Source: Thermococcus peptonophilus (GTDB lineage: Archaea; Methanobacteriota_B; Thermococci; Thermococcales; Thermococcaceae). Taken from it: a stretch of DNA of 64,000 nt. Positions 1 through 64,000 of this stretch are shown piece after piece. The stretch's first letter is position 1. Each line of letters starts with the position of its first letter. The translations under genes and the position numbers were made by a program. The notes under the pieces are model-generated. The model was given only the letters and a program-made list of their open reading frames with translations, was not told the DNA's origin and made no database searches. The stretch spans positions 248,001 to 312,000 of the forward strand of contig NZ_CP014750.1 in assembly GCF_001592435.1 (NCBI RefSeq). Direction: 5' to 3'.

Positions 1-801
1 GTGGAGATCCCTTGCGAACTCAATGAGCTGGGCCGTGCTCTCAAAGCCCTTCTCCTTCTCAAAGAGGAGAACCCTCGTTGTGTTCTCGAAGACCTCAATC
101 ACATCCTCCCTCGTTATCGGCTTCTTGAGTTCAATCATGACGCTGTGGACGTGCATGAGTGTAGTGGGCACGACGAAGGCCATCGTCTCGATGTTTATTG
201 GGATTACCGTCTGGACGTCCGGCCCGTGGTGTGAAGGAACCTCAACCGTGGGCTTTATTGCGTTGATCGGGCCCCTCTTCGAGTCGTTCGGGTCTGCAGC
301 CCTCCTAATCATGACGGCATAGACGTAGTCGATGTACTCTTGAAGGGCTGAGAGTGTTCTCGTTAATCCCGTCGTGTTGCAGGAGACGACGCGAACGTAG
401 TCCTTCCCGAGGGCCTTTTCGTAGTTGGCCTGGGCCACGAATGATACTTGAGCAACTTCTGCCTTCTCCCCGCCCTGGAAAACGGCCTTGATGCCGGCCT
501 TCTCGTAGAGGGCCTTGTTCTTGGCTCCCATTCCACCGGGAGTGGCGTCAACGATGACGTCAACTTCCTCGAGGAGATCGTTGAGCGTTCCAGCGACCTC
601 AAAGCTGGCCTTCTCGAATCTCGGCAGGAATTCCTCACTTGCAGCATAGACCGGAATGCCACTTTCCCTCGCCAGATAAGCCTCGAAATCGGGCTTCGTC
701 TTGGTTACGCCGATGAGCTCCATGTCGTCCTGCTTGGAGACGGCGTAAGCAACCCTCTTCCCTATTGTCCCATAACCGTTTATCCCGACTTTCACCTTCA
801 T
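1..801 (-). CDS. gap: Phosphorylating glyceraldehyde-3-phosphate dehydrogenase, C-terminus cut by window
   Basis: Archaeal-type GAPDH, which interconverts glyceraldehyde 3-phosphate and 1,3-bisphosphoglycerate. In Thermococcales it serves mainly gluconeogenesis, because glycolysis uses GAPOR. The translation opens [14 protein letters not shown], a Rossmann glycine motif, and contains SCNTTG with the catalytic Cys near residue 141. About 267 residues are present; archaeal GAPDH is about 334 aa, so roughly the last 65 lie outside the window. The ATG at 801 follows GGTGG at a normal distance. The family call is very safe; only the missing end is unseen. Confidence 0.96.
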
Positions 802-963
802 CTTTGCCACCCAACAATTTTATGGCTGTAAAATACTTAAGGCTTGTTTTCACCGACGGTGAAAAGTGGTATAATCCGGAACACATTTTTACACAGGCAA
901 AGCAAATAAAGTCAGAAAAATCATTAGGGCATCTTAAGCGTTTTGAACGGTTAAAAAGCCCAA

Positions 964-3561
964 TCAAGTGGCGTTCTTCCCTATTAGAGCCATTATCTTC
1001 CTGTGGAGGGCCTTTATCATCTCTCTCCTGTCCTCCATCAGAACGACATCGCTCGAACCTATCGCCTCGAGGTTGAAGGCGAAGGGACTCGGAAGCTCGT
1101 TCCTCTCAAAGACGACCTTAATCTTTCCCCCCCTCACCCAGCTCAAGAAGAGCTCTGCATTTTCAACGTCCATCTTGTCCTCCATGATCTCCCTGTAAAC
1201 CTCCTTCAGGAGCGGGAAGTCTGGGTAGTGCTCCTTGAGGACTTTGAGGAGCGAAACCGCTATGACCTGCTGTCTGCCGAGCCTCTTCTTCCTCCCCACG
1301 TACCTCCTCAGGATAAGGAAGCCCCTGTTCGCCACATGCCTGAAGCGCCTCTTCAAAAGCTCCGTGTTGTCCAGAGCCCTCTTTAGTATCTCCCTAAGGT
1401 CTTCAAGCTGGAAGAGCTCCTTAACTTCGGCCTCGCTCAGCCTCGCCTCCTTTGGAACCCTCAGGAGGAAGCCGTTGTCGTTGAGGGCTATGCCGACGTT
1501 CACCCCTTTCCACCGGCTTACAGCGTAGGCGAAGGCCCTGCTGAGGGCGTCGTTTGCCCTCCTACCTATCAGTGTATGGAAGAAGTATTCGTAAGTATTC
1601 TCCTTCTCAACTTCCTCCACCAGAACCGTCTCATCGTCGGGGACGGTTGAATACCTTTCCTGCTCGCGGAAGTAGGCTATTATAGCCTTGGCCGCCCTCT
1701 CGTCTATTCCGTACTTTCTCATCAGCCTCCTGATGGCGTCCCTCCTGTTGAGAATACCCTTCACTTCCCTCCTGAAGCGCTGGACGTCGAGGGCAAGGTC
1801 AAAGCTCAGCGGGAGCATCTCCGAGAACCAGGCGGGGATTGTTGGCTTTGCCCCCTCGCGTGGAACGACGTATATCTTGTTGCCCCTACTCTTCACGAAC
1901 TCGTAGGTTCTTCCGGCTAAGACGAAGATATCGCCCGGCATTAGCCTCTCGGCGAACTCCTCCTCAACCGTCCCAATCATCTGCTTGTCCATCGTGTAAA
2001 CCCTAATCTTCGCCTCGTCCGGAATAGTACCGACGTTCATGTAATAGATCGCCCTCGTCATCTTACCCCTTCTTCCGAACTTCCCATCTTCCAGCCAGAT
2101 TTTGGCGTAGACCTTTCTGTCTTCCAGCCCCTCGTAGCCGCCGGAAAGGTATTTTAAGACGCTCATGAAATCCTCGAATGGAAGCTCATGGAAGGGATAG
2201 GCCCTTCTAACCAGACGGTAAGCCTCTTCGACCTCCCAGACCTTGTAGAGGGCCATCCCAACGATGTGCTGGACGAGGACATCCAGCGGGTTCTTCGGGA
2301 TTCTGATCCTGTCGAGCCTTCTGTTCCTCGCGTTGTGCGCTAAAACAGTCACCTCAACGAGGTCGTCCCTGTCAAGGGCGAGGATAACTCCTTTACTGAC
2401 GTCATGAAGCCTGTGGCCCGCTCTACCTATTCTTTGAAGGGCCCTGTTAACGCTCTTTGGCGATCCGATAAGGACAACGAGGTCAATTGTACCAATATCA
2501 ATCCCGAGCTCAAGGCTCGTCGAGGTGACAACCGCCTTCAGCTCTCCCCTCTTCAGCTTTTCCTCGACGTCCAGGCGAACCTCCCTAGAAAGGCTTGAGT
2601 GGTGTGCCTCTATCAATCCTTCAAACTCTGGAAAACGCTTCTTCAGGTTAAAGGCGACCCTTTCGGCACCGCTCCTCGTGTTGGTAAAGATAAGCGTCGT
2701 CCTGTGCTCCCTTATGAGCTCCGCCAGGCGGTTGTAGAGGGCGTCACTGAGCGTTCCAGCATCGGTGTAGATGAGGTCTTCCACAACGCTCTCAACTTTT
2801 ATTTCAGTCTGCTTGGCGAAGGATACATCCACTATGAGGCCCGGTCTTGGGGTTCCATCGTCGTTGAAGCCGAAGACGAACTTGGTAACCTCCTCAAGGG
2901 GGTGAATCGTCGCGCTCAGGCCGATCCTCACGAACTCGTTATCGGCCATCTCCTGGAGCCTTTCAACGCTCAGCGCGAGGTGAGAGCCGCGCTTGTTTTC
3001 AGCGAGCGCGTGAACCTCGTCGATGATGACGTACTTAACAGTCTTCAACCTCTCGCTGAACTTTGGGGCGTTTAAAGCTATGGCAAGGCTTTCGGGGGTT
3101 GTTATTAGGATGTGGGGCGGCTTCTTCACCATCTTGCTCTTCTCGTAGCTCGACGTGTCGCTCGTCCTTATCCCGACCCTTATATCGGGTAGCTCATAGC
3201 CGAGCTCCTTAGCAACTTTCTTTATCTCCGCCAAAGGTCCTTCAAGGTTCCTCTTGATGTCGTTGTTCAGGGCGCGGAGGGGTGAGACGTAGAGGACGTA
3301 GATTTTATCCTCAAGCTTGCCTTCCTCTCCAAGAAGGATAAGCTCGTTTATGGCGGAGAGAAATGCTGATAGGGTCTTCCCAGAACCGGTTGGCGAAGAG
3401 ATGAGCACGTTCTCTCCCCTGTGGATTTCGAGGACTGCGTAGCGCTGGGGCGGAGTGAAAGTGCCGAACTTCTGCTTGAACCACTCCCTAACCGGCTCGC
3501 TCAGGATGGAGTATATCTCCTCGTCACTGTACTCCCTTTCGGCCCACCTTATCCCGCTCAT
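964..3561 (-). CDS. lhr: Lhr-family superfamily 2 DNA/RNA helicase
   Basis: Large helicase-related protein of 865 aa, an ATP-driven 3'-5' translocase associated with nucleic-acid repair or processing in archaea. Walker A SPTGSGKT lies at residues 56-63, DEVH at 181-184, a SAT motif follows, and QRIGRAGHR is the arginine-finger motif VI. The C-terminal half is the Lhr-specific winged-helix/Lhr-core region. The start at 3561 has nearby GAGA-rich upstream sequence. It is transcribed away from the next small gene. Whether it is the aLhr1 or aLhr2 subgroup cannot be told by eye. Confidence 0.93.
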   Translation of the reverse strand: MSGIRWAEREYSDEEIYSILSEPVREWFKQKFGTFTPPQRYAVLEIHRGENVLISSPTGSGKTLSAFLSAINELILLGEEGKLEDKIYVLYVSPLRALNNDIKRNLEGPLAEIKKVAKELGYELPDIRVGIRTSDTSSYEKSKMVKKPPHILITTPESLAIALNAPKFSERLKTVKYVIIDEVHALAENKRGSHLALSVERLQEMADNEFVRIGLSATIHPLEEVTKFVFGFNDDGTPRPGLIVDVSFAKQTEIKVESVVEDLIYTDAGTLSDALYNRLAELIREHRTTLIFTNTRSGAERVAFNLKKRFPEFEGLIEAHHSSLSREVRLDVEEKLKRGELKAVVTSTSLELGIDIGTIDLVVLIGSPKSVNRALQRIGRAGHRLHDVSKGVILALDRDDLVEVTVLAHNARNRRLDRIRIPKNPLDVLVQHIVGMALYKVWEVEEAYRLVRRAYPFHELPFEDFMSVLKYLSGGYEGLEDRKVYAKIWLEDGKFGRRGKMTRAIYYMNVGTIPDEAKIRVYTMDKQMIGTVEEEFAERLMPGDIFVLAGRTYEFVKSRGNKIYVVPREGAKPTIPAWFSEMLPLSFDLALDVQRFRREVKGILNRRDAIRRLMRKYGIDERAAKAIIAYFREQERYSTVPDDETVLVEEVEKENTYEYFFHTLIGRRANDALSRAFAYAVSRWKGVNVGIALNDNGFLLRVPKEARLSEAEVKELFQLEDLREILKRALDNTELLKRRFRHVANRGFLILRRYVGRKKRLGRQQVIAVSLLKVLKEHYPDFPLLKEVYREIMEDKMDVENAELFLSWVRGGKIKVVFERNELPSPFAFNLEAIGSSDVVLMEDRREMIKALHRKIMALIGKNAT

Positions 3562-3651
3562 CGTTCTCCATCTCTGACTTGGATTTTTAAACTATTCGGT
3601 TAGTCTAACAAACTTTTTAAGTGGTATCTCAGAACCGGATATGGTGGGAGG

Positions 3652-3957
3652 ATGGACGTGAGAGAGAAGGTGAAGAAAGTCCTAGCGGAGTTCAACAGGC
3701 TCCACGGGAGCGAGGCAAACGCGAGGATTCTCTCAATTGAAGGAGACGAAGTGATAATAGAGTTTGAGGGCTCCTTCTGCGCCACCTGCGGGCTTTACGA
3801 CTACTTTGATGACATAAAATGGGAGGCCATGGAGTTCGGCCTTGAGCTTGAACCGGTTGAGGTTCTTGAGGCAGTTGAAGATAACTTTGAACACGGCCGC
3901 TACGTCGTGAAGTACAGGCTGGGCAGGAAGCCCGTGCTTAGCTTAGGCAACGATTAA
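3652..3957 (+). CDS. Small acidic protein with CxxC, NifU-C-like pattern
   Basis: Conserved-looking 101-aa soluble protein. Residues 20-60 read as two strands followed by FEGSFCATCG, a CxxC after a beta strand. This recalls the NifU C-terminal scaffold (GxCxGC), but the similarity is weak and the role is inference. A metal or thiol role is plausible. The ATG follows GGTGGGAGG closely. It is divergent from lhr and about 25 bp upstream of the glycosyltransferase, so the two may be co-transcribed. Confidence 0.75.
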   Translation: MDVREKVKKVLAEFNRLHGSEANARILSIEGDEVIIEFEGSFCATCGLYDYFDDIKWEAMEFGLELEPVEVLEAVEDNFEHGRYVVKYRLGRKPVLSLGND

Positions 3958-3981
3958 AAGTTCCCTCCCTAACCACTACAC

Positions 3982-5034
3982 ATGCACCTCCTGCTCCTAA
4001 CCGCGCTGGCAATCATCTTCCTCTGGGACGGCTACTTTTTCATTAATTACATAATCAGTCTTTTCAGGAATTATGTAACTACAGACCGGATTCCTAGAGT
4101 CTCCATAATAATTCCCGCCTACAACGAAGGTGGACGGTGTAAAAGGGCAATAGAGGCTGCCCTCACACAGGAGTATCCTGATTTTGAAGTTATATTCGTG
4201 GACGATGGGAGCGAGGATAACACGTACGATGTGGCTTCATCCATCAAAGACCCGAGGTTTAGGGTTTTTCGAATCGAACACGGTGGGAAGGCGAAGGCCC
4301 TTAACTTTGGACTGTCCAGAGCAACTGGGGAAATAATAGTAACCACCGACGCCGACAGTGTGCTTGAGAGGAACGCCGTTAGGGAGCTTGTCAGAAGGTT
4401 TTACTCGGAAGACGTTCTTGGGGTTGGAGGCCAGGTGAGAATTTTCGGGAACTCTTTTCTTGAGAGAGTGCAGGACGTTGAGCACCTAAGGATAGCGACC
4501 TTCAGGAGGGCAAAGGAGCTTGAAGACCTGAGCGTCGCTCCGGGGCCAATCTCGGCGTTCAGAAAGGATGCTCTTGAGAGAATCGGCGGCTTCGTGGAAG
4601 ACCGGGTTGAGGACTACGCGACGACAAAGGCAATCAAAAACTTTGGAAAGGTCGTCTACGCGCCAAAAGCGCGAGTATGGACGGAGATGCCCAAAGACAT
4701 CAGAACACTCTGGTACCAGAGGAAGAGATGGTTTCTGGGTGATCTCAAGAACATAGGAGGAGGATTCACGAAAGAATGGGGTTTCCTTCTGCTGGGCGAC
4801 TTCATAGCACTCCTCGACGTTGTGGTACCCGTTTTCCTGCCGTTCTTCGGTTACTGGGAAGCATTTGCACTCTGGTGGGGCTTTGAGGCATTTACAATGC
4901 TAATACCCGTTCTCGTTGAGGGGGGAAGACTTCTAACTGCCCTTGTGTTTCCGGTTTATCTATGGTTCTGGGCGGGTTTCTACCTGGTGTTGCACCTCTA
5001 CGGGTACTTCAGATTAATCCTTGGAAAGCTGTAG
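3982..5034 (+). CDS. Membrane-bound processive glycosyltransferase, family GT2
   Basis: Inverting GT2 enzyme of 350 aa that transfers sugar from a nucleotide-sugar to a growing glycan at the cytoplasmic membrane. An N-terminal membrane segment (about residues 3-27) precedes the GT-A domain. Catalytic signatures are DDG 74-76, DAD 123-125, ED 210-211 and QRKRW 246-250, the D,D,D,QxxRW set of hyaluronan/cellulose/poly-GlcNAc synthases. Two to three hydrophobic segments follow at about 265-345. The polymer cannot be predicted; surface polysaccharide is most likely. Confidence 0.88.
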   Translation: MHLLLLTALAIIFLWDGYFFINYIISLFRNYVTTDRIPRVSIIIPAYNEGGRCKRAIEAALTQEYPDFEVIFVDDGSEDNTYDVASSIKDPRFRVFRIEHGGKAKALNFGLSRATGEIIVTTDADSVLERNAVRELVRRFYSEDVLGVGGQVRIFGNSFLERVQDVEHLRIATFRRAKELEDLSVAPGPISAFRKDALERIGGFVEDRVEDYATTKAIKNFGKVVYAPKARVWTEMPKDIRTLWYQRKRWFLGDLKNIGGGFTKEWGFLLLGDFIALLDVVVPVFLPFFGYWEAFALWWGFEAFTMLIPVLVEGGRLLTALVFPVYLWFWAGFYLVLHLYGYFRLILGKL

Positions 5035-5165
5035 CCCACGCCAACAGTGGATTAATCCCGAAGGCACGCTCCAGAACTCCTATCCTCAGAGCTTATCCAA
5101 AAAACTTTTAAACAAATGCACTCTTCTGTGCTACATAAACTATATAGACACAATAGACTATAGGG

Positions 5166-6086
5166 ATGCTTATGATGCTGATAGCGACAGCGGTCTTCAT
5201 GGCTTGGGCGATAGGCGCGAACGACAGCGCAAAGGCAGTTGGAACCGCCGTGGGCTCCGGGATACTGGGCTTCAAGAGGGCAGTACTCTTAATAGGAGTC
5301 TTCGTGTTCATTGGGGCATTTCTCGGTGGTTCGGGGGTCTCCAACACCGTGAGTGGGTTAGCCAGGGGCATGGAACCAGTAACCATTGGACTCGTCTTAT
5401 TCAGCGCTGCCATTACCGTAACATTGGCCAGCCTCTGGGGAAACCCCATATCCACCACTCAGGCAATAATAGGGGCCCTCGTTGGGGCTACCCTCGCGGA
5501 GGGCCTTCCAGTGGACTGGCCCGTTGTTGGAAAGATAGTGCTAACCTGGATCATCTCTCCCGCCCTAGCTGGAGTTCTGGCCGTAGGGACATACATCCCG
5601 TACAAGCACCTCCTCAACAGGATAAAGCACCTCGGACTTCTTGAGCTGACACAGAAGTGGCTCGCCTTTACCGCCTCGGCCTACGCCTCCTTCAACCTCG
5701 GGGCAAACGAGCTCGCCAACGTGATAGGACTGGCAGACGGAGGATCGGGGGTTAAGGGTCTCCTCGCAATTGCCCTTGGAATTGGGGCGCTGACGTTCAG
5801 CTATGAAGTTATGATGACTGTGGGAAGGGACCTGGCCCCACTAGGCCCGACTTCGGGGTTTTCGGCCCAGATGGGCGCGGCCTTGGCCGTTACCCTGGCC
5901 AACCTTTTCGGAATCCCTGTCAGCTCTGGACAGGCTATCGTCGGCGCAATATCTGGTGTGAGCCTGTACAAGGGCGAGAAACTCAACAAAAAGGCCCTGA
6001 AAGGTATTCTGCGCGGCTGGGTTACGGCTCCAACGGCTTCCGGTGTTCTCGCTTTTATCCTCGTTAGCCTGTTCTCTTCCTTTTGA
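5166..6086 (+). CDS. pitA: Inorganic phosphate transporter, PiT family
   Basis: Cation-coupled phosphate permease of 306 aa with about ten hydrophobic segments. The duplicated PiT signature is present: GANDSAKAVG near residue 17 and GANELANVIG near 179, each followed by a later GNPISTTQ or GIPVSSGQ motif. This inverted duplication is diagnostic. The start is 5166 or the ATG six bases on. A DUF47/PhoU-like regulator often sits next to archaeal PiT genes but is not seen here. Confidence 0.92.
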   Translation: MLMMLIATAVFMAWAIGANDSAKAVGTAVGSGILGFKRAVLLIGVFVFIGAFLGGSGVSNTVSGLARGMEPVTIGLVLFSAAITVTLASLWGNPISTTQAIIGALVGATLAEGLPVDWPVVGKIVLTWIISPALAGVLAVGTYIPYKHLLNRIKHLGLLELTQKWLAFTASAYASFNLGANELANVIGLADGGSGVKGLLAIALGIGALTFSYEVMMTVGRDLAPLGPTSGFSAQMGAALAVTLANLFGIPVSSGQAIVGAISGVSLYKGEKLNKKALKGILRGWVTAPTASGVLAFILVSLFSSF

Positions 6087-6128
6087 ACCTTTTTAAAGGC
6101 CCGCTTCAACTTAAGAGAGGTGAGAAAA

Positions 6129-7871
6129 ATGATCGGTTTCAGGTTTGAAGTCAAGGCGCGCGACGCCTCTGGTAGGATCGGGAAGCTAACCGTAAACGGG
6201 AAGACCATAGAGACTCCCGCGATAATGCCTGTCATCAACCCGAAACAGCTGATCGTGACACCGAAGGAGCTCATAGAGATGGGCTTTGGGATGATAATCA
6301 CGAACTCCTATATAATATACAAGACTCCAGAGCTTAGGGAGAAGGCGCTTGAAGTTGGGATACACAAACTCCTCGACTACGATGGGATAATTGAGGTTGA
6401 CTCGGGCTCATTTCAGCTCATGCGCTACGGCGGGGTTGAGGTAACCAACAGGGAGATAGTGGAGTTCCAACACAGGATAGGAGTTGATATAGGGACTTTC
6501 CTTGACATTCCCACTCCACCGGACGCGCCGAGGGAGAAAGCGGAAGAAGATCTGAGGATAACACTGGAGAGAGCGAAGGAAGCCGAGGAGATCAAGGAGA
6601 TAGCTATGAACGCCGCGGTGCAGGGATCAACCTACCCAGACCTCAGGACGCACGCCGCGAGAGAACTCAGCAAGATGAACTTCGAGATACACCCGATTGG
6701 TGCCGTAGTCCCGCTGATGGAGAGCTACCGCTACAAAGACCTGGTGGACGTTGTCATAGCGTCGAAGCAGGGCCTCAGACCGGACAGGCCGGTTCACCTC
6801 TTCGGTGCCGGCCATCCGATGATTTTTGCTTTGGCCGTTGCGATGGGGATAGACCTCTTCGATTCGGCTAGCTATGCCCTCTACGCCAAGGACGACCGCT
6901 ACATGACGCCCGAGGGGACAAAGAGGCTGGAAGAGCTCGAGTACTTCCCGTGCTCCTGTCCCGTGTGTTCCCGCTACACGCCACAGGAGCTCCGCGAGAT
7001 GCCGAAGGAAGAGAGGACGAGGCTTCTGGCCATTCACAACCTCTGGGTCATAAGGGAGGAACTCAACAGGGTTAAGCAAGCTATAAAGGAGGGCGAGCTG
7101 TGGCGCCTCGTGGATGAGAGGGCCCGCTCTCACCCCAAACTCTACGCGGCTTACAAGAGGCTGCTCGAGTACAGAGAGTACCTTGAGAAGAACGAGCCGG
7201 TAACAAAAGCCAGCGCCTTCTTCAAGGTCAGCGAAGAAGCAATGAGGTGGCCAATCGTTGAGCGCGCCAGGGAGAGAGCGGAGCGCGTTAGGGCAAAGTT
7301 TCCCGAAACCATCAGCCACCCGATCTTCGGTGAGGTTCCAAGGTATCTCTCGCTCAGCTACCCGTTCGCCCAGAGTGAGGGCGAGGGGGACTTCACCGTT
7401 GAGAAGCCCGAGAAGGGCGAGGCCAGGAAGTACGTTATGGCGGTTGCCGAGTACCAGTTCGGCGAGGGAGCTGGCGAGGCTTTCAAGGACGCCTTTGTCG
7501 AGCTCTCAAGGAAGACTGGGATGCCAAGGCAGGTAAAGGCCCAGGGCAAGCACCTCGCTACCTTCAGAGCGGAGGACGGTCTGCTGACGCTTGGCATTGA
7601 AGGTGCGAAGAGACTCCATGAAGTCCTTCCGTTCCCGAGGATGCGTGTTGTAGTTGATGAAGATGCAGAACCGTTCGCAAGGAGGGGGAGGAACGTCTTC
7701 GCGAAGTTCGTGGTTGATGCAGACCCGAACATAAGGCCCTATGACGAGGTCCTCGTGGTTAACGGGAACGATGAACTTCTCGCAACGGGACAGACTCTCC
7801 TCAACGGCGAGGAGCTGAAAATATTCCAGCAGGGACTGGCCGTAAAGGTGAGGAGGGGAGTGGAAAAGTAG
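6129..7871 (+). CDS. tgtA: tRNA-guanine(15) transglycosylase (archaeosine TGT)
   Basis: Exchanges guanine at tRNA position 15 for preQ0, the first base-modifying step to archaeosine. The 580-aa length fits the archaeal enzyme. The TIM-barrel domain holds VDSGSFQ and the nucleophile Asp in FDSASYALYAKD; the zinc site CSCPVC follows with a downstream His; a PUA domain occupies the last 75 or so residues. The ATG at 6129 is chosen because GAGGTG, six bases before it, is the ribosome binding site; the GTG at 6120 lies within that site. It ends 38 bp before tRNA-Val. Confidence 0.97.
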   Translation: MIGFRFEVKARDASGRIGKLTVNGKTIETPAIMPVINPKQLIVTPKELIEMGFGMIITNSYIIYKTPELREKALEVGIHKLLDYDGIIEVDSGSFQLMRYGGVEVTNREIVEFQHRIGVDIGTFLDIPTPPDAPREKAEEDLRITLERAKEAEEIKEIAMNAAVQGSTYPDLRTHAARELSKMNFEIHPIGAVVPLMESYRYKDLVDVVIASKQGLRPDRPVHLFGAGHPMIFALAVAMGIDLFDSASYALYAKDDRYMTPEGTKRLEELEYFPCSCPVCSRYTPQELREMPKEERTRLLAIHNLWVIREELNRVKQAIKEGELWRLVDERARSHPKLYAAYKRLLEYREYLEKNEPVTKASAFFKVSEEAMRWPIVERARERAERVRAKFPETISHPIFGEVPRYLSLSYPFAQSEGEGDFTVEKPEKGEARKYVMAVAEYQFGEGAGEAFKDAFVELSRKTGMPRQVKAQGKHLATFRAEDGLLTLGIEGAKRLHEVLPFPRMRVVVDEDAEPFARRGRNVFAKFVVDADPNIRPYDEVLVVNGNDELLATGQTLLNGEELKIFQQGLAVKVRRGVEK

Positions 7872-7877
7872 AAAAAA

Positions 7878-7885
7878 TTATAAAC
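7878..7885 (+). promoter_or_regulatory. TATA box of tRNA-Val
   Basis: TTATAAAC lies 25-32 bases before the mature 5' end of the tRNA, the expected archaeal TATA spacing. It is placed in the short gap after tgtA. Confidence 0.7.
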
Positions 7886-7909
7886 CCTCTCCGTTTTCCT
7901 ATTCCGGGC

Positions 7910-7986
7910 GGGCCCGTGGTCTAGACGGTTATGACGCCACCCTTACAAGGTGGAGGTCCGGGGTTCGAATCCCCGCGGGCCCACCA
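7910..7986 (+). tRNA. tRNA-Val(UAC), CCA encoded
   Basis: Complete cloverleaf. Acceptor GGGCCCG pairs with CGGGCCC; D stem GTC/GAC; anticodon stem CCACC/GGTGG with loop CTTACAA, giving anticodon TAC; T arm CGGGG-TTCGAAT-CCCCG; discriminator A and a genomic CCA. Its 3' half from 7942 is the left attachment site of the integrated element, and the intact 5' half shows this is the original gene. Confidence 0.97.
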
Positions 7987-8301
7987 CAACCGCTCAAAAT
8001 CTTGCATGGAACCCTTTCTAAAGACTAACCCCTCTAAACTCTGTACTCCTTCTCCCAATTCCCCTATACGACCCTTTAAACCGTTTGAATCATTAGTTGG
8101 TTGTACAACTTTTCTGTTTGGTTGTACAACCCCAGGGTTCTCATCTCCATCCACGTATAAAACGAGGGCCCGCCTCCCATCAACTTCCCTTAACTCAATC
8201 TCAACTTCTTTTCCAATTAACCATCCAAATTCTCTCGGCAACCGTAATAAGGGATATATAAACCCATCCTTACTTTTACTCTGACTAATCCGCCGTTTCA
8301 T
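7921..8301 (-). pseudogene. Int(N): N-terminal part of split integrase
   Basis: N-terminal fragment of the element's integrase, interrupted by integration. The first 50 residues have a pattern like an AbrB/MazE strand-swapped DNA-binding domain (KDGFIYPLLRLPREFG then KEVEIEL); this is inference. The coding frame enters the tRNA as WWARGDSNPGPPPCK and then reads into host tRNA sequence to a stop at 7921. The ATG at 8301 is favoured, with GGGGGTG nine bases upstream; a GTG at 8313 is possible. Residues 1-120 belong to the reconstituted protein. Confidence 0.8.
7942..7988. repeat. attL, 47-bp direct repeat (tRNA 3' half)
   Basis: Identical to 10629-10675. It starts in the anticodon loop at CTTACAA and runs through the encoded CCA plus two bases. 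Identity stops at 7941 and 7989 against the right copy. Confidence 0.95.
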
Positions 8302-8313
8302 ATCCGTCCACAC

Positions 8314-8720
8314 CCCCGCTTAATGTCTCCCATGATTTTCTTCTAATCCCCCAAATTTTCTTCATCTTTGGGCGTCCTCATTCCCATCTCCTTTACGTAT
8401 CTACGTATTCCCCATACAAAAAAGTGTCGTATATTAATTGGCCCGACTATGATTTACCGTAACAACCTAATCTTCACACGTCCCGTCCATAGCATCCCCT
8501 ATAATGTCACTCTAGGTTTCCTGAGTATCCCCGGCCCATCCACTAACAAATCTGCAATAAGCCCCCCGTGATTCTGAACTTAAACACCGATCTGGCCATC
8601 TGTATAAACTTTTCAGAACCAGCGTCTTACCTCACATAATACCCCCAAATCCTTTTCATTTAACCCTATTATTATAAAATTGCTTCATTCCATCCTTTCT
8701 CCTCCCACCTCACAAAATAA
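8314..8720. other. Non-coding part of the element upstream of int
   Basis: About 400 bp without a convincing gene on either strand. On the minus strand AATTAATATAC around 8428-8440 could be the int TATA box, and ATTTTATAATAA near 8670-8685 is another A/T-rich promoter candidate. Very short frames (12-18 codons) are present but unsupported. Confidence 0.5.
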
Positions 8721-8819
8721 TGCTCGCACTACCCTATGATTTTTAGGCATTCAGTGCTCGCACATACCCTGATTTTTAACCGAAATTGCTCGCACTTGGA
8801 ACCCACTATCTACTCGTAC
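8721..8819. repeat. Iteron-like tandem repeats, about 33 bp
   Basis: TGCTCGCAC occurs at 8721, 8755 and 8787, and a degenerate copy TACTCGTAC at 8811. The first two copies are followed by similar blocks (ACCCT then GATTTTTA), so the units are 34 and 32 bp long. Short direct repeats at regular spacing in a small element's non-coding DNA resemble iterons of a replication origin or a regulator's binding array. Function is not shown. Confidence 0.75.
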
Positions 8820-8874
8820 CCTCTGAAATAACCCTCTCATTTCACAGCCCATGTCTCTCATTATAACCGGGCCT

Positions 8875-9036
8875 TCACTCAACCAAACCCGAAACGAACT
8901 CATAAATTGACTTGAACAACACGTAAATAATCAAGAACACCGCCAACATGAAAAGGAACGCCATGAATCCCTCCCGACTGAAAATAAAATACGCGCCAAT
9001 AACTACAAACAAAAGCCCGGCCTTATCAAGCCTCAT
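8875..9036 (-). CDS. Small membrane protein of the integrated element
   Basis: 53-aa protein, MRLDKAGLLFVVIGAYFIF at the start, with two hydrophobic stretches (about residues 7-19 and 25-41) separated by SREG and a short polar end. GGGGTGAG sits about seven bases before the ATG. It is the only gene other than int recognised in the element and follows int in the same direction on the circle. No family is recognised. A role in replication control or the envelope is conceivable, but nothing in the sequence decides this. Confidence 0.6.
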   Translation of the reverse strand: MRLDKAGLLFVVIGAYFIFSREGFMAFLFMLAVFLIIYVLFKSIYEFVSGLVE

Positions 9037-10129
9037 ACCCGACTCACCCCATCAAACTCCTTTCCCCTATCCACCCTGTGTTATTTTCCGCTATCCCACT
9101 TAACTTTAAGCCCCAATCATGCCAGCCCACCCCTTCTCTTCATCCCCCAACTTGAATCCTCGCGATTCTGTATCCACCACCTTACCCTCTGTTAGTGAAC
9201 CCATTAGCATTATCAAATTTCTGGCCTCCCACCCGGAAATAATGTGCTCTCCAACTTGTTCACAACCCTCGCATACTCCCGCTTCGCCTGATTAAGCAAA
9301 TTCAAATAATGCAACCCCATAATGTCACCCTGCAAACTATGCCCAACCATATACTTGATGACAACCTCGGGCACACCAAACTCCATCATCTTGTTAATGA
9401 ACCACTTCCGCAAATACTTCATCGGAGCACCACGCTTACCCGCATACGACCGCACCCTATCATAACTCGTATCCAACCTCCGCAACCCCCGAGCCAACCA
9501 AACCGGCATGAAAACCACATTCGACCTCTTAAACCCACGAACCCAATTCAGCTCATAGTAAGCGATTTCCTTCCCATTCACCCCCTCAATCTTCAACATT
9601 CTCCTATCAAACTCCCGCAAAACCTTAACCGCCTCCGCAATCCTCACCCCACCAAAAGCAGTCAATAAGAAGGCAAGGCAAACATCCTCCCTACCCTTCA
9701 CCTTCGAAAACCAGAACCGAACCTCCTTGTCAGTCGGCACGTACAAATCCACGCCACTCTTCTTCACCTTCAACACCCTCCGCAACTTAACCAACAACTC
9801 CGCATTAATCCGCTCCCTCATCTCAAGAAAGCTCAGTAAATTACGGAAACCATTGACAAACCGATTATTATGGTTCGTGGCCTCAAGAATCTCGACAACC
9901 TCAACAGGACTCCGAATAATCCGCTTACCCACAAACCTATCCAAAGCACTAATGTAGTCCCTCGCAACCGCCCTACTCACCCGACGCTCCAGCCACCGCT
10001 TAAACTCCTCCCTTACACTCCAATAATCCACCACCATATCTACTGAATTTATAAAATAAAACCCTCCTCCACCATCCACACCATTAACCACCTTATCAAC
10101 CATATTAACCGTATAATCCGTATTCACCT

Positions 10130-10500
10130 TATTGACATTAATAAGTGAATTGTTTACAGATGATACAAGGGATACGGATTTACGGATTACAGATGATACG
10201 GGGGCGGATTCTATGCGGTGCGGCCCTCCACCATCACCTACCCCCTTAACACCCTCCCCCACCATATCCACTTCATTCACCTTAATGTTATTAAGGTGGT
10301 TACGGTTAATGGATGATACGGATTTACGATTTACATGTTTAAATGGGGCAGAGGTTATGCGGTTCGCACCCGTACCACCATTATCCGAATCCGAACCACT
10401 CATACCCGGATCACCCACACCCTTTAATTCTATAAATTCCATAGAAATAGGGAGGTGGTTTACGGATCCGGATATGCGGATATGTGGTTCACTCGAATCA
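10130..10500. repeat. Imperfect repeats in the integrase linker
   Basis: Three related segments near 10147-10230, 10303-10365 and 10455-10485 on the + strand contain GGATTTACGGATT-like words and GATGATAC. In the protein they give two clear copies of a roughly 50-residue unit (RITSAPFKHVNRKSVS and RIESAPVSSVIRKSVS) and one weak copy. Confidence 0.7.
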
Positions 10501-10628
10501 CCCGAATGATTGGAACTCGAATCTCCACCCACCGACCTCCAATAACCCAAAACTAATCCATAAACATCCGAATCATTAATTTGCGGATTTTCAAAGTTCA
10601 AATTCGCGAATGGCATGCAATGCCAACT

Positions 10629-10675
10629 CTTACAAGGTGGAGGTCCGGGGTTCGAATCCCCGCGGGCCCACCACA
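10629..10675. repeat. attR, 47-bp direct repeat
   Basis: Right copy of the tRNA 3' half, identical to 7942-7988 (offset 2,687). It lacks the 5' half of the tRNA, so it is not a second tRNA gene. Confidence 0.95.
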
Positions 10676-10703
10676 GAAACTTTGCAGAGCAAAGTTCCAT
10701 CAA

Positions 10704-11575
10704 AGGTGGAATGTCCTTTTGAGTGTCCTGTTTTTTCAGTGATTCTCAATCATCAATTGGCAATTCTCAAGGGTTTACTCACAGTATAACGCCCTTCGGG
10801 CGTTAAAACGAAAGGAAAACCCTTATTCACCTGCAAGTTTGTCATGAGAATCCCAATTCTCAGCCAATTTTAAGAGGACATTCAAGCTTTTGGTGAAGCT
10901 TTTCCCAAAAGCTTCCTCGTGAAGTTTGATCAAGGTTCGTGGTTCTTCTTAGAATTGCCCTTCTACGAGGATTTTCACGATACACAAGCTAGTATTAGTG
11001 AATTCTCTGAGTTTTGAACTGTTGAAAAGGAGTTTCTAACATCTTGACGCCCTACGGGCGTCGATTAAAAAAGCAAACTCACAAAGAGCGAGCAAATAAA
11101 AATGGAATTCACAATCCATGACAGTATTCAAAAGGAAAATCCGCCCAAAATGCCCCCGTCAAACAAGAACTACAAACTTTGATGAAACTTTGCTAGGCAA
11201 AGTTTCCTGTACTCTCAAACCCCCCGAAGTGGGGCTTCGCCCCACAGCCCTCTTTTTCTTACTCCACTGGGGGGCTAACGCCCCCGCGCCCCCAGACATA
11301 TTGCTTGCACAAGCGCTTGTGGGAAGTTTTTGACTAGTATGCCTTGTCTTTACAATTTTGCAATTTCAAAAGGGTTTGCACACAACATAACGCTCAGAAG
11401 GTGTTAAAAATAACCCAAAGTACTTGACTAGTTAAAGAAGAATCCCCCTGTTTCACTGCTAATTCTCACAAAGACATCTGGAGTTTTGAAAAAGCTTCTT
11501 TCGATATCTTCAAAATTTCTCTACAAGAACAAGAAAAAAGAAGACAAGATTTTCCTAAGGTCTTCACCGGAAAAC
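10704..11575. other. Palindrome-rich intergenic region beside attR
   Basis: About 870 bp with no supported gene. It holds several short hairpins: AACTTTGCAGAGCAAAGTT (10679-10697), AACGCCCTTCGGGCGTT (10788-10804), GACGCCCTACGGGCGTC (11045-11061), AAACTTTGCTAGGCAAAGTTT (11185-11205), and a GC-rich block at 11221-11292. A roughly 55-bp imperfect direct repeat occurs at 10762-10821 and 11361-11415 (AGGGTTT, TAACGC, GTTAAAA, ACCC in order). It may be a decayed element or an accessory insertion zone. Confidence 0.6.
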
Positions 11576-12871
11576 TCACGGGTACAATCTACTCGGCGTT
11601 CTCGGGAAGAGCGTTGCCCAGCGGACGTGGTCGAGCTTGAGCACCCACGCTACCAATCTCTCAAGACCGAGGCCGAAGCCGCTGTGAGGAACGCTGCCGT
11701 ACTTCCTGAGGTCAAGGTACCACTCGTAGTCCTTGGGGTCCATACCTTCCTCAAGGATCCTCTGCACGAGCTTGTCGTAGTTGTCCTCACGCTGGGAGCC
11801 TCCGATTATCTCGCCGTACCCCTCTGGCGCGAGCATATCAGCGGCGAGAACCTTTCTCGGGTCCTCAGGATCTTCCTTCATGTAGAAGGCCTTGATGTGC
11901 TTTGGATAGCCGTAGACAAAGAACGGGCTCTCGAACTCCTCCGTCAATACTCTCTCCTCGTCGGCACCCATGTCCTCGCCCCATTCGATGTTCACGCCCT
12001 TGCTCTGGAGTATGTCTATGGCCTCGTCATAGCTTATCCTCGGGAACGGTGGAACGGCGTTCTTGAGGGTCTTGATGTCGTCCTTGCGGTAGAGCTCGAT
12101 CTCCTTCTTCCTCAGCTCGAGCGTCCTCTGCACCATGTAGCTCACGAGCTCTTCCTCGACCTTCATAATGTCCCAGAGGTCCATCCAAGCAGCCTCAAGC
12201 TCGAGGTGCCAGAACTCGGTTAAATGTCTCCTCGTCCTGCTCTTCTCGGCCCTGAAGCTCGGAGTAAGCGACCAGACCTTCTCAAGGCCGAAGATTGCCG
12301 CCTCAAGGTAGAGCTGGGCTGACTGGCTGAGGTAGGCGTACCTGTCGAAGTACTTGAGCTTGAAGAGCGTCGCTCCGCCCTCCACTGCTCCGGTGACGAG
12401 GATCGGCGGGAAGACCTCGTACCAGCCGTCCTGGAGGAGCCATTCTCTTGCTGCTTGCATGAGCGTGCCCTTGACCTTCATTATCGCGGCTACCTTGGGG
12501 GAGCGCAGGTGGAGGTGCCTGACGTCGAGGAGGAACTCGTCGCTCGCATCCTTGGTTATCGGGAAGAAGTCAACGTTCTGGATTATCTGGAGCTTCTCTC
12601 CCTGGACTTCGGCAGCGGTCGGCGCGCGGGGGTCGGCCTTAACCGTTCCCTCGATGATAACGCTCGACTCGATTCCGACCTTCTTGGCCTCCCTATAAAC
12701 CTCCTCGTTCAGATCCTTTGAAAAGACAACCTGGACAATTCCACTTGAGTCGCGGAGGACTATAAAGACCTTCTTTCCGACTTCCCTCTTTCTGTAGACC
12801 CATCCAGCGAGCTTAACCTTCTTTCCTTCCATTTCGGGTGTGACATCAGCACAGTAAACCTTATCGATCAC
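11576..12871 (-). CDS. asnS: Asparaginyl-tRNA synthetase
   Basis: Charges tRNA-Asn with asparagine. The 431-aa class IIb enzyme has an N-terminal OB-fold anticodon-binding domain (residues about 1-105), then the catalytic core with motif 2 FRAEKSRTRRHLTEFWHLE and motif 3 GFGLGLERLVAW near the C-terminus. GGATLFKLKYF is typical of the archaeal AsnRS group. AspRS is the close alternative but is less likely on these motifs. TTATAAAC near 12904-12911 is a suitable TATA box on the minus strand. Confidence 0.95.
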   Translation of the reverse strand: MIDKVYCADVTPEMEGKKVKLAGWVYRKREVGKKVFIVLRDSSGIVQVVFSKDLNEEVYREAKKVGIESSVIIEGTVKADPRAPTAAEVQGEKLQIIQNVDFFPITKDASDEFLLDVRHLHLRSPKVAAIMKVKGTLMQAAREWLLQDGWYEVFPPILVTGAVEGGATLFKLKYFDRYAYLSQSAQLYLEAAIFGLEKVWSLTPSFRAEKSRTRRHLTEFWHLELEAAWMDLWDIMKVEEELVSYMVQRTLELRKKEIELYRKDDIKTLKNAVPPFPRISYDEAIDILQSKGVNIEWGEDMGADEERVLTEEFESPFFVYGYPKHIKAFYMKEDPEDPRKVLAADMLAPEGYGEIIGGSQREDNYDKLVQRILEEGMDPKDYEWYLDLRKYGSVPHSGFGLGLERLVAWVLKLDHVRWATLFPRTPSRLYP

Positions 12872-13106
12872 CTTTAACCACCTCCAGAGGCTTTGAAAGC
12901 AGGTTTATAATACTAACTAATATTCGAGCTAAGGAGAAGAGCGTCAATTGAACCAGAGCGAGAGCGCCACGATCCGGGAATTTATCTCTATCAAATGCGG
13001 CATGGGGATAGCTTTTCTCTCCTAAATTTAAACCCTTTGGAAATTTGGATGTCAAAACGGCAAAAGGCTTAATTACTTGACTGTCAGACATACAAATGGT
13101 GAGAGA

Positions 13107-14330
13107 ATGATCGCGCTCATCGGAGACGTCATTGATGCCGAAAAAGTGCTTCAAAACCATGCTGTTCTAGTAGAGGGGAATACTATCCGCGCCGTAGTTC
13201 CCGCCGAAAAACTCCGGAAGTTCGGCCCAGATAAAGTCTACGGCGGGAACGGCTTCTTTGTAATTCCGGGCCTGATAAACGCCCACACCCACGTGGCGAT
13301 GGCGAGGTTTAGGGGACTTGGCGAGGACATGCCCACAGAGGAGTGGCTGGAAAAGATAATCTGGCCTATGGAGCTTGAATGGACTGCCAGCGAAATCAGA
13401 GAGTGGGCCAGAATAGGTATCATGGAAGCCCTTATGAACGGCTCGACGGCAATAAACGACCACTACTTTTTCGCCGACGAAATAGCTCGGGAAGCCGAGA
13501 AGATAGGGATACGGGCTTTTATAGGGCAGACTGTGATGGATCTGGTAGATTTCCCGCACGCCGATCCTGGGAAGGGATTCAAATTCTTCAGGCGCTGGCA
13601 GGGAAAGAGTGAACTCGTAACGCCTACCCTCGCTCCACACGCGACCAACACGGTCAGTCTGGAGCTTATGAAGGAAATAGTCGAGCTGTCGAAAGAAACA
13701 AACGCCAGAATTCATGTTCACCTCGCCCAGAGCAGGGCCGAAGTGAAAGAGGTTAAGAGCCGCTACGGCCTAAAACCGGTGGAGTATCTAAAGTGGACTG
13801 GGGCGTTAAACGACCGTCTGATTGGGGTTCACGGCGTCTACCTAACCGATGAAGAAATTGGAATGTTCGCCTCGACCGGTTCAACACTCGTCCACTGCCC
13901 GACCAGCAACGTGAAGCTTGAAGGAACGACGATAAACCTTTCCAGAGTCCTTCAGGCAGGTATGAGCATAGCTCTCGGTAACGACTCTCCAAACCCTGTT
14001 GGCATAATGGACATGTTCCTCGAGATGAGGACTTCTGGTCTCTCCGCAAACCTCCTCGAGAGAAAGGCACATTCCATTCCAGCAAGAAAAATTTTCGAGA
14101 TGGCAACCGTCGGAGGCGCGCGGGCGCTGGGGATTAAAGCCGGTCTCATAAGGGAAGGGTACCTCTCAGACCTCCTTCTGATAGACGCCAGAAAGTCATG
14201 GTTCCAACCGAAGGAGAACCCCTATTCTCTGCTCGTGTACTCAGCCAGGGGAAGTGATGTTGCACTGACAATGGTAAACGGGAAAATAGTCTGGAAAAGG
14301 GAGAAGAATGAGCTCACTCTCTCCTCCTGA
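13107..14330 (+). CDS. mtaD: Amidohydrolase, MtaD/DadD-like adenosine-derivative deaminase
   Basis: Metal-dependent deaminase of 407 aa, probably acting on 5'-methylthioadenosine, S-adenosylhomocysteine or 5'-deoxyadenosine. Metal ligands appear as HTHVAM (after PGLINA), HVHLAQS, the His of VHGVYL and the Asp of GNDSPN, in the order of the TrzN/MtaD family. The ATG at 13107 follows GGTGAGAG; an upstream ATG 30 bases earlier lacks such a site. It converges with the next gene, overlapping its end by 17 bp. Substrate is inferred from family. Confidence 0.88.
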   Translation: MIALIGDVIDAEKVLQNHAVLVEGNTIRAVVPAEKLRKFGPDKVYGGNGFFVIPGLINAHTHVAMARFRGLGEDMPTEEWLEKIIWPMELEWTASEIREWARIGIMEALMNGSTAINDHYFFADEIAREAEKIGIRAFIGQTVMDLVDFPHADPGKGFKFFRRWQGKSELVTPTLAPHATNTVSLELMKEIVELSKETNARIHVHLAQSRAEVKEVKSRYGLKPVEYLKWTGALNDRLIGVHGVYLTDEEIGMFASTGSTLVHCPTSNVKLEGTTINLSRVLQAGMSIALGNDSPNPVGIMDMFLEMRTSGLSANLLERKAHSIPARKIFEMATVGGARALGIKAGLIREGYLSDLLLIDARKSWFQPKENPYSLLVYSARGSDVALTMVNGKIVWKREKNELTLSS

Positions 14331-15480
14331 GGAGGAGCGGGACGATTGCAAGTCCTACGATGAGCGCTGGACCGCAGATTCCGCCGGACTTTTCACTGGA
14401 GGTTGCCGTTTGGGACTTCTCCTGGGAGGTGGTCGTCGGTGAAATCTCGGAGGCACTCTTGCCCTCGACCATTATGGCCCTCCACTCCTTGAGCCACTTG
14501 TCTGTGTTCTCGGCCAGCTCTTCGGCGGGAATCGAGACAACTTTCGCCTTACTAACGTCGAGGGCGTAGCTGAAGCACTCTGGAAGCTCGACCTCGCTGT
14601 TCACCGGATACATCCACTGGTTGAGCGGGAGCTTCTCCTGGGCCTCCTTGCTTATCAGGAAGTTGATGAAGGCCTTTGCAAGTTCCAGGTGCTTCGTTCC
14701 CTTTACGATACCCGCGCCCTCTATCTGCACGTAGGCCGTGTTGTTGAGAAACACAGCTCCAATGCTGGTGTCGTTGTAGTTGCAGGCGTCGTAGGCTGGA
14801 TCGGTTGCGTAGCTGACGAAGAGCGGGGCCTGTCCCTTGTCCCACATCTCCCATCCTGCCGACCAGCCCTTGACGACGATGACGTCGTTTTTCTTTAGGG
14901 CCTCCCAGTAGTAGGGCCACTTATCACCATAGACCGCAATTGTCCAGAGAAGGAAGGCCATTCCGGTGGAGCTAGTCAGCGGGTTCTCAACGATGAGCTT
15001 GCCCTTCCACTCGGGCTTTGTGAGCTCCTCAAAGGTCTTGGGTGGGTTAGGAAGCTCGTTCTTCTTATAGACGATCGCTATCGCACCGTAGTCATAGGGA
15101 GTCAGATAAAATTCAGGATCAAAGTCCTTGATTATCCAGTCAGGAATGTACTTGGCGTTTTCCGGCTTGTAGGGGACGAGGATTCCGGCGTTTATAGCTT
15201 TCTGGAGGTAGCTGTTGTCTATGCCAACTACCACGTCGGCCTGCGGGTTGTCCTTCTCCATTATCAGCCTGCTGAGAACCTCACCAGCGTCTCCGAAAAG
15301 CACGAGGCGGACTTTGACGTTATACTTCTGCTCAAAGATAGGGATTATCTCCTTCATCCACGGCTCGATGCTGTCGTAGGAGTAAACTGTAAGCGTCTCC
15401 TCAGCCGAGACCGGTGAGGAGGCCGCGAAGAGAGACACCAAGACCACTCCAAGCACGAACAATGTCCCCAGTTTCCTCAT
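14314..15480 (-). CDS. ABC solute-binding protein, thiamine-type, with CGP-CTERM tail
   Basis: Extracellular binding protein of 388 aa. A Sec signal peptide (about residues 1-26) leads into ETLTVYSYDSIEPW, the ThiB/TbpA-like type 2 periplasmic binding fold. The C-terminus is a Ser/Thr/Gln linker, then GGICGPALIVG, a hydrophobic span and RRRE. This is the CGP-CTERM sorting signal found in Thermococcales surface proteins, suggesting processing and lipid anchoring at the Cys. No permease or ATPase partner is adjacent. Thiamine or a phosphorylated relative is the likely ligand by family only. Confidence 0.88.
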   Translation of the reverse strand: MRKLGTLFVLGVVLVSLFAASSPVSAEETLTVYSYDSIEPWMKEIIPIFEQKYNVKVRLVLFGDAGEVLSRLIMEKDNPQADVVVGIDNSYLQKAINAGILVPYKPENAKYIPDWIIKDFDPEFYLTPYDYGAIAIVYKKNELPNPPKTFEELTKPEWKGKLIVENPLTSSTGMAFLLWTIAVYGDKWPYYWEALKKNDVIVVKGWSAGWEMWDKGQAPLFVSYATDPAYDACNYNDTSIGAVFLNNTAYVQIEGAGIVKGTKHLELAKAFINFLISKEAQEKLPLNQWMYPVNSEVELPECFSYALDVSKAKVVSIPAEELAENTDKWLKEWRAIMVEGKSASEISPTTTSQEKSQTATSSEKSGGICGPALIVGLAIVPLLLRRRE

Positions 15481-15585
15481 TCACTCACCCCCCAGAGATT
15501 AACAAGTTGTCATCTCCAATAACCGGATAATAGAACTGTTTAAAAAAGTTTGTGGGCAGATGTGGGAACTTTAAGACAAAAAGAG

Positions 15586-16095
15586 TTAGGAATCCTGCCC
15601 TTCTTTGCTTTCCTTGGCTTTTCTCCCTTCCATCTTAATGACGTAGTCAGCCGCGTTCTGCAGGGCTACAGAAAAGCCTGGATCAACGCCGATGACAACG
15701 GTCTCCTTGCCTCGCCTCTTAGCCTCAATGATTATCGGGAGAAAGTCAGCGTCCCTTGAGGCAAGGGCTATGACGTCAACGTCCGAGTTGTAGATCAGCT
15801 CCATCGCCTCTATGGCAACGCGGACGTCAGTGTCTCCGGCAACGATGACCGGCTCTAGCCCCTGGTTTACAACTGCCTCAATGAGCCCCTGAGGCGCGTA
15901 CTGGTTGAGAATGACCTTGGCAACCCTCACGTTTCCAATCCTCTTGAGGGCCTCAAGGATATCCTCAAGCTTTATCCCAAACTCCTTCCTAAGAATGTTC
16001 GGCCCGTCGATGATCAGCCCTATCGTCTTCTTAGGAACTTCTTCCTCTTTTTTCTCGTCTTCCCGCCTCAGAATCTTGAAGAACCGCTCCTTCAT
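15586..16095 (-). CDS. NYN-domain protein, putative nuclease with intact acidic site
   Basis: 169-aa protein of the NYN/LabA-like (DUF88, PIN-fold) family, proposed RNases. The acidic cluster is complete: Asp30 in IDGPN, Asp88 and Asp90 in GDTD, Asp115 and Asp117 in SRDADF. The N-terminus is basic and the C-terminus charged. It overlaps the upstream paralogue by 4 bp (ATGA), so the two are translationally coupled. The RNA substrate is unknown. Confidence 0.88.
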
Positions 16096-16595
16096 TCTTC
16101 TTCACCGCCGAGAATGATTGTGTAGTCCGCCGCGTGCTTTAAGGCTGCTGAAAAGCCCGGTTCAACACCGATGACAACGGTCTCTTTTCCTTTCTCCTTC
16201 GCCTTCAGGATGACGGGCAAAAACTCCGCGTTCCTTGTGGCTAGGGCTATGACGTCTATGTGGGGGTTGTATATCTCCTTCATGGCCTCGACGGCGAGCT
16301 TTACACCGGTCTCGCCGGAGACGATGATTGGCTCGAAGCCCTGATTTGAGACTGCCTCAATAAGCCCCTGAGGCGCGTACTGGTTGAGAATGACCTTGGC
16401 AACCCTTATATCACCGATCCCGCTGAGCGCTTCCGCAATGTCCTCGAGCTTTACCCCAAGCTCCTTCCTAAGAATGTTCGGCCCGTCTATGAGAAGCGCT
16501 ATCCTCTTTCCCCTCGAGACCTTTCGCTTCATCTGTCCGATGATCCTCATTCCGCTCTTCGTCATCGAGATTATCTTCTCCCATCCACTGGGCAT
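16092..16595 (-). CDS. NYN-domain paralogue with degraded acidic site
   Basis: 167-aa paralogue of the following gene, sharing LRKE.G.KLED and [18 protein letters not shown] almost word for word. The first Asp (IDGPN) is kept, but GDTD has become GETG and SRDADF has become TRNAEF, removing four acidic positions. It may be a non-catalytic partner. The ATG at 16595 has GGCGGTG seven bases upstream and is preferred to the TTG at 16619. It may be co-transcribed with tmcA, which ends 70 bp upstream. Confidence 0.85.
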
Positions 16596-16664
16596 CGCTG
16601 ACACCGCCGTAATTTTCAAACCAACGGGAGTAGTTAAAAGAGGTTAAAAAAATTGCTAAAACCC

Positions 16665-19100
16665 TCAGGTGAGGAGCCTCTTGTAGTAGTACCAGAGGCC
16701 CCTGATGACGTCCCTAACCTCGATCATAGTGAACATCTCGGTCCTGTCTATGAGCTTCGCCGTTTCCTCCCAGCTGTGGGCCTGAAGAACGCGGTATATG
16801 AGGAGCTTTATCTGCCTCTCATCGAGGTAGGGCTTCATCCAACCGTCGAGGAAGTAGAGCTTTACCACCGGCTTTACAGCGTCAACCACCGTGTCGTAGG
16901 TGAGGACTTTCCCCGTGAAGGCATCGAGGCGCTTCTTCTGAATCTCCGTCAGGTGGATTGGATAGTCAACGGCCTCTCCAAAGGGCGTCTCGAAGAGCCA
17001 GCGCGCTATCTCTGGCTCAAGCTCCCTGTGGGTGTCTCCCAGCCACTCAGTAAACCTGATCCTGAACTCATCGTTGGCCTTCTTGATGAGCTCCTTTGCC
17101 TTCTTGCTTATCGGCTTGAGGACTATGGCAGTAAACTCACCGCTAACCGGGTTTCTGGCCGGGCTGAGGTGGACAACAGCGAAGCCGTTCCTGACCCAGA
17201 AGCGGACGAGTTCTTCACTCGCTCCAAAGCCAGAACCTATCCAGTCGAGGCCCCTCTCTCTCGCTTCCTTCTCAAGGAGTTCAAGGGCCTTGCTTCCGAG
17301 CCCCATGTCCATGGCATCCGGGTGTGTCGCAATCCTGACTATTCTATAACCTTTCAGCCTGGCGAACTCCTTGAGGTAGTGGTGCTTGACCATCATATCT
17401 GGAATGATGTTCCCACGCGGTTTGTAGCCCTTGGCCATCTTGTCGATGACGTTCTTTGGAATCCCGCCTTCCTTCGCTATCTGGATGGCAGTGACTATCT
17501 TGCCGTTCTTAAGGCGGAGAACCCTCGCCTCGTGGTGTGGGGCGTCAGCAAGCAGAGCCACATCGCTCGGCCTGTTGCGGTAGTGAGCTAAAATGTAGAT
17601 GCCAACGAAGTTCCTCAAGTCTTCTCTATCGTTCTCGAACCAGTCGTCGAGGTCCGGCTCCTCCAGATAGACCTCCTTCCGCTTTATCAGTTCATAGTCC
17701 TCTTCCGTCAGCTCGGCCGGCTCTGCATCGAGCAGGAGAACGTCGAAGAGCCACTTCTCTATTGGATCACCGTAGGCGTACCTTATGGGCTCGTCCATGT
17801 GGAGCTCCTTGAAAGAGCGCTTCTCCCTGGCTTTCTTGAGGAACTTTACTGAGAAGCCCCTTCCAGCGCCCTCGTAGCCGTGGATCGTTGAGGAATATAC
17901 AACGCGGGGCTTGTTGAGGTACTTGTGGAGTATGGGCACGTGGATTCCCGCTGCTTCGTCGAGGATGTAGAGGTCAGCGTTCTTCTTGTAGCCCTCAGCA
18001 GGTGGGTAATAGCGCAGTCCAATCTTCCTTGCGTATAGCTCCGTTATGAGGCCCTTCTCCTCGACGACATAGGGCTTGAAGCCAAGCTTTTCCAGAGTCC
18101 TCTTGGCGAACCTGAAGAGGGACTGGACGTTCTCAAGCTCCGGAGCGGTGACCACTATCCTCGTCCTCTTCTTCAGGGCAACGGCGAGGCCTACCGCTGC
18201 TATTCCCACGGAAACGCTCTTACCCCTGCCCCTATCTGCCGTGAGGACGAGCATTCCCTCCTTATCAACAAGCTCCTCGAAGGCCTCGAGAACCTCCACC
18301 TGTCCCCTTGTGAGGGCCATCTCGTACAGCTCCCTCGGGAAGAGGGTCTCCTCTGGAATTTCAACCCCTTTTCTGGCTCTTATCTTCGCCTGACTCTTGC
18401 TCTTCTTGGGCTTCTTCTTCGCCTTTCCGTTCTCGGTGATGATGTATATCCCGTCGTGCTGGGTGAACTTCCTTATGAGCCTCCTGTTGAAGCGCTTCTT
18501 GACGTCCTCTATAGTGTACGGCGGCGTGACGAGGCTTTTGTGGAATCCCGTCCACATGTCCTTCCATTTCTCGAACGGGTGGGCGAGGATAAATATCAGA
18601 CCGCCGCCACGGACGGTCTCGATGATCCTTCCCAGATCGTTGGGCGAGTAGTCGTAGCTCATGTCCAGAACGAGGAGATCATAGGTTCTCCCCAGGATTT
18701 CTCTCGTATGCTTGAAGGTAACAGCTGTAACGTTCACCTCGGAACCTGCTAGGATGTCAAAGTGCTTTCTAAACGCTTCATAGCGCTTCCTCCCAAAGGT
18801 TTCCTCGCCGAGGGCATCCGTGGCGTAGAGAACCTCGATTTTATCCTCGCTCTCATCCCTAAGGCGTTTTTCAATAAGTTCGCTGACTATATCCGAGAGA
18901 ACTCTCGCGGAAGCACCGGCGAGAATTCCGGCCAACTCGGCCTTCTTCAGCGTGTCGCCCTCAATTACAATCATTCTCCTGTGGAACTTTTCCAAGGCCT
19001 GAGCCAGAGCGGTCTCGGTGATCTTGAGAACCGAATCCTTAACCTTCTCGCCTTTAGCGTACTCCCTCACTTCCTTATCAAAGCGGACCTTGACGGTCAC
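16665..19100 (-). CDS. tmcA: RNA cytidine acetyltransferase TmcA/Nat10
   Basis: ATP-dependent enzyme making N4-acetylcytidine from acetyl-CoA. The Thermococcus homologue is known to acetylate rRNA and other RNAs widely. About 811 aa. Order: DUF1726-type N-terminal domain (to about 190), RecA-like helicase domain with Walker A TADRGRGKS (near 287) and DEAAG, GNAT domain with IATHPDAMDMGLGSKAL (about 600), then a C-terminal tRNA-binding helical domain. The GTG at 19100 follows GGAGGTG by six bases; the GTG nine bases upstream lies inside that site. Confidence 0.96.
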   Translation of the reverse strand: MTVKVRFDKEVREYAKGEKVKDSVLKITETALAQALEKFHRRMIVIEGDTLKKAELAGILAGASARVLSDIVSELIEKRLRDESEDKIEVLYATDALGEETFGRKRYEAFRKHFDILAGSEVNVTAVTFKHTREILGRTYDLLVLDMSYDYSPNDLGRIIETVRGGGLIFILAHPFEKWKDMWTGFHKSLVTPPYTIEDVKKRFNRRLIRKFTQHDGIYIITENGKAKKKPKKSKSQAKIRARKGVEIPEETLFPRELYEMALTRGQVEVLEAFEELVDKEGMLVLTADRGRGKSVSVGIAAVGLAVALKKRTRIVVTAPELENVQSLFRFAKRTLEKLGFKPYVVEEKGLITELYARKIGLRYYPPAEGYKKNADLYILDEAAGIHVPILHKYLNKPRVVYSSTIHGYEGAGRGFSVKFLKKAREKRSFKELHMDEPIRYAYGDPIEKWLFDVLLLDAEPAELTEEDYELIKRKEVYLEEPDLDDWFENDREDLRNFVGIYILAHYRNRPSDVALLADAPHHEARVLRLKNGKIVTAIQIAKEGGIPKNVIDKMAKGYKPRGNIIPDMMVKHHYLKEFARLKGYRIVRIATHPDAMDMGLGSKALELLEKEARERGLDWIGSGFGASEELVRFWVRNGFAVVHLSPARNPVSGEFTAIVLKPISKKAKELIKKANDEFRIRFTEWLGDTHRELEPEIARWLFETPFGEAVDYPIHLTEIQKKRLDAFTGKVLTYDTVVDAVKPVVKLYFLDGWMKPYLDERQIKLLIYRVLQAHSWEETAKLIDRTEMFTMIEVRDVIRGLWYYYKRLLT

Positions 19101-19183
19101 GGCCGCCACCTCCCGGAAGAAGAGGATGCGGGGGATTTAAAAAGGTTGGGAGAAACTACTCTCGATATTTATCGAAACGCTAA

Positions 19184-19193
19184 GCTTTTATAC
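19184..19193 (+). promoter_or_regulatory. TATA box of the acylaminoacyl peptidase gene
   Basis: GCTTTTATAC lies 31-40 bases before the ATG at 19224, in the divergent gap with tmcA. Spacing fits a short leader with the GGTGG ribosome binding site. Confidence 0.65.
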
Positions 19194-19223
19194 GAAAAAG
19201 CTCAACTTTATTCGGTGGTTCTA

Positions 19224-21122
19224 ATGGCGAAAGGTCTGACTGAGAAAGACCTCGGAAAATTCAAACTTGTGGGCAACATAGACGCCTTCAGGAGAAAGCT
19301 CGTTTTTCAGGTGACTGAGATAAGCCTCGAGAAGGACGACTACTTCTCAAGGCTCTACCTCTACGACGGCAGGAAGGTTAAGCCCTTCACCTCAGGGAAG
19401 AAAGACGCCAGTCCGCGCTTCTCGCCGGATGGCAAGCTCGTTGCCTTCACTTCGAAGCGCGATAAGGAGAGCAAAGAGGCAGAGCTCTACCTCATCCCCA
19501 CGGACGGCGGCGAGGCGAGGCTTTTAGCTAAGTTCAAGTACGGAATTAAAAACCTCCGCTTCACAGAGGACGGGAAGGACATAGCGGTTGTTACTCCTAT
19601 AGACATCGAGAAGAAGCCCAAGGACGACGTCCACATTATCAAGGAGCTCCCATTCTGGTTTAACGGCGTCGGCTGGGTTTACGGAAAGAGGAGCGTGGTA
19701 TATCTCGTTGATGTTGAGAGCGGGAAGAAGAAGCGCCTCACCCCGAAGAACCTCGATGTCGGCCAGATCCGCTTCCACAAAGGAAAACTCTACTTCACCG
19801 CCCAGGAAGACCGCGAGAGGAAGCCGATGGTGAGCGACCTCTACGTCCTTGAAGGCAGGAAAGCAAAGAGGCTGACGCCGGGCAAGTGGAGCATCTCAGA
19901 TTTCATCCCGCTCGACGACGGAACCTTCATCCTCAAGGCCAACACGCGCGAGCGTGGAATACCAACGAACACTCACATCTACCACTACAACCCAGAGACG
20001 GGAGAAATGAGGAAGCTCACAAAAGACCTCGATAGATCCGCTTACAACTCCCTCAACAGCGATGTAAGGGGTTCTCAGAGGGCAGAACTCGTCTTTAAGG
20101 ACGGCTGGGTTTATTACATAGCCACAGACGGCCCGAGGGCTAACCTCTTCCGCGTCAACCTCGACGGTAAGATCGAGCGCGTCATCGGCGGAGACAGGAG
20201 CGTCGAGAGCTTCGCCATCGGCGACTACATAGCCTTCACTGCCCAGGACGCGGTTACACCGCTTGAGCTCTACGTCCTCCGCGACGGGAAGGAGAGGAAG
20301 GTCACCGACTTCAACGGCTGGATAAGGGAGTACAGCCTCTCGAAGCCGGAGCACTTCAAGGTCAAGGCCAGCGACGGCGTTGAGATAGACGCCTGGGTAA
20401 TGAAGCCAATCAACTTTGAACCGGGCAAGAAGTATCCAGCCGTTCTAGAAATCCACGGCGGGCCGAAAACTGCCTACGGCTACGCCTTCATGCACGAGTT
20501 CCATGTTCTAACGGCTAAGGGCTTTGTCGTCATCTTCTCCAACCCGAGGGGAAGCGACGGCTATGGTGAAGAGTTCGCCGATATAAGGGAGCACTACGGC
20601 GAGAGGGATTACCAGGACATAATGGAAGTTGTAGATGAAGCTGTGAAGAGGTTCGACTTCATTGATCCCAAAAGGATAGGCGTTACCGGCGGCTCCTACG
20701 GCGGCTTCATGACGAACTGGATAGTCGGCCACACCAACCGCTTCAAGGCCGCGGTGACCCAGCGCTCCATCTCCAACTGGACGAGCTTCTTCGGAACGAC
20801 CGACATCGGCTACTTCTTCGCGCCCGATCAGATAGGCGACGACCCGTGGAACAATACCGAAGGCTACTGGGAGAAGAGCCCGCTGAAGTACGCGCCCAAC
20901 GTGGAAACGCCGCTCCTCATAATCCACAGCATGGAGGACTACCGCTGCTGGCTCCCGGAGGCCCTGCAGTTCTTCACGGCTCTGAAATACCTCGGCAAAA
21001 CCGTCGAGCTCGCCCTCTTCCCGGGCGAGAACCACGACCTCAGCCGCTCAGGAAAGCCGAAGCACAGGGTTAGGAGGCTTGAACTTATAGCTGGATGGAT
21101 GGAGAGGTGGTTGAAGGGTTAA
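19224..21122 (+). CDS. Acylaminoacyl-peptidase, prolyl oligopeptidase family S9
   Basis: Cytosolic serine peptidase of 632 aa that removes N-acylated residues from short peptides. The N-terminal beta-propeller (about residues 20-340) is followed by an alpha/beta hydrolase domain. Catalytic Ser is in TGGSYGG, Asp in HSMEDYRC, His in GENHDLSR. HGGPK provides the oxyanion region. The ATG at 19224 follows GGTGG; upstream in-frame sequence is antisense to tmcA and not part of the gene. Close in type to the characterised Pyrococcus horikoshii enzyme. Confidence 0.94.
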   Translation: MAKGLTEKDLGKFKLVGNIDAFRRKLVFQVTEISLEKDDYFSRLYLYDGRKVKPFTSGKKDASPRFSPDGKLVAFTSKRDKESKEAELYLIPTDGGEARLLAKFKYGIKNLRFTEDGKDIAVVTPIDIEKKPKDDVHIIKELPFWFNGVGWVYGKRSVVYLVDVESGKKKRLTPKNLDVGQIRFHKGKLYFTAQEDRERKPMVSDLYVLEGRKAKRLTPGKWSISDFIPLDDGTFILKANTRERGIPTNTHIYHYNPETGEMRKLTKDLDRSAYNSLNSDVRGSQRAELVFKDGWVYYIATDGPRANLFRVNLDGKIERVIGGDRSVESFAIGDYIAFTAQDAVTPLELYVLRDGKERKVTDFNGWIREYSLSKPEHFKVKASDGVEIDAWVMKPINFEPGKKYPAVLEIHGGPKTAYGYAFMHEFHVLTAKGFVVIFSNPRGSDGYGEEFADIREHYGERDYQDIMEVVDEAVKRFDFIDPKRIGVTGGSYGGFMTNWIVGHTNRFKAAVTQRSISNWTSFFGTTDIGYFFAPDQIGDDPWNNTEGYWEKSPLKYAPNVETPLLIIHSMEDYRCWLPEALQFFTALKYLGKTVELALFPGENHDLSRSGKPKHRVRRLELIAGWMERWLKG

Positions 21123-21145
21123 AAACCCTCCCGTTTTTCTTTACC
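21123..21145 (+). terminator. T-rich terminator after the peptidase gene
   Basis: CCCTCCCGTTTTTCTTTACC directly follows the stop codon. T-runs of this sort end transcription in Thermococcales. Confidence 0.5.
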
Positions 21146-21254
21146 TTTCCTCAAGTCTTTCCCCCAAACCTCCTTAGCCGTTGAGAAGCAATATGCCTTT
21201 GAGGAGAGTCATGCGAGAACTATCATAGCCAACCAGAGAAACATAACTGCATTC

Positions 21255-21407
21255 TCAAATTTCTACCCTAAATCTGCCTTCAGGAGAATAACTCCTTCTG
21301 CCGATCCTTGCTATGTCCTCATCAAACATCATCTTGGCCTTCCTAACCTTTTCAAAGGCCATCTTCCCAGAATATACAAAAAGTCCAACTGTTGCAAAAA
21401 ATATCAC
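21255..21407 (-). CDS. Possible 50-aa single-span membrane protein
   Basis: Short frame starting at GTG, reading VIFFATVGLFVYSGK and then a charged tail rich in Lys, Arg and Asp that ends in EGRFRVEI. It would be a one-span protein with a cytoplasmic tail. It begins five bases after the stop of the 325-aa-type membrane gene, suggesting coupling. No clear ribosome binding site is seen and no family is recognised. Confidence 0.45.
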   Translation of the reverse strand: MIFFATVGLFVYSGKMAFEKVRKAKMMFDEDIARIGRRSYSPEGRFRVEI

Positions 21408-21412
21408 TTGAA

Positions 21413-22384
21413 CTACCCAGGAGTCTTTGAAACATATAAAACGTAGAAGAACATAAGCAGAGCAGAATTAACTGGTAAAAACGCACTTTCAAAGCGGTTT
21501 AGAACTTTCCTACACTTTGAGTAAGGGAACTCGGAGTAGTGCCATATAAATATCAGAACGGGGATTAAGAGCAAGAAAGAAACGACGGAGACCCAGATAA
21601 ACTCGCTGGTAAAATAAAAGTACACCGCCAAGGGGATTCCAGCCGTCCATCCGATTCCCGTGAAGAAGGAAATCTTTGGGTATTTGCTGAATACCAAACC
21701 AAGCGCAAATGCCGTTTCTAGCAGTAGAAGAGAAATTAAGTTCCCAGTCACAACCAGATTTGTGGCGAGTTCTCTTGCGCTTCCGTCAAGTCCTCCGTTC
21801 CAGCCAACGGCGAGATCAAGGTAGACAAGGGGAATGGAAAGATAAACGGGTTGAATACCCCTAAATACTAAAACGGAAGCGGCAATAGATGACGCTAAAT
21901 CCCCTCCGGAGTTATGTTTGATAAACCCATCCATGAAGAGAAGCAGAAACGAGAGGAGCATCCATAGTATTGTTAGTAAAATCTTTTTCGGCGGAACTTT
22001 AACGACAACAGACTGAGTGAAGGTGTACTCCTCCTTAGATTCAAAGCCCACCATTGTGATGGAGACGTTTAGGGGTTTTGAGGCGGTTATCCAGTTTGGC
22101 ATTGCCCCCATGGCAGGGCCAAGAGCCTCCCTCCTGTGGGAGATCAGGTAATCTGAGGAAATTGGAAAGATAGGATTAACCTTAGGAACCAACTCCTGGG
22201 AGTAGATATATCTTCCATTCAGAAACATCATAACTTCGTAGGTGTCATTTCCATATTCAATCTTGCATTCCAGATCCTGACCGTAGAGGACACTCGACGG
22301 ACAGTTAACGCTAACCGCCGATACTATTGGAGAAAGCAAAAGCATGAGAACACCTATAAAAATAAGCATGATAGCTTTCTTCAT
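21413..22384 (-). CDS. Hypothetical membrane protein with signal peptide
   Basis: 323-aa protein of unknown family. Residues 1-23 form a signal peptide. A roughly 120-residue extracellular part with two Cys (NCPSS, LECKI), likely a disulphide, and a predicted beta-rich domain follows. After that come about six membrane segments (from about 130 to the end). The ATG at 22384 has GGGAGG six bases upstream. Base composition is more A+T-rich than in neighbours, hinting at an accessory origin. Confidence 0.75.
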   Translation of the reverse strand: MKKAIMLIFIGVLMLLLSPIVSAVSVNCPSSVLYGQDLECKIEYGNDTYEVMMFLNGRYIYSQELVPKVNPIFPISSDYLISHRREALGPAMGAMPNWITASKPLNVSITMVGFESKEEYTFTQSVVVKVPPKKILLTILWMLLSFLLLFMDGFIKHNSGGDLASSIAASVLVFRGIQPVYLSIPLVYLDLAVGWNGGLDGSARELATNLVVTGNLISLLLLETAFALGLVFSKYPKISFFTGIGWTAGIPLAVYFYFTSEFIWVSVVSFLLLIPVLIFIWHYSEFPYSKCRKVLNRFESAFLPVNSALLMFFYVLYVSKTPG

Positions 22385-22551
22385 ATTCAACCTCCCTCAA
22401 GCTGGGAGTTACTTGAGTTAAAAGTTTTTCGCAGCCAACAACTATGGATAAATTTTTTAAAGCTTTGACAGCTTTTTCAGCAGATAAAGAATGATTCAGA
22501 TCTCACAAAGAGACCAGATGTTGCGGGAAGTTCAATCCTTATTTGGAATAA

Positions 22552-22665
22552 TTAACCATCTTTCGTGGCTTTCTTGGGTTTTCAATCGAGAGGATAGCAA
22601 GGACCGAAGGGTTCACCCATCCTGAGGAATTGGAAGAAGAGCTAAAAGAAGCAAGAGTGTATTGA
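22552..22665 (+). pseudogene. Possible remnant of an ASCH-domain gene
   Basis: 38-codon open stretch with no start, ending at TGA 22665 and reading ...RTEGFTHPEELEEELKEAR. This matches the central helix pattern of ASCH proteins (compare [19 protein letters not shown] in the gene at 54946-55527). Upstream stops show the rest is lost. The call is tentative because it rests on one motif. Confidence 0.3.
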
Positions 22666-22672
22666 AATCCCT

Positions 22673-23134
22673 TCAAAGCGTATAATCCAGTACCTTCTTG
22701 GCCTCTTCAATGTGCTCAGGATAGACGTTCTTTATCTCCGGGTGGAGGGCCTTGATGACCCTTCCAACGAGCACGAAGAGCGTTCCGGCTATGATTGGAA
22801 GCTCGTTCACAACGTCTTCCTCAAGCGGCCTGTCACCGGGTATCTTCTTGAGGACGTACTTTCTTATCGGCTCTATTTCAACGCCCTCGTCCTCAATGAC
22901 CGCCCTGAAGAGGTTCATGCTGTTCTTGAAGCCCTTGGTTATCGGTATGTGGCGCATCTTTATGGTCTCGGAGTTCTCGGCCTTCGCGTTCTCGTAGGCC
23001 ACTTCGAAGAGATCCGCGAGCTTCTTCTCAACGATGTCCATCATCTCCTCGGCCCTTGGCTTAATAACCGCGAGCTCGCAGGTCCTCTCGAGAATCTTCT
23101 GGAGCTGTGGGTAGGGTATTATCATCTCCGCCAT
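22673..23134 (-). CDS. DUF1931-type histone-fold protein
   Basis: 153-aa helical protein opening [28 protein letters not shown]. Its length and repeated helix-strand-helix pattern match the DUF1931 family, whose bacterial members have a doubled histone-like fold. DNA or nucleoid binding is therefore possible but unproven. The ATG follows GGAGGTGAGAG. It is divergent from the MobA-like gene. Confidence 0.7.
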
Positions 23135-23246
23135 GCTCTCACCTCCTCACGTTCTTCCTCGGCGATATTTTAGTAACTTTTGGTATTTAAAGTTTTCGCC
23201 GGGAACCGGGCGATTGACTTTTAAAGAACATCCCCAAGGAGGGGGC

Positions 23247-23831
23247 ATGAAGGCAGTAATTCTAGCTTTTCCAGAAAAACCCCGAGAGAACTACACGATG
23301 CCAATAAAGGACGAGCCAGTTGTAAAGCTCACCGAGATGCGGCTCAGAATGAGCAAGAGGATTGACGAGGTTCTGACCATAGTTCGGAGGGACAAGCTCA
23401 GGACTTACTCGATCCACGTCTCCAATCCCGTTCCGGTTTCGGCCAGAAATAAAATGGAAGCCCTCCTCAAGGCTATGCCTGGCGAGCCTTTCTTCCTAGC
23501 TGAAGGCAACATGCCGCTCATACAGCCATTTCTCGTGAACTACCTCATCGGCCTTTACCTTGAAGACGAGCCCGAGGCAGTTATTCCAGTCTGGAAGGAC
23601 GGAACCGCAGAAGTCACACATGCCGTCTATGAACCAGATTCACTTAGCGGGGCCATAGAAGCTGCGCTCAGCGAGGGACACCGAACCCTTAGCTCTATCA
23701 CCGAGTTCATTGATTTCCAACCGGTGCCAGTTGAAGAGCTGATAAAGAAAAACCCGAAGGTTTCCCTCAGCTTCTTCAAGGTGAAGAGTTCGTTAGATAG
23801 AGCCTTCGCCGAGGAGAACTTTGGGACATGA
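23247..23831 (+). CDS. MobA-like molybdenum cofactor guanylyltransferase family protein
   Basis: 194-aa nucleotidyltransferase-like protein starting MKAVILAFPEKP. The family normally attaches GMP (or another nucleotide) to molybdopterin. The usual N-terminal LAGGxSxRMG loop is replaced by LAFPEKPRENYTMPIKDEP, while the later PLIQP and NYLI segments look family-like. Activity may therefore differ. The ATG follows GAGGGGGC. A molybdopterin oxidoreductase occurs at 51083-52999. Confidence 0.65.
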   Translation: MKAVILAFPEKPRENYTMPIKDEPVVKLTEMRLRMSKRIDEVLTIVRRDKLRTYSIHVSNPVPVSARNKMEALLKAMPGEPFFLAEGNMPLIQPFLVNYLIGLYLEDEPEAVIPVWKDGTAEVTHAVYEPDSLSGAIEAALSEGHRTLSSITEFIDFQPVPVEELIKKNPKVSLSFFKVKSSLDRAFAEENFGT

Positions 23832-23990
23832 GAGTCGCGGAACAAACACTGAGCGGGCCTTAGGCCACACTCCTGCAAGATTTTCAATATCCTTGGACAA
23901 CGTTTAAGTAGTCTGGAGACTATACATAATTAAGAGCGGGAAGAAGGATATTTTTGCCCGATTTCTGCCAAGATTTGAGGAGATGATAGC

Positions 23991-25019
23991 ATGAGCAAAT
24001 TCTTTGGAGTGGTGTTGTCGCTACTCGTTATTTTCAGCATCATGGCGATCGTGGGACCTGCCCCGGTTTCTGCAAAGCCCATGGACGAATACAGCGTTCT
24101 GGTTTTGAAGAATACCGACGCATGGGGTTCCCCCTCCGTTGTGAGCACTCTTGACGGCATGAACATAACCTACAGGGTTATGGGGAGTTCAGAACTCGGG
24201 AATGTGACCACCGACGAACTTGTAAAGACCTATGACATGATAATCATCGTGAACGACCAGCCCCAGAGCTTCTACGACGATATAGGGACACAAATAGGAA
24301 AGCTGGAGGACTACGTGAGGGCCGGCAGGGTTCTTGAGATTCACGCCGCGAACTGGGGATGGGGAGGCGGAGTATGGACGACCCCGTTGCCGAGAAACGT
24401 AACGATAGTCCAGAGCTATTCAAGCATTGACTACGTGGTGCCAGACAACATTACCCTCCACAGCAACTACGCAAGCCACGGATACTTTGCAAACCTGCCC
24501 GCTGATGCAGAGATAATAACCGTCCAAGCGCCCACCGGCACGCCCGAGTACAGTAGACCCAGCACCGCAGTGTACACGCTGGGAAAGGGGCACGTCTCGG
24601 TTACAGGCCTGACGATTGAGTACAGCATAGCCAGAAACGGCCCCGAATGGCTGGAGTTCTACAGGGAAATGGTGCTTAAGAATCTTGGTTATTCAACAGT
24701 AGCCCCGCAAAAGCCTGCCTCCCCAGGGGGATTTAACATAATGCGTTACAGCTTCTATTACTACACCCAGTACCAGCGGGACCTTAAGGAATACAACTCG
24801 CTCTATGGCAAGGCTGTGGAGAGAGGGATTGACAACGAAACTCTCGGGATGGCAGCCATGCAGAACGACACCGCGTCGGCATACTACGAGGACGCAGGCC
24901 GGTACGGCCCGGTTATAGCGAACTTTCAGAGGATGTACGTCTTTTTTGATCTCAGGATGGCCGCGCTTCACCAGAAGCGGGCGATAAAAATACTTGAGGA
25001 CGCGATGGCAGATCGCTGA
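23991..25019 (+). CDS. Secreted protein of unknown function
   Basis: 342-aa protein with a signal peptide (about residues 1-28, ending PVSAKP). The mature part starts with YSVLVLKNTDAW and has the alternating strands of a glutamine-amidotransferase-like or ThuA-like fold, up to about residue 230. A Tyr-rich helical tail (YYYTQYQRDLKEYNSLYGKA) follows. Several NxT/NxS sites suit an N-glycosylated surface protein. The ATG is preceded by GGAGATGA. No function is assigned. Confidence 0.75.
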   Translation: MSKFFGVVLSLLVIFSIMAIVGPAPVSAKPMDEYSVLVLKNTDAWGSPSVVSTLDGMNITYRVMGSSELGNVTTDELVKTYDMIIIVNDQPQSFYDDIGTQIGKLEDYVRAGRVLEIHAANWGWGGGVWTTPLPRNVTIVQSYSSIDYVVPDNITLHSNYASHGYFANLPADAEIITVQAPTGTPEYSRPSTAVYTLGKGHVSVTGLTIEYSIARNGPEWLEFYREMVLKNLGYSTVAPQKPASPGGFNIMRYSFYYYTQYQRDLKEYNSLYGKAVERGIDNETLGMAAMQNDTASAYYEDAGRYGPVIANFQRMYVFFDLRMAALHQKRAIKILEDAMADR

Positions 25020-25023
25020 GCCA

Positions 25024-25545
25024 TCACCCCACTTCAATCATTCTTCTGACAGTTTTTGCAATTCCAACGGCTATGGCTGCTTTTAGGATATCAAGGGGCA
25101 CAAAAAGGAGCACTCCCAGTTGGAAGGCCTTTTCAAAGTCTCCACCCATAAAGAGGCCGAGGCGGAGCCAGCCAAGGAGATAGATAACGGTTATCCCTGC
25201 CAGGGAACCTATGGCCATCCCCAGGACACTTTCTCGGCTTTTCTCGGTGATGTAGCCCGCAAGGAACGCCGCTATCGGAAAGGCAAGGAGGTATCCCCCC
25301 GTCGGGCCGTAGAGGTGCGTTATGCCCCCACTGAAACCCGCGAAGACGGGAAGACCGACTGCCCCAGCTATGTCGTAGGAGAGGACGCTCAGGAGCCCGA
25401 GTCTGGGGCCGAGGAGAAGGCCTGTAAGAAGAACCGCGAAGACCTGAAACGTTAGCGGAACCGGGCCGAGACTCACGCTTATCTGGGCGCTCACCGCCAT
25501 GAAAGCTATAAAGATCCCAGCATAGGCAACTTCACGTGCGTTCAT
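25024..25545 (-). CDS. bioY: BioY, substrate-binding subunit of biotin ECF transporter
   Basis: S component that binds biotin in the membrane. 173 aa with six hydrophobic segments and the family signature GPVPLTFQVFAVLLTGLLLGPRLG, plus GPTGGYLLAFP. The ATG follows GGTGGCTAAAA. It is divergent from the ecfA-ecfT pair 90 bp away, the energising module it most likely works with. Confidence 0.93.
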   Translation of the reverse strand: MNAREVAYAGIFIAFMAVSAQISVSLGPVPLTFQVFAVLLTGLLLGPRLGLLSVLSYDIAGAVGLPVFAGFSGGITHLYGPTGGYLLAFPIAAFLAGYITEKSRESVLGMAIGSLAGITVIYLLGWLRLGLFMGGDFEKAFQLGVLLFVPLDILKAAIAVGIAKTVRRMIEVG

Positions 25546-25576
25546 TTTTAGCCACCTAATTCACAGTTTTCGGGAT

Positions 25577-25614
25577 GTTAAAAAAACTTCACATTTACCT
25601 GAAAGCTTTTTAAC
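25577..25614. promoter_or_regulatory. Divergent bioY / ecfAT promoter with inverted repeat
   Basis: GTTAAAAA (25577-25584) and TTTTTAAC (25607-25614) form an 8-bp inverted repeat with a 22-bp spacer. Each arm is positioned to serve as an A/T-rich promoter element for one of the two divergent genes. Confidence 0.5.
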
Positions 25615-25635
25615 GCTCCCTTCAATTCTATTCCG

Positions 25636-26424
25636 ATGATCGAAGCAGAAAACGTCCACTTCGCCTACAACGGGAAGGAAGTCCTCAGGGGCATAGACTT
25701 TGAGATGGGACAGGAAATAGTGGCACTCGTCGGGCCAAACGGAAGCGGAAAGACAACACTCGCAAAGCACTTTAACGGCCTTCTCAAGCCTTCCAAGGGA
25801 AGAATTCTCGTGGACGGCCTCGATACGAGGGAGCACACCGTTGCCGAGCTCAGCAGGCTCGTTGGCTACGTCTTCCAGAACCCAGAGCACATGTTCTTTG
25901 AGGAGACGGTTTTCAATGAAGTCGCCTTCGGCCCGAGAAACCTTGATCTGAGTGAAGAAGAAGTTGAGGAGAGGGTGAGGTGGGCGCTGAGGTCTGTCGG
26001 CCTTAGTGGGTTTGAAGAGAGAACGCCATACTCCCTTAGCGGCGGCGAAAAGCAGAGATTGGCCATAGCCTGCGTCCTTGCGATGAAGCCGAAATACCTC
26101 ATCCTTGACGAGCCGACTACTGGACTTGACGCGAGGGCAGAGGAAGAAGTGGTGAACGTTATCCGCTCCCTCCATGAGAACGGCCACGGAATACTCCTGA
26201 TAACCCACGATATGGACCTCGTCGTGAGACTGGCTGGGAGGGTTGTCCTTCTCCACAGGGGACGGAAGCTCTTCGACGGCCCGGTCGAGGAGTTTTTCAC
26301 GGCCTTTGACGTTGAGAAGTATGGCCTTGAGAGGCCTGAGGTGGTTGAGTTGGGAGAGAGACTCGGCCTTGGCTTCGTGAGGAGTATTAAAGAAATCCTC
26401 GCGAGACTGGGGGGGGAAGTGTGA
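25636..26424 (+). CDS. ecfA: ECF transporter ATP-binding subunit
   Basis: 262-aa ABC ATPase (CbiO/BioM type) energising vitamin uptake. Walker A GPNGSGKT is near residue 35, a Q-loop FQNPEHMFFEETV is typical of ECF ATPases, the signature is SLSGGEKQR, Walker B LILDEPTTGLD and the H-loop THDMD. The next gene starts within its stop codon (GTGA), so the two are coupled. Substrate is set by S components, biotin via BioY being the local one. Confidence 0.94.
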   Translation: MIEAENVHFAYNGKEVLRGIDFEMGQEIVALVGPNGSGKTTLAKHFNGLLKPSKGRILVDGLDTREHTVAELSRLVGYVFQNPEHMFFEETVFNEVAFGPRNLDLSEEEVEERVRWALRSVGLSGFEERTPYSLSGGEKQRLAIACVLAMKPKYLILDEPTTGLDARAEEEVVNVIRSLHENGHGILLITHDMDLVVRLAGRVVLLHRGRKLFDGPVEEFFTAFDVEKYGLERPEVVELGERLGLGFVRSIKEILARLGGEV

Positions 26425-27191
26425 TCGGGCAGTTCTACATCAGGAAGGAGAGCTTCATGCACTCCCTCGACCCGAGGGTCAAGATAATCGGGATGCTCCT
26501 CGGGATAATCACCCTTATGCTCTTCAATCAGCCCACCCTGCTTCTCGCTCTATTTATCGGTCTCCTCATCCTCGGAAAGGTGCTTGCCGGTGCGGACTTT
26601 TCCTACCAGTTCAGGCTTCTGAAGCCTCTCCTCCCGATAGTCCTGATAACCCTCGCTCTCTGGCCGGTGATATACAAACCACGCCTTGAGGGGTTCTTCA
26701 TCGGAATCGCGTACTCAGCGAGACTTCTCGGCTTTGCGCTCGTTACGTTCCTCCTCCTCATGACGACCACGCAGAAGGAGCTCGTCCTGGGCTTCGTCAG
26801 GCTCGGCCTTCCCTACGAGCTGGGTCTGACCTTGACCATAGCCCTCCGCTACATCCCAACCCTCTACTGGCTGGCCAGAACCATAATGGACGCCCAGAGG
26901 AGCAGGGGACTTGAACTTGACAAGGGAAACCTGCTGGTCAGGATGCGGAAGATTACCGCCGTCCTGATTCCGCTGATCGTCGCTTCCCTAAAGACTGCCC
27001 ATGAGCTGAGCATCGCCCTTGAGAGCAGGGCCTTCGGAGCGAGCAAGAAGAGGACTTTCCTAAGGGACCTTGAGATGAAGCCCAGAGACTACGCGGTTCT
27101 CGCGCTCCTTCTGGTGGGGTTTGCCCTCGCGCTCTACACCCGCTACGTCCTCGGCTTCGGGCACGTCAACCTTTACCAAGGAGGGGCTTGA
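26421..27191 (+). CDS. ecfT: ECF transporter transmembrane subunit
   Basis: 256-aa T component (BioN/CbiQ type) coupling the ATPase to S subunits. Five to six membrane segments; the ATPase-contact motifs AQRSRGLEL and ESRAFGASKKRT carry the characteristic Ala-Arg-Gly pattern. GTG start overlapping ecfA by 4 bp. Its 3' end overlaps the convergent gene by 26 bp. Confidence 0.92.
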   Translation: MIGQFYIRKESFMHSLDPRVKIIGMLLGIITLMLFNQPTLLLALFIGLLILGKVLAGADFSYQFRLLKPLLPIVLITLALWPVIYKPRLEGFFIGIAYSARLLGFALVTFLLLMTTTQKELVLGFVRLGLPYELGLTLTIALRYIPTLYWLARTIMDAQRSRGLELDKGNLLVRMRKITAVLIPLIVASLKTAHELSIALESRAFGASKKRTFLRDLEMKPRDYAVLALLLVGFALALYTRYVLGFGHVNLYQGGA

Positions 27192-27804
27192 CGAGGCCGT
27201 CAATTGGTATTGAATGGTCGCCGAGGGAGCTTACCCACTCAGGGGGAGCTTTTGATATGGTCATGTTGAGCCTGTAGTGGCCGCGGTACGAGTTCGTTCT
27301 CAGGATCAAAAGCGCATCGAGAACTTCGGGGAGCTTGAACAGGCGCGTGAACTCACCGGGATGATCAAGCTCGTTGAAAGCCACAGGAGAATGGTGGAGA
27401 ACAGCTATCAGACCCTTATCGTCCACAACCTTCCTTATCCCTAGGACGGTCTCGGAAGACGGGTTTAGTGCAGGGAAGTTCCCGACGATGAGGAGAGAAC
27501 CCTCCTCAACGAGCTCCAGCGCCGAGATGAGTTCATCGGGAGAGTAAACGCTACCTATGAGGAGCTTCGACGGGTCGGTTCCGAGCAGTGAGAGAGTCTT
27601 TGGAGAAACTAACCTGCCAGGGGCAACGACGTAGACCTTTTTATCGTCGGGACAGCCGGCGGCAAGGTAGTGGACGAATAAAACCGAGGCTAACTCATCT
27701 GTGGAAATGACCCCCGATATGGTCCCCTCGGAGAACTCCATCGGGAAGTCCTCGAAGGGTTTTACCCCGCTGGTTTCAATCGCTGGCTGGAAAAAGCCCG
27801 GCAT
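27166..27804 (-). CDS. Conserved hypothetical, RecA-like fold without Walker A
   Basis: 212-aa soluble protein. Strand-turn patterns (VYVVAPGRL, SLLIVGNFPAL, GLIAVLHH, DALLILRTN) recall a RecA/KaiC-type core, but no P-loop is visible, so ATP binding is doubtful. No ribosome binding site precedes the ATG, and CCTATAAATAG about 25 bases upstream suggests a leaderless transcript. Function unknown. Confidence 0.65.
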   Translation of the reverse strand: MPGFFQPAIETSGVKPFEDFPMEFSEGTISGVISTDELASVLFVHYLAAGCPDDKKVYVVAPGRLVSPKTLSLLGTDPSKLLIGSVYSPDELISALELVEEGSLLIVGNFPALNPSSETVLGIRKVVDDKGLIAVLHHSPVAFNELDHPGEFTRLFKLPEVLDALLILRTNSYRGHYRLNMTISKAPPEWVSSLGDHSIPIDGLVKPLLGKG

Positions 27805-27888
27805 CAATCAAACTAGGTGGAAGTTCTATTTATAGGTTGCGCCCAAAAGTCCTTTAAAGCACCAGTTCAACAAAGTCCGGTGGTTAGA

Positions 27889-28683
27889 ATGAGCGTTGAA
27901 GGGGCTGTAATTGACTTCTTTTACAGGTATTTCTGGGAACCGATGTTCACGAGGAGTGGCTACAACGCGGTTAATACCTTTGTATATGCACTCCTCTTCG
28001 GTCTGGGAGTTATCTACACATACAAATGGATAATCAAACCGCTGAAGATACCCGTGGACGAGAGGCTCTTCTGGGCCGTTACACCGATGGTCGTTTTCGG
28101 CGCAACTGTGAGGGCGCTTGTGGACGGCGGAGTCCTACCCCAGCATCCGCTCATCCTCACTCCCGGAATCTTCTTCACGGCGTTCTTCCTGATACTGCCT
28201 GCAATCTACGCCGATTCAAAGCTTGGAATGTATCCCAAGATAACCGTTGCATGGGGCACAATACTGGCGCTCTGGGCAAACTACCTCCTCGTGACCCACG
28301 CCAAAAGCTGGGAACCCTACGAGCTTACCTTACTCCACACCGCAGTCAGCTGGGGGGTTGTGCTGGCGTATTACAAGTGGAGACCCTTTGACAGGCTTTA
28401 TCTGTATCCGGTTCTGGCCCACTTCTACGATATAGCTTCAACGGTTGTTGCAATACACTTCTACGGCTACCGTGAAGTCCACTGGATTGAAAATTACCTC
28501 GTCAACTGGTTCGGTGCTTACATCTACTACCCGTGGATAACCCTGATCCTCGTTGTGGTCTATTACGCCCTGAAGGAGCTCGTGACGGACGAAGAAGAAA
28601 GGCGCTTCTGGTATCTGGCCATCTACATTCTCGGCCTCGGGCCAGCTATACGAGACCCCGCCCAGATGGTTCTCCAGCTCTGA
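27889..28683 (+). CDS. DUF63-type membrane protein
   Basis: 264-aa polytopic membrane protein with about seven hydrophobic segments. Motifs such as FGATVRALVDGG, the conserved HFYDIAST and GLGPAIRDPAQM match the archaeal DUF63 family, whose function is unknown. The ATG at 27889 follows GGTGG, which selects it over an ATG 72 bases upstream. Confidence 0.8.
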   Translation: MSVEGAVIDFFYRYFWEPMFTRSGYNAVNTFVYALLFGLGVIYTYKWIIKPLKIPVDERLFWAVTPMVVFGATVRALVDGGVLPQHPLILTPGIFFTAFFLILPAIYADSKLGMYPKITVAWGTILALWANYLLVTHAKSWEPYELTLLHTAVSWGVVLAYYKWRPFDRLYLYPVLAHFYDIASTVVAIHFYGYREVHWIENYLVNWFGAYIYYPWITLILVVVYYALKELVTDEEERRFWYLAIYILGLGPAIRDPAQMVLQL

Positions 28684-28753
28684 GTTTACAACACTTTTTC
28701 TTCCTTTATCTCCCTTCTTGAATTTCCCTGGACGAGAACAAAGAAGAGGGAAC

Positions 28754-29320
28754 TCACCGGGTTTTGTCCCAGATCTTTGAAAGGACTGCGTAGTGCCAGA
28801 CCGTAACCGCCAGCGCTCCGATGAACTCTGGTATCGCAACGCCCTTGAAAGTTCTCATGGCCCAGATAGCAAGAACCCATGCTAGAACGAACAGAACCAC
28901 CGTGAAATACAGCATTTTTCTGTTCCCCGAAAGCCCCATGCCGATGCCAGCTATCAGAAGCCCAAAGCCTGCCGTCAGGAAAAAGCCCCAGCTGACGTAA
29001 TAATGGGGCAAAGTACCCTCAGGAAAGAGGCCTATCAGAGCTAAGAAGACAAAGCCCGCTATGAGAACCCAGATTCCAGCCTTTTCAATGCTGTTCCCTG
29101 CCATATCAAGGAGGCCGAGGGCATAGTATATGGCCAGCACCGCCGTTATAACGAGCGGCACGTTGAGGAGCCAGTTGTGGGGGAGACCTATCTTGCCGAG
29201 GTCGCTTATCGCGTTGTCGGTTAACTTCCACCACGAGCGATTCACGTAGATCGCCGTGAGAATGCCGGAATAAGCAACGAGCGGAGCTATCAACCCGACC
29301 AACAACTGTGACCTTTTCAT
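28754..29320 (-). CDS. DUF998-type membrane protein
   Basis: About 188 aa with six predicted membrane segments. SDLGKIGLPHNWLLN and GLFPEGTLPHYYVSWGFF are the conserved loops of DUF998 proteins. No biochemical role is known. The ATG at 29320 is placed after GGTGATG; two earlier in-frame starts lie within or upstream of that site. Confidence 0.78.
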   Translation of the reverse strand: MKRSQLLVGLIAPLVAYSGILTAIYVNRSWWKLTDNAISDLGKIGLPHNWLLNVPLVITAVLAIYYALGLLDMAGNSIEKAGIWVLIAGFVFLALIGLFPEGTLPHYYVSWGFFLTAGFGLLIAGIGMGLSGNRKMLYFTVVLFVLAWVLAIWAMRTFKGVAIPEFIGALAVTVWHYAVLSKIWDKTR

Positions 29321-29364
29321 TCGCATCACCAAAGAGAGTTAGAACTCAAAAATTAAAAGCTTGC

Positions 29365-29666
29365 TCACTTCTCGTAGAATATCTCGTAGTGCTGGACATA
29401 CTTCTCCTTCTCAAGCAGGAACTCGTCGTCCTCCGGGTAGTACTTGACCAGTTCGGGGTTTTCTCCCGCGAACTTCTTGATGGATTCCCAAGAGTCCCAT
29501 ATCGTCACAAGCAGAAAGTGGGCCTCCTTCTCCTCCTCGTGAAGTAGAGCTTCAAAAGGCCATCGACGGAGCTGTAGTCCGGAACCGCTCGCCCTATCAA
29601 AAAGCGCTCGTAGGTGTCTCCTTTCTCCCTCGGCACGCGCCCGTGCCACAGTCTCATAATAGCCAT
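29365..29666 (-). pseudogene. ABM-type small protein, frameshifted
   Basis: The first half, MAIMRLWHGRVPREKGDTYE to KLYFTRR, and the second, EKEAHFLLVTIWDSWESIKKF to the end, lie in different frames. Together they give a protein of about 100 aa of the antibiotic-biosynthesis-monooxygenase (dimeric alpha-beta barrel) type. One base is missing between 29531 and 29532, in a GGAGGAGA repeat on the coding strand. The ATG at 29666 follows GGGTGG. It may be a true loss or a sequencing error; the rest of both halves is undamaged. Confidence 0.7.
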
Positions 29667-29719
29667 ATGTCCACCCTTAGATAGTTGAATAGGCCTGATT
29701 AAAATCTTGTGAGCCGCAC

Positions 29720-29908
29720 TCACAGGTAGTGGCTCAGCACAAATATTACAAAGCCGATGACGATTATCCCGAGCAGGAGGGCTATAGCAGTTTCGAGCTT
29801 TGAATAGTCCCCAACTTCCCCAGCTTCACGCTGATACCTCTCGTTCTTCTCCTTCGCAAGCATTTCGGAGCGCTTTACCGTTATCTGATCGGGCATCATA
29901 CGAACCAT
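29720..29908 (-). CDS. Small tail-anchored membrane protein
   Basis: 62-aa protein with a charged N-terminal half (KRSEMLAKEKNERYQREAGE) and one C-terminal membrane span (about residues 38-59, IALLLGIIVIGFVIFVL). The ATG at 29908 has GGTG seven bases upstream. It lies 53 bp before the frameshifted ABM gene on the same strand. No family recognised. Confidence 0.6.
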   Translation of the reverse strand: MVRMMPDQITVKRSEMLAKEKNERYQREAGEVGDYSKLETAIALLLGIIVIGFVIFVLSHYL

Positions 29909-30147
29909 GAGACGGCACCTATTCATTTTACACTCTGAAGGTATTTTAGGGTTTCGAATTTGGTAAGGTTAATCCTTCTGCTGCTCAATAAGAACCCCTC
30001 ATAAGATCTTGAATCCTCCCTTCAGCCAGTAAAATGATAAAGTGGTGCTGCACTCTGGTACTCGGTCTGCGTAAAGGAGTGCACGTTCGCGAAGGGGGGA
30101 TACGAAAGATAAAGAGAGCATCTGAAAAAGGTAGCAAGAAAACAAGC

Positions 30148-30945
30148 TCAGAACACCGAGTTGAGCCTTCCGCCGTCAACGGGAATCATTGAACCGTTTA
30201 TGTAGCTCCCGAGGTCGCTCGCGAGGAATGCCACGAGGTAGCCTATCTCTTCTGGTTCTCCTAGCCTTCCGAGCGGTATCGGCTTCGCGTACTCCTGGAG
30301 CGCCTCCTCAACGGTCTTGCCTTCCCTCTGGGCCCTGTCCTTTGCGAGCTGTATCATACGGTCCGTCCGGATTATGCCGGGCATTATGCCGTTGACTGTT
30401 ATTCCCTTCGGCCCGAGCTCTTTCGCGAGCGTTCTCACCAGGCCTGCCATTGAGATTCTGACCACGTTGCTTAGGGCGATGTTCGGTATCGGCTCCTTTA
30501 TTGCCACGCTTGTGGAGTAGACTACCCTCCCGAAGCCCTTCCGCTCCATAGCCGGAACGAGTGCCCTCGTGAGATAGACCGCCGGATAGAGGAGAAGCTT
30601 AACAGCCCCTTCCCAGTCCTCCATGTCCATCTCCATGAAGTAGCCGGGCTTTGGCCCGCCGGTGGAGAAGAAAAAGATGTCTGGATCACCGATGTCCCCG
30701 AGCTCCCTCACGGTTCTCTCAAGATCCTCTCTCTTGGTGAGGTCTGCCACAATGTAGCTCACCTCAACGTCGCTCTCGGCTTTTATTTTCTCCTTTGCCC
30801 TCTTCAGGTTCTCCTCGCTCCGCGAGAGGAGTATTACATCTGCCCCTGCCTTCGCCAGAACCCTCGCAACGCCGAAGCCTATGCCCTTACTTGAGGCTGT
30901 CGTGAAGGCCAGCTTTCCAGAGAGGTCTATACCAAGCACCTGCAT
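30148..30945 (-). CDS. Short-chain dehydrogenase/reductase, atypical active site
   Basis: 265-aa Rossmann protein. The nucleotide-binding loop reads TTASSKGIGFG instead of TGxxxGIG, and the catalytic YxxxK is replaced by LSNVVR, although the Ser of STS and the PGII/RTDR region remain. This matches the beta-ketoacyl-reductase-like SDR subgroup (cd05344 type) known for imperfect motifs. Substrate unknown. Start is ATG 30945 or GTG 30939; GGTGAT sits just before the GTG. It overlaps nothing and ends the local minus-strand run. Confidence 0.85.
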   Translation of the reverse strand: MQVLGIDLSGKLAFTTASSKGIGFGVARVLAKAGADVILLSRSEENLKRAKEKIKAESDVEVSYIVADLTKREDLERTVRELGDIGDPDIFFFSTGGPKPGYFMEMDMEDWEGAVKLLLYPAVYLTRALVPAMERKGFGRVVYSTSVAIKEPIPNIALSNVVRISMAGLVRTLAKELGPKGITVNGIMPGIIRTDRMIQLAKDRAQREGKTVEEALQEYAKPIPLGRLGEPEEIGYLVAFLASDLGSYINGSMIPVDGGRLNSVF

Positions 30946-30979
30946 CACCAGGAATATTAACTCTATTAAGGTAAAAAAG

Positions 30980-31795
30980 CTATACCTTAATCTCCTTCCC
31001 AACAAAGAGAGGCTCCGCAAGCTCAAAGTGTCCCTTGAGGTAGGCGTACTCATATATTCCCGTGCAGTGACCCGCGTATAGGCACTCCACGCCGAGCTCT
31101 TTAAGCCCATCAACGGCATCTTTGAGAAGGTGCTCAGGCGCTCCCCTCAGGTGAAAGCCGCCGATCAGAGCCTTTATCGGCTTTCCCGTAATCTCTATAG
31201 CATGCCGGGCTATGTTGAGTATCCCGCTGTGTCCGCAGCCCGTTATAACTGCCAAACTATCTCCAAGGTCGAGTATAAGTGCGATATCATCTTTAACGGG
31301 GTCTTTGACTTCTTTTCCGTCTTCAACAAGGTATCCAACGGCCCTGTCCCAGGTTCTCCTCTCTATCTCCCCGGAGGAGATAAAGCCCGGAAGGAACTCG
31401 AAGGGCTTTTCACTTAGGTGAAATACTGCCCCGAGGCTTTCAAGTTCTTCCTTCCTGAAGGGAATCCCTATCTCCCTCCGTCTCGGCTTTAGGGCTATTC
31501 TCCTCGCGAAGATTCCTGGATGAGCATAGACATCAAGCGGCTCGCTCCTAGCCTTGAGTAGCTCGGCCATTCCCCCGGTGTGGTCGTAGTGGCCGTGGGT
31601 TATGAAGAGGGCATCTATCGAGTCCGGATCGACACCGAGCTGGTCCATGTTGTTGAGAAGCACCCTCCCGTCCGTGCCAGCATCTACGAGAACCCTCTGG
31701 CCGTTGTGCTCTATGAGGGCAGAAAAGCCATGATAGCCGATCAGACCCTTCCTCCAGCCGGCGTGGTTTTCAAAAAGGATGGTAATGGCGGCCAT
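30980..31795 (-). CDS. Metallo-beta-lactamase-fold hydrolase
   Basis: 271-aa MBL-fold protein with the metal motif THGHYDHTGG, later TGCGHSG and GGFHL, and a C-terminal AGHCTG. This pattern is that of the MJ0301-like group (dihydropterin-aminobenzene-phosphate-synthase-like annotation). The ATG at 31795 shares one base with the stop of the upstream NifX-like gene, so both are coupled under the iron-box promoter at 32316-32354. Confidence 0.87.
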   Translation of the reverse strand: MAAITILFENHAGWRKGLIGYHGFSALIEHNGQRVLVDAGTDGRVLLNNMDQLGVDPDSIDALFITHGHYDHTGGMAELLKARSEPLDVYAHPGIFARRIALKPRRREIGIPFRKEELESLGAVFHLSEKPFEFLPGFISSGEIERRTWDRAVGYLVEDGKEVKDPVKDDIALILDLGDSLAVITGCGHSGILNIARHAIEITGKPIKALIGGFHLRGAPEHLLKDAVDGLKELGVECLYAGHCTGIYEYAYLKGHFELAEPLFVGKEIKV

Positions 31796-32295
31796 CACCA
31801 ACCGCCCCATCCATCTCCTCTGCCACCACCCATGCCGCGACCTCTTCCCATACCACCGCCTCTGCCACGGCCCATTCCTCTACCCATGCCGCGACCGTAT
31901 CCGCCGCCCATACCGCGTCCCATGCCTGGCCCCATTCCACCCTCTGGTCCGAAGACCGCGGTGGTCAGTTCTCCCCTGAGAAAAGCCTCAACGGCTTCCC
32001 TGACGGTCATGGTGGCCGGGGCTGAGACCATCTTTATGCCGGCGGCCTGGAGAACTCCAGAGGAGTTGGGGCCAAACTGGCTGGATATGACAACGTCGGC
32101 GCCCTGGTCTATGACGAACTGCGCCGCCGTAACTCCTGCTCCCCTCGGCTGTGAGTAGCCCGGATTAGGAACTACCTGAACGTTCACTATCTCCCCGTTC
32201 TCAACGTCCACGATCGTGAACGTTGGAGTTCTTCCAAAGGCAGGGTTTACTCTGTCATCGAGACCCCCAGTAATGGTTGAAACGATTATTCTCAT
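31795..32295 (-). CDS. NifX/ORP-like metal-cluster protein with Gly-Arg-Met tail
   Basis: 166-aa protein. Residues 1-120 form the dinitrogenase iron-molybdenum cofactor (NifX/NafY/Orange Protein, PF02579-type) domain: MRIIVSTITGG at the start, AFGRTPTFTIVD, ADVVISSQFGPNSSGVLQAAGIK. The tail is built from GMGRG and GRGRGG words, rich in Gly, Arg and Met. Cluster binding is inferred from the family. The ATG at 32295 follows GGGGTGAAG. It is the first gene of an operon with the MBL protein. Confidence 0.88.
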   Translation of the reverse strand: MRIIVSTITGGLDDRVNPAFGRTPTFTIVDVENGEIVNVQVVPNPGYSQPRGAGVTAAQFVIDQGADVVISSQFGPNSSGVLQAAGIKMVSAPATMTVREAVEAFLRGELTTAVFGPEGGMGPGMGRGMGGGYGRGMGRGMGRGRGGGMGRGRGMGGGRGDGWGGW

Positions 32296-32315
32296 GTTCT
32301 TCACCCCCATCAGAT

Positions 32316-32354
32316 TTAGGATAGCCTAAGTTAAAAGTCTTGTGCATATGCTCA
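32316..32354. promoter_or_regulatory. Composite operator between NifX-like gene and sufC
   Basis: TTAGGATAGCCTAA (32316-32329) differs in one place from the DtxR/IdeR core TTAGGTTAGCCTAA. It lies between the minus-strand TATA box (about 32331-32337) and the NifX-like start, as expected of a repressor site. TGTGCATATGCTCA (32341-32354) is on the other side of that TATA and upstream of the sufC TATA (about 32377-32385). Confidence 0.8.
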
Positions 32355-32419
32355 TTACACATGTATGTTCCAAAATGCTTAAAAAACGTCCCATCAACGT
32401 TACCCACGGAGGTGAGCTA

Positions 32420-33160
32420 ATGCTCAAAGTTGAGAACCTTCACGTCTCAGTTGAGAACAAAGAGATTCTAAGGGGCATAGATCTTGAAGTTAACCCGGGT
32501 GAGTTTCATGTAATCATGGGGCCAAACGGCTCAGGAAAGTCAACGCTTGCACTGACCGTTGCCGGTCATCCAAAGTACAGGGTTACAGGTGGAAAGATCA
32601 TCTTTGAGGGCAAGGACATCACCGAACTCGGCCCGGACGAGAGGGCAAAGAAGGGAATCCTGCTCGCTTTCCAGGTTCCGCCGGAGGTTGAGGGAGTTAA
32701 GATCATCGAGTTCCTTCAGCAGGTGCTCGTGGAGCTGAAGGGAATGGATTCAGCTGAGGCCTACGACCTTGTAGTTGAGAAAGCCAAGGAGCTGTGGTTC
32801 AAGGAAGAGGACCTGCACCGCTACGTGAACGTTGGCTTCTCCGGCGGTGAGAGGAAGAGGCTTGAGCTCCTCCAGGCGCTCCTCATCGAGCCGAAGCTTC
32901 TCATACTCGACGAACCAGACAGCGGCGTTGATGTGGACTCCCTCAGCATAATCAGCAGGAAGATAGAGGAACTCCACCAGCGCGGGACGGCGATACTCCT
33001 CATCACCCACTACGGCAGAATCCTCGGCCACCTCGACAGGGAGAAGCTTAGGGTTCACGTCATGAAGGACGGCAGGATCGTCAGGACCGGCTCCGGAGAG
33101 CTCGCCGACCAAATCGACCGCGAGGGCTTCGCCAAGATATTCGAGGAGGTGGGAGCATGA
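32420..33160 (+). CDS. sufC: SufC/SmsC, ABC-type ATPase of Fe-S cluster assembly
   Basis: 246-aa soluble ABC ATPase that drives cluster assembly on SufB. Walker A MGPNGSGKST, signature VGFSGGERKR, Walker B LLILDEPDSGVD with the Suf-specific DSGVD, H-loop THYGRIL. The ATG at 32420 follows GGAGGTGAG; longer upstream frames are not credible. Overlaps sufB by 4 bp. Confidence 0.95.
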   Translation: MLKVENLHVSVENKEILRGIDLEVNPGEFHVIMGPNGSGKSTLALTVAGHPKYRVTGGKIIFEGKDITELGPDERAKKGILLAFQVPPEVEGVKIIEFLQQVLVELKGMDSAEAYDLVVEKAKELWFKEEDLHRYVNVGFSGGERKRLELLQALLIEPKLLILDEPDSGVDVDSLSIISRKIEELHQRGTAILLITHYGRILGHLDREKLRVHVMKDGRIVRTGSGELADQIDREGFAKIFEEVGA

Positions 33161-34497
33161 CTGAAACTATAACAATGGCCGATGCAAAGGCCATCATCGA
33201 GAACCAGATCGAGGAGCTCGCGAGGAGGAACAAAGAGCCAGAGTGGATGACAAAGATAAGGTATAAGGGACTTGAGACCTTTGAAAAAGCCCCTCACAGG
33301 GACCCCATCATAAGTGAGGAGGAACTGCTCCAGTTCATTGCCAAACCCGAGGTTGAGGGCATCCCCGAAAAGATAGAGAGTCTCGACGACCTCCCGCCAG
33401 AGATGAAGGCTTTGCTCGACAGGCTCGGAATAGACGAGGTTGAGCAGAAATATCTAGCAGGTTTAGCTGTTCAAACAGACACTGGAGTTATCTACAACCA
33501 GTTCCTTAAGGAGTGGGAGAAGAAAGGCCTCATAGTTCTCCCGACGGAAGAGGCGGTTAGAAAGTATCCAGATATCGTTAAACAGCACTTCCTCAAACTT
33601 TTCCGTGCCGACGAGAGCAAGCTAGCAGCTTACCACACTGCAATATGGAACGGCGGAATCTTCCTTTATATAAAGGAGGGCCTAAAGGTTCCGTTCCCAC
33701 TGCATCTGTTCTTCCTCATCCAAGAGAGTGCGCTGGCACAGGCACCACATATAATCATCATCGCCGAGAAGAACACCGAGTTCCACCTGATCGAGGGCTG
33801 TACCTCACCTGTTCTTACTAGGCATTCCCTTCACCTTGATATGACCGAGGCATACTTCCACGAGGGGGCAAAGGGACAGCTCACTGTCCTCCAGAACTGG
33901 CCGGAGTACGTCCACACTAGACCGATGACGAGGGCGAAAATCGGTAAGAACGCTCGCTTCATCAACACAACGGTGACCCTCGGCTCCGGAAAGAGCAACA
34001 TAGGCGACCCGCACTACTGGGTCGAGGAGGGTGGCCACGTCGAGCTGAACGGCATAATCCTCGGCCAGAAGGACTTCTACGTTGACCTCGGCGGCAGGAT
34101 GTTCCTCCAGGGGCCAGGGGCGAGCGGGATCAACGCTAGCAAGAGCGTCATAATGGACGAGAGCAAGGTCATAACGAGGGGAGTCATAGAGGCTGACGCT
34201 CCGAAGACGAAGGGCCACATAAGCTGTGACGCCCTTCTCATGAGCGACAAGGCCGTCATGGAGACCTATCCGGGGCTTGTAAGCAGGGTAGACGATGCGG
34301 AGCTCAGTCACGAAGCGGCCATAGGCAAGATAAGGGAGGAAGAGCTGTTCTACCTCATGTCAAGAGGGCTGGACGAGGAGAAGGCCACTCAGCTCATAGT
34401 CAAGGGCTTCCTCGACCCGATGCTCAAGGACATCCCGATGGAGTTCCTCGTCGAGATAAGGAAGATAATCGAGCTTGCCGTAAGCGGGGGCATGTGA
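33157..34497 (+). CDS. sufB: SufB/SmsB, Fe-S cluster assembly scaffold
   Basis: 446-aa scaffold partner of SufC. It has the parallel beta-helix core with repeated GGHVELNG/GGRMFLQG turns, and GHISCDALLMSD carries the Cys corresponding to the conserved cluster-assembly Cys. No SufD, SufS or SufU is adjacent, so this is the two-gene archaeal SMS-type arrangement. The ATG overlaps the sufC stop (ATGA); the next gene overlaps its own stop. Confidence 0.94.
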   Translation: MTETITMADAKAIIENQIEELARRNKEPEWMTKIRYKGLETFEKAPHRDPIISEEELLQFIAKPEVEGIPEKIESLDDLPPEMKALLDRLGIDEVEQKYLAGLAVQTDTGVIYNQFLKEWEKKGLIVLPTEEAVRKYPDIVKQHFLKLFRADESKLAAYHTAIWNGGIFLYIKEGLKVPFPLHLFFLIQESALAQAPHIIIIAEKNTEFHLIEGCTSPVLTRHSLHLDMTEAYFHEGAKGQLTVLQNWPEYVHTRPMTRAKIGKNARFINTTVTLGSGKSNIGDPHYWVEEGGHVELNGIILGQKDFYVDLGGRMFLQGPGASGINASKSVIMDESKVITRGVIEADAPKTKGHISCDALLMSDKAVMETYPGLVSRVDDAELSHEAAIGKIREEELFYLMSRGLDEEKATQLIVKGFLDPMLKDIPMEFLVEIRKIIELAVSGGM

Positions 34498-34517
34498 GCC
34501 CCCTTCCGGTGTCTTTT

Positions 34518-35120
34518 ATGTACCGCGGGAAGTACAACAGGATAGCGGGCTTTTACGAGCTTCTGGAGAGGCCATTGGACAGGTTCTTCAATCCACTCAG
34601 GGGGAGAGCGGTTTCTCTCGCCAGGGGGAGAACGCTTGAAATCGGAGTTGGCACAGGGAAGACGCTCAGGTACTATCCTCCGGATATTGAGCTTTACGCC
34701 GTTGACGGCTCGGAGAAGATGCTTGAAATTGCCAAAAAGCGTGCAAAAGAACTCGGAATAGACGTGAAGTTCAGGGTTGCGGAGGCAGAGAGTTTGCCCT
34801 TTCCTAACGACTACTTTGACACGGTGATCTCATCATTCGTCTTCTGTACCGTCCCGAATCCCAAAAGGGCAATGGGGGAAATAAAGCGCGTCCTCAAGCC
34901 CGGCGGAAGGGCAATTTTCCTCGAGCACACTAGGAGCAAGAGCAGGCTTGTGGATTACCTCTTTCTCCTTCCCATGAAGCTCATCTTGAAACCACTCCTT
35001 GACGACGACCCACTGAGAGAAACCCACGAGCTTGTGAGGGAGTACTTCGAGGTGGAAAAAGAAGAAAGACACTACAGCGGCGTGGTCAGGCTCATAGTAG
35101 CGAAGAACGATAAGGACTAA
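34518..35120 (+). CDS. Class I SAM-dependent methyltransferase
   Basis: About 200 aa, UbiE/Methyltransf_11 type. Motif I LEIGVGTGKTL, motif II ELYAVDGSEKM, then ISSFVFCTVPN and LKPGGRAIFLEH. The ATG at 34518 has GGTG six bases upstream; a GTG at 34494 that overlaps the sufB stop is also possible. Either start suggests co-transcription with sufCB. Substrate unknown. Confidence 0.88.
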   Translation: MYRGKYNRIAGFYELLERPLDRFFNPLRGRAVSLARGRTLEIGVGTGKTLRYYPPDIELYAVDGSEKMLEIAKKRAKELGIDVKFRVAEAESLPFPNDYFDTVISSFVFCTVPNPKRAMGEIKRVLKPGGRAIFLEHTRSKSRLVDYLFLLPMKLILKPLLDDDPLRETHELVREYFEVEKEERHYSGVVRLIVAKNDKD

Positions 35121-35190
35121 GCCCGGGCTGGAGTTCGGATTCCATGCGGAAGGTTTATTTTCTGAGTTCTGAAATCCGAAGCTGGTGTGA

Positions 35191-36348
35191 ATGATGAAGT
35201 TGAGATTCCCAGTAGTCCTTATGTTAATGCTAACGCTCATGCTCCCGCTAACACTTGCTGAACCCGTCCAAATATGGAACTACTCGGATCAGTGCGCGGC
35301 GTTCTCGGTTTCCTTCAACTCAGATGGCTACGTTGGCATCGCCTTTGGCTACGATGCCGAGCTTCTTTCCCCCGAGGGGAAGCTTCTCATGAAGGCACCC
35401 ACCAGGGGCATAGCATATTCCTCCGCCCTCTCCGACAACAACGTCCTCCTGATAGGCACGGAGGGAAGCTGGGTTCAGGCGTTTTCGGAGCCCAAAAAGT
35501 TGCTCTGGGAGAGAAAGCTCCGGGAAGCCGTTGTGAGCGTCTCAATCTCCCCTGATGGGGGTACGGCGGCGGCTGGAGACGCCGCTGGCTACATCTACCT
35601 CTTCCGGAATGGTGAGCTGGAGTGGGAAAAGAGCATTGGTAAATACATCTGGAGCGTTGTACTTTCGGGGGATAAAATTCTAGCCGGTAGCGACACTGGC
35701 ATTCACATCCTAAAGCTCGACGGGAGCCTGGTTTGGGAGAAGACCTTTGATGGGGCAGTGCGAAAGGTTGCCGTCCTCAAAAACGGCATAGCAGTTCTTG
35801 TAGTCCCGCAGGACGAGAGCTGGAGCGAGTTGATTTTCCTCTCGAATGGTGGCTCAGTTCTGTGGAAGAAGCACTTTAACGGCTACATCCGGTCAATTTC
35901 CACCGACGGGGAACACATAGCGGCCGCAGGAATGACAGGGAATGTGACGCTCCTTGATTCTGCTGGAAAGCTGGTCTATTCAACACCCCTCCTGAGCTAT
36001 GCCAACGACGTTGCAACGTTTAAAGGCTACACTGTGGTGGCCTACGGAAAGAACGCCGAGCTTATAGCCCCAAACGGGACAGTTGAGTGGTTCGAGAGCT
36101 TCAACGGGACTGTTTACCACGTCGGCTTTTCACCCACAGGCTACTTTGTCATTGACTACGGTTCCCACGAGATAGACAACTGCTACAGCGTCATAGTGGC
36201 TTACTCCATCACTCCAGCTGAGAACCAGATCAAAACATCAGAAAGTGAAAGCTACACAAACCCTGGCTACAACCCACTCGTCGCGGGCGGAATTCTGGTC
36301 GGAATAGCTCTCCTTGGGGTGCTGATATGGCTGCGGAGGAAGCAATAA
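35191..36348 (+). CDS. Membrane-anchored beta-propeller protein
   Basis: 385-aa exported protein. A signal peptide (1-23) precedes six to seven PQQ/WD-like blades with recurring S.DG...AG...G.I and W.K.F.G motifs (about residues 28-340). A Ser/Thr linker and a C-terminal membrane span ending LRRKQ follow. It is probably a surface sensor or adaptor. Its 3' end overlaps the ABC ATPase gene by 22 bp, suggesting a shared operon. Confidence 0.8.
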   Translation: MMKLRFPVVLMLMLTLMLPLTLAEPVQIWNYSDQCAAFSVSFNSDGYVGIAFGYDAELLSPEGKLLMKAPTRGIAYSSALSDNNVLLIGTEGSWVQAFSEPKKLLWERKLREAVVSVSISPDGGTAAAGDAAGYIYLFRNGELEWEKSIGKYIWSVVLSGDKILAGSDTGIHILKLDGSLVWEKTFDGAVRKVAVLKNGIAVLVVPQDESWSELIFLSNGGSVLWKKHFNGYIRSISTDGEHIAAAGMTGNVTLLDSAGKLVYSTPLLSYANDVATFKGYTVVAYGKNAELIAPNGTVEWFESFNGTVYHVGFSPTGYFVIDYGSHEIDNCYSVIVAYSITPAENQIKTSESESYTNPGYNPLVAGGILVGIALLGVLIWLRRKQ

Positions 36349-37271
36349 TAGCGAAAAACCTCGTGAAGAGGTACGGCGACTTCGAGGCCGTTAAGGGGAT
36401 AAGCTTCACGGTTAAGCGCGGGGAGGCCTTTGCACTTCTCGGCCCGAATGGGGCCGGAAAGACAACGACCGTGAGGATGCTCACGACGCTCACCAAAATA
36501 ACATCAGGAGAGGCCTACGTGAACGGCTACGACGTGAAGAGGGAAGGTCTAATGGTAAGGCGCTCGATAGGTCTCGTTCCCGACATATCCAACCTTTACG
36601 AGGAGCTGACTGTAGAGGAGAACCTGAAGTTCACCGCAGACCTCTACGACGCTCCAAAGGAGAACGTGGCCAGACTCATTAGGGAGTTCAACCTCCCGGC
36701 CAAGAAAAAGTTCGGAAAGCTCAGCTCGGGCTTCAGGAGGAGGGTAACGATAGCGGCAGCGCTGGTTCACGAGCCGGAAATACTCTTTTTAGACGAGCCG
36801 ACAAATGGACTCGATGTTCACTCCGCCAAGGCCCTAAGGGCGCTCATAAGGGAGCTGAACAAGAGGGGCATGACAATCTTCCTCACAACTCACAACATGA
36901 TTGAAGCCGAGACGATACCTCAGAGGGTCGCGATAATGAAGGAGGGCAGGATAATAGCGGAGGGAAAGAGGACGGAGCTCCCAAAACTAATCGGAAAGGG
37001 AACGAGGGTCAGGCTTCAGGTCGAGCCGCTCTCCAACAAACTCCTCGATGCCCTCTCAGATTATGGCCCAACCTTCGATGAGGGGGACCTTATCCTTACC
37101 GTTCAGGACGTTGATGGTTTTATCGGAGAGCTGTGCAGACTCAAAAACCAGCTCGGCTTCAGGATCCTGAAAGTCTCGACGGAGGCACCGAGCGTCGAGG
37201 ATGTCTTCATCGAGCTGACGGTGGAGGGCTTCGAGGGGAAGGCCTGCGGCTGTGGGGGGTGTCCCCTTTGA
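36327..37271 (+). CDS. ABC transporter ATPase, ABC-2 type, with Cys-rich tail
   Basis: 314-aa ATPase (CcmA/DrrA type). Walker A GPNGAGKTTTV, signature KLSSGFRRRVTIA, Walker B ILFLDEPTNGLD, H-loop TTHNM. The last residues read ACGCGGCPL, three Cys in six residues, which is unusual and could bind metal. The permease gene begins inside its stop codon. Substrate unknown; local context suggests metal handling or resistance, an inference. Confidence 0.9.
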   Translation: MAAEEAIIAKNLVKRYGDFEAVKGISFTVKRGEAFALLGPNGAGKTTTVRMLTTLTKITSGEAYVNGYDVKREGLMVRRSIGLVPDISNLYEELTVEENLKFTADLYDAPKENVARLIREFNLPAKKKFGKLSSGFRRRVTIAAALVHEPEILFLDEPTNGLDVHSAKALRALIRELNKRGMTIFLTTHNMIEAETIPQRVAIMKEGRIIAEGKRTELPKLIGKGTRVRLQVEPLSNKLLDALSDYGPTFDEGDLILTVQDVDGFIGELCRLKNQLGFRILKVSTEAPSVEDVFIELTVEGFEGKACGCGGCPL

Positions 37272-37978
37272 AGGTTCTCACGATAGCTAGGAAGGAACTC
37301 AAGGAGTACGTTCTAAAGCCGGGCTCAATAAGCTGGGGAGTGGTGTTTCCGATCGTCTTTACCTTAGCCTTCATCGTCCGTTTCGGCGACATAGACCACC
37401 TCGCCCCAGGTCTCGTCTCGATCTCGATAGTCTTCGGCACGACCTCATTCGTTGCCTCATCCATAATCTTCGAGAGGAGGCTCAGAACGTTTGAACGTCT
37501 CCTCGTTGCCCCGGTGAGCTACATCGAGATAATCCTTGCCAAGCTCTTAGTTGGCTCCCTCTTCGGCCTCTTTGTCGCGCTCGTCAGTCTCGCCCTAGTG
37601 TCCCACTTCATGGTTTATCCAGTCTGGAACGTGCCGATGGTTGTTGGCTACGCCTTCCTCGGCGGGCTTGCCTTTTCCGGATTAGCTCTCTACATATCAC
37701 TCGTCGTCGAGAATCCGATAAGCGCTATGACCTGGCTGAATCTCCTTAGGCTTCCTATGATGTTCACAAGCGGTGCTATAGCTTCCCTCCTCCTCTTCCC
37801 GCGCTGGTTTTTGATAGCAGGCTACCTGACACCGATGACTTATCTCGTAGAAGGGCTCCGCTTCTCGATGCTGAAATACACAGAGGTCGCCCACCCGGTT
37901 TATTCGGCGCTGATTCTGGTCTTTCTTACAATGCTGTTCACGTACCTCTCAATAGAGCGGCTCAAAAACCTGTACTGA
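37268..37978 (+). CDS. ABC-2 type transporter permease
   Basis: 236-aa membrane protein with six predicted spans, the first after TIARKELKEYVLKPG. It shows the ABC-2 pattern of two trios of helices and the LRLPMMFTSGAI signature. TTG at 37268 is chosen as start: GGGGGGTG sits six bases before it and TTGA overlaps the ATPase stop. It forms the exporter with the preceding ATPase. Confidence 0.88.
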   Translation: MKVLTIARKELKEYVLKPGSISWGVVFPIVFTLAFIVRFGDIDHLAPGLVSISIVFGTTSFVASSIIFERRLRTFERLLVAPVSYIEIILAKLLVGSLFGLFVALVSLALVSHFMVYPVWNVPMVVGYAFLGGLAFSGLALYISLVVENPISAMTWLNLLRLPMMFTSGAIASLLLFPRWFLIAGYLTPMTYLVEGLRFSMLKYTEVAHPVYSALILVFLTMLFTYLSIERLKNLY

Positions 37979-38006
37979 ACGGCCTGAAAAAACATGGAAA
38001 AGAGAG

Positions 38007-38252
38007 CTAAGGCCAGAACCAGCGCCCTCTCCTCGGGCTTATGAAGCCCCAGAGGATGTAGAGCACCACAAGTGCTACAACGTAGGTTGCAGCCACCAGG
38101 AACAGCTTGAAGAGCAGGTAGAGGATCAGGAGCAGGAATATCAGGTCTATGATCCAGTAGAGGCCAAAGCGACCGAAGAAGCCTCCGTAATAGGGAGGAT
38201 ACGGGCCAAAGCGACCGCCACGTCCTATACCTCTTCCGTAACCGCGCGGCAT
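38007..38252 (-). CDS. Small Gly-Arg-rich membrane protein
   Basis: 81-aa protein. The N-terminus MPRGYGRGIGRGGRFGPYPPYYGG resembles the tail of the upstream NifX-like protein; then come two hydrophobic spans (about residues 33-50 and 53-70) and an RRGRWFWP end. GAGGTG sits six bases before the ATG. Its place 30 bp after the NifX-like gene suggests one transcript and a possible membrane dock for that protein. Confidence 0.65.
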   Translation of the reverse strand: MPRGYGRGIGRGGRFGPYPPYYGGFFGRFGLYWIIDLIFLLLILYLLFKLFLVAATYVVALVVLYILWGFISPRRGRWFWP

Positions 38253-38287
38253 TTTGGGCACCTCAAAAATCTAAAAAGGGAAAGACA

Positions 38288-38893
38288 TCACCACCAGCCG
38301 TAATACCAGCGGAGGGACCTCCTGCTGGGCTGGCCAGTCCACGGGCAGTAGCCGAGCCTCGCTCCCCAGCCTCTTCCTCTGCCCCATCCTCTGCCAAAGC
38401 CACGTCCTCTTCCCCAGCCGCGGCCCCAGCCTCTACCCCAACCTGGGCCAAAGCCGTAGGCTGGATAGGCTGGACCGTACGCTGGTGGCACGGGTGTTGC
38501 CGGAGTTGCAGGGGCCGCTGGAGCGACGGGGGCCTGCGGAGCGGGTGCGGTGAACTGGGCTGCCCTCCCACTCACGACGATCTTTATAGCCTCCTCCACT
38601 GGCGTCCCTGGGGCGACCTGGTAGAGCTTAATGCCGGCCGCCTGTATAGCCCCGAGGGCGTTCGGACCGACCTGGGGAGCTATTATGGCCTCAACGCCCT
38701 CGTTGATGAGGGTCTGGACGGCCATTGGACCAGCTCCTCCGCCAGCCATGGCAGCACTGTTCTGAATGACCTTCTCGCTGACGATGTTGCCGTTTTCGTC
38801 AACGTCAGCTATGTAAAAGGCAGGTGCCCTTGCGAAGACTGGAGCGACGTTATCTTCCCTACCTCCACCGTTAGTTGGAACCGCAATCCTCAT
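38288..38893 (-). CDS. NifX/ORP-like metal-cluster protein with Pro/Ala linker and Gly-Arg-Trp tail
   Basis: 201-aa protein. The NifX/ORP-like domain (1-120) starts MRIAVPTNGG and has VFARAPAFYIAD and EAIIAPQVGPNALGAIQAAGIK. A Pro/Ala linker follows, then a GWGRGWGRGRG tail and a final Cys-containing YCPWTGQ. The ATG at 38893 follows GGAGGTGATG. The promoter carries the composite operator. Binding of a metal cluster is family-based inference. Confidence 0.87.
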   Translation of the reverse strand: MRIAVPTNGGGREDNVAPVFARAPAFYIADVDENGNIVSEKVIQNSAAMAGGGAGPMAVQTLINEGVEAIIAPQVGPNALGAIQAAGIKLYQVAPGTPVEEAIKIVVSGRAAQFTAPAPQAPVAPAAPATPATPVPPAYGPAYPAYGFGPGWGRGWGRGWGRGRGFGRGWGRGRGWGARLGYCPWTGQPSRRSLRWYYGWW

Positions 38894-38913
38894 GTTCATC
38901 ACCTCCGTTATTT

Positions 38914-38975
38914 TGTGCATATGCACAGCATTTAAAGTTTTCGGTATGCCTAACTCTTATAAAGCCGATACCGAA
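38914..38975. promoter_or_regulatory. Composite operator between divergent NifX-like genes
   Basis: A perfect palindrome TGTGCATATGCACA (38914-38927) lies between the minus-strand TATA (TTTAAAG, 38931-38937) and the gene at 38893. TTCGGTATGCCTAA (38940-38953) follows on the other side. TTCGGTAT (38940-38947) also pairs with ATACCGAA (38968-38975), an inverted repeat that flanks the TATA box CTTATAAAG of the plus-strand gene. Confidence 0.8.
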
Positions 38976-38994
38976 GAGAATTCAGGTGATGCTC

Positions 38995-39408
38995 ATGGAG
39001 AAAAGATGCCTCAAGGTCGCGTTTGGAATGGAGGATGACGAACACCTTATAGATGCTCACTACGGGGACTCAGAGTTCTTCGCGATCTACGAAATCTGCG
39101 AGGACGGAGACTACAAACTTCTCGAGAAGAGACACAATAAGGCCAAGGATTTCGAGGAAGATGATGATGGGCACGGCGATCCGAGGAAGTTTAAGGCAGT
39201 TGTGGGCCAGCTCCTCGACGTTGATGTCCTCGCCGCCTTCAGGATGGGGCCAAACTTTCTCAGGATCCGCGACAAGACCAACAAAGTGGCCTTCTTCACG
39301 AGGACAAGGGACTTAAAGCTTGCCCTTCAGAGGGTCGTGGAGAATTTCGACGACCTCTGGGAGCAGGTGCAGAAAAAGAAGGCCGAAAAACCGCCGATAG
39401 AGGAGTGA
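38995..39408 (+). CDS. NifX/ORP-like protein, divergent third copy
   Basis: 137-aa protein with the NifX/ORP-type fold, MEKRCLKVAFGMEDDEHLIDAHYGDSEFFAIYEI, then KFKAVVGQLLDVDVLAAFRMGPNFLRI. An acidic EEDDDGHGD loop is distinctive and could hold metal. The ATG at 38995 follows GGTGATG. The next gene overlaps its stop region. Confidence 0.8.
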   Translation: MEKRCLKVAFGMEDDEHLIDAHYGDSEFFAIYEICEDGDYKLLEKRHNKAKDFEEDDDGHGDPRKFKAVVGQLLDVDVLAAFRMGPNFLRIRDKTNKVAFFTRTRDLKLALQRVVENFDDLWEQVQKKKAEKPPIEE

Positions 39409-39410
39409 AC

Positions 39411-39842
39411 ATGAAGTTCTGGGGCATCTTTCCGAAGGTTGCTCTCATTTCTTCAATCTATGCAATCCTGGCGTTTTACCTTAACGAGAGGCTTGAGGTT
39501 GGTCTTTTCGCTTTTCCAACTCTTGGACTTGTAATGATTGCTCTTGGCCTCGCCCTCTGGTTTCTCTGCTACCTTCAGGTCTCAAAGGCCTACTCGGAGG
39601 GGAAGCTGTTCACAAAGGGGTGCTACTCAAAGATCAGGCATCCAATATACTCCATCTGGGGATTTCTCATCGTTCCAGGCTTCTCCCTGCTCTTCGGCGG
39701 CTTCATGCTTCTCCTTCCTCTCGTTTACTGGGCGGGTGTGCTCGGGTTCATAGGCGAGGAGGAGAAAGCCCTTGAGGAGAGGTTCGGCGATGAGTGGAGG
39801 GAATACTCTGAGAGAGCGCCCAGGTTCATACCGAGGCCTTGA
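39411..39842 (+). CDS. Isoprenylcysteine/phospholipid methyltransferase-like membrane protein
   Basis: 143-aa protein with four membrane segments and the PEMT/ICMT C-terminal motif (IRHPIYSIWG followed by GEEEKALEERFGDEWREY). It would methylate a lipid-linked or membrane substrate using SAM. The ATG at 39411 follows GAGGAG. The following gene begins inside it. Confidence 0.85.
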   Translation: MKFWGIFPKVALISSIYAILAFYLNERLEVGLFAFPTLGLVMIALGLALWFLCYLQVSKAYSEGKLFTKGCYSKIRHPIYSIWGFLIVPGFSLLFGGFMLLLPLVYWAGVLGFIGEEEKALEERFGDEWREYSERAPRFIPRP

Positions 39843-40329
39843 GCTCCTCCCCGTCCACCTCTACGTCCTCTCCCACCTTAAAAAAGCCGGAGTAGATTAC
39901 GCCAAGATGATGGCGAAGATAAGCGAGCTACCCCTTTCTCTAATCGAAGATGCCGTAAGAGACCTGATGGAAGCCGGATTAATTGAGAGGGACTCAGGTA
40001 GCGCGATAAAGAGGAGCAAGGCGAGGTTCAAGAAGGCCTTTGAGGTTCATAAGCACCATACATACTACCGCCTCTCAAGGGAGGGCGAGCTCTTCGTGAG
40101 GAGAATTGACGAGAAGTGGCTGAAGGAGTACTTTAATTCGCTCTTTCCCAACGGATGGAAAGTTATAAAAGGGCTCTCAAGGAGCGGAAAGTTTGAAGAC
40201 CTACCACAGGAGTTCCAGAGAGAAGAAATTCAAGAGGAACTGCTAGTTTACCGCTTTATAACACCCTCCGGAAGGGCAACGCGGTTCTTTAGCTTCCTCG
40301 TCGAATTCCTTGGAATTAAAACTCGATGA
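39790..40329 (+). CDS. DUF2250-like winged-helix protein
   Basis: About 179 aa. The central part (PVHLYVLSHLKKAGVDYAKMM to EDAVRDLMEAGLIERD) reads as a winged helix-turn-helix of the archaeal DUF2250 type, then a basic stretch and YYRLSREGELFVRR. A transcription regulator role is inferred. The ATG at 39790 has GAGAGG seven bases before it and overlaps the previous gene by 53 bp; a later non-ATG start near 39808 is possible. Confidence 0.7.
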   Translation: MSGGNTLRERPGSYRGLELLPVHLYVLSHLKKAGVDYAKMMAKISELPLSLIEDAVRDLMEAGLIERDSGSAIKRSKARFKKAFEVHKHHTYYRLSREGELFVRRIDEKWLKEYFNSLFPNGWKVIKGLSRSGKFEDLPQEFQREEIQEELLVYRFITPSGRATRFFSFLVEFLGIKTR

Positions 40330-40979
40330 TGCTCCCAGTTTTCACAGAGACGAACTTCTCGGGATAAGTCTTCCTCATATAGGCCTTGGCAAAATCTCCA
40401 GAGCAGTGGGCAGGCGCTATGAACTCTGTCATTCCGGCCAACCTGTTAAGGGTTTTCTGAGAAGGCCCGTGGAAGCCCCCGATAACAAGGTATGCCTTAT
40501 CGTAGCCTGAAACGTTGAGGATAGCCTTCGTGAGCCTGTCAACACCGGGATGGGAACAGCCGACGATGACGACCAATCCCGAGGGTGTTTCCATTCCAAG
40601 GGCCTGCTCAAAGTCCTCTAAAGGCCCTGAAGTCCAGGCTCCATCGGTGATTTCTCCAGCTTTAAAAACCTCCATCAGGTCGAAGCCCCACCTGAGGGCC
40701 ATAGCCCCGTTCCCTGGCGGAGTATAAAGCCTCAGCCCTGGATTCAGTTCGGCCACATAGGGAAGACCGCCATAGTGGTCGTAGTGCCAGTGGCTCAGGA
40801 AGGCGAAGTCGAGATCCCTAAGTGAGACTCCAAGGGCCTTTGAGTTGTGGGCTAAAACGAGCGGGTTCGTGTCGGCGTCGAAGATAAAGCGGTTTTTACC
40901 CTCAACGAGTGCGCTCCAGCCCCCAGTCGTTTAGCAGCCCTTTCGCCGGGACATTATCGTTCAAAACCACCAGCCTCAT
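40316..40979 (-). pseudogene. Metallo-beta-lactamase-fold hydrolase, frameshifted in a G-run
   Basis: N-terminal codons (MRLVVLNDNVPAKGLLNDWG) and the rest (SALVEGKNRF, then SHWHYDHYGG, VGCSHPG, GGFHG, APAHCSG) lie in different frames. Removing one base from the five-G run at 40920-40924 restores a single frame of about 221 codons. The motifs are those of the same MBL subgroup as 30980-31795. The ATG overlaps the DUF364 gene stop (ATGA). True inactivation, programmed slippage or sequencing error are all possible. Confidence 0.8.
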
Positions 40980-41719
40980 ACTCTCACCACATACTTCCTG
41001 TTCCCCCTCTCAAACCCCTTGAAAGAGCCGAGCTTGAGGCCGAGAACTGCCTTTTTGAGGTCTATCACCTTCATCGCCGCGAGGTGAGTTATTCCTGTCC
41101 CTTTAACGAGCTCAGGGTGTATCTGGGCAGTCGGCCCGGTCAGGACTACTATCCTAGCATTTTTCGCCCTATCGAGGATCATCTCAATGGTACCGTTCAC
41201 AAGTGCCGAACCACTGACGAGGACAGCCTCAGCTTCCGGAAGGAGAACGTACTCCAGAGCATCGCTGAGTGTCTCTCGATCCCAGAGCTTCGGGTTCCGC
41301 TCAAAGACGAGGGTTTTGACTCCTTTCTCGCGGAGAGCCCTGACCACCGGCGGCATGTTGCCGATCACAGCAACCATATCAAAGCCTTCAACAAGCTCAA
41401 CGACGTCAATATCAGGGAGGTCTGAGACATCAAGGTGGTACTGGGAGACCGCGTTTACCGTAGCTATCCCGAGGGTTCGCTCGATGACGTTCAGGCTGTC
41501 GGTCTTTTCAATGAAAGCCTCAATGGAAGGCTCACTTATGGAGTTGGTGTAGCGCTGGACTTCCTCTGGAAGGGTCATCGCAACACCTAAGGCCTTTCCA
41601 TCGGGCCCCTCAACTAAAACCCATGTGTAGGGCAAAGCAAAGCCGAAATCAACTAACTCAAGTCCGTTTGCAAGCCTCAAGGTCTTTTTCTTAATCTCCG
41701 AGAGCAGCATAGCCATCAC
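40976..41719 (-). CDS. DUF364/DUF4213 putative heavy-metal-chelation protein
   Basis: About 247 aa. The N-terminal enolase-like DUF4213 part (to about residue 90) is followed by the Rossmann-like DUF364 part with VAVIGNMPPVV, VFERNP and VVLTGPTAQIHPEL. The family is annotated as putative heavy-metal chelation and is often found near metal-cofactor genes. It overlaps both neighbours by 4 bp in the operon methyltransferase-DUF364-MBL. Confidence 0.85.
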   Translation of the reverse strand: MMAMLLSEIKKKTLRLANGLELVDFGFALPYTWVLVEGPDGKALGVAMTLPEEVQRYTNSISEPSIEAFIEKTDSLNVIERTLGIATVNAVSQYHLDVSDLPDIDVVELVEGFDMVAVIGNMPPVVRALREKGVKTLVFERNPKLWDRETLSDALEYVLLPEAEAVLVSGSALVNGTIEMILDRAKNARIVVLTGPTAQIHPELVKGTGITHLAAMKVIDLKKAVLGLKLGSFKGFERGNRKYVVRV

Positions 41720-42345
41720 TTCACCGCCTTTATCACAACGAAACTACCCTCACCGTACCCGGGCTTTACCGGCTCGACGGACTTAATCTCGTCAAGCCTG
41801 TGAAAGAGGGTCTGCACTATCTCAAACTCCCTGAAGCCGACCTTCTTGAGAAGCTCTAGGAGCTCCTCAGTCGAGAAGAACCTCGCCTCTTTGTAAAAAA
41901 TGCTCTCGTTTTTGTGCTCCTCGTAGAACCTTCCTATTGTGCTGTTCCTGTCAACGAAGCCGATTATCAACGCTCCACCCGGCTTCAGGACGCGGTAGGC
42001 TTCCCTCAGGGCTTTCTCAGGGTCATCGACGAAGCAGATCGTTGTGACCATAAGGAGGTAGTCCATGCTGTTGTCCTCGAAAGGAAGGTTTTCGGCCGTT
42101 CCCTCGATGACCTCTATGCCCCTCTTCCTCGCTATCTCTGCCATCGCTTTTGAAGGTTCGACGCCGAGCTTTATGCCGAGAGGAGCCGCGAACCTCCCTG
42201 TTCCTACGCCTATCTCAGTTCCTCTCCCTTCCTTCGGCAGGAGCCTTTTGAAGGCCTCGAGCTCGGAGAGGTAAGCGTAGCGGTTCCTCTCAAACCAGTT
42301 CTCGTACCTGTCGCGGTGCTTCTCGAAGGGCTCGATCTTCGGCAT
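41716..42345 (-). CDS. Class I SAM-dependent methyltransferase
   Basis: 209-aa methyltransferase with motif I TEIGVGTGRFA, LGVEPSKAM, the motif IV region YLLMVTTICFVDDP and LKPGGALIIGF. It is first in the minus-strand operon with DUF364 and MBL and divergent from the radical SAM gene across 94 bp that contains the iron-box-like site. Substrate unknown. Confidence 0.87.
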   Translation of the reverse strand: MPKIEPFEKHRDRYENWFERNRYAYLSELEAFKRLLPKEGRGTEIGVGTGRFAAPLGIKLGVEPSKAMAEIARKRGIEVIEGTAENLPFEDNSMDYLLMVTTICFVDDPEKALREAYRVLKPGGALIIGFVDRNSTIGRFYEEHKNESIFYKEARFFSTEELLELLKKVGFREFEIVQTLFHRLDEIKSVEPVKPGYGEGSFVVIKAVK

Positions 42346-42400
42346 AGACCATCCCGCCCCTTGTTCGTGCTTCCCGTTTATTGCTTTTGTTCCTCACAAG

Positions 42401-42426
42401 GTTTATACGCATTTAGGACAACCTAA
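42401..42426. promoter_or_regulatory. TATA box plus iron-box-like operator of the radical SAM gene
   Basis: GTTTATACGC (42401-42410) is followed three bases later by TTAGGACAACCTAA (42413-42426), a palindrome of the same type as at 32316. It lies between the TATA box and the ATG at 42440, a position that would allow repression. Confidence 0.75.
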
Positions 42427-42439
42427 CTCCGGTGGTGGT

Positions 42440-43387
42440 ATGATAGCCTTCGGACCCGTCCCATCAAGGAGGCTTGGAAGGAGCCTTGGGGTAAACAACA
42501 TCCCCGACAAGGTATGCACCTACGCCTGCGTTTACTGTCAGATAGGGAAAACTCTCAGAATGGAAATCGAGAGGAGGCCCTTCTACGAGCCGGAGCTGAT
42601 ATTCAGAGAGGTTGAGAAGAAGGTTAGGGACGCCAGAGAGAGGAACGAGCGGATAGACTACATTACTTTCGTCCCCGATGGAGAACCGACCCTCGACATA
42701 AACCTCGGGAAGGAGATAGACCTTCTCCGCGAACTCGGGATAAAGCTCGCCGCGCTCACAAACTCCTCACTCATCTGGAGAGATGACGTAAGGGAAGACC
42801 TTCTGAAGCTCGACTTTGTCTCGCTGAAGGTCGACGCCGTAAGCGAGCCAATCTGGAGAAAAGTCGATAGGCCACACAAGAGCCTGAGCCTTGAGAAGAT
42901 CCTCAACGGCATGCTGGAGTTCAGGAGAGAGTTCAGAGGAAAGGTTGTCACCGAGACGATGCTGATAGATGGGATAGACTACGGGGACGAGTTCGAGAAG
43001 ATAGCAGAGTTCCTGAAAGAGCTGAAACCCGACAAAGCCTACATAGCTATCCCAACGAGGCCGCCGGCAGAGTCTTGGGTTAAACCTGCGAAGGAGGAGG
43101 TCATCAACCACGCCTATCAGGTCTTCACGGAGGCCCTCGGGGAAGAGCGCGTGGAATACCTGATCGGCTACGAGGAGAACGCCTTCGCCTTCACTGGGAA
43201 CGTTGAGGAGGATCTGTTGAGCATTACGGCAGTTCATCCCATGAGGGAAGACGCCGTCAGAGAGCTTTTGAGGAAGGCAAACGCTGACTGGGGCGTCGTT
43301 GAGAAGCTCCTGAAAGAGGGAAAGCTGATAGAGCTCGAGTACAACGGGAAGAAGTTCTACATGAGGAAGCTGAAGAGCAGGGAGTGA
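42440..43387 (+). CDS. Radical SAM protein
   Basis: 315-aa radical SAM enzyme with CTYACVYC (the CxxxCxxC cluster motif near residues 27-34) and VPDGEPTLD after the first strands. The C-terminal helix-rich part includes a winged-helix-like tail. It belongs to the COG0731-like group of archaeal proteins of uncertain substrate. GGTGGTGGT precedes the ATG. It ends 89 bp before the first MinD gene. Confidence 0.87.
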   Translation: MIAFGPVPSRRLGRSLGVNNIPDKVCTYACVYCQIGKTLRMEIERRPFYEPELIFREVEKKVRDARERNERIDYITFVPDGEPTLDINLGKEIDLLRELGIKLAALTNSSLIWRDDVREDLLKLDFVSLKVDAVSEPIWRKVDRPHKSLSLEKILNGMLEFRREFRGKVVTETMLIDGIDYGDEFEKIAEFLKELKPDKAYIAIPTRPPAESWVKPAKEEVINHAYQVFTEALGEERVEYLIGYEENAFAFTGNVEEDLLSITAVHPMREDAVRELLRKANADWGVVEKLLKEGKLIELEYNGKKFYMRKLKSRE

Positions 43388-43417
43388 TCTTTTTCTTGTC
43401 AATCTTTTCCAATTTTC

Positions 43418-43459
43418 TCTGCATATGCACAAAGCTTATAACCAATTCGGCTTCCCTAA
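43418..43459. promoter_or_regulatory. Composite operator of the MinD-ferredoxin ATPase operon
   Basis: TCTGCATATGCACA (43418-43431), TATA box GCTTATAA (43434-43441) and TTCGGCTTCCCTAA (43446-43459) lie in a row before the GGAGGTGAG site and TTG start at 43477. Both palindromes match those at 32316-32354 and 38914-38953. Confidence 0.78.
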
Positions 43460-43476
43460 TTTCCGGAGGTGAGAGC

Positions 43477-44349
43477 TTGCAGATAGCGGTGAGCGGTGGA
43501 AAGGGTGGAACCGGAAAATCGACCGTGGCCACTAACCTCGCGGTGGCGCTCAGGAAGATTGGGGTCAAGCTTACTCTGGCGGATCTCGACGTCGAGGCGC
43601 CGAACGACCACATACTTCTGGGAGTTGAGCTTGCAAACGAAGAACCTGTGAACCAGTTCATGCCGCGCTTCGACTACTCGAAGTGCACCAAGTGCAGGAA
43701 GTGCGCAGAGGTATGTGAGGAGCACGCGATAGTGACGCTGAAGGACGGGACACCCTTCCTCATGCCGACCCTCTGTTCCGGCTGCAGGGCCTGTGAGATA
43801 GTCTGTCCCGTCCCAGGGGCCATTCAAGAGGCATTCAGAGTTATAGGCCACACGTACGTTACTCCAACTCCCTACGGCTTCACGCTCGTCACAGGGAAGC
43901 TTAGGGAGGGAGAAGAGAGGTCAATGCCGCTCGTCGTCGCGGCTAAGAGAAGGGCCGAAGAGGTCAGGGAAGGTCTCCTCATGGTGGACACGGCCGCTGG
44001 AACTGGAAACACAGTCTCAAAAGCAGTTGAAGGCTCGAAGCTCCTCATAGCGGTAACAGAACCAACGCCCCTAGGAATACATGACACGGAGCTTATCTTA
44101 CAGCTCGGGAAGCTGATGAAGATCCCGACTTGGGTTGTGGTGAACAGGTCTGACCTCGGAGACGTTGGTAAGGTCAGGGAGCTGGCGGAGAAGTATGGCG
44201 CCGAGATCGTGGCCGAGATCCCATACAGCGAGAACATAGTCAAGACCTACGTTGAAGGGAAGCCGATAGTCCTTACCGATTATCCGGAGGCGGAGATATT
44301 CACCGGCCTCGCCGAAAGGGTCGCTGAGTTCCTCGGAGGTGGTGAGTGA
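43477..44349 (+). CDS. MinD-family ATPase with inserted ferredoxin domain, copy 1
   Basis: 290-aa deviant-Walker-A ATPase (GGKGGTGKSTV) with a two-[4Fe-4S] ferredoxin insert at about residues 60-115: CTKCRKCAEVC and CSGCRACEIVC. This is the COG1149 type found with Orange Protein genes in sulphate reducers. TTG start at 43477, fixed by GGAGGTGAG six bases upstream. It is coupled to copy 2 by overlap at 44349. Confidence 0.92.
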   Translation: MQIAVSGGKGGTGKSTVATNLAVALRKIGVKLTLADLDVEAPNDHILLGVELANEEPVNQFMPRFDYSKCTKCRKCAEVCEEHAIVTLKDGTPFLMPTLCSGCRACEIVCPVPGAIQEAFRVIGHTYVTPTPYGFTLVTGKLREGEERSMPLVVAAKRRAEEVREGLLMVDTAAGTGNTVSKAVEGSKLLIAVTEPTPLGIHDTELILQLGKLMKIPTWVVVNRSDLGDVGKVRELAEKYGAEIVAEIPYSENIVKTYVEGKPIVLTDYPEAEIFTGLAERVAEFLGGGE

Positions 44350-45239
44350 TGCAGATAGCGATAGCGAGCGGTAAGGGCGGCGTTGGGAAGAGCACGATAA
44401 CGGCCTCGCTCCTCTACCTGCTGAAGGACGAGTACTCGTTTGTGGCGGTTGATGCCGACGCAGAGGCCCCGAACCTCGGTCTTCTCCTCGGAGTAACGGA
44501 GTGGGAAGAGGAACGGGAGCACATAGGCGCTAAGGTGGCAAGGATAAACACCGAGAGCTGCGTAAGGTGTGGAATCTGCTACGAGCGCTGTCCCTACGGG
44601 TGCATCTACATAGATGAGGAAGGCAACTACGTCGTGAACGAGCTCACCTGTGAGGGCTGCAACGTCTGTGGGCTAGTCTGTCCGGTGACCGGAACAATAA
44701 CCCTAGAAGAAGTCCGCTCCGGTGTCATCAGGAAGGCGACAACCAAGTACGGCTTCCCGCTCATCTCGGCCCAGCTCGACGTCGGAAGGCCTGAGAGCGG
44801 AAAGCTCGTCACGGAGGAGAAAGAGTGGGCCGCGAAGCTGATGAAGGAGCTCAACCTCGAGCACATGATAGTTGATTCGGCCGCTGGAATAGGCTGTCAG
44901 GTGATAGCGAGCCTCGGTGGGGCAGACGTTGCCATACTCATAGCAGAGCCTACCCCGGCTTCGCTCAGCGACGTTCAGAGAGCTTACAAGGTCGTCCAGC
45001 ACTTCAGGGAGCCGGCCTACCTCATCATCAACAAGGCAGACATCAACCCCGGCTTTACTGGCCTTGAGGAGTGGGCTGAGAAAGAGGGCATCCCGATACT
45101 GGGGAGGATTCCCTACGACAGAGCCGTTCCAGAGAGCATGAGTATGCTTAAGCCCGTAGTCGAGGCCTTCCCAGAGGCCAAGGCCTCAAAGGCCATAGTT
45201 GAGATTGCCGAGGTTATAAAGAGGGAAATCCTCGGCTGA
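44349..45239 (+). CDS. MinD-family ATPase with inserted ferredoxin domain, copy 2
   Basis: 296-aa paralogue of the previous gene: Walker A SGKGGVGKST, ferredoxin insert CVRCGICYERC and CEGCNVCGLVC, later DSAAGIGCQV and the AEPTPASLSD switch region. Two such ATPases side by side probably form a heteromer that loads or transfers a metal cluster. GGTGGTGAGTG precedes the ATG. Confidence 0.92.
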   Translation: MQIAIASGKGGVGKSTITASLLYLLKDEYSFVAVDADAEAPNLGLLLGVTEWEEEREHIGAKVARINTESCVRCGICYERCPYGCIYIDEEGNYVVNELTCEGCNVCGLVCPVTGTITLEEVRSGVIRKATTKYGFPLISAQLDVGRPESGKLVTEEKEWAAKLMKELNLEHMIVDSAAGIGCQVIASLGGADVAILIAEPTPASLSDVQRAYKVVQHFREPAYLIINKADINPGFTGLEEWAEKEGIPILGRIPYDRAVPESMSMLKPVVEAFPEAKASKAIVEIAEVIKREILG

Positions 45240-45271
45240 ATACTTCCGCTTCCCTCTTTTTACCCGGTAGT

Positions 45272-45565
45272 TCAGAACTTCTCCCCGCATTCGCATGGGT
45301 TCTTGCCACAGTACGGACAGACTCCAGGATATTTCTTCTTCGCGGCCTCTTCGAGATCTATCCCAAGCAGGTTGGCGAGGCTGGCGAGCCAGGCGAGAAC
45401 GTCTGCAAACTCCTCTTCCATGGCTTCTTTGTCACGTTTCCTTATCGCCTCGCTAAGCTCACCTACCTCCTCAACGAACCAGAGGAAAGTCCTCTCAACG
45501 CCTCTCTTCGAGTCCTTGTGAAAGTAAATATCGCGTATCATCCCCTGGAACTCGCGTATCTCCAC
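45272..45565 (-). CDS. MazG-type nucleotide pyrophosphohydrolase with Cys-rich tail
   Basis: 97-aa protein that likely hydrolyses NTPs or related nucleotides. The all-alpha MazG core carries EEVGELSEAI and EEFADVLAWL, the paired Glu/Asp magnesium motif. The end CPYCGKNPCECGEKF adds four Cys, a likely zinc knuckle. The GTG at 45565 follows GGTGGTGAAG; longer upstream frames are less likely. Confidence 0.88.
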   Translation of the reverse strand: MEIREFQGMIRDIYFHKDSKRGVERTFLWFVEEVGELSEAIRKRDKEAMEEEFADVLAWLASLANLLGIDLEEAAKKKYPGVCPYCGKNPCECGEKF

Positions 45566-45697
45566 CTTCACCACCTGACGGCATCTCATCAGCGGCCTTA
45601 AAAACCAAACGGGTGCAACATTTCGACACAAATCGAAGCGGAAAGATTTTTATACTTCAGAGGGCACTATTCTATGCAGTAAACCGGGGTGATGTGC

Positions 45698-47119
45698 ATG
45701 CATGAACTTGTAGAGTTCGCCGTTGAAAAGGCCCTCGAACTGGGGGCGGACTACGCCGAAGCGCGTTTTGAAGAAAAGAATGGTACTGAGCTAGTAATGA
45801 AGAACGGTAACGCGGAGAGCCTCGGGATTCTCGCGGACAGGGGCATAGGGATAAGGGTTCTCGTTGACGGCGGCATGGGCTTTGCATCAACCAACGTCCT
45901 GACGAAGGAGAGCGTTGCAGAGGCCGTGAAAAAGGCCGTGAAGCTGGCAAAAGCCGCCTCGAAGGTGAGGAACGAACCTATACGCTTCTCCGAGGAGGAC
46001 TTCCACGAGGTCTATTATGAAGTCAAGATGAGGAAGGACTTCCGGGACATACCGCCGGAGGAGAAGCTTGAACTCCTCAAGAAGGTCGAGGAGGAGGTAA
46101 AGGGAACGGGTGTGAACGTGCCGATGCGCTACCTCATGTACTCCGACTGGATGTGGCACAAGATAATAGCCCACAGCGACGGTGGTTTCGTTGAGAGCTA
46201 CATCCCGAGAGTTTCCCTTACCTACAACCTCGTGGTCTTTGAGAACGGCCAGATGGAGCAGGCGCCCTTCGTTCAGAGGGCTTTCTCCGGCGGTCTTGAG
46301 CTCTTAGAGAAGGACGAGCCCTGGAAGTGGGCCGTTAAGGACGTAATGGCCCTTAAGAGGCTCATTTACGAGGGGCAGAAGCCGCCCGAAGGGAAGGTTG
46401 ACCTCGTGATAAGTCCTGAGGTGGCTGGCATAGCAGTCCACGAGAGCGTTGGACATCCGTATGAGGCCGACAGGATTTTCGGAAGGGAAGCGGCGCAGGC
46501 GGGAGAGAGCTTTGTAAAGCCAGACATGCTCGGGAAGAGAATCGGTAGCGACGTCGTTACCGTCATCGAAGATCCAACTATCCCGAACAGCTGGGGCTTC
46601 TACCTCTACGACGACGAGGGCGTTAAGGCCCGTCCGAGGTACCTCATAAGAAACGGAATCATAAACGAGTTCCTGACCAACAGGGAGTATGCCTACAAGC
46701 TCGGCCAGCGCTCAAACGCGTCAGCCAGGGCCATCAACTACAACCGCGAGCCGATAGTGAGGATGGCGAACACCTATTTAGCTCCGGGCGACCACTCCTT
46801 CGAGGAGCTAATCGAGGACATCAAGCTCGGCGTCTACATGGTGAGCTTCAACGAGTGGAACATAGACGATAGAAGATACCAGCAGAGGTACATCGGAAGG
46901 GAGGCCTACCTCATCGAGAACGGCGAGATAAAGCACCCGGTCAGGAGGCCCATCCTTGAGATAACGACGAGGGCACTGTGGAGCAGCGTTGATGCCGTAG
47001 GAAAGGAAGTTGAGTTTTATCCAGGAACCTGCGGCAAGGGCGAGCCTGGACAGGGTGTCCCCGTCTGGATGGGCGGAGCGCACGCGAGACTGCGCGATAT
47101 TCCGCTTAGGAGGCCGTGA
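45698..47119 (+). CDS. tldD: TldD, metallopeptidase subunit
   Basis: 473-aa catalytic subunit of the TldD/TldE protease, which degrades unfolded peptides and in bacteria matures peptide products. The zinc motif HESVGHPYEAD is present mid-protein. The ATG at 45698 lies six bases after GGGGTG. The partner gene tldE starts 11 bp after its stop. Confidence 0.94.
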   Translation: MHELVEFAVEKALELGADYAEARFEEKNGTELVMKNGNAESLGILADRGIGIRVLVDGGMGFASTNVLTKESVAEAVKKAVKLAKAASKVRNEPIRFSEEDFHEVYYEVKMRKDFRDIPPEEKLELLKKVEEEVKGTGVNVPMRYLMYSDWMWHKIIAHSDGGFVESYIPRVSLTYNLVVFENGQMEQAPFVQRAFSGGLELLEKDEPWKWAVKDVMALKRLIYEGQKPPEGKVDLVISPEVAGIAVHESVGHPYEADRIFGREAAQAGESFVKPDMLGKRIGSDVVTVIEDPTIPNSWGFYLYDDEGVKARPRYLIRNGIINEFLTNREYAYKLGQRSNASARAINYNREPIVRMANTYLAPGDHSFEELIEDIKLGVYMVSFNEWNIDDRRYQQRYIGREAYLIENGEIKHPVRRPILEITTRALWSSVDAVGKEVEFYPGTCGKGEPGQGVPVWMGGAHARLRDIPLRRP

Positions 47120-47129
47120 GGTGGTGAAG

Positions 47130-48452
47130 ATGTTCGACGTTAACGAGTTCATCCTTAAGAAGGCGAAGGAGCTCGGCTTCGGCGACGTCGTTGTCCTGAG
47201 CTACGAGACCAACAGGAGACAGGTCCGCTTTGCCAACAATGAGATAACCATCGCAAAGAACTGGCACGAGAGGAAGGTCGAGCTCTTCGTGGAGAAGGAG
47301 AAGAGGGTAGCGAGCACCACCATAACCGAGCTGAGCGAGGAGAATATAGAGCGCACACTAAAAACGCTCCTCTCGAACATGAAGGGCATGGCCCCCAAGG
47401 AGGACTACTACGGCATAGCCGAGGGGCCCTTCGAGTACAAGGATATCCCGGAGACGTTCGATAAGGCCATAGTCGAGCTCGACGAGCCTAACGAGTACGT
47501 CGAGAGGGCAATAAACGCGGCCCTTGAGGAAGGGGCGAAGAGAGTTGCTGGAGTCCTCTACACAGACCACAACAAGCTCTACCTGACCACGAGCAACGGG
47601 GTGGAAGCTTTCGACGAGGGAACGGGAATAGAGATAAGCGTCAGGGCCTTCATAGGCGACCTCGAGAGCGGCCACGGGACGAACTCCGTGAGGGTGCTCA
47701 AGAAGTTCGACCCCGAGAGCGCCGGAAGGAAGGCGGGAGAGATAGCAAGGTTGGCAAGAAACCCGGAGCAGGGGCCGGAAGGGAAGTTCGACGTCATATT
47801 CGACCCGTTAGCGTTTGCCAACCTGCTCAGCTACATGAGCTTCATGACCTCCGCCTATGCCGCCGAGGCCGGCTTTTCCTTCCTCGTGAACAAGCTTGGG
47901 CAGAAGGTCGCCAACAAGATAGTGACCCTTAAGGACATCGGGAACCTGCCCAACGGCTACGGAACTAGGAAGTTCGACGACGAAGGTGTACCAACGAGAG
48001 AAACGACCATAATCGAGAACGGGACCTTCAGGACGTTCCTCCTCAACACGAGCCTCGCCAGAAAGTACGGAACCGAAACAACCGCCAACGCCGGTCTGGT
48101 GATGCCGCACGCCTGGAACATCGTTCTCGAGCCGGGGGACTACTCAAAAGAGGAGCTCTTCAGCGAAGTGAAGAAGGGCATCTACATAACCAACGTCTGG
48201 TACACGCGCTTCCAGAACTACGTTGCTGGCGACTTCTCAACGATCCCGAGGGATGGCATCTTCCTCGTTGAGAACGGTGAGCTGAAGCCCATAAGGAACA
48301 TCCGCGTAAGCGACAACCTGCAGAGGATCCTCGAAAACATTATAGCCCTCGGAAAAGAGCTCTACCACATCCACTGGTGGGAGGTACGCACGCCGGTCTC
48401 AACTCCCTACGTTCTCGTTAAGGACGTCGGCATAACGAGGGCGACGAAGTGA
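47130..48452 (+). CDS. tldE: TldE/PmbA, partner subunit of TldD
   Basis: 440-aa homologue of TldD lacking the HExxxH zinc motif, as expected of the non-catalytic subunit. Shared fold features include SNGVEAFDEGTG and GYGTRKFDDEGVPTRETTIIENG. GGTGGTGAAG precedes the ATG at 47130, which excludes the upstream overlap with tldD. Confidence 0.94.
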   Translation: MFDVNEFILKKAKELGFGDVVVLSYETNRRQVRFANNEITIAKNWHERKVELFVEKEKRVASTTITELSEENIERTLKTLLSNMKGMAPKEDYYGIAEGPFEYKDIPETFDKAIVELDEPNEYVERAINAALEEGAKRVAGVLYTDHNKLYLTTSNGVEAFDEGTGIEISVRAFIGDLESGHGTNSVRVLKKFDPESAGRKAGEIARLARNPEQGPEGKFDVIFDPLAFANLLSYMSFMTSAYAAEAGFSFLVNKLGQKVANKIVTLKDIGNLPNGYGTRKFDDEGVPTRETTIIENGTFRTFLLNTSLARKYGTETTANAGLVMPHAWNIVLEPGDYSKEELFSEVKKGIYITNVWYTRFQNYVAGDFSTIPRDGIFLVENGELKPIRNIRVSDNLQRILENIIALGKELYHIHWWEVRTPVSTPYVLVKDVGITRATK

Positions 48453-48463
48453 GGCTTTTCCTT

Positions 48464-49666
48464 TTATTCTTTCTCACCTTCCCCCATCACCAGGTATTTT
48501 CCCAAAGGGCCGAGCTGAGCCAGCTTAAAAGACGCTCCAAATGCCAGGAAAAGAAGGGCGAACATGAGGCGGGCCTTCCTCAGCCCCATATGCTGAACGA
48601 CAAATCCATAAACAGCATAGAAGAGCGCCGAAACAATTGCCAGCACCATGTTTCTGAGGGATAATATCGTGGCTCTCTTTTCGCTTGGAATCCTGCGCTG
48701 GAACTCGACAGAGAAGTTGAATGTGAAAGCTGACGCAAAAAGGGTTGCCATAATCCCAAGAGCGATTATAAAAACCGCGTTTGGATAGAGCACTGAAAGA
48801 AGGGTGGATAGGGGTATCGCAACGGGAGCGGTCTCGTGGAGCAGCCTTCCACTCCTCCCCTTGAGGGCTATGCCTGCGTATCTCGGGGCTGTTCTCGTGA
48901 GAACCTCCACAATACCCAGAATTCCGAGAGTGCCCATTATTGTGGTCCCGAGGCTTTTAGCGAGAACTTCACCGAGGTAGGGCTCAAAGAAATTGCGGAA
49001 CTGAGTGAGTGAGAGGGTAACGGTAAGAAGGTATGTTATCAGCCAGAAAACCTCGGGTTTCAGAAGCTCGCGAAAGGAGTGGATGACGTGGCTCGTGTAG
49101 GAGGTTTCGAGCTTTGAAAAGCCCATCTCCGGAATGCTCCAGGTGAGGGGTATCATAGTCAGGTGGAGTATGAGGCTCAGCAGTATCGGGACTTCAAAGC
49201 CCCAGAGCTGGGCCATGAACGCACCCGCAATCGTTGTGGAGGAACTAGCAAGAACCGTCGCCTTTTGAATAGAGCGCCATATCTCCTTGAACTCCCCTTC
49301 TCTTCCCTCGGATTTGAGGTTGTCAAAGAACCAGGCCTGGAGGCTGCCACTGATGAAGGAAGCCCCAAGAACGCTTATTAGCTCTGACACCAATAACATC
49401 CAGAAGTTTCGGAGGAACAGGAGGAGAAGAAGGCTCAGGGGATAAATCGAGAGGCCTATGAGGACGCTGGTCTTTCTGCTTACCCTATCGCCGACGACGC
49501 CCGTGGGCACTTCGAAGAGAAAGAAACCAAGGGCAGAAAATGCCGTGGCGAGTCCTATCTCAGAGTAGCTTAGGCCGCGCGAGAGGTAGTAAATCACCGC
49601 GATGTTGCCCAGAAATCCGGTATAAGTGAGGACAAAGAGCGCTTTGAACCGCGTTAGCCAGTTCAT
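48464..49666 (-). CDS. MFS transporter
   Basis: About 400 aa with twelve membrane segments. The loop 2-3 motif GVVGDRVSRKTSVL is the MFS signature. Substrate unknown; drug-efflux-type sequence in general look. The ATG at 49666 follows GGTGG. It is divergent from the next MFS gene. Confidence 0.85.
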   Translation of the reverse strand: MNWLTRFKALFVLTYTGFLGNIAVIYYLSRGLSYSEIGLATAFSALGFFLFEVPTGVVGDRVSRKTSVLIGLSIYPLSLLLLLFLRNFWMLLVSELISVLGASFISGSLQAWFFDNLKSEGREGEFKEIWRSIQKATVLASSSTTIAGAFMAQLWGFEVPILLSLILHLTMIPLTWSIPEMGFSKLETSYTSHVIHSFRELLKPEVFWLITYLLTVTLSLTQFRNFFEPYLGEVLAKSLGTTIMGTLGILGIVEVLTRTAPRYAGIALKGRSGRLLHETAPVAIPLSTLLSVLYPNAVFIIALGIMATLFASAFTFNFSVEFQRRIPSEKRATILSLRNMVLAIVSALFYAVYGFVVQHMGLRKARLMFALLFLAFGASFKLAQLGPLGKYLVMGEGEKE

Positions 49667-49798
49667 TGGACCACCGCGGGAGGACAACTCTCCCCAAAGG
49701 GATTTAAACGTTGTGGTAGGACGCGAGAGTCTTCTTCGTATGGATGTATAAAAACGCTTAAGACTTTCTCCACATTTACAAAGTATGGGGGTGGGAAA

Positions 49799-51079
49799 AT
49801 GGAGATAGTCGAAAACTCCCGTTTGAATAAGTTCCACTACAGGCTTTTAGCGGTCCTCGGAACGGTTTGGGCCTTCATAGCTGTGAACACCATAGCGGCG
49901 AGCTTCGTCATAGCCCTTCTCAAGAAGGAGCCCGCCTTTCAGGGGAGTCTGGCAAAGCTGGGCTCCCTTGGTTCGGCGGCGCTCTTCGGCATGCTCTTCG
50001 GCGCTTGGCTCTTTGGATACCTCGCCGACAGGATTGGCAGGAAGAAAACGCTAATTTTGGCAGTTTCAACGTTCTCGCTCGCTTCTATAGTCAGCGCCTT
50101 TTCAAAGAACCTCGACCAGCTCATTCTCCTCCGATTCATTGTTGGTCTTGGACTCGGCGGCTCCCTCCCCGTTGCGAGCTCCTACTTCGCCGAGTTCATG
50201 CCGAAGTCCGTGAGGGGCGCCATGATTTCCATCCTCGAGAGCTTCTGGGCGATAGGCACGATAATAATCGGCGTCGTTGCCCTTCTCGTCAAAGCGGACT
50301 GGAGGAGCATACTGCTCTTCGGGGGTTCCGTGGTTGTAATACTCCCCATTCTGGCCACCCTTCCTGAGTCCCCGCGCTTTCTCCTGATAACCGGAAGGGT
50401 GAAGGAAGCTGAAGAGATAGTCAGGAGGGTGTTTGGAGCTTCGGTCGGGCTTGAAGTCCCAAAAGCCGCTGGAAGAGCCAGCGTTGCTGACCTCTGGAGA
50501 AAATACGGCAGGACGACACTCATGCTAACCATTGCCTGGTTCAGCATTGCCTTCGCCTACTACGGCTTCTTCATCTGGCTTCCGAAGTTCCTCTCGGCAA
50601 CCCTGGGGATAACGGTCTTCAAGAGCTTCCAGTACTTCATAATAACGGCCATCGCCCAGCTTCCTGGCTACTGGAGCGCGGCTTATCTGCTTGAAAGGAT
50701 TGGCAGGAAGAAGACGCTCTCCTACTATCTCTTACTTTCAGGATTAGCCGGAATAGGGTTCTACTTCGCGACAAATTCGGGAAGCGAGACCTACATAATG
50801 GCGAGCGCAATAGCCTTCAGCTTCTTCAACCTCGGAGCCTGGGGAGCGATCTACGCATACACCCCCGAGCTCTACCCAACAGAGGTCAGAGGGACTGGAA
50901 CGGGCTGGGCAGGGGCAATGGCCAGAATAGGTGGCGGAACGGCTCCGATACTGGCGGGAAAAATAATGGAAGTGAGCGGTGCCGCTCTCACGGTGCTGGT
51001 CATTGCAGTAGTCGCCATTATCGGAGCGCTGGACGTCTTGATCCTGGGAAGGGAAACGAAGGGAACGGAGCTTTCCTGA
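49799..51079 (+). CDS. MFS transporter, sugar/metabolite-porter type
   Basis: 426-aa carrier with twelve segments. The duplicated signature GYLADRIGRKKT (near residue 74) and LLERIGRKKT (near 300), plus PESPRFLL after segment six and PELYPTEVRGTG near the end, are typical of the SP/MHS families. It would import an organic solute by ion coupling. GGGGGTGG precedes the ATG. It converges with the oxidoreductase, with a 3-bp gap. Confidence 0.9.
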   Translation: MEIVENSRLNKFHYRLLAVLGTVWAFIAVNTIAASFVIALLKKEPAFQGSLAKLGSLGSAALFGMLFGAWLFGYLADRIGRKKTLILAVSTFSLASIVSAFSKNLDQLILLRFIVGLGLGGSLPVASSYFAEFMPKSVRGAMISILESFWAIGTIIIGVVALLVKADWRSILLFGGSVVVILPILATLPESPRFLLITGRVKEAEEIVRRVFGASVGLEVPKAAGRASVADLWRKYGRTTLMLTIAWFSIAFAYYGFFIWLPKFLSATLGITVFKSFQYFIITAIAQLPGYWSAAYLLERIGRKKTLSYYLLLSGLAGIGFYFATNSGSETYIMASAIAFSFFNLGAWGAIYAYTPELYPTEVRGTGTGWAGAMARIGGGTAPILAGKIMEVSGAALTVLVIAVVAIIGALDVLILGRETKGTELS

Positions 51080-51082
51080 CTT

Positions 51083-52999
51083 TTACTTCGCTTTTCTTAC
51101 ATCCACCCACGTCGAATGGTACGCCGAGCCGTTTCCGTAGCCCTCAACAGTCTCGTCTGCAGTAAGGAAGTTTGCATTCCATCCGAGGAGCCTAATCCAG
51201 AAGGCCTTGTAGAGGAGGACGACTCCCCTCGGCACATTCTCGGTGAGCTTTACGGTGGTCGTTATCCTCCCCCTGTCGTTGAAGACCTCAACATCGTCGC
51301 CGTCCTTTATTCCCCTCTCCTCAGCGTCGGCGGGGTTCATGTAGAGGTTGGGGTCAATCATCCCGTAGGTGTTGTGATACTGGCTCGTTATCGTCATGCG
51401 GTAGGTAGGCGTTAGGAGCTTTAGGGGATACTTGCCTTCCCTCTTCCTGTACTCCGGGAACGGAGAGAGACCGCGCTCAACGGCTCGCTGGGAGTAGAAC
51501 TCTATCTTTCCGCTCGGCGTCTCCCATCTGCGTGGCTTTTCAGGAACTCTGATAAAGCCCTTTCTCCTCAGCTCATCCCAGCTCAGGCCGTTGAGTTCGA
51601 GGATTTTCCTTATCACTTCTTCGTCGCTCTCGTAAAGATAGGGGTTCTCGATACCGAGAGCCTTTGCGAGTAGCCTCGTTACTTCACTGTTGGACTTGCC
51701 GTATAGCCTCACAACTGGCTCGTTCAAGGCAACGTAGCGGTGGTAGTAGCTGTCAGCTATGTCGGGCCGCTCGAAGAACGTGTTCGCAGGAAGAACAACG
51801 TCAGAGTAGAGAGCAGTGTCGGTCAAAAAAATGTCGTGAGTAACCACGAAAACGTCGCTCTCCTTTAGAGCTTTCCTGATCCGGTCCTGGTTTGGCAGGC
51901 TCGCGAGCGGATTCGAGTTGTAGATGTAGAGGAACTTTATCTCACCCTTCTCAATGTACTCAGCCAGCTTCATCTGGGGAATCCTTTTGACAGGCTTGGT
52001 TCTGAGAAATTCTCCTTCAGCGTAGCTCTTGTCTATCGTCTTCATGTCGTAGATAAAGCCAAAGGGGTGGCCGACGAGCGCAGGAAGAATAGCTATCGCC
52101 CTTACAGCTTCACCGCCAGAGAGGGAGCGCTGGAAGCCGTAGCCTATGTGGATTACCCCCCTCTTCTCGGCGAAACCGAAGGCAAAGTTTTCAATCTCTT
52201 CAAGCGGAAGTCCTGTTTTTTTAACCACATAATTGAGTGATAGTCTTTTTACATAATTCTTGAATTCTTCAAAGCCGTAGACGTTTTCCCTTATAAAGTC
52301 TCTCTCATAGAGCTCGTTCTCGATTATCAGCTTTGCAATGCCCAGCGCGAAGAGGACATCTGTCTCGGGCTTTATCTGGAAAAACCTATGAGAGCGCTTG
52401 GCTGTTTCAGTTCTTACCACATCCACTGTCCAAGTCTCAAGGCCGTAGCGCTTTGCCAGCATGAAGCCGTGAAGGTTGGTCCAGAAAGGGTTGACGCCCC
52501 AGTAGACTATTAGCTTCTGCTTCCTCAGATCCTCCGGGTCTAGACCCACGGCGGTCCCATAGACATCCCTAAGTGCTTCCTGTCCCGCCCTATCGCATAT
52601 TCCATAGTCGAGCATGGCGGTATTGAGATAGTGGAAGAGCCTCAGCGGAAAGGCATAATTTACAACGCCCCTGTCACCGGCGTACTGATAAACGAGGACA
52701 CTCTCGCTTCCATACTCTTCTATCGTTTCCCTGAGCTTATTGGCTATGATGTTTATTGCCTTGTCCCAGCTTACTTCTCTGAACTCCTCACTTCCTCTCT
52801 CTCCGATGCGTATCAGGGGGTTTTTCAGTCTCTCAGGATAGTGGAACCACTTCGGCAGGAGAGCACCCTTGGGGCAGAGGAAGCCGGCTGTTATCGGGTG
52901 CTCTGGATTTCCCCTCACTGATAACTTTCCGTCCCTGAACTCGCTCAACATTGAACAGGTGTCGTAGCAGTCCCGCATGCAGACGCTGAACTTCGGCAT
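51083..52999 (-). CDS. Molybdopterin (likely tungsten) oxidoreductase
   Basis: 638-aa protein of the DMSO reductase superfamily. The N-terminal [4Fe-4S] ligands are CMRDCYDTC and later GFLCPKG. Molybdopterin-binding core and a C-terminal Molydop_binding domain (NPADAEERGIKDGDDVEVF) follow. No electron-transfer subunits are next to it and no signal peptide is visible, so it is probably cytoplasmic. In Thermococcales the metal is often tungsten. No ribosome binding site is seen; AAATATTTG about 30 bases upstream suggests a leaderless message. Confidence 0.9.
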   Translation of the reverse strand: MPKFSVCMRDCYDTCSMLSEFRDGKLSVRGNPEHPITAGFLCPKGALLPKWFHYPERLKNPLIRIGERGSEEFREVSWDKAINIIANKLRETIEEYGSESVLVYQYAGDRGVVNYAFPLRLFHYLNTAMLDYGICDRAGQEALRDVYGTAVGLDPEDLRKQKLIVYWGVNPFWTNLHGFMLAKRYGLETWTVDVVRTETAKRSHRFFQIKPETDVLFALGIAKLIIENELYERDFIRENVYGFEEFKNYVKRLSLNYVVKKTGLPLEEIENFAFGFAEKRGVIHIGYGFQRSLSGGEAVRAIAILPALVGHPFGFIYDMKTIDKSYAEGEFLRTKPVKRIPQMKLAEYIEKGEIKFLYIYNSNPLASLPNQDRIRKALKESDVFVVTHDIFLTDTALYSDVVLPANTFFERPDIADSYYHRYVALNEPVVRLYGKSNSEVTRLLAKALGIENPYLYESDEEVIRKILELNGLSWDELRRKGFIRVPEKPRRWETPSGKIEFYSQRAVERGLSPFPEYRKREGKYPLKLLTPTYRMTITSQYHNTYGMIDPNLYMNPADAEERGIKDGDDVEVFNDRGRITTTVKLTENVPRGVVLLYKAFWIRLLGWNANFLTADETVEGYGNGSAYHSTWVDVRKAK

Positions 53000-53207
53000 G
53001 GTAGAGAATGAACACAGTAGTTCAAATATTTTTTGCTCAAAAAGACTCAGCTAATCAATGTCCATAGTCGATGGCCAGAAAGTATTCACAGTCACATATT
53101 GTTTCATTGAATCTCTCCCATTCCGCGAACGAATAACAGTGGAAAATGAAAACCTTTATTAGACATCAATGAACGTTATTGATGATCAACTGCATGGGGG
53201 AATTGAG

Positions 53208-53807
53208 ATGAAGAGAGCAGCTGGAATCCTGACAGCCATTGTTTTTGTAATGGCCCTCTTTATGCACCCCGTAGCTGCAAGCAGTAGCAAGGGAGATGCC
53301 AACTACTACCACCCGTACCCAACAAACATAATACCGGGAGATATCGTCATTGGCCACAACCCGGTTAGCTCAATAGTTATCCCCGGCTACTGGACCCACA
53401 CGGGGATCGTTGCCTACTATGACGATTACGCCGGCGACTGGGTCGTCATAGAAGCCTGGGACGACCCGAGCGCAGTAAGGATGGTGTATCTAAGAGACTT
53501 CATGAAGAGGTATGACACCTTCGCAGTCCTCCGCGTTGCAACAACCGACGACATCAGGTGGAACGCTGTCGTTTTCGCCTATTACCAGCTCGGAAAACCC
53601 TATGACTGGGGATGGTACACAAAAGAGGTCTACGGCGACTCCTACTACTGCTCCGAACTTGTCTGGGCCGCGTACATGGCGGCCAGCGGGGGCACCGTTG
53701 ACCTCGATGCCAACCCCGGATGGACGCTTAAATATCTCAACGGCGTCGCCCCTCAGGAAATCTACGACGACGATGACACCTATGTCGTCTACTACGACTC
53801 TGCATAA
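53208..53807 (+). CDS. Secreted permuted papain-like amidase (YiiX/NlpC-P60 type)
   Basis: 199-aa exported protein. A signal peptide (1-25) is followed by a permuted papain fold with His in YWTHTGIVAYY and Cys in YYCSELVWAAY, the catalytic pair in permuted order. Related enzymes cleave amide or lipid-linked bonds; archaea lack murein, so the substrate is open. The ATG at 53208 is preceded by GGGGGAATTGAG. Confidence 0.83.
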   Translation: MKRAAGILTAIVFVMALFMHPVAASSSKGDANYYHPYPTNIIPGDIVIGHNPVSSIVIPGYWTHTGIVAYYDDYAGDWVVIEAWDDPSAVRMVYLRDFMKRYDTFAVLRVATTDDIRWNAVVFAYYQLGKPYDWGWYTKEVYGDSYYCSELVWAAYMAASGGTVDLDANPGWTLKYLNGVAPQEIYDDDDTYVVYYDSA

Positions 53808-53830
53808 TCCTTTTCTTTACTTCTCTTTTC

Positions 53831-54298
53831 TCACTTTAAAAGTCCGAGGGCGGGTCCTACTGTTATTCCCATGCTCAGAAGACCACCCAGTATGAGAGCA
53901 GGGACTGTCTGCCTCTTCTCAATACCGAACAGGTAAGCCGCTAGGGCCCCGGTCCACACACCAGTTCCGGGCAATGGAACTGCAACGAAAACAGTAAGGC
54001 CTATAAACCCCCACTTCTCAACGTAGGGATGGGCCTTCTTTCTTGCCCTTTCGACATAGTAGAGATACAGGCGGGCAATCTTCCTAAAAGGGGTCTCCTC
54101 AAGCCAGAGCATTAGCCTGTCTATCAGCGGGAGAAGAGCTGGTAGAACAATGGACAGGATCAGAACCCCGAAAGCTGCCGCCAGGAGAGTTCCCCATAGC
54201 GGGTATCCCCTCCCAATTCCATAGACTATGGCGTAGCGTCCCTCAAAGGTGGGAACCAACGAGAGCAGGAAGACCTCAAGGAGACTGTTCAACGTCAA
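53831..54298 (-). CDS. Small multidrug-export/COG2426-like membrane protein
   Basis: 155 aa with about four membrane segments. SLVPTFEGRYAIVYGIGRG at the start and AVPLPGTGVWTGALAAYLFG later are the re-entrant-type motifs of the PF06695/DedA-like group. Function uncertain. Overlaps the PAP2 gene by 23 bp, so they are likely co-transcribed. Confidence 0.82.
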   Translation of the reverse strand: MTLNSLLEVFLLSLVPTFEGRYAIVYGIGRGYPLWGTLLAAAFGVLILSIVLPALLPLIDRLMLWLEETPFRKIARLYLYYVERARKKAHPYVEKWGFIGLTVFVAVPLPGTGVWTGALAAYLFGIEKRQTVPALILGGLLSMGITVGPALGLLK

Positions 54299-54932
54299 AC
54301 ACCTCCAGCCTCAGTGATTTTACGACCTTCCTGTAAATCAGAAGCCAGCGTGGCGCTGTAACGTCTAGGAGCAGGTAAGCCCAGGGGCCCAGCAGAAGGC
54401 TGAACAGGACGTCACCGAACCAGTGAACACGAAGAATAAGCCTCGTAAGGGCGATTCCAACGGCGTAGGCCCACCAGAGCGGGGCATACCTTGGAAAGCG
54501 TTCCTGAAGGTAGGAAGCGAGAACCGAGGCCCTAGCGGTATGGCCCGAGGGGAAGGCAAAGTAGTCAACGTTCTTGAGGGCGAGGAGAAGGGGGAGCGAA
54601 AGCTCCTCCTCACCAGGTCGGGGTGTCTGTAAAAGGGCCTTCAGGAGGGCGACAGTCATAAGGACCAGTACCGCCGAGAGGATAAACTTGAGGGTCGTGT
54701 ACGAGAGGTGCCTCCTCTCCCGAATGTCGAGGATAATGAAGAAGATAGCAATAAGGGCAAAGAACACCATTTCCGCGGTATCCGTGAGGATTCTAACCCC
54801 AGGTGAAGACGAAGCGGGAAGATGGGCATCCACGTAGGTGTTCACCCCATCCATGAGGCCCATAACCTGAAGGGCCAAGATAAGGAGCAGGAATCCAGTT
54901 AGAGCACCTAGAACTGCTGGTTTTCTGTTCAT
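54276..54932 (-). CDS. PAP2-family membrane phosphatase
   Basis: 218-aa integral membrane phosphatase with six segments. The three-part active site is present: KALLQTPRP, FPSGHTAR and TRLILRVHWFGDV. It likely dephosphorylates a polyprenyl or other lipid phosphate at the outer face. The ATG is near the end of the ASCH gene on the same strand. Confidence 0.9.
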   Translation of the reverse strand: MNRKPAVLGALTGFLLLILALQVMGLMDGVNTYVDAHLPASSSPGVRILTDTAEMVFFALIAIFFIILDIRERRHLSYTTLKFILSAVLVLMTVALLKALLQTPRPGEEELSLPLLLALKNVDYFAFPSGHTARASVLASYLQERFPRYAPLWWAYAVGIALTRLILRVHWFGDVLFSLLLGPWAYLLLDVTAPRWLLIYRKVVKSLRLEVFDVEQSP

Positions 54933-54945
54933 CCCCTATGCCTCC

Positions 54946-55527
54946 TCAGATTAGTCCTTCCGCATAGAGCTGGTGATAAGCCTTCAGGAGCGCGTTCTGC
55001 ACCCTCTTTGGTCCGAATGTCCTCACAGCCCTTCCAAGTCCCTCGTTGTAAATCCTGCGCAGTATGAAGTCAGCCTCCCTGTTGAGGTTCAGCTTTTCCT
55101 GGTTTTCGAGGTAGAGGCGTGCTATCTCCTCAGGTTCGCGGTAGTTTAACCCCTTAAGCCACTTGAGCGGGATTCCGTCCTCAAAGCGCTTAACCACCTC
55201 AAAGCCTATTATGGTAACTTCATCGTCACCGTGAAGCTCTCCGTATATTTTTGAGAGCTCACGGAGGAGCTCTTTAACGTCCGAAAAGCCGTCCAGTTTG
55301 GCGTCTTCGTTCGTGAGCTCCCTGACTTTCTTCTTTTCCACTTTGGTTATCCTCACCTTGGCAACGGCGGTATCGCTCGGCGTTATTACCAGATAGACCT
55401 CGCTCCCTGGCTTCGCCTCGTAGTCGCCGTAGCGGATCGTGGTGACTTTATCGCCCCGCAGTATGCGGGATTTATAGGCCGAGTCAATCAGCATGAACTT
55501 CCGTATCTGAACTGACTTTCTCCTCAT
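54946..55527 (-). CDS. ASCH-domain protein
   Basis: About 193 aa. The N-terminal ASCH fold ([18 protein letters not shown] to [25 protein letters not shown]) suggests RNA or modified-nucleotide binding. A C-terminal helical part follows. The gene starts within the 3' end of the HAD gene, overlapping by 44 bp if the ATG at 55527 is used; an ATG at 55494 is the alternative. Confidence 0.83.
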
Positions 55528-56212
55528 TGTTTAACCCCCTGATTATCTTAAGAAGGTCTTCAAGCCTTTCTATAGTGAAATCAGCGTACTCGACGTACTC
55601 CATCTCCTTGTCTCTGTACTTGCCGTACCGGAACCATACCGTGACCATCCCAACGTTTTTGGCACCGTAAATGTCCGAGTAGAGACGATCTCCAACCATG
55701 ACTGCCTCTTCCGGCTTTACATCGAGCTTTTTGAGGGCCTTCAGGAATATCTTCGGGTGGGGCTTCTTAACTCCGAGGTAGTCGGAGATGAAGACCTCGT
55801 CAAAGTACTCATCCAGCTCCAGCCGGAGTATCTTCTCCCACTGCTTTATCGGGTCGCCGTCGGTCACGACAGCCACCTTATAACCCTCGCGTTTAAGCTC
55901 GAGCAGAACCCTCCTAGAGTTCTTCACGCTTCTTAGATAGGCAAACTTCGTGTTGTGGTAGGCTATCACACCCGCGGCTACCCACTTCGGGTTCTGGGGA
56001 AGGTCAAGCCTTCTGAGCAGGTAGTCAAAGTGCCTGCCGAAGTTGCTCCCGTACTCGTTTATCAGCTCAAGGAGCTCGTTGTAAGCGGTATTGAAATCAA
56101 CGGGAAGCCCGTGCCTCACCATATTCTCAACGGCGTTCTTTCTCGCGAGCTCGGCAAGTTTTGTTGTATCCACAAGGGTATCGTCAAGATCAAAGAGGAC
56201 AGCCTTAATCAT
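55484..56212 (-). CDS. HAD-superfamily hydrolase
   Basis: 242-aa HAD phosphatase. Motif [10 protein letters not shown], motif II VVTDG, motif III Lys in KKPHPKIF and motif [10 protein letters not shown]. The helical cap between residues 15 and 95 fits the TIGR02253-like archaeal subgroup. Substrate unknown. It forms a minus-strand run with the ASCH and PAP2 genes. Confidence 0.9.
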
Positions 56213-56248
56213 AACCGCTCCCCCACATTCTCTACGGGATACGAGTAT

Positions 56249-57022
56249 TTAACCGTAGTGATTCCCGCTTGCTAAGATGTCTTTAACCCGCTCTAGAAGC
56301 TTGGGCATGACCTCGCCGGCCTTTCCCCTGATGAAAACATCCGCTATTGGGGTTATCCCGCTCCTTTCAACGTTGATCTCGATGACCTTCCCACCGCGCT
56401 CCTTTACGATGTAGGGGATGTACGCCGCTGGATAAACGACGCCGCTCGTCCCTATCACGAGAACGACGTCGGCACGCTCAGCCAGGGAGAACGCCTCCTC
56501 AAGCGCTTCCCTCGGCAGAGGCTCGCCGAACCACACAACGTCGGGCCTCAAAAGGGAGCCGCACTTCGGGCATTTGGGCAGCTCTTTTTCCCGGACGAAC
56601 TCGAAGACCCTGCCACTCTCTTTTAGGTTCTCCCGGTAGGAACATGAAACGCACCTGACGCGGAAGATGTTGCCGTGAAGCTCGACTACCTTTCTGCTCC
56701 CAGCTTCCCTGTGGAGGTCGTCAACGTTCTGGGTTATCACCGCTTTGAGGACGCCCATATTTTCAAGCTCTGCAAGGGCCTTATGAGCGGGATTTGGCTC
56801 CGCCTCCAGAATCTTCCTCATCCTCCATTTGTAGAACTCCCAGACGAGGTGCGGGTCCCTCTTAAAAGCCTCTGGTGTGGCGAGTTCTTCGGCTCGGTAC
56901 GTCTTCCAGAGGCCGTTCCTGCCGCGGAACGTTGGAATGCCGCTTTCAGCGCTTATGCCGGCTCCAGTAAAGGCTATGGCAAACCTCGCCCTTGCAAGGA
57001 GCTTTGCAGCATGCCCCAGCAT
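56249..57022 (-). CDS. cobB: Sirtuin, NAD-dependent protein deacylase
   Basis: 257-aa Sir2 protein. [15 protein letters not shown] binds [15 protein letters not shown] and the catalytic His of VELHGN follow, and zinc is held by CVSCS and CPKCG. It deacylates lysines, possibly on chromatin or metabolic proteins. The ATG at 57022 lies about 30 bases after CTTTTTAAAAG with no ribosome binding site, suggesting a leaderless message. Confidence 0.92.
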
Positions 57023-57130
57023 GGTCAATGGTTGGATTCGCCCTTTTAAAAAGTTCCTCCCAACAGGTACGGCATAGCCATGGTTGTGTCGAATTATATT
57101 AGAAGGAGATTTCACTATTTCGAGCGTGGC

Positions 57131-57140
57131 TTTATATAAT
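57131..57140 (+). promoter_or_regulatory. TATA box of the amino-acid permease gene
   Basis: TTTATATAAT is close to the ideal archaeal TATA box and 32 bases before the TTG at 57172, leaving a short leader with GGAGGTGAG. Confidence 0.75.
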
Positions 57141-57171
57141 GTATCCATCCGTTCATTCTGGAGGTGAGAGG

Positions 57172-58356
57172 TTGCCGGTTTCAGATGGTGTTGAGAGAAA
57201 GAAGGTCCCAACCTCAAGCGGGCGGTACTATTCAATGAGGATAGCCGCCCAGCGCAGGAAGAAAATCATGCTCATTCAGGGCCTCAGGCGGAAAAAGGGA
57301 ACCCACGGGCTGAGGACAAGCCCGATAAGGATTGAGAAAGCACACATAACGAAGGGAGAAGTGCTGGCTATACTCGTTGGAACGCAGATAGGAGCCGGGG
57401 TTCTTGGACTGCCGTACGCCGCCAGCAAGGTCGGCCTTATACCCGCGCTCGGAGTCCTCATGGGGGTCATGTTCCTGATGCTCTGGACTGCGATGATCGT
57501 CCTTAAGTTCTCCGCCAAAATGGGCGGGGCGCAGATGAGCACAGCGGCCCAGAGGGTCCTCGGAAGGGCCGGCGGCTGGCTCATGTACCTCAGCATATCC
57601 CTAATGAGCTTCGGTGCGGTGCTTGCCTACGTAGCAGGTATGGGGAACGTAATTTCAAGCCTGTTTGGAGTGAGCGATACGGTGGGAGCGGCAGTATTCT
57701 GGGTTCTGGCTTCAATAGTCGTCTACAAAGGCCTAGAGGCGAGCGGAAAGACCGAGCTGGCCATGAGCTTCGTCATGCTCTTCCTCTTCATAGCGGTGAC
57801 GGCAATGATACTGCCCCATGCGAAGCTTGAGAAGGGTCTCTACGTTGACCTCTCGGGCCTGTGGAGCATCACTGGTGTTGCAATCTTCGCCCTCGGCTGC
57901 CACACGGTCATTCCTGACGTTTACAAGGGGCTGGGAAGCTACGAGGAGACCAAAAAGGTAGTGGTGTGGGCCTTCGTAATCCCGACGGTAATCTACGCGA
58001 TATTCATGGCGACCTTCCTGCTCGTCTTCGGAAGGGATACACCACAGATGGCTACCCAGGGCCTGGAACTCCTCTACGGAAAGTTGGGATGGCTCATCGG
58101 AAACCTGATACCGCTCCTCGCCATAACAACAAGCTACATCGGCATCTCGCTGGCCCAGCAGAGCAACAACGAGGAGTTCGTTAAGCTCAAGAGACCCGTT
58201 GCGTGGGCTCTGACTGTAATACCCCCGGCCATCGTCTACTTCGCAGGCGTCAGAAACTTCGCCGACGTTCTTGCCCTCGCGGGGGACACGGGAGACATGC
58301 TCGCCTTCATAGTGCTCCCAATCCTGATGCTGGTGGTTCACAAAGTAAAGCACTAA
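57172..58356 (+). CDS. Amino-acid permease, AAAP/aromatic type
   Basis: 394-aa permease with about eleven membrane segments. [19 protein letters not shown] opens the transport domain, as in the hydroxy/aromatic amino-acid family. The TTG at 57172 is fixed by GGAGGTGAG upstream. The first 60 or so residues before segment one are long and very basic ([19 protein letters not shown]), unlike most relatives. Substrate is not assignable. Confidence 0.87.
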
Positions 58357-58365
58357 AAGTGAGCG

Positions 58366-58386
58366 CTTCGTTTTTATTCCCTTTTT
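58366..58386 (+). terminator. T-rich terminator after the permease
   Basis: Two T5 runs (58371-58375 and 58382-58386) follow the stop codon at 58356, just before the gyaR ribosome binding site. Confidence 0.5.
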
Positions 58387-58409
58387 CGAAGTGTTAAACG
58401 GTGATGGAC

Positions 58410-59411
58410 ATGAAGCCTAAGGTTTTCATAACCCGTGCCATTCCCGAGAACGGCATCGCGATATTGAAGGAGCACTTTGAGGTTGAGGTATGGCCTGAAG
58501 AGCGTGAGATACCCAGGGAGGTTCTACTCGAGAAGGTCAGGGATGTTGATGCTCTCGTGACCATGCTCAGCGAGAGGATTGACAGTGAGGTCTTCGACGC
58601 CGCTCCAAGGCTGAGGATAGTCGCCAACTACGCGGTCGGCTACGACAACATAGACGTCGAAGAGGCCACAAGGAGGGGCATCTACGTCACCAACACGCCC
58701 GACGTCCTGACCGACGCCACTGCTGACTTTGCCTGGACGCTCCTCCTAGCAACGGCCAGGGGGCTGATAGAGGCCGACAACTTCACTCGCTCCGGAGAGT
58801 GGAAGAGGAGAGGAATTGCCTGGCATCCACGCTGGTTCCTGGGTTACGACGTTTACGGAAAGACGATCGGAATAGTCGGCTTCGGAAGAATCGGTCAGGC
58901 AGTTGCTAGGCGCGCAAGGGGGTTTGGCATGAGAATCCTCTACTACTCTAGGAGCAGAAAACCAGATGCAGAGAAGGAGCTTGGGGCTGAGTTCAAACCT
59001 CTGGATGAGCTGTTGAGGGAGAGCGACTTCGTTGTCCTGGCAGTGCCACTGACGAAGGAAACTCAGTATATGATAAACGAGGAAAGGTTGAGGCTCATGA
59101 AGAAGACCGCCATACTGGTGAACATAGCGCGCGGCAAGGTCGTGGATACAAAAGCCCTCATAAAGGCCTTGAAAGAGGGGTGGATCGCTGGGGCTGGCCT
59201 CGACGTCTATGAGGAGGAGCCCTACTACAACGAGGAGCTGTTCAGCCTGAAGAACGTCGTTCTGGCGCCGCACATAGGGAGCGCGACGTACGGAGCCAGG
59301 GAGGGCATGGCGGAGCTGGTCGCGAGAAACCTCATAGCGTTCAAGAACGGCGAGGTGCCGCCGACTCTCGTGAACAAGGAAGTCGTGAAGGTTAGAAAAC
59401 CCGGCTTCTGA
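58410..59411 (+). CDS. gyaR: Glyoxylate/hydroxypyruvate reductase
   Basis: 333-aa D-2-hydroxyacid dehydrogenase reducing glyoxylate with NAD(P)[17 protein letters not shown] is the dinucleotide motif; Arg in NIARGKVVD, Glu in DVYEEEP and His in APHIGSAT complete the active site. Very similar in type to the characterised Thermococcus litoralis enzyme. The ATG at 58410 follows GGTGATG. Confidence 0.95.
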
Positions 59412-59489
59412 ACCCTTCGCCCCTTTCTTACATTGACCATCCGACCGGTCAGGTCAGTTTTATAAGGACTGATGCTCATCTTCTTCGGT

Positions 59490-61214
59490 ATGGCGCTGAA
59501 GCTCAACCCGGAAGCCAGGGCGGTTTACAGGGATATAGCATCTCAAATCAAGTCCAGGTTAGTCCTCAAAGAGAGCTCCGAATACCTTGAGAACTTTTCC
59601 CCAACTAACGACCGCGGGGAGATATTGAAGAGGCAGGAATACCTGAGAGAGGCCCTTAAAAGAGTTAAACCAGGCATTAGGGAGTTAATAGAGAGGGCCA
59701 GACCCATCCGCTTCACTCGCGACTACCTGCACGACAGGGTTCTCCTCGTTGATGAGTCAGAGCTGGAAGCCGCTAGGAGGCTCGGCCTCTGCGACGTGAC
59801 GACCAATCCAGAGGAGGCCGAAGGCTACCCGCTCGTCCTGAGTACGATCGGCTACGGCATCGACGTAGAGCTTCTGCCATCGCAGGTCGCTCCAGAGCTC
59901 TACATCATTCCTCTCTGGGAGAACAGAGAGACGCTCAAGGCCCTTGAGGAGATAGGGGAGCTGACCGGCGAGGGCAGCGTTGCCGGCGAGATTCTCGAAC
60001 ACCTGGCACCCTTCGGGGAGGTCGTTGAGAAGGAAAAGCTTCTAGGATCTCTGGATGAACTCATAGCCGAGAAGGAGAGGGCGCTGAACGAGAGGATAGA
60101 GGAGAAGCTTGAGAAGTTCAGCCTCACCCTCACTGGAAGAGACCTCGTGAAGTTCCTGAACGAGCTGAGGGAGGGCAACTACGAGGCCATTTTCTCTCAC
60201 TTCCGCGAAATTGAAGGGGAAATCCTTGACATGATAAACGAGGCCGAGAGCGAGCTTTCAAAGGTTCTTGGCCTTCACGTGGAGCTTTTCTCGCGCGAGG
60301 AGCTTTACCCGGTCAGAGTCCCGCCAGAGGTCGTTGAGAGTCTGAGAACCGAGCTTGAGCGGGAGCTGAAGGTCGAGGTTTACATGAAGGCGAGGGGGAT
60401 AGCGGAAAAGGTGAGACCGCTCCTTCCAAAGCTCAGGGAGGAGCTTTCAAAAATCAGGGAGCTCGACTTCCTCCAGGCGGTGAAGGCATTCACGGAGGGC
60501 TTCACCTTTCCAGAGATAGCTGAAAGAGGGATAGCCTTTCTGAACGGGCAACACCTCTTCATAGAGAACCCGCAGCCGGTTAGCTACATTGTCGGAGAAA
60601 AGTCAGAGTGGTTCAACGTTCCAGACGCAGAGAACGTGATGGGTGAGAACGTCGTTATCCTAACTGGAGCCAACAGCGGTGGAAAGACGAGCCTGCTAGA
60701 GCTGATAACTCAGATTTCCATTCTTGCCCACATGGGCTTTCCTGTTCCTGCCGAGAGGGCCCGCGTCGGAGTCCTCGACGAGCTGTTCTTCTTCAGGCGG
60801 AAGAGGAGCGTCTACGGCGCCGGTGCCTTTGAGACTGCCCTCAGGTCGTTTGTGAGGTCTCTCCGCGGAAAGGGGAACAAGCTCATTCTCATAGACGAGT
60901 TTGAAGCAATCACAGAGCCGGGAGCGGCCGTCAAGATAATCGGCGAGCTGTTGAAGGTCGCCCACGATAAGGGCTTTCACGTGGTTATAGTCTCCCACCT
61001 GGGGGAAGACCTCAAGAAGGAACTGCCCTTCGCGAGGGTTGACGGGATAGAGGCGAAGGGCCTTGACGAAAACCTGAACCTCATAGTGGACAGACAGCCT
61101 GTATTCGGAAGGCTCGGAAGGAGCACGCCCGAGCTGATCGTCGAGAGGCTAGCGAGAAAGGCCAGAGGTGCAGAAAAGGAGATATACAAGAGGATCCTGA
61201 GGAAGTTCAGGTGA
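59490..61214 (+). CDS. MutS-like ATPase, archaeal
   Basis: 574-aa MutS-family protein. Long helical/coiled-coil middle (about residues 190-340) and a C-terminal ATPase with Walker A TGANSGGKTS, Walker B LILIDEFEA and the downstream VIVSHL. It lacks a mismatch-recognition domain and a Smr domain, so it is closer to MutS2-like archaeal proteins. No ribosome binding site is clear; TTTTATAAGG about 30 bases before the ATG suggests a leaderless start. Overlaps bud32 by 8 bp, convergent. Confidence 0.88.
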   Translation: MALKLNPEARAVYRDIASQIKSRLVLKESSEYLENFSPTNDRGEILKRQEYLREALKRVKPGIRELIERARPIRFTRDYLHDRVLLVDESELEAARRLGLCDVTTNPEEAEGYPLVLSTIGYGIDVELLPSQVAPELYIIPLWENRETLKALEEIGELTGEGSVAGEILEHLAPFGEVVEKEKLLGSLDELIAEKERALNERIEEKLEKFSLTLTGRDLVKFLNELREGNYEAIFSHFREIEGEILDMINEAESELSKVLGLHVELFSREELYPVRVPPEVVESLRTELERELKVEVYMKARGIAEKVRPLLPKLREELSKIRELDFLQAVKAFTEGFTFPEIAERGIAFLNGQHLFIENPQPVSYIVGEKSEWFNVPDAENVMGENVVILTGANSGGKTSLLELITQISILAHMGFPVPAERARVGVLDELFFFRRKRSVYGAGAFETALRSFVRSLRGKGNKLILIDEFEAITEPGAAVKIIGELLKVAHDKGFHVVIVSHLGEDLKKELPFARVDGIEAKGLDENLNLIVDRQPVFGRLGRSTPELIVERLARKARGAEKEIYKRILRKFR

Positions 61215-61884
61215 TCCAGCTCCTCTCCCTGTACCTACCCCTGCTCTCTATCTCCCTCATCTTCTCCTCGACCTCTTTCCTGGCTTCCTCGCCGAGAACC
61301 TCTGCATAGCCCTCAAGGACGGCTTCAAAGCCCCTCTCGAACCAGGTGTAGTGGGTGCTCTCCATCGCCCTCCTGAGGAGGTGAAGGTCAACGCCCCTGG
61401 CTTCAAGGGTCGAGTCGAAGTCAGCTAAACCGAAGTCTATCAGGTAAACTTTTCCCTCTCTGAATATCATGTTCGAGGTCGTTAAATCTCCATGCACTAT
61501 TCCAGCCTTGTGTAACTTCCCAATCTGCCTCCCGACCTCGCGGCACAGCTCAAGCCTCTCTTCCATCGGGACGCTCTCAAGGAGCTCCTTGAGCCTCTGT
61601 CCCTCTATGTACTCCATCACGAGCTTCATGTCCCCCAGGTCAACCTCGTAAACGTGGGGACAGTTGACGCCGAACTCCTTTGCCCTGTGGAGAATTCTCG
61701 CTTCCCTAACGGTTCTCTCCTTCCTCAGCTTCACGTCTATCTCCTTGATCCTATACCTCTTCGGAATCCTGTGCTTTACGATGACTCTTTCTTTGAGCAG
61801 GGGAACGCCGAAGACCTCCTCAAAGCTCGCCTCGTATATCTTCGCCTCGGCCCCCTGGGCTATTAGCTTCACCCTATCACCCAC
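61207..61884 (-). CDS. bud32: Bud32, kinase/ATPase subunit of KEOPS
   Basis: 225-aa atypical small kinase needed with Kae1, Pcc1 and Cgi121 for t6A37 in tRNA. GAEAKIYEA replaces the Gly-rich loop, HGDLTTSNM is the catalytic loop and DFGLADFDS the metal loop. The length is typical for a stand-alone archaeal Bud32; Kae1 is not fused or adjacent. Confidence 0.96.
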   Translation of the reverse strand: MGDRVKLIAQGAEAKIYEASFEEVFGVPLLKERVIVKHRIPKRYRIKEIDVKLRKERTVREARILHRAKEFGVNCPHVYEVDLGDMKLVMEYIEGQRLKELLESVPMEERLELCREVGRQIGKLHKAGIVHGDLTTSNMIFREGKVYLIDFGLADFDSTLEARGVDLHLLRRAMESTHYTWFERGFEAVLEGYAEVLGEEARKEVEEKMREIESRGRYRERSWIT

Positions 61885-61986
61885 TGTTAATGGGCCTTCA
61901 ACGTTTTAGTTCTTTCCTCTGCTTTTTGGAATTTATTCGTCATTTATTCAATTTTAAACAATTTTTATGAACTTTTTGACCCAAAA

Positions 61987-61996
61987 GCTTTTATAG
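61987..61996 (+). promoter_or_regulatory. TATA box of the thermosome gene
   Basis: GCTTTTATAG lies in A/T-rich DNA 52-61 bases before the thermosome ATG and implies a leader of about 30 bases ending in GGAGGA. Confidence 0.7.
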
Positions 61997-62047
61997 AGCA
62001 CTAACGAAGCGTTTCTGCAAAAAGCAATTCGATAGGAGGAATGTTAA

Positions 62048-63694
62048 ATGGCACAGCTTAGTGGACAGCCGGTTGTTATTCTGCCTGAGGGGACTCAGAG
62101 GTACGTTGGTAGGGACGCCCAGAGGCTGAACATTCTTGCCGCGAGAATCATCGCCGAGACTGTCAGGACAACCCTCGGCCCGAAGGGAATGGATAAAATG
62201 CTCGTCGACAGCCTCGGCGACATAGTTGTCACGAACGATGGCGCTACGATCCTCGACAAGATCGACCTCCAGCACCCGGCTGCTAAGATGATGGTTGAGG
62301 TTGCTAAGACTCAGGATAAGGAGGCTGGTGATGGTACTACTACTGCTGTCGTCATCGCTGGCGAGCTTCTCAGGAAGGCTGAGGAACTCTTAGACCAGAA
62401 CATTCACCCGAGCATAATCATTAAAGGTTACGCCCTCGCCGCTGAAAAAGCCCAGGAAATACTCGACGAGATAGCCATAAAGGTTGACCCGGACGACGAG
62501 GAGACCCTCCTCAAGATCGCCGCCACTTCAATCACCGGAAAGAACGCCGAGAGCCACAAGGAGCTCCTTGCTAAGCTTGCCGTCGAGGCCGTCAAGCAGG
62601 TCGCCGAGAAGAAGGACGGAAAGTACCTCGTTGACCTCGACAACATCAAGTTCGAGAAGAAGGCCGGCGAGGGCGTTGAGGAGAGCGAGCTCGTCCGTGG
62701 CGTCGTCATCGACAAGGAGGTCGTCCACCCGAGGATGCCGAAGAGGGTCGAGAACGCTAAGATCGCCCTCATCAACGAGGCCCTTGAGGTTAAGAAGACT
62801 GAAACAGATGCGAAGATCAACATAACCAGCCCCGACCAGCTCATGAGCTTCCTTGAACAGGAGGAGAAGATGCTCAAGGACATGGTCGACCACATCGCCC
62901 AGACAGGTGCGAACGTCGTCTTCGTTCAGAAGGGTATTGATGACCTTGCCCAGCACTACCTGGCCAAGTACGGCATAATGGCGGTCAGGAGAGTCAAGAA
63001 GAGCGACATGGAGAAGCTCGCCAAGGCCACTGGAGCTAAGATCGTCACCAATGTGAAGGATCTCACCCCAGAAGACCTCGGCTACGCTGAGGTCGTTGAG
63101 GAGAGGAAGCTCGCCGGCGAGAACATGATCTTCGTTGAGGGCTGCAAGAACCCGAAGGCCGTCACCATCCTCATCCGCGGTGGAACCGAGCACGTCATTG
63201 ACGAGGTCGAGAGGGCCCTCGAAGATGCTGTCAAGGTCGTCAAGGACGTCATGGAGGACGGTGCCGTTCTTCCGGCTGGTGGCGCTCCGGAGATCGAGCT
63301 CGCCATCAGGCTCGACGAGTACGCCAAGCAGGTCGGTGGCAAGGAGGCCCTCGCCATAGAGAACTTCGCAGAGGCCCTCAAGATAATCCCTAAGACCCTC
63401 GCTGAAAACGCTGGTCTTGACACCGTTGAGATGCTCGTCAAGGTAATCAGCGAACACAAGAACAGGGGCCTTGGCATCGGCATAGACGTCTTCGCCGGTG
63501 AGCCTGCCGACATGCTCGAACGTGGAATCATTGCTCCTCTAAGAGTCACCAAGCAGGCCATCAAGAGCGCCAGCGAAGCAGCTATAATGATCCTCAGGAT
63601 CGACGACGTCATCGCCGCAAAGCCCTCCAAGAATGAGGGCAACCAGGGCGGCGGAATGCCGGGCGGAATGGGCGGCATGGACATGGGCATGTGA
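62048..63694 (+). CDS. ths: Thermosome subunit, group II chaperonin
   Basis: 548-aa ATP-driven chaperonin subunit forming double-ring folding chambers. [10 protein letters not shown] and GDGTTTAVV are the ATP-binding motifs; [10 protein letters not shown]-type ([13 protein letters not shown]) and the C-terminal GGM-rich tail ([14 protein letters not shown]) are typical. Start chosen at 62048 after GGAGG; the ATG at 62041 is out of frame. Regulation by heat is expected; no certain Phr site was seen. Confidence 0.97.
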
Positions 63695-63786
63695 TGCCTC
63701 TCTCACTTCTCTTTTCCCTCCAGCAGGAATTATAAGTCTAAAGTAAAAACTTCTGCACAGAGGCCGGCAATTAATACTAGACCAAA

Positions 63787-63796
63787 GCTTTTAATA
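63787..63796 (+). promoter_or_regulatory. TATA box of htpX
   Basis: GCTTTTAATA lies 35-44 bases before the htpX ATG, nearly the same word as at the thermosome promoter. Confidence 0.6.
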
Positions 63797-63830
63797 CCAG
63801 ATTGTTATTTTAGTCTGGAGGTGAGAGGGC

Positions 63831-64000
63831 ATGGGACTTGTGATGTGGCTGAGAACCGGAGTGCTCATGGCGATCCTCACTGGCCTGCTAATGGGGATAG
63901 GTTACCTCTTCGGCGGACCGAATGTGGCGTTCATAATGTTCCTGTTCTCAATGTTCTTCAACTTCATAACATACTGGTACAGCGACAGGATAGTGCTGAG
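63831..64000 (+). CDS. htpX: HtpX-type membrane metalloprotease, C-terminus cut by window
   Basis: First 56 residues of an HtpX homologue: [22 protein letters not shown], a second span, then [14 protein letters not shown], the conserved loop before the zinc domain. The catalytic HExxH lies beyond the window. GGAGGTGAGAG precedes the ATG. Placement after the thermosome groups two protein-quality genes. Confidence 0.88.

Follow-up and report, generated by a model that had tools for sequence, protein, structure and literature searches.

A 2,687-bp SSV-type element with a split integrase in a tRNA-Val gene of Thermococcus peptonophilus, probably reduced from a larger suicidal integrase element

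Suicidal integrases lose their own gene on integration, and how they persist is a puzzle; a locus of Thermococcus peptonophilus shows with how little DNA an element of this kind can make do. Within a 64,000-nucleotide stretch of this genome (contig NZ_CP014750.1, positions 248,001 to 312,000; "the window", whose own numbering is used below), a preliminary description had delimited a unit of only 2,687 bp, two-thirds of it integrase, and had proposed that it was a minimal self-integrating unit, a satellite of a larger plasmid, or a deletion product that kept its mobility. The target gene and the ends of the unit are as follows.

7910..7986, plus strand: tRNA-Val(TAC), the target gene, intact, its 3′ half supplied by the element (ARAGORN; Rfam RF00005, 70.4 bits)
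7942..7988, plus strand: attL, a 47-bp perfect repeat equal to the 3′ half of tRNA-Val (repeat comparison)
10629..10675, plus strand: attR, the displaced 3′ half of the host tRNA (repeat comparison; empty site in L038, L039, and L046)

The direct repeats at 7939-7988 and 10626-10675 are identical at 49 of 50 positions, and their perfect 47-bp block (7942-7988 and 10629-10675, spaced 2,687 bp apart) begins in the anticodon loop of tRNA-Val, two bases ahead of the anticodon, and runs to 2 nt beyond CCA. Since the single mismatch is C at 7941 but T at 10628, the exchange took place 3′ of this base, so that the present 3′ half of the tRNA is the element's and attR is the host's own. The close relative G011, which shares 92.5% of tgtA with the window, has the order tgtA, tRNA-Val, downstream DNA, and asnS without an insert, and the site is likewise empty in G022 and G002, where tgtA, tRNA-Val, and downstream DNA follow in the same order. 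The insert is therefore exactly the 2,687-bp unit, and the repeats, the intact tRNA, and the empty sites bear out the boundaries first drawn at the 47-bp repeats of the tRNA-Val 3′ half. A 47-bp att with an intact tRNA-Val also agrees with SSV-type integration, in which att sites of 40-50 bp lie in the tRNA 3′ half and the tRNA is regenerated.

Directly after attR, the non-coding DNA at 10676-11206 belongs to a dispersed repeat family with palindromic ends, which has 36 matches in the window genome, 55 in G011, and 31 in G022. The unit starts downstream of a tRNA on the sense strand in 18 of 20 cases examined, 11 of these 18 starts lying exactly 3 nt past the tRNA 3′ end and the rest at about +265, +295, +546, or +770. 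These starts describe tRNA-anchored arrays of roughly 260-bp units, and our literature search found no description of it.

Most of the element's coding capacity belongs to the two halves of one integrase gene.

7942..8301, minus strand: int(N), the first 120 codons, with its ATG at 8301 and reading into attL (conserved M-K-R/G start in alignment A2; pN/pS)
9213..10628, minus strand: int(C), 471 codons and a stop, with the PF16795 catalytic domain and a long linker (Pfam, PHROG, SSV1 structures)
9213..10040, minus strand: core-binding and catalytic part of Int(C) (invariant columns of alignment A1; SSV1 alignment)
10041..10628, minus strand: low-complexity Int(C) linker of ~195 aa with internal repeats (sequence, compared with relatives)

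Joined through att, int(N) and int(C) give 591 residues and a stop in a single frame, that is, att lies inside the integrase gene, the gene is split, and the frame is kept, as in SSV-type elements. Int(C) also has the domain expected of this type, Phage_integr_3 (PF16795; E = 4.2e-36; score 124.7 bits, cut-off 27), and matches the PHROG integrase phrog_5127 (E = 1.6e-45) and the catalytic-domain structures of the SSV1 integrase (3uxu/3vcf/4dks). Its catalytic residues are the R of GGVR, K of RGFK, R of KYLRK, H of GHS, and Y of LHY, and the active-site R, K, K-x-x-R, and Y are conserved in 7/7 aligned relatives (alignment A1). The joined translation and the alignments thus uphold the proposal that both halves enter att in the same frame, and the rebuilt 591-aa protein has the SSV1-type catalytic residues.

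Both halves are free of stops (~590 codons) and differ from their relatives mostly at third codon positions, with pN 0.17 vs pS 0.50 for Int(N) (window vs G066) and pN 0.31 vs pS 0.78 for Int(C) (window vs G062). With pN well below pS in each, int(N) and int(C) have evolved as a working gene, with purifying selection on both halves. The linker is less typical, at ~195 aa compared with 17-100 aa in relatives, repeated and rich in Ser, Asn, Gly, and Val, with coding repeats at about 10070-10510, and the unit is two-thirds integrase only when this low-complexity segment is counted. Divergent internal repeats of ~45-50 residues each, all in frame, have enlarged it across 10041-10628. Separately, a resemblance of the N-terminal domain to AbrB, seen by eye, was rejected as it had no Pfam support, and a single-sequence AlphaFold model (pLDDT 44) was too poor for use; a 29-bp int(N) match in G011 was rejected as a CRISPR spacer, lying in other sequence outside the array.

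The two halves are separated by 911 bp (8302-9212), which hold the following.

8302..8877, no strand: non-coding stretch with the same strong strand skew as the rest of the element (skew; tblastn)
8721..8796, plus strand: three direct repeats TGCTCGCAC, spaced 34 and 32 bp (0/2,000 dinucleotide shuffles)
8878..9036, minus strand: 53-aa hydrophobic ORF, a possible small membrane protein, orphan (ORF list; homology searches negative)

No homologue of the 53-aa ORF occurs in 94 Thermococcaceae genomes, which leaves its status as a gene uncertain, and it gave neither a PADLOC nor a significant Pfam match. What had been described as a small membrane gene and a repeat array is thus an uncertain gene call and two distinct repeat features, namely the array of three TGCTCGCAC copies, which may serve as iterons or as a site for a regulator, and the repeated coding sequence of the linker. 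The statement that the element has no replication protein held, with Pfam and PHROG searches matching nothing recognisable beyond the integrase, and a cryptic origin is possible. GC skew is −0.51 over 2 kb of the element against a window mean of −0.02 ± 0.10, spans coding and non-coding DNA alike (8000-10100), and may reflect one-directional replication or transcription, though it proves neither. The same strong skew marks the 4.06-kb relative of G066, and a strand bias of about −0.5 in small elements is seen both at window 8000-10100 and at L077 7600-11200.

Relatives were sought in 94 Thermococcaceae genomes and their loci then read individually, which gave these att-bounded elements.

4,058 bp, in tRNA-Val(TAC) (G066)
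5,585 bp, in tRNA-Val(CAC) (G062)
6,303 bp, in tRNA-Ser (G033)
8,190 bp, in the same tRNA-Val(TAC) locus as the window copy (G012)
8,532 bp, in tRNA-Tyr (G117)
8,606 bp, in tRNA-Val (G113)
8,751 bp, in tRNA-Val (G111)

The integrases of these elements and of the window form one Thermococcales clade (support 100/100) that favours tRNA-Val genes and stands apart from the pT26-2-type clade, and the window copy, at 2,687 bp, is its smallest att-bounded member. The window integrase groups with those of the 4.06-kb (G066) and 5.59-kb (G062) elements, themselves sisters, with support 97/94; the nearest integrases are only 50-52% identical to it over the catalytic part. Described SSV-type plasmids and viruses are indeed several times larger, as had been stated, but this does not extend to the sub-7-kb relatives in other Thermococcales; units of 2-3 kb with the same ends, also sought here, were not found in this group, its short relatives being of 4.06, 5.59, and 6.30 kb.

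Members of 2.7-6.3 kb have one common Int(N) type, Int(N) of relatives being 55-69% identical, whereas those of 8.2-8.75 kb have a different Int(N) and virus-like genes, including a D5-like primase-helicase or helicase-like gene, an ATPase, and small membrane proteins. The four larger elements (L032:644-8920, L082:1957-10650, L087:1224-10060, and L088:9920-18541), in tRNA-Val or tRNA-Tyr genes, each combine a suicidal integrase and ATPase with the D5-like protein or a 606-618-aa helicase-like protein and HTH proteins, two of the four having a 106-108-aa hydrophobic protein as well, and look like small undescribed viruses or virus-like plasmids. One Int(C) clade comes with two unrelated N-terminal types (window 7942-8301 vs L082, L087, and L088), which fits the published idea of hybrids made by recombination of int(N) and int(C) halves. 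In 3/3 other elements with the window's Int(N) type, a nuclease-like gene with an E-x-K motif adjoins int(C), the similarity among these genes being weak but significant (30% identity over 86-107 residues).

Int(N)-only remnants stand at tRNA-Val genes in G013, G031, G075, G099, and G102, and such orphan or decayed fragments show that members of the group erode. Orphan or decayed int(N) with no attR nearby were seen at L078:8753-9860, L080:8258-8620, L081:8623-9000, L085:9043-9434, and L086:9231-9622, those of G013 and G031 being nearly identical, with neighbouring cargo genes still present; a large inversion as the cause of the separation of Int(N) and Int(C) in G031 was rejected, as the peptide in its Int(C) is that of a different target site. 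No free form was found in viral contigs (protein, A1, and A2 queries) or plasmids (Int(N) query), and the sole match in genome contigs was the already known 8.5-kb relative in JdFR-02. In the literature found, the surrounding 4-9-kb tRNA-Val elements have apparently not been considered together as one group. The main paper on Thermococcales suicidal integrases is reportedly that of Badel et al. 2020 (MBE), which may already include the G066 or G062 elements.

From these comparisons, we consider the window copy to be, with reasonable probability, a reduced SSV-type "suicidal integrase" element that lost cargo, whereas both att sites and the split integrase stayed intact. The incoming element carried attP inside its integrase gene, and recombination in the anticodon loop and 3′ half of the tRNA restored the tRNA, moved the host 3′ half to attR, and in the same step cut the integrase into int(N) and int(C), as the sequence of the locus shows. 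The copy would derive from a larger, 4-6-kb element, having lost the nuclease-like gene beside int(C), and probably others, and retained the recombination module, the 53-aa ORF, and about 0.9 kb of mostly non-coding DNA. It would now be inert in place; exit, as a circle of 2,687 bp carrying an undivided int, would require the action in trans of a related intact integrase. Such a circle, with no recognisable replication gene, would depend on immediate re-integration or on the replication of a helper.

Loss is the simplest account because the window copy is nested beside the G066 and G062 elements and the nuclease-like gene is absent without trace. This is an argument from parsimony, as nuclease-like similarity is weak and we found neither a deletion intermediate nor a near-identical larger relative, so the earlier option of a deletion product is favoured by gene content on the integrase tree rather than proven by a close relative. 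Against it, tblastn found no remains of the relatives' cargo genes (nuclease-like and 178-aa) in 8302-9212, and with both int halves free of stops this could be a recent, complete copy and not a relic. That no replication gene can be recognised is in itself no sign of loss, since the 4-6-kb relatives have none either.

That same shared absence would suit a genuine minimal unit, in which integrase, att, and a short control region are already complete and the element excises and re-integrates with host replication between, a reading that we hold to be unlikely. The int halves are intact, in frame, and evolved under constraint, att is perfect over 47 bp, the repeat array could serve as a functional site, and Thaumarchaeota have an integrase element of 2.6 kb (PMC6563490). 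However, the integrase is split on entry, which makes self-excision impossible, no second copy of such size or content occurs in the 94 Thermococcaceae genomes, no viral contig matches, and 3/3 other elements with the same Int(N) type have more genes. It is quite improbable that the copy is a satellite which draws on a larger same-site relative, e.g., an 8.2-8.75-kb virus-like element, for integrase, replication, and possibly packaging. D5-type primase-helicase and ATPase genes are indeed present in elements of that size, related suicidal integrases can excise in trans (PMC8371274), and the 8.2-kb element of G012 lies in the same tRNA-Val(TAC), matches att over all 48 bp, and belongs to the same integrase clade; yet a conserved tRNA gene is expected to give att identity in any case, identity between the catalytic domains is only 45-48%, the N-terminal domains are unrelated, candidate helpers occur in other genomes only and not in that of the window, and no shared packaging or origin sequence was found. 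As the missing replication gene is general among small members, both readings stand alongside deletion. Very unlikely is an old insertion that, after in-place decay of its cargo, has lost its mobility and become a dead relic. The non-coding stretch 8302-8877, the common decay shown by orphan Int(N) fragments, and a somewhat longer Int(C) branch (0.53 vs 0.31-0.34 in its sisters) point that way, but ~590 stop-free codons, a perfect att, pN well below pS, and no visible post-integration damage speak against it.

For the reduced SSV-type element, mobility would be a matter of help from outside. In work summarised in PMC8371274, split integrase halves are largely inactive (inactive or nearly so), SSV2 and TKV4 are excised by an intact related integrase in trans, and expressed Int(C) has a role. 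Because the integrase gene is cut in two on insertion, exit without a helper integrase is improbable; "excisable in principle", as the preliminary description had it, applies only with an intact related integrase in trans, and a search of the genome for PF16795 integrases found the window's as sole match. We found no circular form, and departure probably depends on a related element that supplies an intact enzyme. A broader and rather doubtful extension is that small tRNA-Val elements (2.7-6.3 kb) without recognisable replication genes combine an integrase with exchangeable cargo and spread in this form through Thermococcales, virus-like elements of the same integrase clade resurrecting them in trans, with the window copy as the bare recombination module and the smallest self-splitting mobile unit known. 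The 2.7-kb copy is, in any case, a clean natural substrate for trans excision assays in a Thermococcus genetic system.

Among known systems, the 4.06-kb G066 element (69% identical in Int(N) and 50% in Int(C)) shares the tRNA-Val(TAC) target, architecture, and strand skew and likewise has no recognisable replication gene, but has a 401-aa nuclease-like gene, a 178-aa gene, and a shorter Int(C) linker. The 5.59-kb G062 element (Int(N) 53-60% and Int(C) 51% identical) differs in its five cargo genes, including a 347-aa nuclease-like protein and a 174-aa protein that is 78% identical to its G066 counterpart. SSV1, pTN3/TKV4, and the pT26-2 family likewise have attP in int, splitting into the tRNA 3′ half, PF16795, and the R-K-R-Y set (PMC8371274), but their virus or plasmid genes take up roughly 10-25 kb. 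The window integrase lies outside the pT26-2-type clade, in which pGE2 is joined by all remaining integrases, further ones of G011 and G066 among them, and the 2,687 bp have no room for, and none of, the 7-9 conserved pT26-2 core genes, nor the recognisable replication protein of an autonomous plasmid or virus. NitUzo-E2, a 2.6-kb cryptic integrated integrase element of Thaumarchaeota (PMC6563490), is comparable in size and in having an integrase, a few small genes, and no clear replication protein, but belongs to another phylum, has a wHTH gene, and was described as an ordinary integrase element, with splitting not noted. Since all testable SSV-type features are present in the window copy, it is an extremely small example of this known kind.

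Follow-up and report, generated by a model that had tools for sequence, protein, structure and literature searches.

Four same-orientation copies of a short dyad, TRC-TC-GYA, are found at 8721-8819 of the window (the whole 64-kb stretch of DNA that was analysed), and on sequence grounds the best reading is that they form a cis-acting binding array, iteron-like or the relic of one. The copies would be sites for a dimeric DNA-binding protein, and a small integrated element carries them in its one long noncoding stretch, beside the part of it that is richest in A+T. What the array would serve, or would have served, is maintenance of the circular form, as an iteron-like origin or a copy-control site, and it would be read by a protein that is not encoded on the element; this is the reading we tentatively favor. 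We infer both that a protein binds at the sites and that its role is in replication rather than transcription, and sequence cannot choose among an origin-type site, an operator, and a relic.

The integrated element and its array

The element is 2687 bp long and sits in a tRNA-Val (TAC) gene (7910-7986, plus strand, by ARAGORN and Rfam tRNA). This gene is the integration target, and the element extends from its 3' half to where the same 50 bp recur. The first copy is attL (7939-7988, plus strand) and the second, identified by repeat comparison, is attR (10626-10675, plus strand); they are 98% identical, with a start-to-start distance of 2687. The integrase is split, with the N-terminal part, int(N), encoded on the minus strand at 7921-8301 and running into the tRNA, and with the catalytic part, int(C), on the minus strand at 9213-10703, where Pfam finds the SSV-type family PF16795; the portion of the int(C) ORF beyond attR is chromosomal. 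Joining the two at the att core gives 591 aa with no stop. In an alignment of the window integrase with six others, the catalytic R and Y are present in 7/7 and K-x-x-R and G-H in 6/7, pT26-2 being the exception, where R, K-x-x-R, G-H, and Y are what we take to be the names of these motif positions. The split at att in a tRNA gene, the PF16795 match, the catalytic positions, and the continuous frame in the circle together identify an SSV-type suicidal integrase, an arrangement that has been reviewed (PMC8371274). With its att repeats 98% identical and its integrase stop-free and retaining the catalytic positions, the element looks intact.

The only other ORF recognised is a hydrophobic one of 53 aa (8875-9036, minus strand), for which profile and relative searches found no convincing relative, and only weak matches in 61 genomes, the best outside its own genome at E = 0.009. 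All recognised genes of the element, int(N), int(C), and the 53-aa ORF, are on the minus strand, and by the ORF map a single transcription unit in the circular form would take in int followed by the 53-aa ORF. From where that ORF stops to where int starts there is the element's only long noncoding stretch (8320-8874). It holds the array, and the 60 bp richest in A+T within it (8634-8693, 72%) directly precede site 1. An Rfam search at E up to 5 had five matches, all on the tRNA or its attR copy, with 0 in 8320-8874. No replication gene was recognised in the element by Pfam, PHROGs, or NCBIfam, bearing out the original prediction of a minimal element without a visible one.

A few other features of the element and its surroundings were noted. 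For int(N) there is no Pfam family above cut-off, and it is predicted with low confidence to have a b-b-a-b-b domain plus helix, a strand and helix order that would presumably fit the AbrB/SpoVT fold; that assignment is not claimed, the model being poor (mean pLDDT 56.5) and Pfam and PDB searches giving nothing convincing. At the start of the 53-aa ORF, CTTGATA, a word that is the nick site in some rolling-circle plasmids, is visible by eye on the minus strand; it is given no weight, as a 7-mer is expected by chance about once per three 2.7-kb sequences. After attR, 10676-11571 is a long stretch in which no gene is clear. It contains CGCCC-TTC-GGGCG palindromes and a AACTTTGC..GCAAAGTT repeat, which has further matches in several other Thermococcus-like loci.

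Three of the array sites are exact plus-strand copies of TGCTCGCAC, at 8721-8729 (site 1), 8755-8763 (site 2), and 8787-8795 (site 3), and the fourth, TACTCGTAC at 8811-8819 on the same strand, has 2 mismatches to it. The start-to-start steps are 34, 32, and 24, so the three exact copies and one degenerate copy originally listed with these steps were recovered as such by pattern search. Sites 1 and 2 had also been said to have matching downstream blocks, and by eye there is a common gapped block, TACCCTATGATTTTTA in one and ATACCCTGATTTTTA in the other. The 9-mer is identical in 3 copies and the intervening spacers are unlike, which indicates constraint on the word. Its first eight bases, TGCTCGCA, form the dyad TGC-TC-GCA; the fourth copy reads TAC-TC-GTA, its 2 changes being a symmetric pair by which the dyad is kept. 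Only 9 of the 324 nine-mers at two mismatches from TGCTCGCAC keep the dyad (1 in 36 by our own arithmetic), and the fourth copy is among them. On the plus strand of the window the pattern T[AG]CTCG[CT]A has 4 matches, which are the 4 array sites. That the dyad is kept in the fourth copy suggests that these are candidate sites for a dimeric protein.

As a word, TGCTCGCAC is not enriched in the window (11 matches with at most 1 mismatch versus 11.5 expected); it is the sole 9-mer with 3 copies inside 100 bp on the plus strand of the 64 kb. When the 555-bp noncoding gap was shuffled, a 9-mer of any kind occurred 3 times in 100 bp in 0/5000 trials, and when the element was shuffled, in 0/300, with 20 whole-window shuffles giving one such cluster in total. 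The natural background, taken from 17 other loci of the host and relatives, is 1 such cluster in 263,120 bp. These counts argue that the array is not a chance pattern of random sequence. The one background cluster is located in host contig C2 (49 kb), which has no copy of the word and whose gene content is by eye chromosomal, not plasmid-like.

Distribution in relatives and in unrelated genomes

The genomes searched were 61 of the host genus and 94 of the order Thermococcales. Gene content and integrase matches are as in plasmids of Thermococcus and Pyrococcus, and the host is accordingly taken to be Thermococcus-like. The N-domain of int(N) is present in 9/94, host included. Three complete relatives, of 4.06 kb in tRNA-Val TAC (G066), 5.59 kb in tRNA-Val CAC (G062), and 6.3 kb in tRNA-Ser GGA (G010), belong to the same integrase lineage, with related int(N) and int(C) in the same split. 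In another five genomes (G021, G032, G075, G078, and G016), int(N) is kept with no int(C) recognised beside it; the int(N) genes of G016 and G078 contain stops, and that of G075 is disrupted. A relative of int(C) is present in G059. The int(N) at L076 (6043-6423) and that at L077 (7242-7622) are open frames with no int(C) recognised beside them, and L076 has an ORF related to Holliday-junction endonucleases (PF10107) near int(N).

The complete relatives differ from the window's element in holding cargo ORFs and no such array, other genes occupying the slot that in the window holds the 53-aa ORF and the array. The G010 tRNA-Ser element (L078 6686-10684) has genes for a type I-like methyltransferase and specificity subunit, which are possible defence cargo. 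Beside int(C), each of the three elements has an ORF (401 aa at L170 6095-7300, 347 aa at L171 8510-9553, and 384 aa at L078 9530-10684), and the three share a segment that by eye resembles PD-(D/E)xK nucleases, with no Pfam match above cut-off. Pfam and PADLOC recognised no replication initiator in any of the three.

The array is found in 0/3 complete relatives and in 0/5 partial or decayed loci (parts of L051, L076, and L033, and the whole of L172 and L173), and in neither group does any 9-mer occur 3 times within 200 bp. Its absence from these eight related loci indicates that the family does not need it, and rules it out as a family feature. Absence from related elements had been named beforehand as what would count against an iteron-like array, and in this respect the finding, which extends to every other one of the 94 genomes, goes against the original prediction. 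The second point named there, that the array might be a random decayed coding sequence, did not materialize: tblastn with 13 cargo proteins of relatives, which asks in the same way for decayed cargo of theirs, had its best match (E = 0.014) inside int(N), and elsewhere nothing better than E = 0.41. The noncoding gaps of G066 and G062 show no repeat excess versus shuffles. In the G010 tRNA-Ser element the excess in the gap is milder than in the window's: five 9-mers occur in pairs, a number reached by 2/200 shuffles, and a 7-mer is present in three copies, which 9/200 reach.

Two copies of TGCTCGCAC at similar spacing were found in 1/94 genomes, the host only; the reversed-pattern control also matches, once in G013 and once in G031, so a pair of copies is by itself not a demanding criterion. 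Three copies of TRCTCGYAC were found in 1/61 genomes, again only the host, with controls at 0. In plasmid and phage collections there was no match, bar one hit at E = 0.7. Triple arrays of the word do occur in at least 80 stretches of genome contigs, with no archaeon among the titles and the origin judged by record title only as unrelated bacteria, and in 2 viral contigs, L159 with 10 copies (GC 0.57) and L160 with 6 copies (GC 0.68). The viral contigs match the element only over 17 and 19 bp, as expected by chance, and both they and the genome-contig arrays are taken as unrelated to it. Literature searches on TGCTCGCAC, and on TTGTACAA with archaea, gave no archaeal-element context in titles among the matches listed.

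The arrays in unrelated genomes indicate that the word can multiply without a link to the element, and that repeat growth without an origin is possible. This is one of the points in favor of a functionless relic, in which local slippage or duplication would have multiplied the word inside a noncoding slot for cargo, with decay now under way. No relative has the array, the slot is used for unrelated cargo in relatives (in the G010 tRNA-Ser element it holds genes for the methyltransferase and specificity subunit, and in others different ORFs), and the longer gapped block common to sites 1 and 2 is what a decayed tandem duplication would give. Decay of a duplication should not, however, spare the same 9-mer in 3 copies while the rest of the site 3 unit is unlike, nor should it keep the dyad in the fourth copy. 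Despite the longer block of sites 1 and 2, the identical cores, unlike spacers, and symmetric change would fit better with sites of a dimeric protein than with a decaying tandem repeat, and we consider the relic rather unlikely.

Comparison with plasmids and the possible source of an initiator

To what extent do replicating elements have such arrays? The same detector was run on six larger or replicating plasmids and elements (pTN2, pP12-1, pT26-2, pGE2, pGT5, and a 16.9-kb G010 element in tRNA-Arg), picked via hits, via a paper table, or as known plasmids. With 3 copies in 100 bp, arrays are found in 4/6 (pTN2, pP12-1, pT26-2, and the 16.9-kb G010 element, and not pGE2 or pGT5); with 3 copies in 200 bp, pGE2 is added to make 5/6. 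Those of pTN2, pP12-1, pGE2, and the G010 element are at most candidate origins. The large ORF of the 16.9-kb element has only a sub-threshold AAA match. The pT26-2 array (14893-15197) is between t26-20 and t26-21, which is where a published prediction puts the origin of that plasmid (PMC6972569). Such array density is rare in the chromosomal DNA examined and present in 4/6 of the larger or replicating plasmids and elements, and this, together with the pT26-2 array at the predicted origin, is the main support for the iteron-like reading.

The likeness to iteron-type origins, including the predicted one of pT26-2, is in short repeats clustered in a noncoding control region, both found by the same detector, and the clustering of direct repeats is beyond chance. 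The window array differs in having no adjacent replication gene, four sites only, an 8-bp dyad core, and irregular steps, which by our own arithmetic are not whole helical turns, so the regular helical phasing of an iteron-type origin is missing. Nor is a cognate initiator recognised on the replicon, where int and the 53-aa hydrophobic ORF are all that was recognised. The array word is not common to any of the six as an array, although a single copy is found in the 16.9-kb G010 element. Compared with pTN3 and pT26-2, which are of SSV-type, type I, and "suicidal", the element is alike in its PF16795 integrase, in att inside its own gene, in the tRNA target, and in the int(N)/int(C) split, but is different in its size of 2.7 kb, which leaves space for two ORFs but not for the plasmid core genes, and in an int(N) without a Pfam family above cut-off. 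The pT26-2 family has seven core genes (PMC6972569), and the two ORFs recognised in these 2687 bp do not make such a set.

A further candidate for an origin is the int(C) linker (10029-10619, minus strand), a long low-complexity segment where the aligned integrases of relatives are shorter. An origin, if there is any, would then be at about 10036-10500, and the TGCTCGCAC array would have another role. This stretch is AT-rich and dense in direct and long inverted repeats. For the whole element, A+T content over 60 bp peaks here (start 10102, 73% versus 72% beside the array), and within 250 bp there are 22 repeated 9-mers versus a mean of 4.2 in codon shuffles, of which 0/1000 reach 22. The minimum of the detrended GC skew is at 10110, so the skew turns there and not at the array, which is a point against a role of the array in maintenance; with all recognised genes on one strand, GC skew is a weak guide. 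AT richness, repeats, and skew are the origin criteria used for the pT26-2 family (PMC6972569). Against this, the linker is coding, and outside the host it has only five short matches in the 94 genomes, of 25 to 37 bp at E = 0.001 to 0.008; a recent duplication of peptide segments would yield the same codon-level repeats. A linker origin seems to us very unlikely.

If the array does serve in maintenance, the next point of interest is whose protein would read it. The original prediction was of an iteron-like array with perhaps a borrowed initiator of host or helper, and the first part, of iteron-like repeats beyond chance, held up against shuffling. The borrowing did not find support, there being no host-origin word in the element and no helper with the array. 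The word CCAGTGGAAAC, which we take to be an ORB-like word of the host origin, has 10 hits in the window with at most 2 mismatches and 0 in 7939-10625. Nothing outside the element matched when the host genome was searched for the array, so host-origin mimicry is unsupported, and a host initiator likewise. A helper bearing the array did not come up in plasmid and phage records; the sampling of helper plasmids is thin, making this absence weak evidence. A specific version is that the 2.7-kb circle would be a minimal integrative satellite with a self-splitting integrase and four sites for an initiator. A plasmid or virus not yet sampled, itself bearing the same TRCTCGYA array, would supply in trans the replication protein that copies it; this we regard as distinctly unlikely. 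Replication in Thermococcus kodakarensis requires neither Cdc6 nor its origin (PMC5663688), so the element could do without an origin of this kind, and integrated plasmids of the pT26-2 family may be without replication genes or origins (PMC6972569).

Paired palindromes in int(N) and the operator alternative

Inside int(N), just after the N-domain, there is a pair of palindromes that is kept across the integrase family, with copies of GTTGTACAAC at 8100-8109 and 8121-8130 found by repeat search and by alignment of int(N). The pattern TTGTACAA-N{2,18}-TTGTACAA is found in 8/94 genomes, with 0 control matches, and in 7 of the 8 the pair is inside aligned int(N) genes. Loci with paired palindromes are the window, L076, L077, L078, L170, L171, L172, L173, and L189. 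G010 has two places with TTGTACAA pairs, both in the 16.9-kb element, one inside int(N), which is weakly recognised (E = 0.006) and adjoins an att repeat, and one at or just before the int(N) start, where the pair (L189) follows a TATA-like box. Among nine aligned int(N) genes, both TTGTACAA copies are present in 7/9; G016 has one copy, and in the G010 tRNA-Ser element (L078) both palindromes are changed to TCTGTACAGA with the symmetry kept. There are 33 invariant degenerate codon columns in five sequences, and 5 of them are single-codon throughout, 4 of these in the palindromes. In the 16.9-kb element, the second inner palindrome copy is read in another frame (VVQPLYN), so it is the DNA rather than the peptide that seems conserved. 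We read the TTGTACAA pair as a putative site at which the family controls int, perhaps through binding of the int(N) product, and as a better candidate control site for the family than the array.

The palindrome pairs bear on a last way of reading the array, as a set of transcriptional operators with no role in replication. The four dyads would then be for a dimeric regulator, of host or element, that acts on int, on the 53-aa ORF, or on an unannotated plus-strand RNA. The dyad symmetry speaks for this, the sites lie in the interval from the end of the int transcription unit to its start, and a TATA-like TATTATAAAA seen by eye at about 8672-8681 would start a plus-strand RNA just before site 1. 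Relatives, with their TTGTACAA pairs in the int(N) genes of seven genomes, suggest that paired dyads are used as control sites in this integrase family. The array word differs from TTGTACAA, however, and a distance of about 280 to 390 bp separates the sites from the TATA-like stretch that by eye is taken to belong to int, a long way for an operator in archaea. No separate regulator is encoded on the element, and we know of none with the array motif. On balance an operator array is somewhat unlikely.

Several small elements of this integrase lineage combine a suicidal integrase with the lack of any recognised replication gene, which raises the question of how they are maintained and passed on. 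Should the array prove to be an origin that is read in trans, the element would make a satellite of very small size and offer a direct handle on trans replication in hyperthermophiles. If it is not, the TTGTACAA pair in int(N) would be the better place to look for control of integration and excision in the family.
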